Source of the DNA: a virus
IMG/VR virus record: IMGVR_UViG_3300025085_000095
Coordinates: 1 to 34,015 of that record
Length of the DNA: 34,015 bases
Direction: 5' to 3' (one strand)
Below are positions 1 through 34,015 of the stretch, piece after piece. The notes below the pieces were generated by a model. The model was not told the origin of the DNA. It ran no database searches and saw nothing but the letters and a program-made list of their open reading frames with translations. A program made the position numbers and the translations under genes. Within the stretch, counting starts at the first letter, position 1. Each line of letters opens with the position of its first letter.

Positions 1-305
1 AGACGGATGTTAACGTGCCAGCCTGCCATCGGTGCCATCTCAGGGTACTCGTTACCTTCCTCGTCAGTCAGCATAGTGCCTGTAGGCTCCTGTAGCGTCC
101 CTACAACGTCGATAGCGTAGTCATGGCTATGAGTCACCATGTAGGGATCACCGTCCTCTACCTGCGTTTCTACGCCTTCCTCGTCCACGTTAGTTATGTA
201 GTCCTGTCGGTAGAACGCAGACAATACGGTAGGCATATCTGACTCAGCCGATAGTCGTAGATAGAAGTCACGCTTTGGTGCTTCGATAATTACTTCTTCT
301 GTCAT
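1..305 (-). CDS. Fibre-linked 130-aa family protein, second copy (3' end cut by window edge)
   Basis: The first 101 codons are visible, starting MTEEVIIEAPKRDFYLRLSA; the C-terminus lies beyond the left edge. It is a close paralogue of the complete 130-aa gene at 32019-32411: I counted about 23 differences over 305 bases, many of them silent. The ATG overlaps the stop of the fibre gene at 302-1840 as ATGA, exactly as the other copy does with its own fibre gene. The protein is acidic and soluble-looking, with conserved TVLSAFYRQDY, VTHSHDYAIDVVGTL and MAGWHVNIRL blocks and no signal peptide. Family function is unknown to me. Its strict pairing with a fibre gene suggests a fibre assembly partner, chaperone or cap, which is inference. 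Confidence 0.85.
   Translation of the reverse strand, partial: MTEEVIIEAPKRDFYLRLSAESDMPTVLSAFYRQDYITNVDEEGVETQVEDGDPYMVTHSHDYAIDVVGTLQEPTGTMLTDEEGNEYPEMAPMAGWHVNIR
1..305. repeat. Long direct repeat: copy of 32107-32411
   Basis: The first 305 bases align without gaps to 32107-32411, with about 23 differences (roughly 92% identity by eye). Differences fall mostly at third codon positions. The repeat continues with lower identity into the fibre C-terminal codons (306-376 against 32412-32482). It reflects gene duplication rather than a mobile element. Confidence 0.85.
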
Positions 306-1840
306 GATGTTAGATCCTGTAGTTGTGCGTTAGTCAGGCGACGTGGGTAGTATTTGATGGACTTGATGTGGCCGTTAAATATTGTAGAGGCTAAACCATC
401 TTGTCTTCGCCCTATGTGAATAATTGAATATGTTCCTATGCCACCATTTGTATCAACAGCCACAGAGTTACCATCAACAGACACAGCAAAATCGTTTTCT
501 TTAACCGTCATCGCCGCCTTGTATCCGCTGTCTCTAGCACTTGTTGTGTCTAATTGAGCAACATTCACCCCTGCTGTAACTATTTGAGATATTGGGTTTG
601 ATCCAGTTGCAATTTTAAAAAATGCTTGGCTTGTATTTGAGCCGTCGCTCATTGATAACGGACGCTCTGAAGCGTCTCCGAAATGTAAGCAATTAACAAA
701 TAGCGTTCCTTCGTTATGGTTAAACCCAAAGTCAGCCACAGGGATACTAGCCACATCAGCAGAGCGTGTTACGCCACCACTAGTGCCTTCGTTCTTGATG
801 TAGCTGGTGGGGAATGAGCCAGCTTCGAGTTGAGCGCCCCAGATGTAATAAGTGCCTGTTTGTGTATGCGATGAATAGGTGTCGTCTGGATATGCCTGTA
901 TCTGAAAGTGCCTAGCCGCTGTCGCTTCTTCGCTAGTGTACCTAAACCACCCTCCGCCAACCTCTTCAAGAGTTCCTGCGCTTGCTGTTTTAGCAACTAA
1001 GTCGACGTTGTTACCCTTAATTTTTAGATTAGCAAAAGTACCTGCCTTAACAAATACGCTAACTACTCCAGTAAGAGATGCGTTATTTGCGTAGATTCTT
1101 CCGTTATCACTAGCAGTAATTAAAGACGCATTTGAAACGCCTGATGGGGCCGCATTGTTGCTTGATGTCACCGATACATTGGCATCTTTAATGTAAAAAG
1201 ATTGCGTAAAATCCTCAGAGTAAGTAACCAGATTAGTCCTCTGCTCCTCCACCAGCAGTCCCAGCCTGTTACCGTCTGCATCGTACTCTACACGGGGGAC
1301 GTCATCGGGATGCTCGAAGAGCGTTAGGGTGCCGTCTGGTTGATCAAAGAGGACTTCTTTGAGGCTGATGTTGTCTAAATGGAAATTAGCAATAGTGTTC
1401 CATGATTGTAGTTGTATTCTGGTTGTTGTTGATGTCGCTACAAATATAAAAGTCTCAGTAGAACCAGCGCCATTATCAATAGTGCTAATACCGCCTAAAT
1501 CTACCAAGCCACCTACTGGACCTGCAAAAGTCCTAAAGCGTAGCGTTCCTGTCCCGCCTTCAACTGTTCTTGTAAAGCTATAGATACCGCCAACAACTGT
1601 TGTAATGTCTTGATAAACACCATTGTATGAATCTGTACTGACAACCCTTAATCGCCCTGCATCATAAGATAGGGTAACCGTAGCTGGAGTTTTTCCTGTC
1701 CAATCAGACAAGTCCGTACTAGAGAAATCTCCGTTCTCAACAAGCTCATCCCCATAGCTAACAGGGCGCAGGGCATGGCCTTTAGAGGCTCTGGTAAACG
1801 TCAGTAGTGATTCGTAGTTGCTGTTAACTTTCGTACCCAT
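302..1840 (-). CDS. Tail fibre/adhesin paralogue, 512 aa
   Basis: Putative receptor-binding or fibre protein. The N-terminus (TFTRASKGHALRPVSYGDEL) leads into an ELVENGDF carbohydrate-binding-like beta module (about residues 33-163). A conserved hinge follows (PDGTLTLFEHPDDVPRVEYD, then GLLVEEQRTNLVTYSEDF), then a variable beta-rich module ending in GTYYIWGAQLEAGSFPTSYI, then a laminin-G-like region closing with NGHIKSIKYYPRRLTNAQLQ. The hinge and C-terminus are shared with the 486-aa paralogue at 32408-33868 and with the partial gene at the right edge, while the middles differ. The start overlaps the preceding endonuclease-like gene as TAATG. Fibre identity follows from the module types and neighbours; the ligand is unknown. 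Confidence 0.75.
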   Translation of the reverse strand: MGTKVNSNYESLLTFTRASKGHALRPVSYGDELVENGDFSSTDLSDWTGKTPATVTLSYDAGRLRVVSTDSYNGVYQDITTVVGGIYSFTRTVEGGTGTLRFRTFAGPVGGLVDLGGISTIDNGAGSTETFIFVATSTTTRIQLQSWNTIANFHLDNISLKEVLFDQPDGTLTLFEHPDDVPRVEYDADGNRLGLLVEEQRTNLVTYSEDFTQSFYIKDANVSVTSSNNAAPSGVSNASLITASDNGRIYANNASLTGVVSVFVKAGTFANLKIKGNNVDLVAKTASAGTLEEVGGGWFRYTSEEATAARHFQIQAYPDDTYSSHTQTGTYYIWGAQLEAGSFPTSYIKNEGTSGGVTRSADVASIPVADFGFNHNEGTLFVNCLHFGDASERPLSMSDGSNTSQAFFKIATGSNPISQIVTAGVNVAQLDTTSARDSGYKAAMTVKENDFAVSVDGNSVAVDTNGGIGTYSIIHIGRRQDGLASTIFNGHIKSIKYYPRRLTNAQLQDLTS

Positions 1841-2472
1841 TAGTGCCTCCAGTCGCTTTCTAAGCTGTCCACACTAAGAAGCTCAAAGCATTTAACTAAA
1901 TCATCTGCTGTAAACCGCCTAAATTCAGTGGCACCATTAAAGTCTGCATCATGCAATGCGTCACCTAAAGACAACAACTGCGTTTCTATTTCGCAAGCAT
2001 TATCAAACTGTTTCAAAATATAACCCTCAACTTCATAGCCAGAAGCATTAGACACCCAGTTAATCCTTTTGTCTTTTAGCCTGTAAGAGGTAACGCCAAC
2101 CTTGTATACGTCGTCTTCATCTTTAACTTTCCATATGTATACAGCATCGAAGTCACCTCTACGATGCCACCCCATATGTTCACAGATTTCATCATATACG
2201 CCGTGCCGTTTGGCCCACTTCATTGCGCCAGGACAGCCCCTAGCAAAATGATCTCTTACTTCGTATTTTTCTGCCTCTGCCTTTACGGACTCGTATGTCC
2301 ATGCATTCTGCTTTACTAGCATATGAGCGGTTAAATCGTCGAAGTAACCCTCTTCTTTTGCCGCCTTAGCCGCGCCGCTGTTTTCTTGGACAAACTCCCA
2401 CTTATACAGATAGTTCTGAGCTGCCTGCTCCACAACGTCTCTTGTCCATTTAGTCCTATATGCTGGCATCAT
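1840..2472 (-). CDS. GIY-YIG-superfamily (T5orf172/MUG113-like) putative homing endonuclease
   Basis: Counting from MMPAYRTK, residues 9-51 and 58-100 are two copies of one ~43-residue repeat with the shared frame W-T, V, A, Y, F, GA-K-AK, G, D and a closing HM. These repeats often occur as DNA-binding units in phage homing-type nucleases. Residues 111-175 look like a divergent GIY-YIG core: VYIWKV replaces GIY, YKVGVTS replaces YIG, an Arg follows (R131 or R137), and a Glu lies in the CEIETQLL helix. The gene sits between two fibre genes and overlaps both (ATGA upstream, TAATG downstream). An in-frame TTG at 2481 could also start it; I chose the ATG that overlaps the upstream stop. Active cleavage is not shown. 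Confidence 0.7.
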   Translation of the reverse strand: MMPAYRTKWTRDVVEQAAQNYLYKWEFVQENSGAAKAAKEEGYFDDLTAHMLVKQNAWTYESVKAEAEKYEVRDHFARGCPGAMKWAKRHGVYDEICEHMGWHRRGDFDAVYIWKVKDEDDVYKVGVTSYRLKDKRINWVSNASGYEVEGYILKQFDNACEIETQLLSLGDALHDADFNGATEFRRFTADDLVKCFELLSVDSLESDWRH

Positions 2473-5087
2473 TCTGCCCAATCGCTGACGGTGAAACTGC
2501 TAGTACCAAGTCCTGAAAATTCAAGACTCAGGGATGGCTCTAGCGATGGATTAGTTGCCTCTACAATACCAGCGTCACCCAAGTCTTTGTCCCATACACG
2601 GAACTCTGAGATGGTTCCCATGTAGTCATAGGCTAGATTCAAGTCAGTGCTAGAGAGATCAGGGAGAGCCGTAGGGGTTGTGTTAGCCGTTAGTGCTACA
2701 CCGTCATAGGCTCCATTAACGAACGTAGAGCCGTGGCGAACAGCGATGTTGTAGGGGACTAGGATGTCTGGGGAGTAGGCTGAATTTTCTTGCACCTTGT
2801 CGTATGTCCCAGACTGTATTTGATTGAACTGTAAATCCCCAGTGCCAACATTTGTATCTAAATCAAGCCACACCAAATTGTTTCCGTCTTGTTCCCATTT
2901 ATATGGACGAACCGTAGCGTCAGCATCCTCATCAGCAAAACTGGCCCTACCTTCCATGCCGATGGAGACTGACAGGGGGTTTATCTCGCGGACGCTGACG
3001 TTGTCTACTGAGCCTGTAAAGCTAGAAGTAGCAACAAACCTCAATACTTCAGAAGAGCTGTCAGCTATAGTGAAAAATTCATAGCTACCACTAGCTGTCT
3101 TTTGCCCAGATGATCCATGACCAGCAAAACTTCCTGTTAAACCTCCAGATCCTCTAGTTAAGTCAAACGTGACGTGATAAACAGACCCGCTAGTCGTATT
3201 AATCGTTTGATCTAAATTAGCGTTAGCTGTCTGAGTACCGTCACTAGAAGCTGTACCACCACTAATACTCCAACCAGTCCCCTTAGTCCAATCACTATCC
3301 GTATCAAACGTACCATTAGTAACCAGCTCAGAACCTATGTACTGCGGCGAAGGCCACGGTAGGTTAGCCGATGGGATCGTGAAGGTTTCTGCGGCTCTTG
3401 TAGTTGTCGCCTCGTTAGGAATGTAGCTTGATGGCGTAGAACCTGCTTCGAACTGAAAGCCATAATAGTAAAAGCCTGATGATCCGTCGCCTGTGTAGTA
3501 TTGTTGATCGCCTGAATCTCTAACTCTTACTTGAGCGTTGACAGCACCGCCAGTACCAGAAGTATTTGCAACCCCAGACACGGAAAATCTATACCAACCG
3601 TTTCCAACATCTTGTAATGTAGATGTAGTAACTGTGCCATTGCCTCCTGTGGAGGTAGAGCCACCCGCTAAATTAAACCCCTCTGTAACAGAAGCTTGAA
3701 AATAATTTGATGTAGCGTCAGCATCAAAAACGTGCAAAGAAAAAGACGATCTGCCGTTAGCTTTGAGGTAAACGGAAAAGCAAGACTCCACATTATCTGT
3801 GCCTTGAGTGGTTTTAACTATTCTATGTAAAACTGAAGGATCTGTGTTTTCTATAAACTGATAAGCGTTTTCAGTGCCGTCGGGCGATACAGCGGCGTCG
3901 GATGTTATTGATCCCTGCTGTGGACTGAACGAATCAGAAGTCATCTCATTAGTCCTAGCCTCAGACTCTGCCAGAAGCCCCTCATTTACCCATGCAGAGC
4001 CGTTGTAGACGTGGTGGCCTATGCGTGGGAGGTACTCAGCAGAAGACGTTGTAGGGACGTATGAGTCCCCACGATCAGGGTTGTCTACCATGCCGCCTAA
4101 GTCTGAGCGGTAAAGGTGTGCGCCCCAGATGTAGAAATCTACTTGCCCTCCGCTGTAATGATCTACAGATACCGAAATATTTGTACATCCAGAAGGAGCC
4201 GTAAATGTAATAACCTGTTGCTTAAACTCAGTAGAACTGAAATTAGACCAGTCTGCTTTTGCAATTTCTGCGCTGTTTGACGCATCGTATATGCGATATT
4301 TAGGAGTGTCAGCGCCACCAGCATCTTTACCCCAAAAAGAAAACGTATAAGTTGCTCCAGCAACTACCGTTACATTCCGATTTTCTAAGTAATGGTTATG
4401 GTCAACAGATGTAAACCTGTAGGCTGAGGTTCCTTCAAACGGCCCTGTTACTGTTTCTGATGACAAGGCATCGCTTGGCAATTTAAGCCATCCAGCATTA
4501 CTAAAATCCTCAGAGTACGTCAGCAGATTATGCGGCCCCCATTTAATAACAGGCATCTCTCGGACGCTTACGTTGTCTACATAAAAGGCAGCCGTGCCGC
4601 CTCTGAAGCCCAACTCAAAGGTGGATGAGTCAGCAATATAAACGTATTCATAATTGCCACTTGCTGAGTGCGATTGAAGCGATTGTTCGCCGTCCATAAG
4701 CGAAGGAGTGCCGCCGGAAACGTCTATCAATGTGAAGGTGACAATGTATGTCTTACCTGCTTCAACAGCTACGTCTTGGCTTAACGCAACAGTGACACTT
4801 GATCCGCTGTCGTATGATGCGCCCCTGCTAGACCAAACCCAACCCGCTCCTGACCAGCCATCAATGCTATCCGTAAACGAACCATTGGTAACAAGCTCAG
4901 GCCCATAGCCGTCCGTCATAGTGGCATTGCCAGCTCGGGCGTGGGTTATGGCACTGGAGAGTGATGTGTGACCCGGATACTTGTTCCTTATGAAGTCAGC
5001 AGTGAACCCCGGAATCTTGCCGGCAACGCTGTAAATTGAACGTACTTGCTTTAAGCGCTGTAGCGCAACCCCGAGTCCGATACTCAT
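2469..5087 (-). CDS. Large multi-module tail fibre/adhesin, 872 aa
   Basis: A large virion adhesin-like protein made of repeated beta modules. After an N-terminal attachment-like segment (MSIGLGVALQRLKQVRSIYS) come two ELVTNG-F modules (around residues 62-176 and 585-700), each ending in VDNVSVRE. Between them lie two YSEDF/TSDSF-type carbohydrate-binding-like modules, ending YIWGAHLYRSD and YYYGFQFEAGSTPSSYI. The C-terminal ~170 residues are laminin-G-like and end in SLSLEFSGLGTSSFT, a tail that resembles the TLSLTFDGLESSFT end of the partial gene at the right edge. The start lies just behind the spike-base-like gene. It is probably a host-recognition fibre or spike; the glycan ligand cannot be read from the sequence. 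Confidence 0.75.
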   Translation of the reverse strand: MSIGLGVALQRLKQVRSIYSVAGKIPGFTADFIRNKYPGHTSLSSAITHARAGNATMTDGYGPELVTNGSFTDSIDGWSGAGWVWSSRGASYDSGSSVTVALSQDVAVEAGKTYIVTFTLIDVSGGTPSLMDGEQSLQSHSASGNYEYVYIADSSTFELGFRGGTAAFYVDNVSVREMPVIKWGPHNLLTYSEDFSNAGWLKLPSDALSSETVTGPFEGTSAYRFTSVDHNHYLENRNVTVVAGATYTFSFWGKDAGGADTPKYRIYDASNSAEIAKADWSNFSSTEFKQQVITFTAPSGCTNISVSVDHYSGGQVDFYIWGAHLYRSDLGGMVDNPDRGDSYVPTTSSAEYLPRIGHHVYNGSAWVNEGLLAESEARTNEMTSDSFSPQQGSITSDAAVSPDGTENAYQFIENTDPSVLHRIVKTTQGTDNVESCFSVYLKANGRSSFSLHVFDADATSNYFQASVTEGFNLAGGSTSTGGNGTVTTSTLQDVGNGWYRFSVSGVANTSGTGGAVNAQVRVRDSGDQQYYTGDGSSGFYYYGFQFEAGSTPSSYIPNEATTTRAAETFTIPSANLPWPSPQYIGSELVTNGTFDTDSDWTKGTGWSISGGTASSDGTQTANANLDQTINTTSGSVYHVTFDLTRGSGGLTGSFAGHGSSGQKTASGSYEFFTIADSSSEVLRFVATSSFTGSVDNVSVREINPLSVSIGMEGRASFADEDADATVRPYKWEQDGNNLVWLDLDTNVGTGDLQFNQIQSGTYDKVQENSAYSPDILVPYNIAVRHGSTFVNGAYDGVALTANTTPTALPDLSSTDLNLAYDYMGTISEFRVWDKDLGDAGIVEATNPSLEPSLSLEFSGLGTSSFTVSDWAE

Positions 5088-5088
5088 A

Positions 5089-5361
5089 TCAAGTCACCAG
5101 TGCGTGGATGCCAGTTGCTGTCGTGCCAGAAGACTTTACTCTACTCACAGAGCAGGTCAGGTAGAAGTTGTCAGGCACAACTACCGTGCGCTCGTTGCCG
5201 TCCTTATTTAAAAAGACAACTGTGCCGCCGACCTCAATGTAGAGACCAACTGCGATGTTTCCGGTGCCGACGTTATCAGTCGAGTCGCTGGCGCTGACCT
5301 CGAGCATGTCGTGTACGAGGCCAAACTCGTTCGGCCCGCGGTTGTGGAATGGATTAGCCAT
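5089..5361 (-). CDS. Spike-base-like small virion protein (RCAP_Rcc01079-type), 90 aa
   Basis: The pattern LEVSASDSTDN, then GLYIEVGGTVVF, NKDG-ERTVVVPDNFYLTCSVSRV, SSGTTATGIHALV matches the small beta protein called spike base protein in the gene-transfer-agent/marine phage family. The hallmark SGTTATxIxAL ending is present. It lies directly ahead of the 872-aa adhesin (one base between its stop and the next ATG), which fits a base or attachment point for the adhesin. A clear Shine-Dalgarno (GAGGAT) sits 6 bases before the ATG. The family call is from memory of the motif; the role is inferred. Confidence 0.7.
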   Translation of the reverse strand: MANPFHNRGPNEFGLVHDMLEVSASDSTDNVGTGNIAVGLYIEVGGTVVFLNKDGNERTVVVPDNFYLTCSVSRVKSSGTTATGIHALVT

Positions 5362-5382
5362 TAGATTATCCTCAGTAGTGAA

Positions 5383-5550
5383 TTACTTGCGCTTCTTAGC
5401 CGGCTTCTTAGCTGTCTTAGCCGCCTTCTTAAATGCTTTAGCGGTAGGCGCGCCTTTCTCTCCAGCCTTTCGCATCTTTTCGCCAGAGCCTGCCTTAATC
5501 CGTTTGCGCTTTGCTTGGATGTTTGCATAAAGCCCCTTTTTACTTGGCAT
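5383..5550 (-). CDS. Small Lys-rich basic phage protein (KKGLYANI family), 55 aa
   Basis: The protein begins MPSKKGLYANIQAKRKRIKA, continues with GSGEKMRKAGEKGAPTAKAF and ends in Ala/Lys repeats (KKAAKTAKKPAKKRK). This KKGLYANI/GSGEKMRK/GAPTAKAF pattern recurs in many marine phage genomes and has no known function. I chose the ATG at 5550 over a longer reading because GAGGAAAGGG lies just upstream and the conserved part begins there. The first codons overlap the end of the 30-aa gene before it. A strongly basic protein of this size could bind DNA or be packaged; that is a guess. Confidence 0.75.
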   Translation of the reverse strand: MPSKKGLYANIQAKRKRIKAGSGEKMRKAGEKGAPTAKAFKKAAKTAKKPAKKRK

Positions 5551-5632
5551 AGCCCTTTCCTCGCTTCTTGGCCCGGCACTTACCGGCAGCCTTGCATAAG
5601 GATGGTGTTGGACAGCCTGCACACGGCTTCAT
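5540..5632 (-). CDS. Cys-rich 30-aa microprotein
   Basis: The ORF starts MKPCAGCPTPSLCKAAGKC and ends in a basic tail (AKKRGKGYAK). The cysteines are spaced C-x2-C-x5-C-x5-C (residues 4, 7, 13, 19), which fits a small metal-binding knuckle. Similar MKPC-x2-C peptides occur in marine phages, as far as I recall. It starts two bases after the stop of the 16-aa gene and overlaps the 55-aa gene by 11 bases. Its own ribosome site is weak, so translation is probably coupled. Function unknown. Confidence 0.6.
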   Translation of the reverse strand: MKPCAGCPTPSLCKAAGKCRAKKRGKGYAK

Positions 5633-5633
5633 T

Positions 5634-5684
5634 TTACTTGCCACGTTTCTTCCCCTTTCTTTTCTTACCGTAACCACATGCCAT
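5634..5684 (-). CDS. 16-aa Lys/Gly-rich micro-ORF
   Basis: The reading frame encodes MACGYGKKRKGKKRGK. A very strong Shine-Dalgarno (GAGGAGAAAG) ends 4 bases before the ATG, and the ATG directly abuts the TAA of the 84-aa gene. The strong ribosome site in front of such a short frame, and the similar composition of its neighbours, argue that it is translated. The site could instead mainly serve the 30-aa gene behind it. Function unknown. Confidence 0.5.
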   Translation of the reverse strand: MACGYGKKRKGKKRGK

Positions 5685-5939
5685 TTACTTTCTCCTCGAC
5701 TTAGTGCCTGCGCACTTCCAGCGCTTACGAGACAGCCGTAGCGGTGAGTTAGGGTTGGCAGCCGCTTTCGGGTGTTTCTTCATCTGACCAGAAGAGCGCG
5801 CACAATAGGCGTCGCCTTTACTGGTTCCGGGCCTTACTCGCGGCTTGCCATCCTTGGCCTTTCCGGCTTGCCCATACGAAACTTTCTTGCCGGAGGCCGT
5901 TACCTTTACTTTTGCCTTACCTTTTCTCGGTGTAGCCAT
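5685..5939 (-). CDS. Basic 84-aa protein, DUF6321-like
   Basis: A strongly basic protein. The N-terminus is Lys/Gly-rich (MATPRKGKAKVKVTASGKKV). The C-terminal half has the order SKGDAYCARSSG, QMKKHP, SPLRLSRKRWKC, which resembles the CAR-x-SG ... RKKWNC block of the DUF6321 family in marine phages. Two cysteines (one in YCARS, one in RWKC) may pair or bind metal. AGGGGAGTG lies just before the ATG, two bases of gap after the 708-aa gene stop region. It heads a run of four tiny basic genes. Function unknown; packaging with DNA is possible. Confidence 0.7.
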   Translation of the reverse strand: MATPRKGKAKVKVTASGKKVSYGQAGKAKDGKPRVRPGTSKGDAYCARSSGQMKKHPKAAANPNSPLRLSRKRWKCAGTKSRRK

Positions 5940-5943
5940 TATA

Positions 5944-8070
5944 TCACTCCCCTAGCAAGCCGCGGGGATAAAGCAGATCAAAGCGATTTCGCTCTGGATA
6001 TGTAATCAGGTGCCCTCGATCAGTAAGGCGGTACATTTCCTGCTCTCGATTCGGTATATCTTGCGTTAAGTAGTACGGAGTAGCGAGCCGCTCTTCCATT
6101 GTCATCGCCTGACGGGCCTCTGTGTTACGAGACTCAACCTCGCCTCCGAGACGGTTATAGCTCTCTTGCTCAGTCTCGTTAAGCCTTAACGTATTTCTTC
6201 GCTTGCGCTCTTCGACCGCCGAGATAGCTTCCTGATTTTTTGGATTCGCGTCATACCTGTTAAGTTTGGCTTCTGCGTTACGCATGAGACGCTTTATGTC
6301 AGAGCCCACCTCATCGAGCCTTTCTTGCCCTTGAGCGTATATGAACTGATCGTCACCCTTAGTCTGCAATAGGCGGGAGATAACTTTGCCGGCTCGTTGT
6401 GCGTAGTCTAAGGAAGCCTGCCCCCTGCGTGGAGGAGACCCAATCTCACTAATGACATCGTCGCTGAGCCGATACCAAAAGTCGCTGTTGAATAGGTCTT
6501 TAGGACGGCCAATGTTTTGCATGCGGTATAGCGTCTCTGCCGGCCGCAACGCTCTTAGCTCGTCTAATATTTCTGTTCGTTTGTATGCGGTTTCTTCAAG
6601 GCCATAATCGAAGGCGTCTTGAAACTCTTGGCGATTGATCATTCCGGCGATACGTTGCGCGCTTTCGGCATTCCCGCCCTTCGCGAATCCTTCAGCTTGC
6701 TGGATCATGTGCTGCAACTCGTGCAGCATGATATTGCGTGAGGCGTCCTCTGAGCTTGCAGCTAATGGGTTAAGTGTAAGCTCTCCAGTATTTGGATCGT
6801 AATAACCGCCAGCTTGGTGCATAGTCCCCGGATCAGTCATCGCCATATTATTAACTTTCACGTCCTGCAAGAACGGGTAGTTACGGAAAAGCTCTGGGTG
6901 CTCAAGGATACCGCCCACCGTGGTTTGTATAGGAGCTGCATCTAAAGTTGGATTTTGCCCGAATGGGAATGGCGTTGATTTTGCAGTTGCGTCAGAGATT
7001 TCAGAGCGTACCCTGCCGTCTGCGCCTCTGAACAGCCCGGTCTCAGCTAAAATTTCGCGCTGACTCTTTCCAGCTTCTTCCATCTCCTGATGGCGGCGCA
7101 TTTGCTCAAAGTTAAAGTTACGAGCACTTGGCCCGATAAACATTCCCTTCGCAGCTCCAGCAAGAATGTCACCGCCTACTGGTATCGCCCCCAATAGACC
7201 TAAACCACCGAGCAGCGCTGCCTCACCGTAGTTGCCCTCGCTAAATGCATCACGAGCCTCAGCAAAACCCTTTACATCGCCTACAATCGGCGTGAAGTCA
7301 GCCAAGTTAGATAGGCTGGAAGCCATTTGGTTAGCAGTGTAGTCAGACTCAGTGGCGCCGATGTCCTTCAGGAAATTAGCCGCATTCTGTACGGCGCTAT
7401 CGATTAGGCCGGGCTCGTACGGCTCTAATTGAGGTAGGCTCGCTAAGAACTCTGGAGTCTTAGCCTCTGCCTCCTGTGGCGCCATCAATGCTGTTAGACC
7501 CAAAGCCCCTGCTGCTGTACCACCGAGGACGTTGGAGCCTTTGTACTCAGGGTCGAATGCGGCGAACAGGGAGCGAACATTGCGAGGGTCAAACGTGACC
7601 GCTTCAGGCGCTAAAGAGCCTCGCTCCCCTGCTTTACTACCTGCGTACCCCATACCCTCAAGAGTTTCATTCAGGATGCGCTGGCCTTCTCTGCCGCTAA
7701 TCTCAGGCCGCAAATCGAATGCGTCAGCACGCTTAATGTAGTCTCCACGCAACAATAAAGGCATGACATTGCCGCCCTCAGCATAAGGGCTTGGATATCC
7801 TGCAAATACAGACGCCTTAGATGGGCTAGGGGTAGTGTAAACACCCGGCCCCATTTTGCCTTTTGCGCTGGGTCTGAACTGCGTAATGTCCGCTTCTGTG
7901 CCGTGATATTGGACGTCACTAGGGTCGAAGCCCATAGCCTCGGCACGCTGCATACGAGACGCTGTATCCATTGGGAGGTCGCCAGAAGCAATGCGCTCGG
8001 CCACCTGCTCGGGGTACCCGGTAGCGATTAGTTCATCAAGAATGCCGCGTAAGCGTTCGCCAATTGCCAT
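5944..8070 (-). CDS. Polyvalent-type virion protein: ADP-ribosyltransferase-like plus zinc metallopeptidase-like, 708 aa
   Basis: Residues ~38-190 look like an ART domain of the polyvalent-protein type: RMQRAEAMGFDPSDVQYHGT, then GPGVYTTPSPSKASVFAGY and a closing VTFDPRNVRSLFAAFDPEY. A hydrophobic stretch follows (~195-212). Around residues 417-475 comes GGYYDPNTGELTLNP and then LHELQHMIQQAEGFAKGGN, a classical HExxH zinc site (about 450-454). The C-terminal third is charged and helical. Such proteins are usually carried in the virion or injected. The gene lies directly behind the large terminase, with GGAGG before its ATG. Whether the ART is active is unclear because no single catalytic Glu can be fixed by eye. 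Substrates unknown. Confidence 0.65.
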   Translation of the reverse strand: MAIGERLRGILDELIATGYPEQVAERIASGDLPMDTASRMQRAEAMGFDPSDVQYHGTEADITQFRPSAKGKMGPGVYTTPSPSKASVFAGYPSPYAEGGNVMPLLLRGDYIKRADAFDLRPEISGREGQRILNETLEGMGYAGSKAGERGSLAPEAVTFDPRNVRSLFAAFDPEYKGSNVLGGTAAGALGLTALMAPQEAEAKTPEFLASLPQLEPYEPGLIDSAVQNAANFLKDIGATESDYTANQMASSLSNLADFTPIVGDVKGFAEARDAFSEGNYGEAALLGGLGLLGAIPVGGDILAGAAKGMFIGPSARNFNFEQMRRHQEMEEAGKSQREILAETGLFRGADGRVRSEISDATAKSTPFPFGQNPTLDAAPIQTTVGGILEHPELFRNYPFLQDVKVNNMAMTDPGTMHQAGGYYDPNTGELTLNPLAASSEDASRNIMLHELQHMIQQAEGFAKGGNAESAQRIAGMINRQEFQDAFDYGLEETAYKRTEILDELRALRPAETLYRMQNIGRPKDLFNSDFWYRLSDDVISEIGSPPRRGQASLDYAQRAGKVISRLLQTKGDDQFIYAQGQERLDEVGSDIKRLMRNAEAKLNRYDANPKNQEAISAVEERKRRNTLRLNETEQESYNRLGGEVESRNTEARQAMTMEERLATPYYLTQDIPNREQEMYRLTDRGHLITYPERNRFDLLYPRGLLGE

Positions 8071-8099
8071 GAAGCCTCCAATACGAAGCCCCGATTATA

Positions 8100-9386
8100 T
8101 CAGACAATGCCTTTTAGGTTACGCCTTATGGGAGAACCCCAATCTGAGAACTCTTTCCTGCCTATCGCAAGGTATCGGAAGGCATCCGCACAGTGTGATG
8201 TCCAGTCGTGCAACGGCCTCTCAGCCCACACCTGCATGGTCTCATTGTACTGCCGGCGATACTGCCTAAGACAATCGATACCCTTCTCACACTTGTCCTT
8301 ATCGAAGTAGCACATATCCAGTAGCGACCTGACCGCTTGGATGCCGTCGTCTACGTTTAGCTGCGGGGCAATCGATACCGGGGTTACGCGTAAGTTATCC
8401 AATACCTCTAACCGTGACCGGCCGCTGCCTAGCTCCCTAACCCTGACATCGTGAGGCAAGATATGCTGCTCGTAAATATAACCCTTCTCTTGCAGAATAC
8501 GTGCGTAGTGATCAAGGCCCACCCCGGCGTTCTCGTAGTAATCAATAAGCCTCACCTCTGGACCGACAAACTGCGCAAACCAGATAGCAGTAGAGTCACC
8601 GACTCCTAAGTCCCACGCCGTCACCACGCCCACTGAGCGCTCGTAGGGGACACGATCTATCCTGCCCTCGTGTAACGCGTTAGCCATCTCATTCGTGTAG
8701 TAGGCGCCTTCTGAGAAGATCCTGAAGTCACCCTCCCAAATATGATCATAGACATCCGGGCGTTTCTTTAGGTCTTGTTGGCGCTCCTGCTCCAATACCG
8801 CTGGAAACCACGGGTTATCCCGCCAATTCATCTCAACGATCTTGCATTGCTCGGGCTCAGTTACCCGGAATCGATTATGCGTTGCGGATTTTTTGTTTTC
8901 AGGATTCCACGTTACCCATATCTCTGAGTCGTCCTCTCGCACTGTAGGGATAAGCTTTTGCCATGCCGTCTCAGTAACTGTCTCTGCCTCGTCCACCCAG
9001 CACAGAAGAATACGAGCCTTAGACTTAATGCTATCGAGGTTCCTGCGTAAGCCAGAGAATACGTAGCTAATCCGCCCATCCCGGCTGCGTATGTATCGCT
9101 CGCCTATCTCGTAGTAGTCCATGAGACAGGGAACAGAGCGGATGGCTGACTTCACCTCCTCCATAGAGGATTCATCGAGAGAGTTTAGGTGTTCTCGTGC
9201 GCACAGTATCTGGCCTTGCTTGCCAGCCACACCCCAGCGCATGCCCCATACAGCAGTCATTAGAGCGAACGAGCGAGTCTTAGCGCTTCCCCGGCCACCG
9301 TATGAGCAACGGTATCTAGCTTCCCCGGTAAATAGGTCGGCTAGTTTAGGCGGTAGTTCAATCGAGACCTTTTGCGACAAGTTCAA
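8100..9386 (-). CDS. terL: Terminase large subunit (PBSX-type)
   Basis: Packaging motor ATPase and nuclease. The N-terminal ATPase has a Walker A-like SYGGRGSAKT (28-37), a Walker B ILLCWVDEAE (126-135; D132, E133) and a coupling motif IWVTWNP (156-162). The C-terminal RNase H-like nuclease shows D259 in AWDLGVGDST, D282 in LIDYYEN and D401 in HCADAFRY. Length of 428 residues is normal for this family. A stop in the same frame directly precedes the TTG at 9386, so the gene must start at TTG 9386 or TTG 9380. The start overlaps the preceding small gene by 29 bases, so it is probably translated by coupling. A P22-type portal and this terminase suggest headful packaging, which is inference. Confidence 0.95.
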   Translation of the reverse strand: MNLSQKVSIELPPKLADLFTGEARYRCSYGGRGSAKTRSFALMTAVWGMRWGVAGKQGQILCAREHLNSLDESSMEEVKSAIRSVPCLMDYYEIGERYIRSRDGRISYVFSGLRRNLDSIKSKARILLCWVDEAETVTETAWQKLIPTVREDDSEIWVTWNPENKKSATHNRFRVTEPEQCKIVEMNWRDNPWFPAVLEQERQQDLKKRPDVYDHIWEGDFRIFSEGAYYTNEMANALHEGRIDRVPYERSVGVVTAWDLGVGDSTAIWFAQFVGPEVRLIDYYENAGVGLDHYARILQEKGYIYEQHILPHDVRVRELGSGRSRLEVLDNLRVTPVSIAPQLNVDDGIQAVRSLLDMCYFDKDKCEKGIDCLRQYRRQYNETMQVWAERPLHDWTSHCADAFRYLAIGRKEFSDWGSPIRRNLKGIV

Positions 9387-9663
9387 TCACCATTGGTGGA
9401 GTCATGGAACCATCGCTACTAGTGAGATCTGCATCCACTTGCTTGAGATCAGGTAGCGTCTTAGCGAGCATCTTGAGCCTCAATTCAGCCTGTGTCTTCT
9501 TCTGCTGAACCTTAGCTGCGAAGTGCTGGTCCTCTTCAGGGTCCAGCTCACCGATTTGATCAATTAAATCAAAGATGTAGTCGGCCTTACCCCTAATGCT
9601 TAATGCGCGCCTGTTCTCTTCATCTTTAACAGCGCGTACCTTTTGCCGTCTTGTCGTTGCCAC
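9358..9663 (-). CDS. Putative terminase small subunit, 101 aa
   Basis: Starting at GTG 9663 with GAGGATTAGGAC upstream, the protein reads MATTRRQKVRAVKDEENRRA, then a helical, coiled-coil-prone region (DYIFDLIDQIGELDPEED and AELRLKMLAKTLPDL) and a C-terminus ending PPMVIELVAKGLD. A longer reading without a ribosome site exists upstream and overlaps the previous gene; I rejected it. The size, the charged helical make-up and the position overlapping the large terminase support a DNA-recognition subunit. I see no clear helix-turn-helix motif, so the call rests mostly on context. Confidence 0.55.
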   Translation of the reverse strand: MATTRRQKVRAVKDEENRRALSIRGKADYIFDLIDQIGELDPEEDQHFAAKVQQKKTQAELRLKMLAKTLPDLKQVDADLTSSDGSMTPPMVIELVAKGLD

Positions 9664-9667
9664 CGTC

Positions 9668-9874
9668 CTAATCCTCGTCTGGGTGCGGTATTGAGTCGGC
9701 CCAGTACAGCCCCATGCTGTGTCCTGCCCGTATCTCGCCGTCCATAATGTCACTGAAAGTAAGAGGCCACGATTCCACAGTCATGTCGTCAAATGCGACA
9801 AGCACCGTTCTTTCGTTCTTAGGCATGTTGCCCGGTCGTACCGGATACCACTGGATACCAACCACTTGCAGCAT
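9668..9874 (-). CDS. DUF551-like small protein, 68 aa
   Basis: The protein has the pattern W-YPVRPGNMPKNERTVLVAF, DDMTVESWPLTF and a closing LYWADSIPHPDED, which resembles the short phage DUF551 family (a W-P-xx-G start, VLV strand, and W-x-PxP-E end). GAGG stands 8 bases before the ATG, and the stop lies four bases before the small terminase start. Function unknown. Confidence 0.6.
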   Translation of the reverse strand: MLQVVGIQWYPVRPGNMPKNERTVLVAFDDMTVESWPLTFSDIMDGEIRAGHSMGLYWADSIPHPDED

Positions 9875-9906
9875 ACTATCGCCTCACTGCCAATGACCCG
9901 CTGATT

Positions 9907-10101
9907 CTAAGACTTATCCACAGACTCATCAACCGGCACGGGATCTTTGGTGAATATCGACTCCCCGTACTTCTCGTAGATTCTTAGGTATCTGCGCATT
10001 GTGTCGTAGTGTACGCCCATGACTTGCGAGATAGACCAAGTGTCTACGCCTCGCTCAAAAAGAGACATCGCCTCCTGCATTTGGTTTTGGTTGAGCTTCA
10101 C
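9907..10101 (-). CDS. Small helix-turn-helix protein, 64 aa
   Basis: From GTG 10101 the protein reads MKLNQNQMQEAMSLFERGVD, then TWSISQVMGVHYDTMRRYLR. That is a good resolvase/homeodomain-like HTH (helix, turn at MGVHYD, recognition helix TMRRYLRIYEKY). GGGGA lies 6 bases upstream of the GTG. A longer reading upstream runs through the previous gene in another frame and has no support. It overlaps the end of the 71-aa membrane gene by 47 bases. It sits three small genes ahead of terminase, so it may regulate late genes or act in DNA recognition for packaging; both are guesses. Confidence 0.65.
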   Translation of the reverse strand: MKLNQNQMQEAMSLFERGVDTWSISQVMGVHYDTMRRYLRIYEKYGESIFTKDPVPVDESVDKS

Positions 10102-10270
10102 AACTAATCCCCAGATTTTTGTAGTCAGGCCAATGCCCGGCACAGACCATGTTTGTGTAGTGCGCCTCTTCTGCAAGCGCGTCTTGATAATCCATCTCCC
10201 CCACAAAGCCCAGCATGACGACGCCGGCAATCAAGCTTATGGAAGGTAAAACGTAACGCGAGTATCTCAT
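10055..10270 (-). CDS. Small phage membrane protein with EAHYxxMV motif, 71 aa
   Basis: A single N-terminal membrane segment (about residues 7-24, LPSISLIAGVVMLGFV) is followed by MDYQDALAEEAHYTNMVCAG and HWPDYKNLGISCEAQ. The EAHYxxMV...WPDY pattern is one I recognise from many siphovirus and podovirus genomes as a short membrane protein of unknown role. GAGGATTC precedes the ATG. Two Cys in the periplasm-facing part could pair. It is not in the lysis cluster, so a spanin role is unlikely. Confidence 0.7.
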   Translation of the reverse strand: MRYSRYVLPSISLIAGVVMLGFVGEMDYQDALAEEAHYTNMVCAGHWPDYKNLGISCEAQPKPNAGGDVSF

Positions 10271-10272
10271 GA

Positions 10273-10728
10273 CTAGAATCCTCGTTTTAATCGGTAAGTT
10301 TTTTGCGAACTGATAATGCTTGCCTCTTCAGGCTCTGACCTTTCTGGCACCCAACGCTTCCTATCGTTTTTAAACTTGTCTTTGAGATCAGCCTCGCTGG
10401 CAGCTACGACAACATAACTATCCCGGCGCACAGTCTCTACCGTAACAACGTAGACCTGCTCATATTCCTTTTGGCGCTTCTCCGCTTCCGCTTCTTCCAT
10501 GCTGTAGCACTGCACCCGCGCACCCTGTTTTGAGTAAACGTCTACGCGTCGACTTAAAGGCTTATTGCCACTACGAAAGGCGTACTCCAATGCGTCATTG
10601 ATTGCGTGTTTTTTGAGTGCAGCGTCAGATAGATATTCGCTGTTGCCTTGTGCATCGAGCCCGCAGACAGACCAAACCTTCCATTCATCAACCCAGTCGA
10701 CGACCACTGATTCCCATGAATAGCTCAT
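10273..10728 (-). CDS. Hypothetical protein, 151 aa
   Basis: I do not recognise the family. The sequence is mixed alpha/beta: an N-terminal Trp-rich part (WVDEWKVWSVCGLDAQG), a helical middle (KKHAINDALEYAFRSG), a beta hairpin with CYSMEEAEAEKRQKEYEQVY, and a C-terminal strand-helix unit (VYVVTVETVRRDSYVVVAAS then a Lys/Arg-rich end). The last part resembles a small domain seen at the end of other phage proteins but I cannot name it. AGGAG is 8 bases ahead of the ATG, inside the end of the 52-aa gene, and the ATG overlaps that gene's stop. Confidence 0.7.
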   Translation of the reverse strand: MSYSWESVVVDWVDEWKVWSVCGLDAQGNSEYLSDAALKKHAINDALEYAFRSGNKPLSRRVDVYSKQGARVQCYSMEEAEAEKRQKEYEQVYVVTVETVRRDSYVVVAASEADLKDKFKNDRKRWVPERSEPEEASIISSQKTYRLKRGF

Positions 10729-10883
10729 AACATAGCTCCTATGCGCTTAATACGCGCCGGTAAGTCTTCGATATCGAACTCGTTTAGGTGCGGAAATTCC
10801 TGCTCGATGATGGACGCCACCTCGTGATCAAAGTAGCGCGCCCGTAGCAGAGATAAGATGCGCAGCTCTATGTCAGCGTTCAT
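10725..10883 (-). CDS. Small helical protein, 52 aa
   Basis: The frame encodes MNADIELRILSLLRARYFDH, EVASIIEQEFPHLNEFD, then IEDLPARIKRIGAML. It is fully helical in appearance with no Cys. The ATG overlaps the stop of the 89-aa gene (ATGA) and its own TGA overlaps the ATG of the 151-aa gene; this tight fit on both sides is the main reason to accept it. Its ribosome site is weak. Function unknown. Confidence 0.65.
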   Translation of the reverse strand: MNADIELRILSLLRARYFDHEVASIIEQEFPHLNEFDIEDLPARIKRIGAML

Positions 10884-11149
10884 TGGTAGCACCAAGCGGG
10901 ATCGACTGGCTCATCGTGCAGGCCTCGTCCCTTGCTCGCCATATAGTTGCGGCCCTCAATAATCTCGTCTCGTGCGCGGATAGCCCATTCAAGCACGTCT
11001 TGCTCGTCACCCCACCAAGCCTGCGGCTTTTCAAAAAGCAAACCATCAACACAGACCTCTACGCTAGGGACTCGCTTGCTGTCGATACTATTGGTGAGAT
11101 ATCGCTCTGCCATCGCCAACACTAAATTTTCTCGCGCTACTTCGTTCAT
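10880..11149 (-). CDS. Hypothetical protein, 89 aa
   Basis: From ATG 11149 (GGGAG 8 bases upstream) the protein starts MNEVARENLVLAMAERYLTN and contains a beta strand VPSVEVCVDGLLF, a helical WWGDEQDVLEWAIRARDEII segment and an EPVDPAWCYQ end. An earlier in-frame start would add 34 residues that overlap the previous gene and look non-coding, so I rejected it. I do not recognise the family. Confidence 0.65.
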   Translation of the reverse strand: MNEVARENLVLAMAERYLTNSIDSKRVPSVEVCVDGLLFEKPQAWWGDEQDVLEWAIRARDEIIEGRNYMASKGRGLHDEPVDPAWCYQ

Positions 11150-11175
11150 AACTTTTCTCCCTTGGTAAAGGCCGC

Positions 11176-11421
11176 TTATGCAACCTCTCCATACCAATTT
11201 TGCATACGCTCGGCCACTTCCTTCAAAGTCCACCCCGGAAACTCTTGCCACAAGTCACCAACCACTTCGTACATCTGCTCGCCATCCATGTTAGTGAGGC
11301 CAGCGATTTCTTTGTGAGTGAATACAAGCACGCGCTTGCCGTCATGCGACTTGGTGATACGCATACGGCCAAAAGCCATTTGACCGTTAGCAGTTACATA
11401 AATAGTTTTTCGATTTGCCAT
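11176..11421 (-). CDS. Hypothetical protein, 81 aa
   Basis: Starts MANRKTIYVTANGQMAFGRM; it has an N-terminal beta portion with FTHKEIAGL and a helical C-terminus (YEVVGDLWQEFPGWTLKEVA). GGGAGAG stands before the ATG. It is soluble, with no Cys. I do not recognise it. It follows ninG after an 88-base gap that contains only a possible 14-codon frame. Confidence 0.65.
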   Translation of the reverse strand: MANRKTIYVTANGQMAFGRMRITKSHDGKRVLVFTHKEIAGLTNMDGEQMYEVVGDLWQEFPGWTLKEVAERMQNWYGEVA

Positions 11422-11460
11422 TGTGTCTCTCCCGTTGATGCCGGGACATCCCCGACACCC

Positions 11461-11505
11461 CTAATGTCTCATATCCTGACACGGCGCGCAAGGCAGGTAA
11501 GCCAT
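11461..11505 (-). CDS. Possible 14-aa CxxC micro-ORF
   Basis: Four bases after the ninG stop, a frame MAYLPCAPCQDMRH runs to a TAG. GGAG lies 12 bases upstream inside the end of ninG. A PCxPC motif in a tiny peptide just behind ninG is the only support; chance is a fair alternative. The rest of this 88-base gap holds a weak dyad (CGGG, five bases, CCCG) ahead of the next ribosome site. Confidence 0.25.
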   Translation of the reverse strand: MAYLPCAPCQDMRH

Positions 11506-11509
11506 TTTT

Positions 11510-11941
11510 TTACTTTTCTCCAAGGCGAACAGCTTGCTCGGCTATTCGTAGCTTTAACTCCACCTTGATATCTTCTAGCTCAATGCGATTCTGCTTACAC
11601 AGCTCACGCTTCTTATCGTTCAGCTCCCTGACCATCTCGATGCCGTAGGTGTCTACCATATACAGTGAGTAGTCATCGTGCCGGCCACTGGCGTACTGGT
11701 TACAGCCTTTGCACTGCGGGTGGATGTTCTCTTCTACTAGCTTGGTAGCTGTCCACTTACGACTAATAAAGTGACCGCCATCCATTTCTTTGTAGTGCTG
11801 GCGCTTCCCGCAGGTCACACAAGAGGCTAGGCCGTTCTCATCCGCAGCCTTCATTCTCACAAGCTTTTGGAGTAGCACGGCGGCCTCTTCTCTCAGCTTC
11901 GCTACGGTTTTTTGTTTTTTCGGCTTTGTTGAAGTCGGCAT
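11510..11941 (-). CDS. ninG: NinG/Rap-family recombination nuclease-like protein
   Basis: A lambda NinG (Rap) family protein, a Holliday/branched-DNA-linked nuclease. The basic N-terminus (MPTSTKPKKQKTVAKLREEA) leads into a helix ALLQKLVRMKAAD-type block. The zinc/HNH-like core follows: CVTCG (C41, C44), MDGGHFISR (H57), HPQCKGCN (H74, C77, C80) and ASGRHDDYSLYMVDTYG. Length of 143 residues suits the shorter NinG form. It lies two genes behind ninB as in lambdoid phages. The start overlaps the preceding zinc-ribbon frame by 104 bases, but the family start supports this ATG. Confidence 0.88.
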   Translation of the reverse strand: MPTSTKPKKQKTVAKLREEAAVLLQKLVRMKAADENGLASCVTCGKRQHYKEMDGGHFISRKWTATKLVEENIHPQCKGCNQYASGRHDDYSLYMVDTYGIEMVRELNDKKRELCKQNRIELEDIKVELKLRIAEQAVRLGEK

Positions 11942-12083
11942 AGGTTAAATTCCTTTCATCGGCTACCGCGCGCTCCCATACACCGCATGTGCATTTAAAG
12001 CCTTGCAGGCCGTGTGGTTTGGTTTGATAGAAAAAGGGCATCATAGCTGCATTGCAGACGATGCATCGGCGCATGTGACTCAT
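11838..12083 (-). CDS. Small zinc-ribbon protein, 81 aa, overlapping ninG
   Basis: The N-terminal half is a zinc ribbon: MRRCIVCNAAMMPFF, then LQGFKCTCGVWER (CxxC and CxC). The C-terminal half (SEAERRGRRATPKACENEGC) overlaps the first 104 bases of ninG in another frame. The ATG overlaps the ninB stop (ATGA), which supports translation. The unusually long overlap leaves open that the protein ends sooner by mutation in relatives or that only the ribbon matters. Function unknown, probably nucleic-acid binding. Confidence 0.55.
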   Translation of the reverse strand: MSHMRRCIVCNAAMMPFFYQTKPHGLQGFKCTCGVWERAVADERNLTYADFNKAEKTKNRSEAERRGRRATPKACENEGCG

Positions 12084-12466
12084 CGCCCGAACGGCACATC
12101 AATGTCGTGAGTCTCAGCGAGGTGCCTTCCAATGACACGCTGCACGTCGTCTACCTCGTTAGTTAGTAGGTCAGACGATGACTTCCTGCCAAATAACGCC
12201 TCTTGTACTTTATCCCACATAATGAGCTTAACCAGCTCCTTAGTTGGTGGAATCGACATCGTTACGACTTGTTGCATATCCTTTCCCCGGGCATCCAGCT
12301 CTCGTGCGACATGCGCGCAGTAAGCGTAGATGGCTTTGTTTTGTTGACTAGTGCGTGTCTGTGGCTTGATCTGATAGGTCAGCTTTTTATCGACATTAGC
12401 CATGATAAAGTTACATAGCTCACGCGCCTGATGTTCGTTGTTGACTACCCAGTTATGGCTGCTCAC
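12080..12466 (-). CDS. ninB: NinB-family recombination protein
   Basis: Matches the phage NinB family (lambda Orf-like recombination mediator that loads on single-stranded DNA and binds SSB). Signature parts are QTRTSQQNKAIYAYCAHVAR, then IPPTKELVKLIMWDKVQEAL, a basic loop FGRKSSSDLLTNEVDDVQRV and a C-terminus HLAETHDIDVPFGR, which matches the usual GV-VPFP-like end. The start is GTG with a very good GGGGAGAG site 5 bases upstream. It overlaps the 124-aa gene by 14 bases. Together with the annealing and SSB-like proteins upstream it forms a recombination set. Confidence 0.82.
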   Translation of the reverse strand: MSSHNWVVNNEHQARELCNFIMANVDKKLTYQIKPQTRTSQQNKAIYAYCAHVARELDARGKDMQQVVTMSIPPTKELVKLIMWDKVQEALFGRKSSSDLLTNEVDDVQRVIGRHLAETHDIDVPFGR

Positions 12467-12827
12467 GAGTCAGTCTCTCCCCGGTCTTTGTGTAGCACCG
12501 GCCATACTTATTGAGAAAATACTCCTGATGCGTACCTAAGAAGTCGTGATATAGCTCGTCTTCCAGCTCCATATCCCGAGAGCTAATTTTACCACCTTCC
12601 GACTTAAACTTCTGCGTGTAAGGTGAGCCACCACTATCATTAGCACGCTTGAGCCAGTTGACCACAAACCTTGCGCCGTTCACTTTACGCTTACCGGGAT
12701 TAGCGTCAGCCCAGTTAGCTATAGCCGCCAGCTCCTTATGGACATCGATCTTATCGTAGGCTCTCTGCCAGTTGATAATCTCCTCATCGCTTGGCTCGTA
12801 GTACGTACCGTCTTTTAGAATTATCAC
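12453..12827 (-). CDS. Putative replication-linked protein (DnaT/replisome-organiser-like C-terminal domain), 124 aa
   Basis: The segment YEPSDEEIINWQRAYDKIDV, KELAAIANWADANPGKR, VNGARFVVNWLKRANDSGGS has the W-Y-DV-EL-W-NP-KR-FVVNWL order found at the C-terminus of phage replication initiators and DnaT-like proteins. There is no N-terminal DNA-binding wing, so it is a stand-alone version. The C-terminus is charged. It starts at GTG in a GTGA overlap with the previous stop. With no helicase or loader visible here, it could link the phage origin to host DnaB/DnaC; that is inference. Confidence 0.5.
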   Translation of the reverse strand: MIILKDGTYYEPSDEEIINWQRAYDKIDVHKELAAIANWADANPGKRKVNGARFVVNWLKRANDSGGSPYTQKFKSEGGKISSRDMELEDELYHDFLGTHQEYFLNKYGRCYTKTGERLTREQP

Positions 12828-13060
12828 TGGACATACTCCCGGTCTTTATAGAACACCTCTTTCATATCCCAGTGCATCAAATGATCTGGCGGAAAAGCCC
12901 ACTGACACTCCCGGCCATCGTCGTGTATTTCCATGACCCGAAAGAAACTGCCCTTGTAACGACTTTCCATAAACTCAGCCATTTGCTTTGCACTCTCCAA
13001 ACTTGGATACATGCCATCCATCATGCCTGAACGCATATCTACAACTACAAACATATTCAT
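12824..13060 (-). CDS. Hypothetical protein, 78 aa
   Basis: Reads MNMFVVVDMRSGMMDGMYPS, then LESAKQMAEFMESRYKGSFF and a Trp-rich acidic end. The beta-helix-beta start (VVVDM...GMYPSLESAKQMAE) resembles short phage proteins of unknown role. GTG at 13069 and ATG at 13054 are alternative starts; none has an ideal ribosome site. It is the first gene behind the 378-bp non-coding region and has a CUUG-loop hairpin in its leader. Confidence 0.6.
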   Translation of the reverse strand: MNMFVVVDMRSGMMDGMYPSLESAKQMAEFMESRYKGSFFRVMEIHDDGRECQWAFPPDHLMHWDMKEVFYKDREYVQ

Positions 13061-13080
13061 AATCCACACTTACCCTTTTA

Positions 13081-13102
13081 ATGCCAGAGCAAGCTCTGAC
13101 AT
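13081..13102 (-). promoter_or_regulatory. Leader hairpin or operator dyad ahead of the 78-aa gene
   Basis: A nearly perfect 22-bp dyad: the core CAGAGCTTGCTCTG is flanked by ATG on one side and CAT on the other, with one G-U pair. As RNA on the minus strand it forms a 9-10 bp stem closed by a stable C(UU)G loop about 20 bases before the ATG at 13060. It has no U-tract, so it is not a terminator. It may tune translation or bind a regulator as DNA. Confidence 0.55.
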
Positions 13103-13126
13103 GAAGTTAGTTAATAATGACGAGCG

Positions 13127-13192
13127 TTAATTACTGTATCGAATCTTGTCATCTATCCGCTTGATCTGCTCTCGACCAGCGGGGCGCATCAT
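13127..13192 (-). CDS. Possible 21-aa peptide
   Basis: A frame encoding MMRPAGREQIKRIDDKIRYS plus one residue lies in the large non-coding region. GGAG occurs 13 bases upstream, which is somewhat far. The composition (charged, helical) is like a real peptide, but length and spacing make this uncertain. Confidence 0.3.
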   Translation of the reverse strand: MMRPAGREQIKRIDDKIRYSN

Positions 13193-13213
13193 GAAGAGGG
13201 TCAACTCCGCTCC

Positions 13214-13231
13214 GGGGTTCTTCGGTTCCCC
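13214..13231. other. UUCG-capped hairpin in the intergenic region
   Basis: On the plus strand GGGG and CCCC pair around an inner C-G pair closing a TTCG tetraloop, with two T-T mismatches. It has no following T-run on either strand, so it is not an intrinsic terminator. It lies between the operator array and the 78-aa gene. Role unknown. Confidence 0.35.
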
Positions 13232-13281
13232 AGCCTAACGCCCAGTAATCTCTGACTTAAAGAAAAGAAGTGTGTAGAAAG

Positions 13282-13335
13282 GTAACACTTTGTTACTTAT
13301 CGTAACGAGTTGTCACTTGTTGTAACGTGACGTAC
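13282..13335. promoter_or_regulatory. Phased operator array: GTNAC boxes every 10 bp
   Basis: The 5-bp palindrome GTNAC occurs at 13282 (GTAAC), 13292 (GTTAC), 13302 (GTAAC), 13312 (GTCAC) and 13322 (GTAAC), and a degenerate GTAC follows at 13332. The step is exactly 10 bp each time. The first two boxes form a perfect 15-bp inverted repeat (GTAACACTTTGTTAC). Equally it can be read as three 20-bp direct repeats. The last three boxes lie in the -35, spacer and -10 of the plus-strand promoter, so a bound protein would block it. The obvious candidates are the HTH proteins encoded at 13660-13878 and 13448-13663. Iterons of a replication origin are the main alternative. Confidence 0.7.
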
Positions 13336-13338
13336 AAT
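13310..13338 (+). promoter_or_regulatory. Sigma70-type promoter on the plus strand
   Basis: TTGTCA (13310-13315) and TACAAT (13333-13338) are separated by exactly 17 bases; each differs from the consensus at one or two positions. The start point should lie near 13344. It is the only strong promoter I find pointing against the gene direction, and it overlaps the GTNAC array. No ATG-started frame follows before the terminator at 13421. Confidence 0.7.
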
Positions 13339-13343
13339 ACACA

Positions 13344-13447
13344 CGTCTTTGTCTCTTAGCCGAGGTCGAAGATACCACAACATTGACCCCCTTAGTCAAC
13401 ATAGTGGAACTCCCGTGACTCCCCCTCTCTCGAGGGGGTTTCTTTTT
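13344..13447 (+). ncRNA. Predicted ~100-nt plus-strand small RNA (OOP-like)
   Basis: The interval runs from the predicted start of the 13310-13338 promoter to an intrinsic terminator. It contains a hairpin: CCAC (13375-13378) pairs with GTGG (13404-13407), and inside that TTGAC (13383-13387) pairs with GTCAA (13395-13399) around a CCCCTTA loop. The 3' end is the terminator hairpin. There is no plausible start codon in it. Its 3' end touches the 3' end of the winged-helix gene on the other strand, so read-through would be antisense to the two HTH genes, a layout like lambda OOP RNA against cII. Existence is predicted from signals only. Confidence 0.55.
13421..13447 (+). terminator. Intrinsic terminator of the plus-strand RNA
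   Basis: CCCCCTC (13421-13427) pairs with GAGGGGG (13432-13438) around a TCTC loop, followed by TTTCTTTTT. The 7-bp GC-rich stem plus T-tract points to termination on the plus strand only; the minus-strand side has no T-run. Confidence 0.8.
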
Positions 13448-13663
13448 CTAGGATTGCAACGGCATAAACCACTCGGCAATCTGCACTGACTCACCGTATC
13501 TGTTTAACACCATCTTCCGCTCAGAGAAGATTTTGTACCCCTCTGCCCTTAGCTCACTGATACGTGCCGGGCATTCAATAACCCCTAAATCATCCCATGC
13601 ACTTAACCTAGTTAGCCGCTTGCCGCTCTTTAGGTGCGACAGAATCCTTTTCTTCTGACTCAT
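13448..13663 (-). CDS. Winged-helix/HTH_39-like DNA-binding protein, 71 aa
   Basis: Sequence MSQKKRILSHLKSGKRLTRL, then SAWDDLGVIECPARISELRA, EGYKIFSERK and a wing ending IAEWFMPLQS. This is the short phage HTH domain family (HTH_39-like) that resembles excisionase or Gam-like wings: LK-G-LT-A-LG-ARISELR-GY-I. It starts in an ATGA-type overlap with the CI-like gene and ends right at the plus-strand terminator. It may regulate the neighbouring operator array. Exact role unknown. Confidence 0.75.
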   Translation of the reverse strand: MSQKKRILSHLKSGKRLTRLSAWDDLGVIECPARISELRAEGYKIFSERKMVLNRYGESVQIAEWFMPLQS

Positions 13664-13878
13664 AGCTCTTTCTCCCGTAAGAACTCAGTAATTGGCACGC
13701 CGAAGTAATCAGCCAGCATGCCAATCGTGTCCACTGAATCAATCCGCTGTCTCCAGCGGTATACAGTGGCCCTAGAGACGTTTAACTGCGATCCAAGGCG
13801 TGAGCCTGCCTGATCATTAACGTCCGTTAGAAGCTCGCAGAAACGCTCTGCGGCCTGCCTAGAATGTATTGCTTGCAT
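13660..13878 (-). CDS. Cro/CI-like HTH regulator, 72 aa
   Basis: From ATG 13878 the protein reads MQAIHSRQAAERFCELLTDV, then NDQAGSRLGSQLNVSRATVYR and WRQRIDSVDTIGMLADYFGVPITEFL. The LGSQLNVSRATVYRWR helix-turn-helix and the closing DYFGVPITEFL are typical of HTH_3 (Xre/Cro) regulators. I chose this start because it forms TAATG with the HNH stop and has GGGGAGGG 9 bases upstream; the longer form would run into the HNH gene. There is no C-terminal cleavage domain, so it is Cro-sized. It is the best candidate to bind the GTNAC array or the early promoter dyad. Confidence 0.78.
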   Translation of the reverse strand: MQAIHSRQAAERFCELLTDVNDQAGSRLGSQLNVSRATVYRWRQRIDSVDTIGMLADYFGVPITEFLREKEL

Positions 13879-14345
13879 TAATGTAAACCCTCCCCGTTTT
13901 GTTTGTGCCATGCTGAATGACATACAGCGCAAAGCCATCGAACCTCTAACGGCTTACTATAATCGTCATGATGACCGTGGATTGTAGTGATATCGCCACA
14001 ATCCGAGCATTCTGCTGGCTTAACTAGTCTGCCATCTCGAACAGCGTTATTGACTGCGCTGTGGGCTAAATACTTAGCGCGATTCAACGCTCGATATCGT
14101 TTGGTTTGTGCCTGTACAGCCGCAATACGCTTAGGGTCTTTTGACCTTTCACGGTCATACTCTCGAATGCGCTCAACATTATCGAGCCTGTGTTGAGTGT
14201 TATCGGCCTTATTACATTGCTTGCACTTATTGACTCTGCCGTCTTTCATTTGCGGATGCTTGTAAAACGAAGTCAATGGCAACTCAGTGTTGCATTTAAA
14301 GCAGACTTTCGTCTGCTCTTGCTCAAAAAGGAAGGTCGCTGTCAT
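13878..14345 (-). CDS. HNH endonuclease, 155 aa
   Basis: An HNH-type nuclease with two metal sites. The first is VCFKC (C15, C18) with KCKQC (C41, C44). The second is CSDCG (C113, C116), then IHGHHDDYSKPLEVRWLCAV with CH (H125/H126; C139, C142, H143) and a closing AWHK. The HHDDYSKPLEVRWLC-x2-CH block is a common free-standing phage HNH. A basic helical part separates the two. It may be a homing nuclease or act in DNA processing. It overlaps the SSB-like gene by 23 bases. Confidence 0.85.
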   Translation of the reverse strand: MTATFLFEQEQTKVCFKCNTELPLTSFYKHPQMKDGRVNKCKQCNKADNTQHRLDNVERIREYDRERSKDPKRIAAVQAQTKRYRALNRAKYLAHSAVNNAVRDGRLVKPAECSDCGDITTIHGHHDDYSKPLEVRWLCAVCHSAWHKQNGEGLH

Positions 14346-14589
14346 CAGCTAACTCCTTTGGCTGCATGGCTTGACGTGCCTGTTGCATGCCCTGCTTGTG
14401 GACATCGTCCTTTAGCTTGGTTTTGAGGCGCATATAGGTTTTGCCGTTCCTATCCTTAGCCAACCAAGCATCGAGCCAGTGATCAGCGCCACTTGAATCC
14501 ATATAGCTACCTGTATAGTCAGGATGCTTTTCTTCAGTTTTTTTGTCGTTCTTAAACAGAACGCCCCGGTTAGTGTTGTCATACTCCAT
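14323..14589 (-). CDS. Putative single-stranded DNA-binding protein, 88 aa
   Basis: Short beta-rich protein: EYDNTNRGVLFKNDKK, PDYTGSYMDSSGADHWLDAW, LAKDRNGKTYMRLKTKLKDD, then a linker and an acidic tip DDSDLPF. The N-terminal NRGVLFKNDKK...PDYTG block is a known small phage family. The tip mimics the DDDIPF end of bacterial SSB, which recruits recombination and replication partners. It lies between the annealing-like protein and an HNH nuclease, with a perfect AAAGGAG site. Length is well below a full OB-fold SSB, so the assignment stays tentative. Confidence 0.6.
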   Translation of the reverse strand: MEYDNTNRGVLFKNDKKTEEKHPDYTGSYMDSSGADHWLDAWLAKDRNGKTYMRLKTKLKDDVHKQGMQQARQAMQPKELADDSDLPF

Positions 14590-15223
14590 TTACTAGCTCC
14601 TTTCTTGCTTGGTTAAATGCGTCGTTACCTTTACAGGCCGCCCGCTCTTCGGTTGTGAACATCCCACCCTTGGTAGGCGCTCTGAACAGTATTGCCATCG
14701 TGTCGTGGCTGATATCGCCCCACATCCCAGCGAGTGAATACCAATCCTCATTGGCAATTGCTTCCTTTGCACCGTTGATCCAATCCCAATGCTCACGAAC
14801 AGCCTCGTTGTACTCCAGCAACTCATTGTCTTCACTAGGCCTAGCCTCTTTGAAATCTTCAGCCTCATCTTCTGAGTACACGTAACCATGTAACCCAGCC
14901 AGCTTGAGGATTACGCGGTCTTTGGCGCGCTTCTCTGCCATAGCGAATGGATAGGTGTTCTTACAGTTGACCGGTGAGACTTCTCCGATTGACCACGCCT
15001 CCATGTCGCCTAGTCTCCCAGTGACCTGAATGGCTACCTGCTTGTTAGCTGGGTCAGTAACAAGGTGAACAGGCGCATCGAATGCAATGCCCTTCTTTGC
15101 GGCGATCTTCTCAAGTGCCTTGTGCAGGATTACGCGCGTGCCATGACAGTCCCAAGTAGATGTCTTGGCTGTCTCGCCAATCTCTTTTAAAACGTCAATG
15201 ACGGGCTGTGGAATGTCACTCAT
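14579..15223 (-). CDS. Putative ssDNA-annealing/recombination protein, 214 aa
   Basis: Has the layout of Rad52/Erf-type annealing proteins: an N-terminal helix (VIDVLKEIGETAKTSTWDCH), beta region with VHLVTDPANKQVAIQVTGRL and WSIGEVSPVNCKNTYPFAMA, then the helix EKRAKDRVILKLAGLHGYVY and a charged C-terminal part. The PFAMAEKRAKDRVILKLAGL helix is the strongest cue. It would anneal complementary strands and support recombination-dependent replication with the SSB-like and Nin proteins. I cannot assign the exact family. GGAGG lies before the ATG in a TAATG overlap. Confidence 0.5.
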   Translation of the reverse strand: MSDIPQPVIDVLKEIGETAKTSTWDCHGTRVILHKALEKIAAKKGIAFDAPVHLVTDPANKQVAIQVTGRLGDMEAWSIGEVSPVNCKNTYPFAMAEKRAKDRVILKLAGLHGYVYSEDEAEDFKEARPSEDNELLEYNEAVREHWDWINGAKEAIANEDWYSLAGMWGDISHDTMAILFRAPTKGGMFTTEERAACKGNDAFNQARKELVNGV

Positions 15224-15471
15224 TACTTAATCCTCCATACTCGCACGTTGCCGAACTCATCGACGGTTCTAGACTTGCCATTCATGCCGAAGCGCCGCAA
15301 GGCACGAATCATCTCACCACGAGCGCGCTTGTTATCCCAAGAAGCGCAAAGGCGCTTGACTGTTTCGTCGGTAAGTAAAACGCTATCGCCTACTTCCATG
15401 TTTTTAATAAACTCCCATTTGTAGCCGTGAGGCCCATAGTTGTTTATGTCAATTCCCTTATCTATTTTCAT
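15223..15471 (-). CDS. Small phage protein with GDSV motif, 82 aa
   Basis: Sequence DINNYGPHGYKWEFIKNMEV then GDSVLLTDETVKRLCAS, a helix and the closing SRTVDEFGNVRVWRIK. The M-VGDS ... helix ... RVWR(I/V) order is found in short phage proteins of the DUF7303 sort that accompany recombination genes. Function unknown. AAGGGAG precedes the ATG. Confidence 0.65.
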   Translation of the reverse strand: MKIDKGIDINNYGPHGYKWEFIKNMEVGDSVLLTDETVKRLCASWDNKRARGEMIRALRRFGMNGKSRTVDEFGNVRVWRIK

Positions 15472-15473
15472 AA

Positions 15474-15725
15474 CTAAGCTCCCTTTGCCATTTCTTCATA
15501 GGTCACGTCCTCGTAACCTTGTTGCGGTGCTGCACTCTGCGCATACTCTACGCGTGCAAGCTCCTCACCTGCCGCATACCCTTGCGAAAACGCATCCGAC
15601 ATGCGCGGCCTTAGCTCCATGTATCGACCGTGATAGCCGGTCTCAAAGCCGTGCCTAAACTCCCTAGCTAACATGCCCATCGCATGCTTCCAGCTCTTGG
15701 TTAAAACTTCTTCGTAATCAATCAT
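15474..15725 (-). CDS. Hypothetical protein, 83 aa
   Basis: Helical protein beginning MIDYEEVLTKSWKHAMGMLA with aromatic- and His-rich HGFETGYHGRY and an acidic C-terminus. I do not recognise it. GGGAG precedes the ATG, and it overlaps the previous gene by 8 bases. Part of the first operon behind the 16.4-kb promoter. Confidence 0.6.
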   Translation of the reverse strand: MIDYEEVLTKSWKHAMGMLAREFRHGFETGYHGRYMELRPRMSDAFSQGYAAGEELARVEYAQSAAPQQGYEDVTYEEMAKGA

Positions 15726-15963
15726 TGCGATCTCCCGTCGATCTCATGCATTGGTGATAGCCGTTGTAATAGGCATCAGTCTTATGCTGCCTCGCGAGGA
15801 TCTTCTCCTCGCAGTCAGTCCAGCCGGCAATAAACGCCTGCTCACACAGCTCTAAGTAATCTTGTAGCCGTGCATCCATTTCTGCCTCGCCGACTGTCTT
15901 AGGTCGGTCAACGATCCAATACAGCCCGTCCAGATCTTTTTGGCTCAACAACTTATCGCTCAT
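15718..15963 (-). CDS. Hypothetical protein, 81 aa
   Basis: Starts MSDKLLSQKDLDGLYWIVDR; a helical C-terminal half carries two spaced repeats of the type C-QAF-AGW-D-CE and D-YYNGYHQC. That aromatic helix pattern (FIAGWTD, YYNGYHQ) resembles the ERGYKAGYxxA segments of small phage proteins. Function unknown. It starts in an ATGA overlap with AAAGGGGG upstream. Confidence 0.6.
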   Translation of the reverse strand: MSDKLLSQKDLDGLYWIVDRPKTVGEAEMDARLQDYLELCEQAFIAGWTDCEEKILARQHKTDAYYNGYHQCMRSTGDRND

Positions 15964-16346
15964 AACGACATCCCCCTTTCGTATTTGTAAGTAGACAGGT
16001 CATCAGGCGTGCCCATTTGAGCGCTGTGTTTGTGCGACTCCTCCACGAGATACTTCTGCAGGAACCAGCGACAACCGCCCCAATACAAGTCACGCGTAGT
16101 ATCGACCCACGGCCCTGACGCCTGACTATCGACAAACAGATTCATGAGCCACTCGGCCATGTCCCTTCGACATGACTCGTCATTGGCTTTGTAGAACACC
16201 TCAAAAATGGCGGTAGACATCAGCTCGTCGTAATCATTAAGAAACGCCCACGCAACTAACTCGCCACGCATCTCGCCAACGATTAGATCGATGTCTGATT
16301 GCCAACCCGGAAACCTCTGATTGAGGTTATAGATATCAACGTACAT
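15960..16346 (-). CDS. Hypothetical protein, 128 aa, first gene of the early operon
   Basis: Acidic, aromatic protein (MYVDIYNLNQRFPGWQSDID, then GELVAWAFLNDYDELMSTAI and WVDTTRDLYWGGCRWFLQKY). I do not recognise it. It is the first gene behind the promoter at 16383-16411, with GGGAGAAAG just ahead of the ATG. Early phage genes in this place are often host-takeover proteins, but nothing in the sequence proves that. Confidence 0.65.
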   Translation of the reverse strand: MYVDIYNLNQRFPGWQSDIDLIVGEMRGELVAWAFLNDYDELMSTAIFEVFYKANDESCRRDMAEWLMNLFVDSQASGPWVDTTRDLYWGGCRWFLQKYLVEESHKHSAQMGTPDDLSTYKYERGMSL

Positions 16347-16360
16347 AGCTTTCTCCCGTA

Positions 16361-16376
16361 TGTGCTTAATTGCACA
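16361..16376. promoter_or_regulatory. Dyad at the 5' end of the early transcript
   Basis: TGTGC and GCACA flank a six-base TTAATT centre. The dyad lies at or just after the expected start point (about 16376) of the minus-strand promoter, so it may be a 5' stem-loop that protects the mRNA or a downstream operator. Confidence 0.45.
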
Positions 16377-16382
16377 TTAGAG

Positions 16383-16411
16383 ATACTACATACATGTACG
16401 CTGTGTTTCAA
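16383..16411 (-). promoter_or_regulatory. Sigma70-type promoter of the early/middle genes
   Basis: On the minus strand TTGAAA (16411-16406) and TAGTAT (16388-16383) stand exactly 17 bases apart, 37 bases ahead of the ATG at 16346. It is placed in the only gap between the lysis genes and the small early genes. A perfect dyad overlaps the -35. Confidence 0.65.
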
Positions 16412-16422
16412 CATCTGAAACA
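16404..16422. promoter_or_regulatory. Operator-like perfect dyad over the early -35
   Basis: TGTTTCA and TGAAACA are perfect inverted 7-mers around ACATC. The right half of the minus-strand -35 lies in it, so a bound protein should repress the promoter. The half-sites equal those of bacterial parS (TGTTTCA-CG-TGAAACA), but the five-base centre differs, so this is more likely an operator. Confidence 0.6.
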
Positions 16423-16436
16423 GATATCGTTATAGC

Positions 16437-16467
16437 CACCTTATTAGGTGTGTCGCCTTGCGCGACA
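16437..16467. other. Two adjacent small hairpins behind the lysozyme gene
   Basis: CACCT-TATT-AGGTG (16437-16450) is followed at once by TGTCGC-CTTGC-GCGACA (16451-16467). Neither is followed by a T-run on the minus strand, so they are not classical terminators, but they may pause polymerase or protect the 3' end of the late mRNA. Confidence 0.4.
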
Positions 16468-16473
16468 GAAGGG

Positions 16474-16489
16474 TGTTCTACGTGGAACT
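16474..16489. promoter_or_regulatory. parS-like palindrome (imperfect)
   Basis: TGTTCTACGTGGAACT differs at two positions from the palindrome TGTTCCACGTGGAACA found complete at 22558. It overlaps the last base of the lysozyme stop and lies in the intergenic region, where no coding constraint explains it. It would be a candidate ParB-binding site of host type. Confidence 0.4.
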
Positions 16490-16905
16490 TAGGGGTACTC
16501 TCCGGTGCTGATCATGTGGGCTACTTCTTGTGCCCGGTTGCCTACCTGACTGGCCCAGCGTGAATCCAAAAAGTGTTCTGCTGCGTCTGCGTATGCACCG
16601 ACAGCCATAGAGGCAAGGGCGTTCTTAAAGTTAGCCAACCGGCTAAGGCCTAAGTTGAAGCACATATTGATCAGGGCGTCTTGTCGCACCTCATCGAGAT
16701 CAGAGAACCACGAGTACGTCCCTAGCTCATCACGGCACCGGGCAATGTCATTCTCTAACAGGTAATCGATCTCATCGTCCGATAAGCCAAGACCAGAATC
16801 GGCAATGTTTCGGCCTACCCCAATAGTCTCGTAACCGGCAGAGCATAGGTATACGTGCTTGCGTACACCCTCGTGGATTCGTAATTGATCAGATAGCTTG
16901 CTCAT
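16489..16905 (-). CDS. Endolysin, T4-type lysozyme (GH24)
   Basis: Cell-wall muramidase. The start MSKLSDQLRIHEGVRKHVYL aligns with T4 lysozyme so that E12 equals catalytic E11 and T27 (GYETIGVG) equals T26. The T4 D20 position holds Cys here (C21 in LCSAGY), as in a natural subgroup of these lysozymes. The remaining core is conserved: QDALINMCFNLGLSRLANFK and the closing helix. At 138 residues it is slightly short. No signal peptide, so export depends on the holin. The ATG overlaps the holin stop (ATGA). Confidence 0.9.
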   Translation of the reverse strand: MSKLSDQLRIHEGVRKHVYLCSAGYETIGVGRNIADSGLGLSDDEIDYLLENDIARCRDELGTYSWFSDLDEVRQDALINMCFNLGLSRLANFKNALASMAVGAYADAAEHFLDSRWASQVGNRAQEVAHMISTGEYP

Positions 16906-17378
16906 TTGCCACCCGATTTACTTGCACCAAAGTAAAAGCTCACCACAGAAGACACGATGCCCCCGAGATAACCCAACACCAAGTTAACGACATTGAGATC
17001 GTTGTCGTCACTAGGCTGGATAGTAACGAGAAGGACATAGCCACCAAAAAGCAGTATGGACAAAAGCGCAATAGCTCTTGCTGTCCAATCTTCCGAAAAC
17101 GATTCCCTCGCATGCTGCGTATCCTTCGTTTCTAACGTAAACACATCAACTTCAAGCTCTTTCATCTTGACTTCAAAATCAAGTTCGGCCTTCTTGATCT
17201 CTACTAACTGCTCCGGTGTCGCCGTCTGTAGGGCCTTCTCGATCTTCTGTGGCGTAGGCTCACAGCCCAGTACTTGTGCCAGCATGCCGGCCGCAGCGCC
17301 TCCTACGGGGCCGCCTAAAGCTGCTCCGATGGTGGGGGCCAGCTCACCTACCAAGCCCTTGATTGCGTCAAACTTCAT
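16902..17378 (-). CDS. Holin, 3TM type (GTA-holin-like)
   Basis: Forms the membrane lesion that releases the endolysin. A hydrophobic Gly/Ala-rich N-terminus (LAPTIGAALGGPVGGAAAGM) is followed by a charged helical middle (EIKKAELDFEVKMKELEVDV), then two clear membrane spans (AIALLSILLFGGYVLLVTI; VLGYLGGIVSSVVSFYFG). The PTIA-AL-GP-G start and W-ARAIALLS context match the holin family named for gene transfer release. Adjacent to the lysozyme. Confidence 0.8.
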   Translation of the reverse strand: MKFDAIKGLVGELAPTIGAALGGPVGGAAAGMLAQVLGCEPTPQKIEKALQTATPEQLVEIKKAELDFEVKMKELEVDVFTLETKDTQHARESFSEDWTARAIALLSILLFGGYVLLVTIQPSDDNDLNVVNLVLGYLGGIVSSVVSFYFGASKSGGK

Positions 17379-17581
17379 CCTAAATACTCCAAGCCTTTCA
17401 GCAGGCCAACTATGAGAACCGTGTTACCCCAGATCATTCGCTCCAGCTTTTTAAATTGCACACCACCATCATCAAGTCGCCTTTCGATTCTGTCCAGCCT
17501 GCCATCGATAGACTTACGAAGCACTTCGCACTCCGCTTGATGTACCTCTATACGCTTCAATGCTTCCTCGGAGGTGTTCAT
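17375..17581 (-). CDS. Small coiled-coil membrane protein in the lysis cluster, 68 aa
   Basis: Residues 3-48 are a charged coiled coil (EEALKRIEVHQAECEVLRKS, DGRLDRIERRL). A C-terminal membrane span (ERMIWGNTVLIVGLLKGLEYLG) follows. This N-in/C-tail layout resembles haemolysin XhlA-type or antiholin-like proteins of lysis cassettes. It overlaps the holin start by four bases. Spanin is less likely because no lipobox or signal is present. Confidence 0.6.
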   Translation of the reverse strand: MNTSEEALKRIEVHQAECEVLRKSIDGRLDRIERRLDDGGVQFKKLERMIWGNTVLIVGLLKGLEYLG

Positions 17582-17584
17582 TTA

Positions 17585-18049
17585 CTACTTTCCTTTCGTT
17601 ACAACTAGCCAAATCAAAAACACAACAGGTATGGCGCCACCTAACACAATGAGAACCGCCAAAAACTGATCGCGCAATTCTTTCTGTCGATAGACCGTCC
17701 TTTCCCTGTCGGCCACTATCTGTTTTCTGATTGCTCTGAACTCTTGCAATCCGTCATCGCCATACGCGTAGCGTATCATGAGCATAATCTCACGCTGCTG
17801 CGCCTGTATCTTCTTCTTTGCAGCAAAGGCTTTCACAGCCTCTGCCTCTACGCTTTTTGGGAATACAACCCTGCGGAAGGGCGACACATTTTGCGCCCGC
17901 CTGTCCGCATACATCACATCAGAAGCATGACCATACCAAGAAGCAATCTGCCCCATGGTATCCTCTACTGACTTCCCAGCATCGACCATGCCCTTCACCA
18001 TAGCAAAGGCCTTGGCGGCGCCTGCTGCGGCCGTGACGGGGTCGATCAT
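17585..18049 (-). CDS. Phage membrane-anchored protein, 154 aa
   Basis: The Ala/Gly-rich N-terminus (MIDPVTAAAGAAKAFAMVKG) is followed by a charged helical region and a C-terminal membrane span (FLAVLIVLGGAIPVVFLIWL). Similar proteins beginning with MIDPxTA sit between capsid and lysis genes in many marine podoviruses. They are of unknown function. A virion internal or lysis role is possible. There is a weak ribosome site (GGCAGGATC). Confidence 0.6.
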   Translation of the reverse strand: MIDPVTAAAGAAKAFAMVKGMVDAGKSVEDTMGQIASWYGHASDVMYADRRAQNVSPFRRVVFPKSVEAEAVKAFAAKKKIQAQQREIMLMIRYAYGDDGLQEFRAIRKQIVADRERTVYRQKELRDQFLAVLIVLGGAIPVVFLIWLVVTKGK

Positions 18050-18052
18050 CTG

Positions 18053-18340
18053 TCAGATCCTGCCCTCTACAATTCGCAGCTTCTTGAAGTCCGGGTCGTT
18101 AAGCTTACGCATAATCAGCTTTTTCCGGCCCTCGATGTCTGTCCACTCCACATTCTCTTCTTTCATCCACTGAGCTAGTAAGTGCATGGGGATTGACCCG
18201 ACACACCAAGAGTCAGGGAGCTTGCCGGCGCCCATCGACCGCAGGAACTGAGTGCGCTCTAAGTAGGGCGTGTTGTCGTACTGCTTCTCTACGACAAAGG
18301 TGCCGTCGTGATTGTTGTGAAATCTTTCTTTAGTCTTCAC
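18053..18340 (-). CDS. Conserved phage protein, 95 aa
   Basis: Begins at GTG (MKTKERFHNNHDGTFVVEKQ), then YDNTPYLERTQFLRSMGAGK, SIPMHLLAQWMKEENVEWTD and KLNDPDFKKLRIVEGRI. The order DG-V-E-Q-D-P-LE-K-LR, SIP-xxWxxE, LNDPxxRxxR is a widespread family next to phage capsid genes. Function unknown. Overlaps the preceding gene by 11 bases. Confidence 0.7.
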   Translation of the reverse strand: MKTKERFHNNHDGTFVVEKQYDNTPYLERTQFLRSMGAGKLPDSWCVGSIPMHLLAQWMKEENVEWTDIEGRKKLIMRKLNDPDFKKLRIVEGRI

Positions 18341-18530
18341 TTTTTACGACTCTCTTCTTACGCGGTGCCGCCTTTGCCTTTGGCTTTGCCTTCGCTTTGG
18401 GCTTAGGTGCGTCACAAGGCTCTACGCTGTTACCGTACTTTGCAGCCTGATCTGCTGTTAAATCTACCATGTCGCCTCGGACATGCTTCTTGCCGTCAAT
18501 GAACAGCGTGCTGATAGTTACCTTATGCAT
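18330..18530 (-). CDS. Small head-region protein with Lys/Ala tail, 66 aa
   Basis: Residues 1-40 form a compact module (VTISTLFIDGKKHVRGDMVD, LTADQAAKYGNSVEPC) resembling short phage proteins with GK-Y-x-GD-V-L-x-QA. A flexible Lys/Pro/Ala tail (APKPKAKAKPKAKAAPRKKR) follows. It lies directly behind the capsid terminator with GAGGAAATG before the ATG, so its expression depends on read-through. Head decoration is possible but unproven. Confidence 0.65.
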   Translation of the reverse strand: MHKVTISTLFIDGKKHVRGDMVDLTADQAAKYGNSVEPCDAPKPKAKAKPKAKAAPRKKRVVKSED

Positions 18531-18541
18531 ATCATTTCCTC

Positions 18542-18564
18542 AAAAAAAGGGGGCCGAAGCCCCC
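18542..18564 (-). terminator. Intrinsic terminator behind the major capsid gene
   Basis: On the minus strand GGGGGC-TTCG-GCCCCC is followed by seven T. This is a textbook terminator with a UUCG loop, 16 bases behind the capsid stop. The T-run merges into the ribosome site of the 66-aa gene. Confidence 0.92.
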
Positions 18565-18579
18565 GGAGCCTTAATCGAA

Positions 18580-19527
18580 TTAAGACGTTGAGCAGTCAGC
18601 GACCATGCCTGAAGCCTTCTCATTCTTACAAATGAGGGTAAGCTCAGTAGTGACCTGACGTGTAGTCGCGTCACCAGTCTTAGCAAGTGCTACGTTCTTA
18701 GTAGGACGCAGAACACCTACTGCCCACATGTCATCCTGCATGATGAAGACGTCGCGTCCTCGGTTCTCACGCGAAGGAATGAACTCTACTGTACCCCAAG
18801 GAGTAACGTAGACATCCATGTGCTTCACAACACGCTCGTCTTCAGCTTTAACAGTTGAACGCTGGTTGTTGTTTCCTTCGAAACCCAGTGCCTTGTTCAT
18901 CTGGAACGCCGACAAGTAGACAGAGTCAGGGTTGCCGCCTTGCTCCCAGATTGACTGCATGACGTCGTCAAACAGAGTCTGAGTGAAAGCACGCTGAGTA
19001 CCGTCAGTACGTGCGTTAGAGCCGTCACCGGTTGCATCAGCACCACCAGAACCAAAGCTGGTGTTGGTGATCAACCAAGCAGGCGCACCAGCAAGCTCAC
19101 GAGCTGTAGTTGCGTTACCGGGTACTGCCGCGTTGTTATCGAAAAGAGCCTTCTCGATATCAAGCTTTTGCTCTTTGGCGATCTTGAGCGTCTGGTAAGC
19201 CATTTCAGCAGCACGACCTGCCTTGTTCAAACCCTCGTCTGTATCAGGAATGACAACAGCGTTCTTGAAGATCTGAGTGCGGTTGTTTCTGCGAGCAGTC
19301 GCAGTACGTGCCTCACCAGTTGTCTCGTCGCCTTCAATGTGCGCATTAGATGCTGAAGAGCGAAGAGCGTCTGTCTGCCACTCGTGGAGAGTGTTGGTTG
19401 CTTTTACCTTGCCACACTTTGTGTAGAAGGGCGTTTCTTCAGGAGATACATCATAAATGATGTCCTCAAGTGACTCACGGATGCCATTGGCGTCGTATGA
19501 ATCAAAGGTGTTTGACTTCTGTGCCAT
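18580..19527 (-). CDS. Major capsid protein (SU10-type, DUF5309)
   Basis: Forms the HK97-fold shell. The N-terminal NGIRESLEDIIYDVSPEETPF then FYTKCGKVKATNTLHEWQTD matches the start of the SU10-type capsid family. The strand-helix core (AEMAYQTLKIAKEQKLDIEK) and C-terminal block (YVTPWGTVEFIPSRENRGRD) also fit, followed by VFIMQDDMWAVGVLRPT. Length 315 is normal. It stands behind the scaffold gene with GAGAGG before its ATG, and is followed by a strong terminator that should set its mRNA end and boost its level. Confidence 0.88.
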   Translation of the reverse strand: MAQKSNTFDSYDANGIRESLEDIIYDVSPEETPFYTKCGKVKATNTLHEWQTDALRSSASNAHIEGDETTGEARTATARRNNRTQIFKNAVVIPDTDEGLNKAGRAAEMAYQTLKIAKEQKLDIEKALFDNNAAVPGNATTARELAGAPAWLITNTSFGSGGADATGDGSNARTDGTQRAFTQTLFDDVMQSIWEQGGNPDSVYLSAFQMNKALGFEGNNNQRSTVKAEDERVVKHMDVYVTPWGTVEFIPSRENRGRDVFIMQDDMWAVGVLRPTKNVALAKTGDATTRQVTTELTLICKNEKASGMVADCSTS

Positions 19528-19532
19528 GATAA

Positions 19533-20495
19533 TTACCTCTCATTAAGGATTAAGCTCATCGCATCTTGGATGCTGCCTGAGCGTTTTAGTTTCGATCTAG
19601 CTTGTCTTGAAGAGTCACGGTTTGACGCTGTCTTCTTGGCACCCGGCTTCACAGTACGCTTGGGCTTTGCCTTGGCCTTCTTGATCGCCTGTTCCTTGCC
19701 GCCCTGTGCCGCCCTGTATTGGATGGCGTCGTGCAGTACCCGGAGTACACGGTGATCAGTAATGGCCGCAATCTCTTGAGGGTCAAACCCGTAAGTTTGC
19801 TGGCTAACCGATAGCATATTGTTGCGAAGGTTTTGAGCCTTCTCGGGGTCCGCGAAGTCAGGAATAACCTGCTTAAGCGTATCCATTTCTCTCTGTAAAT
19901 AAGCGTTCCTAGCCTGCTGCTCCGCTTGGGAGTTACCTGCTAGTGCCTGCTGAACCTCAGCCATTTTCTGCTGATATTCATTAACCGCGACCTTATATTC
20001 TGCGTCTTCCGCATTGTATTTAAACGGGTCAGACTTAGCTAACATGGGGTCTGGCGGTACAGGGGCTGACGGTATTTGCATGTTTTGCACTTGGGCAAAA
20101 ATAGCTTTCGCTTGCTCGCGCTCATTCAGGAAATCACCGGCAATCTGCTCGAACTGCTTGCGCATCTCGGCAACCTGCTGCATTCCCTGTTGGACATATT
20201 GCTGACCACTGTATCCTTGCTTGAGATCCTCTAGGGTGACCCGCTGCTCAATACCATCTACTTTGACGGTAAAGGTTTCGGGTTCCTCAGAATCGGCTTC
20301 TTCCTCAGCGTCTTCTTCGTAGTCCTCTTCTACCTCGTCATCCTGTTCTGGCTCATAGTCCTCTTGCCCCTCTTCCTCAGAATCCTCTTCGACCTCAACG
20401 GCCTCTTCGGGTTGCTCTTCAGTTTCGGTTTGTACCAGTTGGCCTATAGCCGACTCGATGCTTCCATCGAATGTCACTTCATCAGTCGTTTCCAC
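19533..20495 (-). CDS. Scaffolding protein, 320 aa
   Basis: Acidic N-terminus (long Glu/Asp runs, residues ~20-75), then a helical, Gln-rich middle (QQYVQQGMQQVAEMRKQFEQ) and a basic C-terminus (KKAKAKPKRTVKPGAKK, KLKRSGSIQDAMSLILNER). A basic helical end that docks to the capsid is typical of scaffolds, and so is its place between portal and capsid. Start is GTG with GAGAGGATC upstream. Confidence 0.75.
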   Translation of the reverse strand: METTDEVTFDGSIESAIGQLVQTETEEQPEEAVEVEEDSEEEGQEDYEPEQDDEVEEDYEEDAEEEADSEEPETFTVKVDGIEQRVTLEDLKQGYSGQQYVQQGMQQVAEMRKQFEQIAGDFLNEREQAKAIFAQVQNMQIPSAPVPPDPMLAKSDPFKYNAEDAEYKVAVNEYQQKMAEVQQALAGNSQAEQQARNAYLQREMDTLKQVIPDFADPEKAQNLRNNMLSVSQQTYGFDPQEIAAITDHRVLRVLHDAIQYRAAQGGKEQAIKKAKAKPKRTVKPGAKKTASNRDSSRQARSKLKRSGSIQDAMSLILNER

Positions 20496-20737
20496 GGTGC
20501 TGATCCTCTCTGTTGCTGTTTGTCGAACATCGCCTCATCCGTAAGGATGACCGCCATACGATCCTCGATCTTCGCTAACGCCCTCACTATGTGATGCGCT
20601 TCCTCCCGGTCCTCGTATGAGGAGTGCGGGTTTAGGAAGACGTTGGCCGCGTCCTCCTTAATATCTTCGATTAGCGCATTAAAAGCCTCGTCTTGCTTTA
20701 GCCTTTTAACGTGCGCTGCTCGATCCTTTATGTTCAA
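20474..20737 (-). CDS. Small helical portal-linked protein, 87 aa
   Basis: Helical protein (NIKDRAAHVKRLKQDEAFNA, EDREEAHHIVRALAKIEDRM) with a basic C-terminus. Similar short genes sit right behind the portal in related podoviruses. It starts at TTG in a TTGA overlap with the portal stop, which suggests coupled, low-level translation. Function unknown. Confidence 0.65.
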   Translation of the reverse strand: MNIKDRAAHVKRLKQDEAFNALIEDIKEDAANVFLNPHSSYEDREEAHHIVRALAKIEDRMAVILTDEAMFDKQQQRGSAPWKRLMK

Positions 20738-22827
20738 AACGTGCTACCTACCGCCGCCTGAGCTGGCTGTGCCTCTGGGTATCTGGGCGCGTCCTGTAGC
20801 TGTTTAATTCTCTCCACATCTACCGCTGTACCATACTTACCTATGATCTCTGCGGCAGACAGCAAGAGATCTTGATCCATTTCATCGCGCTTGCGGTCGT
20901 CTTCAGCGATAGCCTTCTGTGCTGCAAGCTGTAATTTGAGCTGCTCTGTTTGCATCTTAGCCTGAGCCTTCATCTGCTCTGCCTGCAAGTAGGCCGCGTT
21001 TGGATCTGCCTGCTGCCCCTGCTGAGCCTGCTGCTGTTGCTGCATCATTTGCTGCTCAATCATTGGGTCCATCGGCGCAAAGTAGCGGTCGGCATTTCTG
21101 ATTCCGTTAATCGCCAAGATGTCAGACAGCGTGTTGCGAATGTTAGTTAACGAGACCATGCCATTACCGGGCCCGTATGTCTGGAATATTTGTATCTGAG
21201 TCTGTAGCGCCTGATTAAGCACGGCGATCTTCTGGTCTTCACGACCGGTGCCCAAGCCGACGTTAATAGAGACATCCATGCCGGCATTCCATGACCGGGG
21301 ATCGACAGGAGTATACGACTGGCCTTGCAGGCGCATCATTTGCTCCTCGTCTACATTCTCAACCATGCACTTAAGCATAAGCTTGAACATCTGGCGCATG
21401 CCGCCTTCTGCAAGGTTACGTGCCATGACCTCGGTCTGCGCCGCCTGAGCCTGCACAGTCGCCTGTACGGCGGTAGCAGTTGTAGCCTGAAGGCTGTCAG
21501 GGGAAAGGCCTGTAGACGCCTTGGTGACGCCTGTCTTGTCTTCTACCTGTTGATCAAAGTATTGCAGCGCAGAGAGAGTCTGGCCGGCCACAAAAGGAAC
21601 CGCTTGCGGGTTGATGGCCCCGGCCTGCTTGACCCGGATGACACCGCCAATCTCGTTGTTGAGGATGTCGTCCACATTAACCGCGCCGTCAACAATCTCA
21701 ATTCGGGGGTTGTTAGTCAGTGCGACGTTATCTAAAACGCCACGCAGCATCGCAGTAGCCGCATCCTGATCATTCAAAATAAGATCAGCAACGGACCGGC
21801 CATAGAATGTGTGAGGCTCTGGGTCTACTTCAAACACTGCAAAGGGAAGGTGAGAGCAGGGCTCGTAATCTAGTAGCTTGTACTGGTTTCCGCCCATGAG
21901 GATCTTGTGCATCTGCGCTACGCCGGTGCCGTTAACGTCGATCTTCATGTACGCCTCAGTCACCGCAACGGGGCGCATAGAGGGGTCTTGTATGTCCTCT
22001 TCAGCGTAATCCGTTTCATAGCCACGGCGCTCGTACTCTTCAACCTCAGAGAAAGTGTCTGAGTGCTCTAAGCCGCTTAAATTTTTAACTTCCTCAAAGT
22101 CGTAGCCCATAGCGACCAAGTCACCAACACGCATTTCCGTGCGGTGAGCCACGCAGTAGTAGTCATCGATTGAACGCGAGTTACGATCAATGAAAAACTC
22201 TTCTGGAGGAACGCTTTCGATGCACATTTTGCCGCGATCAACCGTGCGCGACAGCTTGAGATCATGGCGTGGAGCTTCGACTTCCATGCCGAATTCGTCG
22301 ATTTCCACGACCATTTTTGTAGTGTGCTTAATAACCTCAACATCGTCTTCGTTGACGAGCAGAGTGAACTCCATGTCGTTGAGATCTTGGAAATCAAATA
22401 TTTCTTGCTCTTGGTAAGTGTCGTAGTAAACCTTGACCACCCCGACTTTTTTAACCAGCGCGTCATGTATTGCATCGTTTAGTACCCTGTACCCGTTTAG
22501 TTCGTTGAACTGGTAGTGCATGTACTTGGTGGCCTGCTCGGCCATGACCACGTCTTCTGTTCCACGTGGAACATACTCAACGGGCTTATCGGTATTTAAA
22601 AATACACGCATTAAAGAAGGCTTGATTGCGCGGATAGTGTCCCGGACCTTCGTCGAAACGACGCGAGACCGGCCATCCTCTTCGCCGATATCGACCTCGC
22701 CGTCAAAGTAGCGCTGGGCCTTGATTCTATCCTCGGCTATCTCGGACTCACAGAAATCAACAGCATCAGTAATAGCCTCACGGACAATTCCTTCGATCTC
22801 TAGGTCTGTCATTGGTTTTAGGCTCAT
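20734..22827 (-). CDS. Portal protein (P22-type)
   Basis: Dodecameric head-tail connector. Family features: N-terminal SEIAEDRIKAQRYFDGEVDI, RSRVVSTKVRDTIRAIKPSL, EYVPRGTEDVVMAEQATKYM, then PPEEFFIDRNSRSIDDYYCV, the HLPFAVFEVDPEPHTFYGRS block and a Gln-rich C-terminus (EQQMMQQQQQAQQGQQAD) that may form a barrel or disordered tail. Length 697 is typical. The codons for VPRGT form a perfect parS-like palindrome at 22558-22573. Start overlaps the previous stop (ATGA). Confidence 0.9.
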   Translation of the reverse strand: MSLKPMTDLEIEGIVREAITDAVDFCESEIAEDRIKAQRYFDGEVDIGEEDGRSRVVSTKVRDTIRAIKPSLMRVFLNTDKPVEYVPRGTEDVVMAEQATKYMHYQFNELNGYRVLNDAIHDALVKKVGVVKVYYDTYQEQEIFDFQDLNDMEFTLLVNEDDVEVIKHTTKMVVEIDEFGMEVEAPRHDLKLSRTVDRGKMCIESVPPEEFFIDRNSRSIDDYYCVAHRTEMRVGDLVAMGYDFEEVKNLSGLEHSDTFSEVEEYERRGYETDYAEEDIQDPSMRPVAVTEAYMKIDVNGTGVAQMHKILMGGNQYKLLDYEPCSHLPFAVFEVDPEPHTFYGRSVADLILNDQDAATAMLRGVLDNVALTNNPRIEIVDGAVNVDDILNNEIGGVIRVKQAGAINPQAVPFVAGQTLSALQYFDQQVEDKTGVTKASTGLSPDSLQATTATAVQATVQAQAAQTEVMARNLAEGGMRQMFKLMLKCMVENVDEEQMMRLQGQSYTPVDPRSWNAGMDVSINVGLGTGREDQKIAVLNQALQTQIQIFQTYGPGNGMVSLTNIRNTLSDILAINGIRNADRYFAPMDPMIEQQMMQQQQQAQQGQQADPNAAYLQAEQMKAQAKMQTEQLKLQLAAQKAIAEDDRKRDEMDQDLLLSAAEIIGKYGTAVDVERIKQLQDAPRYPEAQPAQAAVGSTF
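22558..22573. promoter_or_regulatory. Perfect parS-type palindrome inside the portal gene
   Basis: TGTTCCACGTGGAACA is a perfect 16-bp palindrome. The core GTTCCACGTGGAAC is the ParB-binding type known from Pseudomonas chromosomes. It encodes the conserved VPRGT of the portal, so part of it is coding-driven, but codon choice completes the palindrome. No parA or parB is in this window. Confidence 0.5.
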
Positions 22828-24770
22828 CGCTGTTCTCCGAAGTTAAGCAAGCCGCCTGTTGGGCGACCAAATTCTGGCGCTATTTGCTGTACCGCCGCGC
22901 CGCGACCTGCGAAGCCTAATGTATTTATAACCTGCGCGGTACTATCGTACAGCTTGCCTAGCGCATCCCGGTCCGTGAGAGCACGACGCACCAAATCAGG
23001 GTCCTGTGACATTAATGCCTCAACCACTTGCATGCGCTCTCTGTCATTTAAATTAGGAGCGGCCTGTGCGATCAGCCTTCCTGCCTGCTGTGTCATAGCA
23101 AGAATATCACCTTGGCTCATCCGCAAGATATCTTCTGCTGATGTTCTTGTGCCAATTTGTGCAGCCGCGGCCTGCTGTGGCGCTGTCTGGCTACCAAACA
23201 AAACTTGTTGCTCTGTTTCCTTCGCGCGCCCAGCAATTTGCAGTTGTTGTGCAACGTCCTCTATCTGATCCTCTGGGAACACAGCACGCAGTATTGCTCC
23301 TTCCTGCCTATCGGGATCTGCAAGCCTACCCATAATCTGTGGAGACCTGCGAAGCCTGTTGTTAATAGCCGCCATGACACCAGCCCGGTAAGCATCTGCC
23401 GCTTCTGGCGAAGACTCTTGCAGCCGGCCGAACACAATCTCTATCTCGTCAGCGTCCTTGCTCAAGGCCTTTCTGCCTTCTTCAAACTGATCTCTAACTA
23501 AGCGACGTGTTCGCGCTAGGTTACGAACTTGCTCTAGCCCGGTGTAACTTTCATCTAGCTGAGACTTTAAGACACTCTCTGCTGTTGCAAAACCTTCCGC
23601 GCGAGTGCCTTTGCCGGCTTGATATAGCCCGCTAGCCTCGTCACGCAATGCCCTGCGGATTATTTCGGCATCCTCTAGAGTTGGCATGCGAGTCAATACA
23701 ATCGCTCCTGCCTCGTCTTCTCGGAAAAGAGGTACAAGCTTATCGCTTTCCGAGTAAATCTGCTGTACCTCAGATCTAGCCGGACCGAAGCGTTGCAATA
23801 TACCCTGCAAGTTTTCTGCAATCTCTGGGCTAACTTCCGGCACAGTATCAAACGCCTGACGGTATCCCTCTCGCTCTAAATCAAGAAGCTGGTCATCGGT
23901 TGCCTGCATCGCACGCATAACATTTCGGTCGCCCATTCTTGGGGTTAAGCCGGCCTGCAAGCCCGCAACAGCCGTCTCTCGTGTTTCTGCGGCACGCTGT
24001 GGCAGTCTCTGAGTAATCTCAGCACCCGCCTCTCCAAGCTGCGACTTGTAAGCTCTCAGGGTAGCCATAAGCTCCCTGTTCTCTGACATCAAACGTCCTT
24101 CTAGCAAGTCAGCAACAATTTCGTCTGTTGTCTTACCGGTGCCTTCTTGCAGTCGTTGCAGCTCAGCCTGAACCCGTGTGGCAGGTCGCTCACCGAGAGC
24201 ACGAGACGCAAACATCTTAAAGCCTTCACCAAGCTTCGCCGATAAGCCGCTAAACACCGCACCAGAAACAGCACCGCCGGGCACGTCTTGCAATCTGCGC
24301 ATGCCCTCTCTTTCGCTGTAGCCCGCGGCCGCAAGGCCACCTTCTCCGGCGCCAATCAGCGCAACCCTACCAGCAGTTGGCGCAACACGAGCGCCTGTAA
24401 GGCCAGCACTTGCCACTAAGCCTGTCCCCATCGTCAGTAGGCCGGGAATAATCGCACCAGCCAGCTCTGATGTGATGGCAGCAGCAGGGTATTCTGCCTT
24501 GTAATCAGCTAGCTTTTTACGTAACTCGTCACGGATTTGCTGGTAGTTGCGATCATCCTCACTCAAACCCACAGCACCCAATGCCGATCTTGCAGCGGCC
24601 TCAATTTCTTCGCCGAAACCAAAAGTCAGCCCCTGCACAAAAGATCGCGTCTTTTGCGTCTCAACAGGCGTTACAGCCGGTGACATCCGAGCAAAGTAGC
24701 TTTGAATCTGCTGCTCGGTTGTGTTCTCAGGGAAGTTGTATTGCTTTCCGTTTGGCCCGACTCTAATCAT
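22824..24770 (-). CDS. Putative internal virion/DNA-ejection protein, 648 aa
   Basis: The N-terminal IRVGPNGKQYNFPENTTEQQ motif is a known short module at the start of phage ejection proteins. Residues ~95-165 are Gly/Ala-rich and membrane-prone (ITSELAGAIIPGLLTMGTGL and the following stretch). The rest is a long helical, charged region (LEQVRNLARTRRLVRDQFEE and others). These traits fit a protein that leaves the capsid and spans the cell envelope during DNA entry. It overlaps the portal start by four bases. Confidence 0.65.
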   Translation of the reverse strand: MIRVGPNGKQYNFPENTTEQQIQSYFARMSPAVTPVETQKTRSFVQGLTFGFGEEIEAAARSALGAVGLSEDDRNYQQIRDELRKKLADYKAEYPAAAITSELAGAIIPGLLTMGTGLVASAGLTGARVAPTAGRVALIGAGEGGLAAAGYSEREGMRRLQDVPGGAVSGAVFSGLSAKLGEGFKMFASRALGERPATRVQAELQRLQEGTGKTTDEIVADLLEGRLMSENRELMATLRAYKSQLGEAGAEITQRLPQRAAETRETAVAGLQAGLTPRMGDRNVMRAMQATDDQLLDLEREGYRQAFDTVPEVSPEIAENLQGILQRFGPARSEVQQIYSESDKLVPLFREDEAGAIVLTRMPTLEDAEIIRRALRDEASGLYQAGKGTRAEGFATAESVLKSQLDESYTGLEQVRNLARTRRLVRDQFEEGRKALSKDADEIEIVFGRLQESSPEAADAYRAGVMAAINNRLRRSPQIMGRLADPDRQEGAILRAVFPEDQIEDVAQQLQIAGRAKETEQQVLFGSQTAPQQAAAAQIGTRTSAEDILRMSQGDILAMTQQAGRLIAQAAPNLNDRERMQVVEALMSQDPDLVRRALTDRDALGKLYDSTAQVINTLGFAGRGAAVQQIAPEFGRPTGGLLNFGEQR

Positions 24771-25906
24771 TACAAATCCTCTGGTCTGACCTGTATTACG
24801 CTCGTGGGCTCAACACCACCTTGAATTTGGTAACGCTGAATGTGATCGCTGTACTTAACTTTACCGCCACTAAGCTCTTGCGCCTTCTTCATAAGCTCGT
24901 CTCGCAAGATCTTCTGCACACGTATCTTATCTTGAAGTAGTGCGCGCAACTCTGCCGGCGGCAGGTTTAAGTCGATAGTGCTAGACAGTGCGAGCCTTAA
25001 CTCGGACTCACTCAATGCCCCAAAGGTCGCGCTCTGAATTAGATCAATACCCATCTCAGTAGCAGCCTGCCGCAGTGTCGTCGTTGCTGCATTAAATGAC
25101 GGCAGATAGGATTGTATAAATCCTGACTCACCGCCCGCTTCTAGCGAGTCGAGTGCTCGGTTGAGGGTGTCGATGGTTCCGGTTGCTCTTTCAGCCGCAA
25201 CAAACGCATCTTGGCCTGCCTTCATGGCGCGCTCACGGTCCATGACCTCAAGTTCTGTCTCAGTCTCTCTAGACAAAACTTCAGAGGGCGTCTCACCAAC
25301 AGCGCCCGCCACATCAACACGGGTATATTTACCGGAATTAGGATCGTACTGCACGCCGTAAAGCTGACCGGTTTGTGGGTCGACTTGCGGTGCAAAGCCC
25401 TTGGTAGCAAACGTATCTCTTGTAGTGAATAGTTGCGCAAGAATGTCGTTAGCCATGCTTGGGTTAGCTTCGATAATAGTTGCCAAATCACTGCGGCCCT
25501 GATTACGCAAATACTCCGCAGTCATGTTTGCTTCCTGCGCCTGCTGTCGCTGGCTTTGCACGGTCTGTATCCGCTGTTGCAAACCTTGGGCTAATTGCTG
25601 GTCAGGCCTAAACCTTAACGTGTTGAACCCTTGCGCTAGTTGCGCCATTGCCACGGGGTCTTGTGCAACATCCATGAAACGCCGACCGAGTTGAGACAGC
25701 CCTCGCACAAAAGGGTTCGGGGGACGACTGCCCGGTGCAGGGCCAACTTGTGGGCGCGGTTGCATTGCCTCCTGCATGCCAGCCCTGAAGCGCTCTTGCT
25801 GCGCTAATGCCTCTGGCGTATTCAACGCCGCAACCGCCGCATTAGGAGCGCGCATCTGTTGCAATCGCTCCATCTCCATCATCATTCTGCGCTCTTCTGG
25901 CGTCAT
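24770..25906 (-). CDS. Putative internal virion/ejection protein, 378 aa
   Basis: Helical protein rich in Gln/Met/Ala at the start (ERRMMMEMERLQQMRAPNAA), then LAQGFNTLRFRPDQQLAQGL, a TKGFAPQVDPQTGQLYGVQY beta segment and a coiled C-terminus (LPPAELRALLQDKIRVQKIL). The RFRPDQxLA..Q segment and its place next to other injection-type genes suggest an ejection protein. No enzymatic motif is seen. Confidence 0.55.
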   Translation of the reverse strand: MTPEERRMMMEMERLQQMRAPNAAVAALNTPEALAQQERFRAGMQEAMQPRPQVGPAPGSRPPNPFVRGLSQLGRRFMDVAQDPVAMAQLAQGFNTLRFRPDQQLAQGLQQRIQTVQSQRQQAQEANMTAEYLRNQGRSDLATIIEANPSMANDILAQLFTTRDTFATKGFAPQVDPQTGQLYGVQYDPNSGKYTRVDVAGAVGETPSEVLSRETETELEVMDRERAMKAGQDAFVAAERATGTIDTLNRALDSLEAGGESGFIQSYLPSFNAATTTLRQAATEMGIDLIQSATFGALSESELRLALSSTIDLNLPPAELRALLQDKIRVQKILRDELMKKAQELSGGKVKYSDHIQRYQIQGGVEPTSVIQVRPEDL

Positions 25907-25915
25907 CTTACGACC

Positions 25916-26332
25916 TCAAAATAAGTTTTTAACTTGACCAATTTTCATCAGCATATCTAACAAGCCGCCAAGCATAGGACCTTCTTCAGAGCCTCCAGAT
26001 CCGCCGGGATAGCCCGGAGGCTGCGTCATTCCGGCGTCGCCCAAGCTTTCCATCAAGCCTTTAACGGCCTGACCCATTTGGCCGGCCGGGTCGCTCATTT
26101 GTACCTGCTGGATAGGGATCATGCCGCCGCCGCGCTGCATGCCGCCCATAGCTGGGGCATTTATAGCTTGAGGCCGAAAATCCATGTCGCCCATAGATCG
26201 AAGGGCGCCCATAAGCTGCTCTTGCCTTTTGGCTTCTTCGACACTCTGCAATGGCTTGAACGTGGAGTAGGTTCCATCCTTGTCCACGTCCATCATTTTT
26301 TTTAGCTCATCAAGGAAGTTCTGTTCACTCAT
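25916..26332 (-). CDS. Hypothetical virion-linked protein, 138 aa
   Basis: Starts MSEQNFLDELKKMMDVDKDG and is followed by a Gly/Met/Pro-rich low-complexity part (PAMGGMQRGGGMIPIQQVQM, PPGYPGGSGGSEEGP) and a helical LLDMLMKIGQVKNLF end. Composition resembles its neighbours in the ejection block. Function unknown. Confidence 0.5.
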   Translation of the reverse strand: MSEQNFLDELKKMMDVDKDGTYSTFKPLQSVEEAKRQEQLMGALRSMGDMDFRPQAINAPAMGGMQRGGGMIPIQQVQMSDPAGQMGQAVKGLMESLGDAGMTQPPGYPGGSGGSEEGPMLGGLLDMLMKIGQVKNLF

Positions 26333-27324
26333 GCTAGCAGCGCTCCGTAGTCAACCATTTGATAGCCATTGTCGGCAATGCTTACCATCGACGGATCAGT
26401 CTCGTCGGCCATAACGCCCATAGATTCGCCAGACAATCCAATGTCGTTAGCTTTAGCATTCCAAGTCCATGAGTAAACACCTTGACCAGAAGGAAGCTTG
26501 CCAACCTTCTTGATATCAGACTTCAGCCTTCGATCTGAGAACATGCCGACTAATGCCGGTCCAATCTGCGCGCCTGCCGTTAAGTAATCCATAAGACCAA
26601 GGTCTCTGGTTGTTGTCTGTGTCTGTGGTACGGGTGCCGCACCAAGGGCAGAAGCCAAGTAGCCGAGAGATCTCTCTGGGAATGACGTGTAGCCTTGGAA
26701 CTGCTCACGCGCCCGGTCGAAGATCTGCTGGTTGAGCATCTGTTGTATGTTGCCTTGCTGCATAAGGTCTTGCTGAAGACCACGACCCATGCCGAATGCC
26801 TGCTGAGCTAAACCGCCTAGCTGACCGGCCGCTGCAAGCCGCTGACCTGCGCCTGCAAGCCCTGCTTGTTGGTTCGCAAGTGATGCCTGCATCTGACGAC
26901 CAAGATCTTGCCCAGCCATCTGTTGCGCTTGCTGAAATCCACCCAATCGCAGGTTAGACGCGGTACGTGCCGCCTGCTGCATCGCCGCCTCGTTAGCCTG
27001 TGACTCTAGGATCGCCGACCGTGACCCGCCAAAGGCTCCTGCACGCTGCGCCTGAGAAGCGAGCTGATTAGCTTGCATCTGACGAGCCTGCTCAATATCC
27101 CCGAGCGACTGCTGAACAACAGTTTGCTCAAACGGGTTGAAGTAAGGGGTCAAGTCGGTCTGTGCTATCTGTCCGGCTTGTACCTGCGCGGGTTGGTAGC
27201 CCATGCCTGCCGCAGTGCCCATCATTGCGCCGGTTTGACCCATTTGTGCCTGCTGGAATACGTTCTGACCTGCTGGCGCTTGTGCGGGCTGTCCTGCTGC
27301 GCCGCCGGGTGCTGGTGCCGCCAT
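26329..27324 (-). CDS. Gln/Ala-rich virion protein with C-terminal peptidase S74-like domain, 331 aa
   Basis: Residues 1-230 are Gln/Ala/Gly-rich with YFNPFEQTVVQQSLGDIEQA and GAFGGSRSAILESQANEAAM blocks, typical of the podovirus ejection-linked family. Residues 262-331 start FSDRRLKSDIKKVGKLPSGQ and continue as YSWTWN...GVMADE, a short intramolecular-chaperone (S74) domain. The expected Ser-Lys dyad (S263, K268) is present, so self-cleavage before S263 is plausible. The start forms TAATG with the previous gene. In relatives these two genes look like one protein. Confidence 0.6.
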   Translation of the reverse strand: MAAPAPGGAAGQPAQAPAGQNVFQQAQMGQTGAMMGTAAGMGYQPAQVQAGQIAQTDLTPYFNPFEQTVVQQSLGDIEQARQMQANQLASQAQRAGAFGGSRSAILESQANEAAMQQAARTASNLRLGGFQQAQQMAGQDLGRQMQASLANQQAGLAGAGQRLAAAGQLGGLAQQAFGMGRGLQQDLMQQGNIQQMLNQQIFDRAREQFQGYTSFPERSLGYLASALGAAPVPQTQTTTRDLGLMDYLTAGAQIGPALVGMFSDRRLKSDIKKVGKLPSGQGVYSWTWNAKANDIGLSGESMGVMADETDPSMVSIADNGYQMVDYGALLA

Positions 27325-27800
27325 TATCGTGACCCTCCACTTAGCTGTGGTGGTAAGGCGCCGCTCATCCCGAAGGGTGAGTAGCCGCCCATTGGACCGC
27401 CTTGCCCAAGCAAGCCCGTTGCGCCCATCTGTGGGCCAGCAAACTGCCGGTTAAACATTGCCGCCTGAGCCGGCTGATTGGCAGCCAAATCAGCAATCGC
27501 CTGCTCAAACATTTGCCCGGTTCCGTAACCCTGAATACCGCCAAAGTCTTGCGCCTGCGGCATCCCGGCCATGACGTCCATCTGCGGAGCCAAACCAAAT
27601 GTCGCGGCCGCGTCTGCGGTAGATTGCATAGCTTGGGTTTGCATTGGAGTCAGCGCCGCAACCGAAGGCCCGTAGTAGGGCATGTACCCGACCTGAGCTA
27701 ATTGCTCTGCACGCTGCAAATTGCGAGACGCTGGGCCTTGTATCCAGCTAGGGATCTCTACCTGTGTCGTTTGGCCGCCGCCTTTTCCACCACCTGACAT
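27324..27800 (-). CDS. Gly/Gln-rich virion protein, 158 aa (N-terminal partner of the next gene)
   Basis: Begins MSGGGKGGGQTTQVEIPSWI, then ASRNLQRAEQLAQVGYMPYY, GPSVAALTPMQTQAMQ and a Gly-rich end. The order IPxW...A..LA...Y.PYYGPxVA.xTPxQ.QA is the N-terminal module of podovirus ejection-type proteins whose C-terminal part resembles the next gene. The two are therefore probably a split pair. SD AAAGGA precedes the ATG. Confidence 0.55.
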   Translation of the reverse strand: MSGGGKGGGQTTQVEIPSWIQGPASRNLQRAEQLAQVGYMPYYGPSVAALTPMQTQAMQSTADAAATFGLAPQMDVMAGMPQAQDFGGIQGYGTGQMFEQAIADLAANQPAQAAMFNRQFAGPQMGATGLLGQGGPMGGYSPFGMSGALPPQLSGGSR

Positions 27801-27801
27801 A

Positions 27802-28170
27802 TTAAATATCCTTTCCTAGAACCGTGAAGGTCTCTTCGTAACCTTTGTTTTTCAAAACTTTAGCCCATCCTTTGCGGCCGGCAATGCTCATCCCTGTACA
27901 ACCGTTCATCTTTGCAAATTCAACCGCTGAGCTATCCATGTCTATAATCTGATCCATCTCACCGCCCGCCAGAAAGATATGTAAAACTTTTTTCTGCGGG
28001 TAGTTAACTACCTCTGTTACTGCGCAACCTCTCGGTGCCGGCCAAAACTGCATGGCCCCTGTCTGTATCGACTGCACAACGTCTTCTAGCGTGTGCGTGC
28101 CGCCTGATCTTTCTAGCGCCGCCTCTAACCAAGGCTTACAACGAACTAACTCATCTACAATAGTGGTCAA
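27802..28170 (-). CDS. GNAT-like small phage protein, 122 aa
   Basis: Pattern LEAALERSGGTHTLEDVVQS, MQFWPAPRGCAVTEVV, LHIFLAGGEMDQIIDMDSSA, GCTGMSIAGRKGWAKVLKNK, YEETFTVLGKDI. It is a common podovirus family with an acetyltransferase-like fold (compare T7 gp13, also GNAT-like, a virion factor). The acceptor and activity are unknown. Starts at TTG with AGGTGATAT upstream. Confidence 0.65.
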   Translation of the reverse strand: MTTIVDELVRCKPWLEAALERSGGTHTLEDVVQSIQTGAMQFWPAPRGCAVTEVVNYPQKKVLHIFLAGGEMDQIIDMDSSAVEFAKMNGCTGMSIAGRKGWAKVLKNKGYEETFTVLGKDI

Positions 28171-28175
28171 TTATA

Positions 28176-28829
28176 TCACCTATGGAAGCGTATGATCGTA
28201 AGTGTTGCCGCAGGGCACGCAGGCTCATCAGAAATACCGTTAGCTGCGAACGCTTTCAAAGATCCGTTAGTGCTGTCGCACGCCGTAGCCACCTCTAAAT
28301 AATCGTTTGCGTTAGCGTGGATAATGACCGCCCGGCTAACAACCGTTGTCTCTGAGTTTCCGTGAAGCGCAGTCCTTATTGTGCTACCCGCAAGATTCGA
28401 TCCATTGATCTTGGGCCAGAACACAAACTCCAACGTTGAACTGGAAGACGAAAATATCTGCACACTAAAACTAACAAGGTAGTAACCGGGCTTGTCAAAT
28501 GCGATCTGAGAGCCAGTAAGCGTTAACCCGTCATTGTTAGCCCCGGCAGTAAAAGTCAGCTCATAAGTCGTGTCTGCGGCCGTATAGGTGAAGTCTGAGC
28601 TAATCGTAAAGTCACCGTGACCATCTGCTAAGACTATCTGTCTGTACTCGCCGTCGACTGATATCACCGGATACTTGTTTATGTTGTCGTACAGGATAAT
28701 CCCGTCTTCGTTAGCGCTGTCGGCGGTCTGCTTAAATACGAGCTTGGACCGAATGCGATTTAAATGGTCTACAAGGCGCTCGCCCCAGTTTTTCCACTCG
28801 GGACCAAACGGTGGAGGGGCAAGGCTCAT
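28176..28829 (-). CDS. C1q/TNF-like jelly-roll virion protein, 217 aa
   Basis: The C-terminal ~130 residues have the C1q-like strand order: FTYTAADTTYELTF, FDKPGYYLVSFSVQIFSSSS, LEFVFWPKINGSNLAGSTIR, VSRAVIIHANANDYLEVATA and a closing ATLTIIRFH. The N-terminal part (WGERLVDHLNRIRSKLVFKQ) is a helical attachment region. Such trimeric heads occur in phage tail or head fibres. Overlaps the previous gene by four bases. Confidence 0.7.
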   Translation of the reverse strand: MSLAPPPFGPEWKNWGERLVDHLNRIRSKLVFKQTADSANEDGIILYDNINKYPVISVDGEYRQIVLADGHGDFTISSDFTYTAADTTYELTFTAGANNDGLTLTGSQIAFDKPGYYLVSFSVQIFSSSSSTLEFVFWPKINGSNLAGSTIRTALHGNSETTVVSRAVIIHANANDYLEVATACDSTNGSLKAFAANGISDEPACPAATLTIIRFHR

Positions 28830-30502
28830 CGGTTGCCACCCGGCAATAAGTTAAGGCGGGGGACGCCGAAGCGCCAGTTGTTTAGCTCAGTGCCATTTAC
28901 ACGCATGCGTAGCTGACGCCCTGAGAATCTAGCGCTTACCGGGTTAGCCATTGTAAACGGCCCGTGAGTAAACTCGTCACCATTAGGGTAAAAGCGAGAC
29001 TTGAAGGTCAGTGTTGCCTCGCCCTGCGTCTTCTCATCCGGGATGATCTCGTTAACCTTTACAACGCTAGATCCAAATAAGATCGGACCCGACTCAGCAT
29101 GAGGGGCCGTGCCATCGTGATCGAATCCGGTCTCATGGTCGTACAGCTTACCCGATGCATCGAACATAATCGGGTGCTTCATGACACCGGCATCAAAGCC
29201 TGACGTACGGGAAAGCGTACCAATGTTCCAATATTTCTCGAGGTAGTTGTAAACCACATACCGGTCGTTCTCTACCGAGCCACCAGAAGGGTAGAACCAC
29301 CACACCTCGCCGTACTGGGCGTTGTTCATAGCGGTGACCTTGGACCGCTGGTCGTTGTTTATGTCAGTGAAGACGTAATCCAAGACCTCGCAGGGCATCT
29401 CTTGTACAGCCGAGCCGTTAAAGAAGAAAAAGCTCTTGGAGCCCATCCAGTACGCGCCTTCCATATGGGAAACACACGCATGACGCGATATCGCACCGCA
29501 GTCTGTGCCTACACGCTGAAACTGGAAAACAAGCTGCGGGCCAATGTAACTAGCAATGTGCGCGTCTGTAGTCGTCAGTATGAGAGTCCTTCCGCGCATC
29601 TTGTGGCCGCTTAAGATCTCGCCATTAGTCGCAAGCTCAAAGTCACCGGCCTCGTTAGTTGCCGCCGGGGTCCAAGCCGTGTTGTCTTCCTTGTCGCACC
29701 ACTGCACTTTTCTGGGGTTGCCGCCGGCGCCTAGTGCGAACAGGAAGCGCTCGTTAGTAACAACCAAGGCCAAGTTAGATGTTGGCGCGTTAACAATGGC
29801 CGCCGCAGGAGTGCCTGCGTTTAACTGCCACTCGTAAAGCTTGCCGTCATCGACCGAGCAGGCGACAAGGTATTCTCCCCATGTATCCAGTGACCAAGTA
29901 GTCGCCTCTTGGAACTCGCCGGTAGATACTCGCTCTGTGCCGTAATACCCGGTGTTGTAGTTGCCGGCACCAAAGCCAGACCGCAGTGCAGCACTTTCGC
30001 TTCCTGTAGTGAAAGATGCCGGAGTGATATCACTGACTGCATTGTTAGCGCTGACGTAATAAAGGTTTGCATACGTACCCACGGCCATATTCGTGTTGAC
30101 CGAGTTATCAATCCAAGCAATTGCTCCACGGACGGGCTTGTCTAAGAATATAAGCTTTATTTGTATGCTGTCACCGCCGCTTGCACGATTAACGAGCACG
30201 ACATTCTTGTTAGCTAGGTCTATTGAGTAAACGCTAGACGATAGCAAAACGCCGTTTTGATAAACCGCAATCTGCGAAGAGCGATCCGGGCTTGTAAATG
30301 TGTAAGTAAAAACCTTTTGCTGATCAGAGGCTGTAAACGTCTCGGTCGTGCCGGTTTTAACTCTTTCCTGCCAGCCACCAATGGGGCCAAGCGAGCCGTT
30401 GCGCCAGCGCACAAGGTTTACATCGCGCCACCGGCCGGCGCCTTCTAGGTCCGTACCGTGCCTGTAAACCCCTGCTGGTATATCGATAGCATTTAGCGCC
30501 AT
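28826..30502 (-). CDS. Tail/packaged-DNA stabilisation-like protein, 558 aa
   Basis: The N-terminus ALNAIDIPAGVYRHGTDLEG then GRWRDVNLVRWRNGSLGPIG with GWQER is a well-known phage structural start. Later parts are beta-propeller-like repeats (YYVSANNAVSDIT, WSLDTWGEYLVACSVDDGKL, YEWQLN, then SKSFFFFNGSAVQEMPCEVL). This resembles the P22 gp10-type tail accessory/plug proteins. AAGAGG stands before the ATG. Specific position in the tail is inferred. Confidence 0.65.
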   Translation of the reverse strand: MALNAIDIPAGVYRHGTDLEGAGRWRDVNLVRWRNGSLGPIGGWQERVKTGTTETFTASDQQKVFTYTFTSPDRSSQIAVYQNGVLLSSSVYSIDLANKNVVLVNRASGGDSIQIKLIFLDKPVRGAIAWIDNSVNTNMAVGTYANLYYVSANNAVSDITPASFTTGSESAALRSGFGAGNYNTGYYGTERVSTGEFQEATTWSLDTWGEYLVACSVDDGKLYEWQLNAGTPAAAIVNAPTSNLALVVTNERFLFALGAGGNPRKVQWCDKEDNTAWTPAATNEAGDFELATNGEILSGHKMRGRTLILTTTDAHIASYIGPQLVFQFQRVGTDCGAISRHACVSHMEGAYWMGSKSFFFFNGSAVQEMPCEVLDYVFTDINNDQRSKVTAMNNAQYGEVWWFYPSGGSVENDRYVVYNYLEKYWNIGTLSRTSGFDAGVMKHPIMFDASGKLYDHETGFDHDGTAPHAESGPILFGSSVVKVNEIIPDEKTQGEATLTFKSRFYPNGDEFTHGPFTMANPVSARFSGRQLRMRVNGTELNNWRFGVPRLNLLPGGNR

Positions 30503-30511
30503 GTGTACCTC

Positions 30512-31405
30512 TTAAGCAGTACGCTTCCACATATAAACAACAATGTAAGGCTGCATAATGTTATGCGCACTTCCACTACCAACCTCAGACGACTTGCCAA
30601 GCGTTGCCGCCGTAGCCGTCCCGTGCAGCTCATACTCTTGATCTTGCGACCCGGTGAGGTCTCGCTTTGCAACTTGGTTAGTCGCAGTAAGCGCCGAGTT
30701 ACTATCGACGTTTGCAATCGTTTTGTGGTGGTGAGCCGGTAGCTCTGCCTCTGTTAGCGTATGAGTCTTTGAGCCACCCGTCTCTTCCGCTGCATCAAAG
30801 TCAGTGTCACTGCCGTCTAAGCCAGTAAGAACACGACCTGCACCAAATGCGGCCCACGTACCAAACCCTAATAAGGTGGCCGGGTTAGTAGCGTCACTGG
30901 CGTTCATATAAATAGAGCCAACAGGATATGCCGCAGCAAGTGCGCCGTCGCCAATTTTATCGGCTGTTACCGCATCGTCATTAATTTTAACAGTCGTGAC
31001 CGCGTTATCTGCAAGACCAGAGGGGCCAAGACCACCGCTAAGCTCGTTGATCTCAGTCGTTGTAGCCGTAACACCATCAAGAATGTTCAGCTCCGCAGCA
31101 GTCGATGTCACGCCATCCAAGATGTTTAGCTCTGCGGCTGTCGCAGTGACACCGCTCAAAATGTTTAACTCGGCGGTAGTGGCCGTGACACCATCCAAAA
31201 GGTTTAACTCTGCCGCAGTCGATGCAACGGCAACGCCGCCTACTTTCCATGATCCCGCAGTCAGGTTGGGCTGTATTGCAGTAGTGCCGTCCAGAAGGTC
31301 ATCGAGAGAGTCGAAGTTGGTGTTGATCTTCGTACCCCAAGTATCCTCCGAAGCGCCAACCTCGGGCTTGGTCAATGAGTATGTGGTGGTTGTCGTATCA
31401 GCCAT
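30512..31405 (-). CDS. Short tail fibre with 13-residue repeats and collar domain, 297 aa
   Basis: N-terminal attachment TTYSLTKPEVGASEDTWGTK (phage fibre lead with WGTKIN-FDSLD). Five 13-residue repeats of the type AELNILDGVTATT follow (glutamates at 66, 79, 92, 105, 118). A collar/gp10-like domain closes it: AYPVGSIYMNASDATNPATL, FGTWAAFGAGRVLTG, LPAHHHKT and the end MQPYIVVYMWKR. It is a beta-structured fibre typical of marine phages. TAATG overlap with the adaptor gene. Confidence 0.85.
   Translation of the reverse strand: MADTTTTTYSLTKPEVGASEDTWGTKINTNFDSLDDLLDGTTAIQPNLTAGSWKVGGVAVASTAAELNLLDGVTATTAELNILSGVTATAAELNILDGVTSTAAELNILDGVTATTTEINELSGGLGPSGLADNAVTTVKINDDAVTADKIGDGALAAAYPVGSIYMNASDATNPATLLGFGTWAAFGAGRVLTGLDGSDTDFDAAEETGGSKTHTLTEAELPAHHHKTIANVDSNSALTATNQVAKRDLTGSQDQEYELHGTATAATLGKSSEVGSGSAHNIMQPYIVVYMWKRTA
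31034..31219. repeat. 39-bp tandem repeats within the collar fibre gene
   Basis: Five imperfect 39-bp units encode AELNILDGVTA-type repeats in frame. The units differ at third positions but keep the frame. Copy number could change by recombination and would alter fibre length. Confidence 0.75.
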
Positions 31406-32022
31406 TAGCCTAGACCTCTGTTCTTCATTACAAGACCCGAGCCGCTCATTGTAGCGTTATCGGATGAAAGGTTAAGTTTTTGCACTGCCGCACCATAGAG
31501 CTGCGCCCACGTGCCCGCACGCCCGTCTTCTTGTAAATACGGGGCCGAGTGAATTAGCGCACCGTACAAGTAAACATCCGGGCTGTCGGTTAGAAGCCAG
31601 TTGCTGGTGTTAGAGTCCGACAGGGCAGGAAGGCGCTGGTAGTACAGTAAGTCCCCGGTGTACGTATCATCCGGGGTTGGGTAGAACTCAAACTTGTCGG
31701 CAATGTGCGCGTAATACTCAGGTGTGCCGGCCGTGTCCTCGCTGCCCATTCTTTTATCGGCAATGGTCTCTCTCGACGCAAGCTTTAACGGGTATTTGTT
31801 GCCGGCATTAAACGAGACAGTCTCCAGCCAATCGCTTGGGAGGTCTTCGTACTCCTGATCAATGGTAAAACTAACCCGAGACTTCATCTTCCAGTGACGC
31901 AAGTCGCGATTAATCTGGGCCTCTGCAAGCGCGATAAACGTCGGGATAGAGGACGTCAAATCATCGCGGTTTAAAAAGTCCGCAATGTTCGCCTTTAGCT
32001 CTGCGAAGGTAGATATGCTCAC
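31405..32022 (-). CDS. Head-tail adaptor (SU10/P22 gp4-like), 205 aa
   Basis: The sequence MSISTFAELKANIADFLNRD, then DLTSSIPTFIALAEAQINRD, LRHWKM, VSFTIDQEYEDLPSDWLETV and PDVYLYGALIHSAPYLQEDG matches the podovirus adaptor family. It ties the portal to the tail. I start it at GTG 32022, which overlaps the previous stop as GTGA; a TTG at 32028 is the alternative. The adaptor lies far from the portal here and behind the fibre cassette. Confidence 0.85.
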   Translation of the reverse strand: MSISTFAELKANIADFLNRDDLTSSIPTFIALAEAQINRDLRHWKMKSRVSFTIDQEYEDLPSDWLETVSFNAGNKYPLKLASRETIADKRMGSEDTAGTPEYYAHIADKFEFYPTPDDTYTGDLLYYQRLPALSDSNTSNWLLTDSPDVYLYGALIHSAPYLQEDGRAGTWAQLYGAAVQKLNLSSDNATMSGSGLVMKNRGLG

Positions 32023-32411
32023 AACCAAACTCTCATAGGTGTCTCAGGTGTAACCCCGTGCGTCTCGTCCAGCGCCTCTACAGTCTCACGTACAGCATCT
32101 CCCACGAGACGGATGTTAACGTGCCAGCCTGCCATCGGTGCCATCTCAGGGTACTCGCTACCCTCGTCGTCAGTCAGCATAGTGCCTGTAGGCTCGTGTA
32201 GCGTCCCTACGACATCAATAGCGTAGTCATGGCTATGAGTTACTAGGTATGCGTCACCGTCCTCTACCTGCGTTTCTACGCCTTCCTCGTCCACGTTAGT
32301 TACGTAGTCTTGTCGGTAGAACGCAGACAATACAGTTGGCATCTCTTGCTCAGCCGATAGTCGTAGGTAGAAGTCACGCTTTGGTGCTTCGATGATTAAT
32401 TCTTCTGTCAT
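32019..32411 (-). CDS. Fibre-linked 130-aa family protein, complete copy
   Basis: Begins MTEELIIEAPKRDFYLRLSA and contains EDGDAYLVTHSHDYAIDVVG and MAGWHVNIRL; ends THGVTPETPMRVWL. Closely related to the truncated copy at 1-305. It starts in an ATGA overlap with the 486-aa fibre gene and ends in a GTGA overlap with the adaptor. Acidic, without Cys. Function unknown; the pairing with fibres suggests a partner role. Confidence 0.8.
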   Translation of the reverse strand: MTEELIIEAPKRDFYLRLSAEQEMPTVLSAFYRQDYVTNVDEEGVETQVEDGDAYLVTHSHDYAIDVVGTLHEPTGTMLTDDEGSEYPEMAPMAGWHVNIRLVGDAVRETVEALDETHGVTPETPMRVWL

Positions 32412-33868
32412 GATGTAAGTTCCTGTAGTTTCGCGTTAGATAGACGCTTGGGGAAATATTTGATGGACTTGATGTGGCCGTTGAGATAGTTGTTCCCAAG
32501 GTTAGTTTGCGTACCAATAGCAAGTAAGTCTGCTTTTGCTGGCATATTACCAGACGCGTCTGTTTGAGTTGAAGCGCCAGAAAGACTAGCGGCAAAACTA
32601 TCTTGCTTGATAGCCAAAGCAATTGTTTCTGCTGTATTTGGACTAATTGATCCGCTCCAGCCAGTCAGAGCAACCCCAGAACTTGATGTAATTACAGAAA
32701 CTGTCGTCGTGTTTGTTGGGTTAATAAGAAACCGTGCTAAGTCTGAGCCAGACGTATTTGAAAGGGCAAAAACTCTAGGGTAATCAGAGCCATCAGAACC
32801 ATTGCTGTCAAACTCAACAAACACAGTCCCCTCATTCTGGTTATACCCAAACTGATCTACGTCGATCTTTGCTACGTCTGCTGATCTGCTTGCCGTACTG
32901 CCTGTGGTTTTAATGTAGGACGTAGGGAAGGAGCCAAGCTCAACCTGTGGCAAAGCAATATCTAAATCAATAGTGTCACCAGTTGATAAGACACGCATAT
33001 CTCTAGAGCCAGCACCAAGAGAAGCAACCCTGCCAAGCCGAACCCAATCACCAGAAGCGGGGGCTACTTGAGTTGCGCCTGTAGTGCCTGCTGCTGTGAT
33101 TTTTAAGTTTTGATCTGCCCCAGTTCTTGATCTCACATAAACGGAGCAGTAGTTATCACCTCCAGTCAAGATTGTTACTTGCAGTCTCCCTCCTCCGTTA
33201 AGAGTAGAGCTTTGAATTCGCTTGACAGTAGAAGACGTTCCATAAGGAGCTGGCGTTGTTGAGGCGGTTACAGTTCCGCCGCTTTTATCAACAAAACTAC
33301 ACGACTCACTGTTTGTTATATTGTTAGTCCTCTGCTCCTCAATCAACAGCCCCAACAGGTTCCCATCGGCGTCGTATTCGATTCTAGGGATATTGTCTGG
33401 GTGCGGGAATAACTGGAGCGTACCGTCGGTTTGGTTGAATAGGACTTCCTTGACGGATACGTTGTCAATTGTTCCTGTGTAATCATTAGTAACATTCGCC
33501 CTAATAATAAACTGCGTACCTTCTGCATAAATTACTTTTGACACAGTGCCTGAGCTAACAGCTATATCACCATCATAGCTTGAACCATCATAGACTCTTA
33601 AGGTGCCTGACGTGTTGACATCAAACGTAACTAAATATGTTTTACCAACAGTGTAGACATTGTCTTGTATAACTCTTGCGGGGCCACTTGAGTTATCAGA
33701 AAAATCAGCAACTCCGCCAGAGATAGACACTCTTTGCAAAGTCCAATCACTGTCTGTCGCAAAATCTCCGTTCTCAACAAGCTCCTCACCATAGCTAACC
33801 TTAGCCAGAGCGTAGCCTTCGGATAACCGTGTGAAATTAATTAAGTCTGTCGCTTTAACATTAGCCAT
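32408..33868 (-). CDS. Tail fibre/adhesin paralogue, 486 aa
   Basis: Same layout as the 512-aa gene at 302-1840. N-terminal DLINFTRLSEGYALAKVSYG, ELVENGDFATDSDWTLQRVS module ending VDNVSVKEVLFNQ, hinge PDNIPRIEYDADGNLLGLLI with EEQRTNNITNSE, a differing middle (FVDKSGGTVTASTTPAPYGT and following), then IDVDQFGYNQNEGTVFVEFD and the C-terminal NGHIKSIKYFPKRLSNAKLQ. The two ends are conserved and the middle is not, which is expected of receptor-binding diversification. GGAG stands before the ATG. Confidence 0.75.
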   Translation of the reverse strand: MANVKATDLINFTRLSEGYALAKVSYGEELVENGDFATDSDWTLQRVSISGGVADFSDNSSGPARVIQDNVYTVGKTYLVTFDVNTSGTLRVYDGSSYDGDIAVSSGTVSKVIYAEGTQFIIRANVTNDYTGTIDNVSVKEVLFNQTDGTLQLFPHPDNIPRIEYDADGNLLGLLIEEQRTNNITNSESCSFVDKSGGTVTASTTPAPYGTSSTVKRIQSSTLNGGGRLQVTILTGGDNYCSVYVRSRTGADQNLKITAAGTTGATQVAPASGDWVRLGRVASLGAGSRDMRVLSTGDTIDLDIALPQVELGSFPTSYIKTTGSTASRSADVAKIDVDQFGYNQNEGTVFVEFDSNGSDGSDYPRVFALSNTSGSDLARFLINPTNTTTVSVITSSSGVALTGWSGSISPNTAETIALAIKQDSFAASLSGASTQTDASGNMPAKADLLAIGTQTNLGNNYLNGHIKSIKYFPKRLSNAKLQELTS

Positions 33869-34015
33869 GTATGTAGTTCTCCGTAAAGCTAGACTCTAGG
33901 CCGTCAAAGGTTAGAGATAGGGTTGCGTCACTGCGTGGCTCTGTCAGTGCTTGTAGTTGTGCGTTAGTCAGGCGACGTGGGTAGTACTGGATGGACTTGA
34001 TGTGGCCGTTTAAAT
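33861..34015 (-). CDS. Tail fibre paralogue, C-terminus only (cut by right edge)
   Basis: The visible 51 codons read LNGHIKSIQYYPRRLTNAQL, then QALTEPRSDATLSLTFDGLE and a SSFTENYIHG end, stopping at TAA 33863-33861 (8 bases into the next gene). The first part is the shared fibre C-terminus; the added ~25 residues resemble the end of the 872-aa adhesin. It is thus a third or fourth member of the array. Confidence 0.8.
   Translation of the reverse strand, partial: LNGHIKSIQYYPRRLTNAQLQALTEPRSDATLSLTFDGLESSFTENYIHG

Follow-up and report, generated by a model that had tools for sequence, protein, structure and literature searches.

A box array with fixed helical phase overlapping the promoter of a structured small RNA in a conserved phage replication module

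The DNA analysed, called here the window, is the IMG/VR virus record IMGVR_UViG_3300025085_000095 from position 1 to 34,015 (34 kb). All the called genes used in the analysis are located on the minus strand. An intergenic gap of 378 bp, between the HTH_39 gene (13448-13663, minus strand) and a gene at 12824-13069 (minus strand), houses an array of short boxes. Two similar tail-fibre-like ORFs (302-1840 and 32408-33868) are found near opposite ends of the record. The features of the region are the following:

13660-13878, minus strand: 72-aa Cro/CI-like HTH protein (Pfam scan, fold model)
13448-13663, minus strand: 71-aa winged-helix HTH_39 protein (Pfam PF14090, E=1.6e-13)
13345-13447, plus strand: structured sRNA of ~100 nt, two hairpins and a terminator (fold, covariance model R1, covariation)
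13421-13447, plus strand: predicted intrinsic terminator of the sRNA (hairpin 13421-13438)
13310-13338, plus strand: sigma70-like promoter, 10/12 positions, overlapping boxes 4-6 (motif match; -10 kept in relatives)
13282-13336, no strand: 10-bp phased array, five exact GTNAC boxes followed by a degenerate one (sequence, shuffle counts, phase test)
13282-13286, 13292-13296 and 13302-13306: boxes 1-3 (GTAAC, GTTAC, GTAAC)
13312-13316, 13322-13326 and 13332-13336: boxes 4-6 (GTCAC, GTAAC, degenerate GTACA)
13264-13350, no strand: 13-bp inverted repeat AAAGAAGTGTGTA / TACACACGTCTTT, flanking the array on both sides (sequence)
13081-13256, minus strand: structured, junction-containing leader RNA of ~175 nt upstream of the LD gene (conservation, covariation)
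12453-12827, minus strand: 124-aa helicase-loader-like protein, LD (similar to the C-terminal domain found in phage replisome organizers)
12080-12466, minus strand: NinB (Pfam PF05772)

The two small HTH proteins adjoin the array, as a first reading made from the sequence only had described. The LD protein also matched gp42, a 'replisome organizer' of Ruminococcus phage phiRgIBDN1; no relatives of LD were found in the bacterial genomes searched, and a distant BLAST of 12800-14400 against phage records gave no match. The module formed by HTH, HTH_39, sRNA, leader RNA, LD and NinB was seen again in 77 IMG/VR contigs, with the recurrent order SSB, Cro/CI-like HTH, HTH_39, sRNA, leader element, optional inserts, LD and NinB. 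The site between the leader RNA and the LD gene (12824-13069 in the window) takes different small genes in different phages.

The step between the boxes is exactly 10 bp for all six, and coordinates together with a shuffle test confirmed the initial description of five perfect GTNAC boxes and one degenerate box. A three-box pattern with at most 2 mismatches gave 7 matches in the window against 0.91 expected from shuffles, none of 100 shuffles being as high, and the chance expectation for five exact in-phase boxes is about 3e-8 per 34 kb (arithmetic with equal base use). The self-match of the array is 0.59 at lag 10 and 0.68 at lag 20, indicating that a 20-bp superperiod is also real. Array-flanking repeats of different sequence were also seen by eye in relatives.

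The array covers the -35 to -10 region of a plus-strand promoter, TTGTCA-17-TACAAT, which upholds another claim of the sequence-only reading. Since the intrinsic terminator hairpin is located downstream of this promoter, the product is expected to be an RNA of ~100 nt and no mRNA. Its start is placed 7 nt past the -10 by inference, the match of model R1 itself spanning 13339-13447. The fold of the sRNA has a z-score of -3.6. Model R1, built from ten relatives, recovered the held-out loci L297, L135 and L296 at the corresponding position (E values of 7e-8, 5e-6 and 1e-4, respectively), and a scan of 51 more loci located the sRNA in 49 of these; the weakest E values were 0.1-0.3, yet the matches checked adjoin the conserved leader element. 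Changes on both sides were observed in 15/28 pairs with 13 sequences and in 25/28 pairs with 45 sequences, with 0/500 shuffles as high, in alignments that were fitted to the model and are thus biased toward the structure. The G-U pairs agree with the plus strand. Comparison of the sRNA with Rfam gave nothing up to E=1 and nothing above the gathering score, and weak sub-threshold matches were present only in L387/L389.

The invariant CUCCC of the sRNA (13408-13420) can pair with the ribosome-binding region ACGGGAG of HTH_39 (13670-13690). This pairing is favourable in the window and in four of the relatives and weaker or absent elsewhere; a corresponding change was seen by eye in L135, and the pairing is absent in G010/G011. 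Pairing of the sRNA with the HTH_39 Shine-Dalgarno region might thus be considered as a lead, and only as a lead.

On the other side of the array lies the leader element, which is conserved more than any other part of the region. Two exact patterns taken from it matched 70 and 55 contigs, 77 together. When 39 distinct copies were aligned by sequence only, 15 of 32 pairs showed a compensatory change and 98.5% of the cells were paired, compared to 32-41% for slid controls; the structure was itself derived from this alignment. No Rfam family was found at or above the gathering score. The element includes AUUACUGGGCGU, which we take to be a conserved 16S rRNA stretch. The possibility of a small gene was rejected, the corresponding ORF having an in-frame TGA in L127/L128 and the base pairs covarying. 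As neither RNA matches an Rfam family above its gathering score, both appear to be previously undescribed, and the covariation that supports their predicted structures is strong. These two structured RNAs, as well as the conservation of the phase described below, are solid.

The array was then followed among 76 loci carrying the module. A 10-bp array, with a lag-10 self-match of at least 0.5, was present in 36 of them and absent from 40, counts that overstate the evidence as the sequences are related and not independent. Other lags reached 0.5 in 0-2 loci at lags 5-9 and 11-19, and in at most one at lags 6-9 and 11-16. The best lag was 10 or 20 in 15/15 sequences, the signal being weak for L135 (p=0.07). 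The type of box depends on the lineage, with GTNAC, GGAC or ACRTGT-like boxes at the same place and in the same 10-bp phase. Close relatives keep the GTNAC array, and their varying columns comprise 1/20 box letters compared to 10/25 linker positions (p=0.007). The expectation that relatives would carry GTNAC arrays in 10-bp phase was consequently borne out for the close ones, the others having GGAC or ACRTGT boxes or no array. Conservation of the phase in relatives with both HTH genes, which had been set as a test, held in about half of them, the array being missing in the other half. In array-less relatives that keep HTH, HTH_39, LD and NinB, no consistent 10-bp array was found elsewhere in the 4.5 kb examined; some of them have a single TAACA-N5-TGTTA palindrome, with a half-site spacing equal to that of the array (by eye). 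The -10 is TATACT or TACAAT in 36/36 array-type loci, whereas it is TATAAT in 29/40 array-less loci (uncorrected for relatedness). A non-consensus -10 in all 36 array loci is what one would predict for a promoter under the action of the array protein.

To evaluate which protein might bind the boxes, promoter distances were compared with protein distances in 47 non-redundant loci. The promoter distance tracked the whole HTH protein best (r 0.67), with a partial Mantel r=0.32 (p=0.001) when controlled for LD, NinB and HTH_39. HTH_39, although nearer to the promoter, gave a partial r=0.06 (p=0.08, 47 loci), and LD kept a weak partial correlation of 0.18. An early idea from seven phages, that neither HTH follows the boxes, was weakened by these loci. 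With the same control, the recognition helix of HTH alone gave r=0.04 (p=0.14); L131 has the recognition helix of the window and yet ACRTGT boxes, and L296 and L297 have a common recognition helix with GTNAC and GGAC boxes, respectively. Since the recognition helix alone shows no partial signal, the 72-aa HTH is a plausible, unproven candidate binder. The model of this protein shows a five-helix fold (pLDDT 83.8), the nearest structures being C.BclI, BldD and DdrO (E about 0.02) and the nearest folds those of C proteins and CI-type repressors. As for a Cro/CI-type operator, a small HTH of lambda-repressor fold is thus encoded nearby. HTH_39 was modelled as a winged helix (pLDDT 94.8), and structure comparison found it generic, without a specific relative. 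From this comparative evidence, the 72-aa Cro/CI-like HTH is plausibly the best candidate binder of the array.

We propose that the array is a multi-site operator governing the promoter of an sRNA at the OOP position, a reading to which we give an even chance. A DNA-binding protein, most likely the 72-aa HTH encoded about 330 bp away, would occupy half-sites one helical turn apart, its adjacent subunits sharing one DNA face and masking the -35 to -10 of the promoter. The promoter would yield the ~100-nt structured sRNA, transcribed in opposition to the early operon from a site with the regulator genes on one side and the replication gene on the other. The degree to which the array is occupied would determine sRNA output early in infection and thereby adjust the replication operon, the sign of this regulation being putative, like the target of the sRNA. 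That the 10-bp phase persists while the box sequence changes supports a protein that steps along a single face of the DNA, and the overlap with the promoter supports regulation. Of the two initial suggestions, a regulator polymerising along DNA or three 20-bp iterons, the former is partly supported in this way, with a filament that is hypothetical. Filament-forming DNA binders include BldC and the P2 Cox type.

Several known systems resemble this arrangement. In C-protein and CI/Cro tandem operators (C.BclI, C.AhdI, P22 c2), small HTH dimers bind half-sites about one turn apart, and the HTH model of the window has this fold; the window, however, has a regular row of six half-sites where those operators have two or three dimer sites set apart. 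At lambda pO/OOP, a short terminated RNA runs in the direction opposite to the early operon; it is encoded beside the origin, with regulator genes to one side and the replication gene to the other (PMC3985674). The sRNA of the window is likewise terminated, short, opposite to the early operon and adjoining the replication gene, but it has no Rfam match and does not overlap a neighbouring coding gene, and its promoter lies under a 10-bp box array, with a putative origin role. Plasmid replication control by an antisense RNA plus a repressor (pMV158 RNAII/CopG; ColE1 RNA I) likewise combines, within a single control block, a small RNA from the antisense strand with a DNA-binding protein of small size (PMC4485353); in the window the setting is a phage and the target pairing is putative. 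If the operator reading is right, the loci would offer a natural operator series with fixed spacing and free sequence, a tool for studying the evolution of specificity under a phase constraint. Being conserved in 77 contigs and located at the place of lambda OOP, the two RNAs could take part in replication control across a wide group of phages.

An alternative, possible although we think it rather unlikely, is that the array is the iteron set of a phage origin, with three 20-bp iterons of two GTNAC half-sites each. HTH_39 or the 72-aa HTH would then bind DNA and the 124-aa protein would load the helicase, as parts of a split initiator, and the pO-like promoter within the array would link transcription to initiation, as in lambda. 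Consistent with it, the array is flanked by a DNA-binding gene and by the loader gene, and the lambda gene order cII-oop-pO-ori/O (PMC3985674), followed by nin, is similar to the module. Four GTNAC boxes with a 10-bp step fell inside replication-initiator genes in 53 of the 120 viral matches listed, and an 11-bp-step control gave 5/120 inside such genes against at least 53 (p=3e-14). Among the matches listed, these initiator-gene arrays belong to one cluster of initiator ORFs, about 20 families at 50% identity, whose array-bearing representatives match PHROG replication initiation families; protein repeats fail to explain them, as 10 is no multiple of 3. Array-bearing initiators have a C-terminal domain to which LD is similar (L037, E=6.6e-20; L024, E=5e-9). 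Against it, about half of the relatives with HTH, HTH_39, LD and NinB lack the array, most sister lineages have non-GTNAC boxes, and the window proteins examined included no initiator from the array-bearing families. The iteron option thus drew support from arrays elsewhere, and was weakened for the window because the array is lost or replaced in relatives that keep the module. Like the lambda O iterons and the replisome-organizer GTNAC arrays, the window lineage has repeated boxes (GTNAC, 10 bp) beside a helicase-loader-like domain; unlike these, its array is intergenic over a promoter and outside an initiator gene, window-type arrays are replaced or lost in relatives (36/76), and the initiator domains are unfused. 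The array could serve as operator and origin at once, since at ori-lambda transcription is coupled to initiation (PMC3985674).

The operator reading can be extended to an RNA-centred phage replication switch, in which a one-face filament of the HTH on a fast-evolving array would set the start of replication; we regard this as unlikely. The filament would form between the two undescribed RNAs, the antisense-strand sRNA and the junction-containing leader of the LD gene.

Activation by a CII-type protein, acting on direct repeats at about -40 and -30 of the antisense promoter, is very improbable. The non-GTNAC lineages have a good -10 and no visible -35 (by eye), and group 2 boxes (-39/-29) coincide with what we take to be the CII sites at lambda pRE; however, the Pfam scan gave no Phage_CII match, the top fold matches are of CI/C-protein types, a -35 is present in the window and the boxes also occupy the spacer. 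Binding by a host-encoded protein, which would agree with no phage recognition helix following the box type cleanly, has the slightest chance, given that the whole phage HTH protein co-varies with the promoter and that this analysis did not turn up a host regulator known to use such boxes.

For the phages with arrays inside initiator genes, the case for iterons is strong on comparative grounds. Such 10-bp GTNAC boxes, up to ten in a row, were seen for instance at L032:7255-7349, L085:164-238 and L023:2611-2655, and Escherichia phages Tritos and Evi have GTCAC arrays within the replication gene. Rac ydaU was considered as an established origin carrying an array of this kind, but proved to lack it. 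The 10-bp GTNAC array in initiator genes of about 20 phage families provides a simple computational marker for phage origins and is a possible general origin signature. In the related prophage-like contigs L046, L050, L076 and L090, 4-5 GTNAC boxes were observed near a terminase-like gene, outside any initiator.
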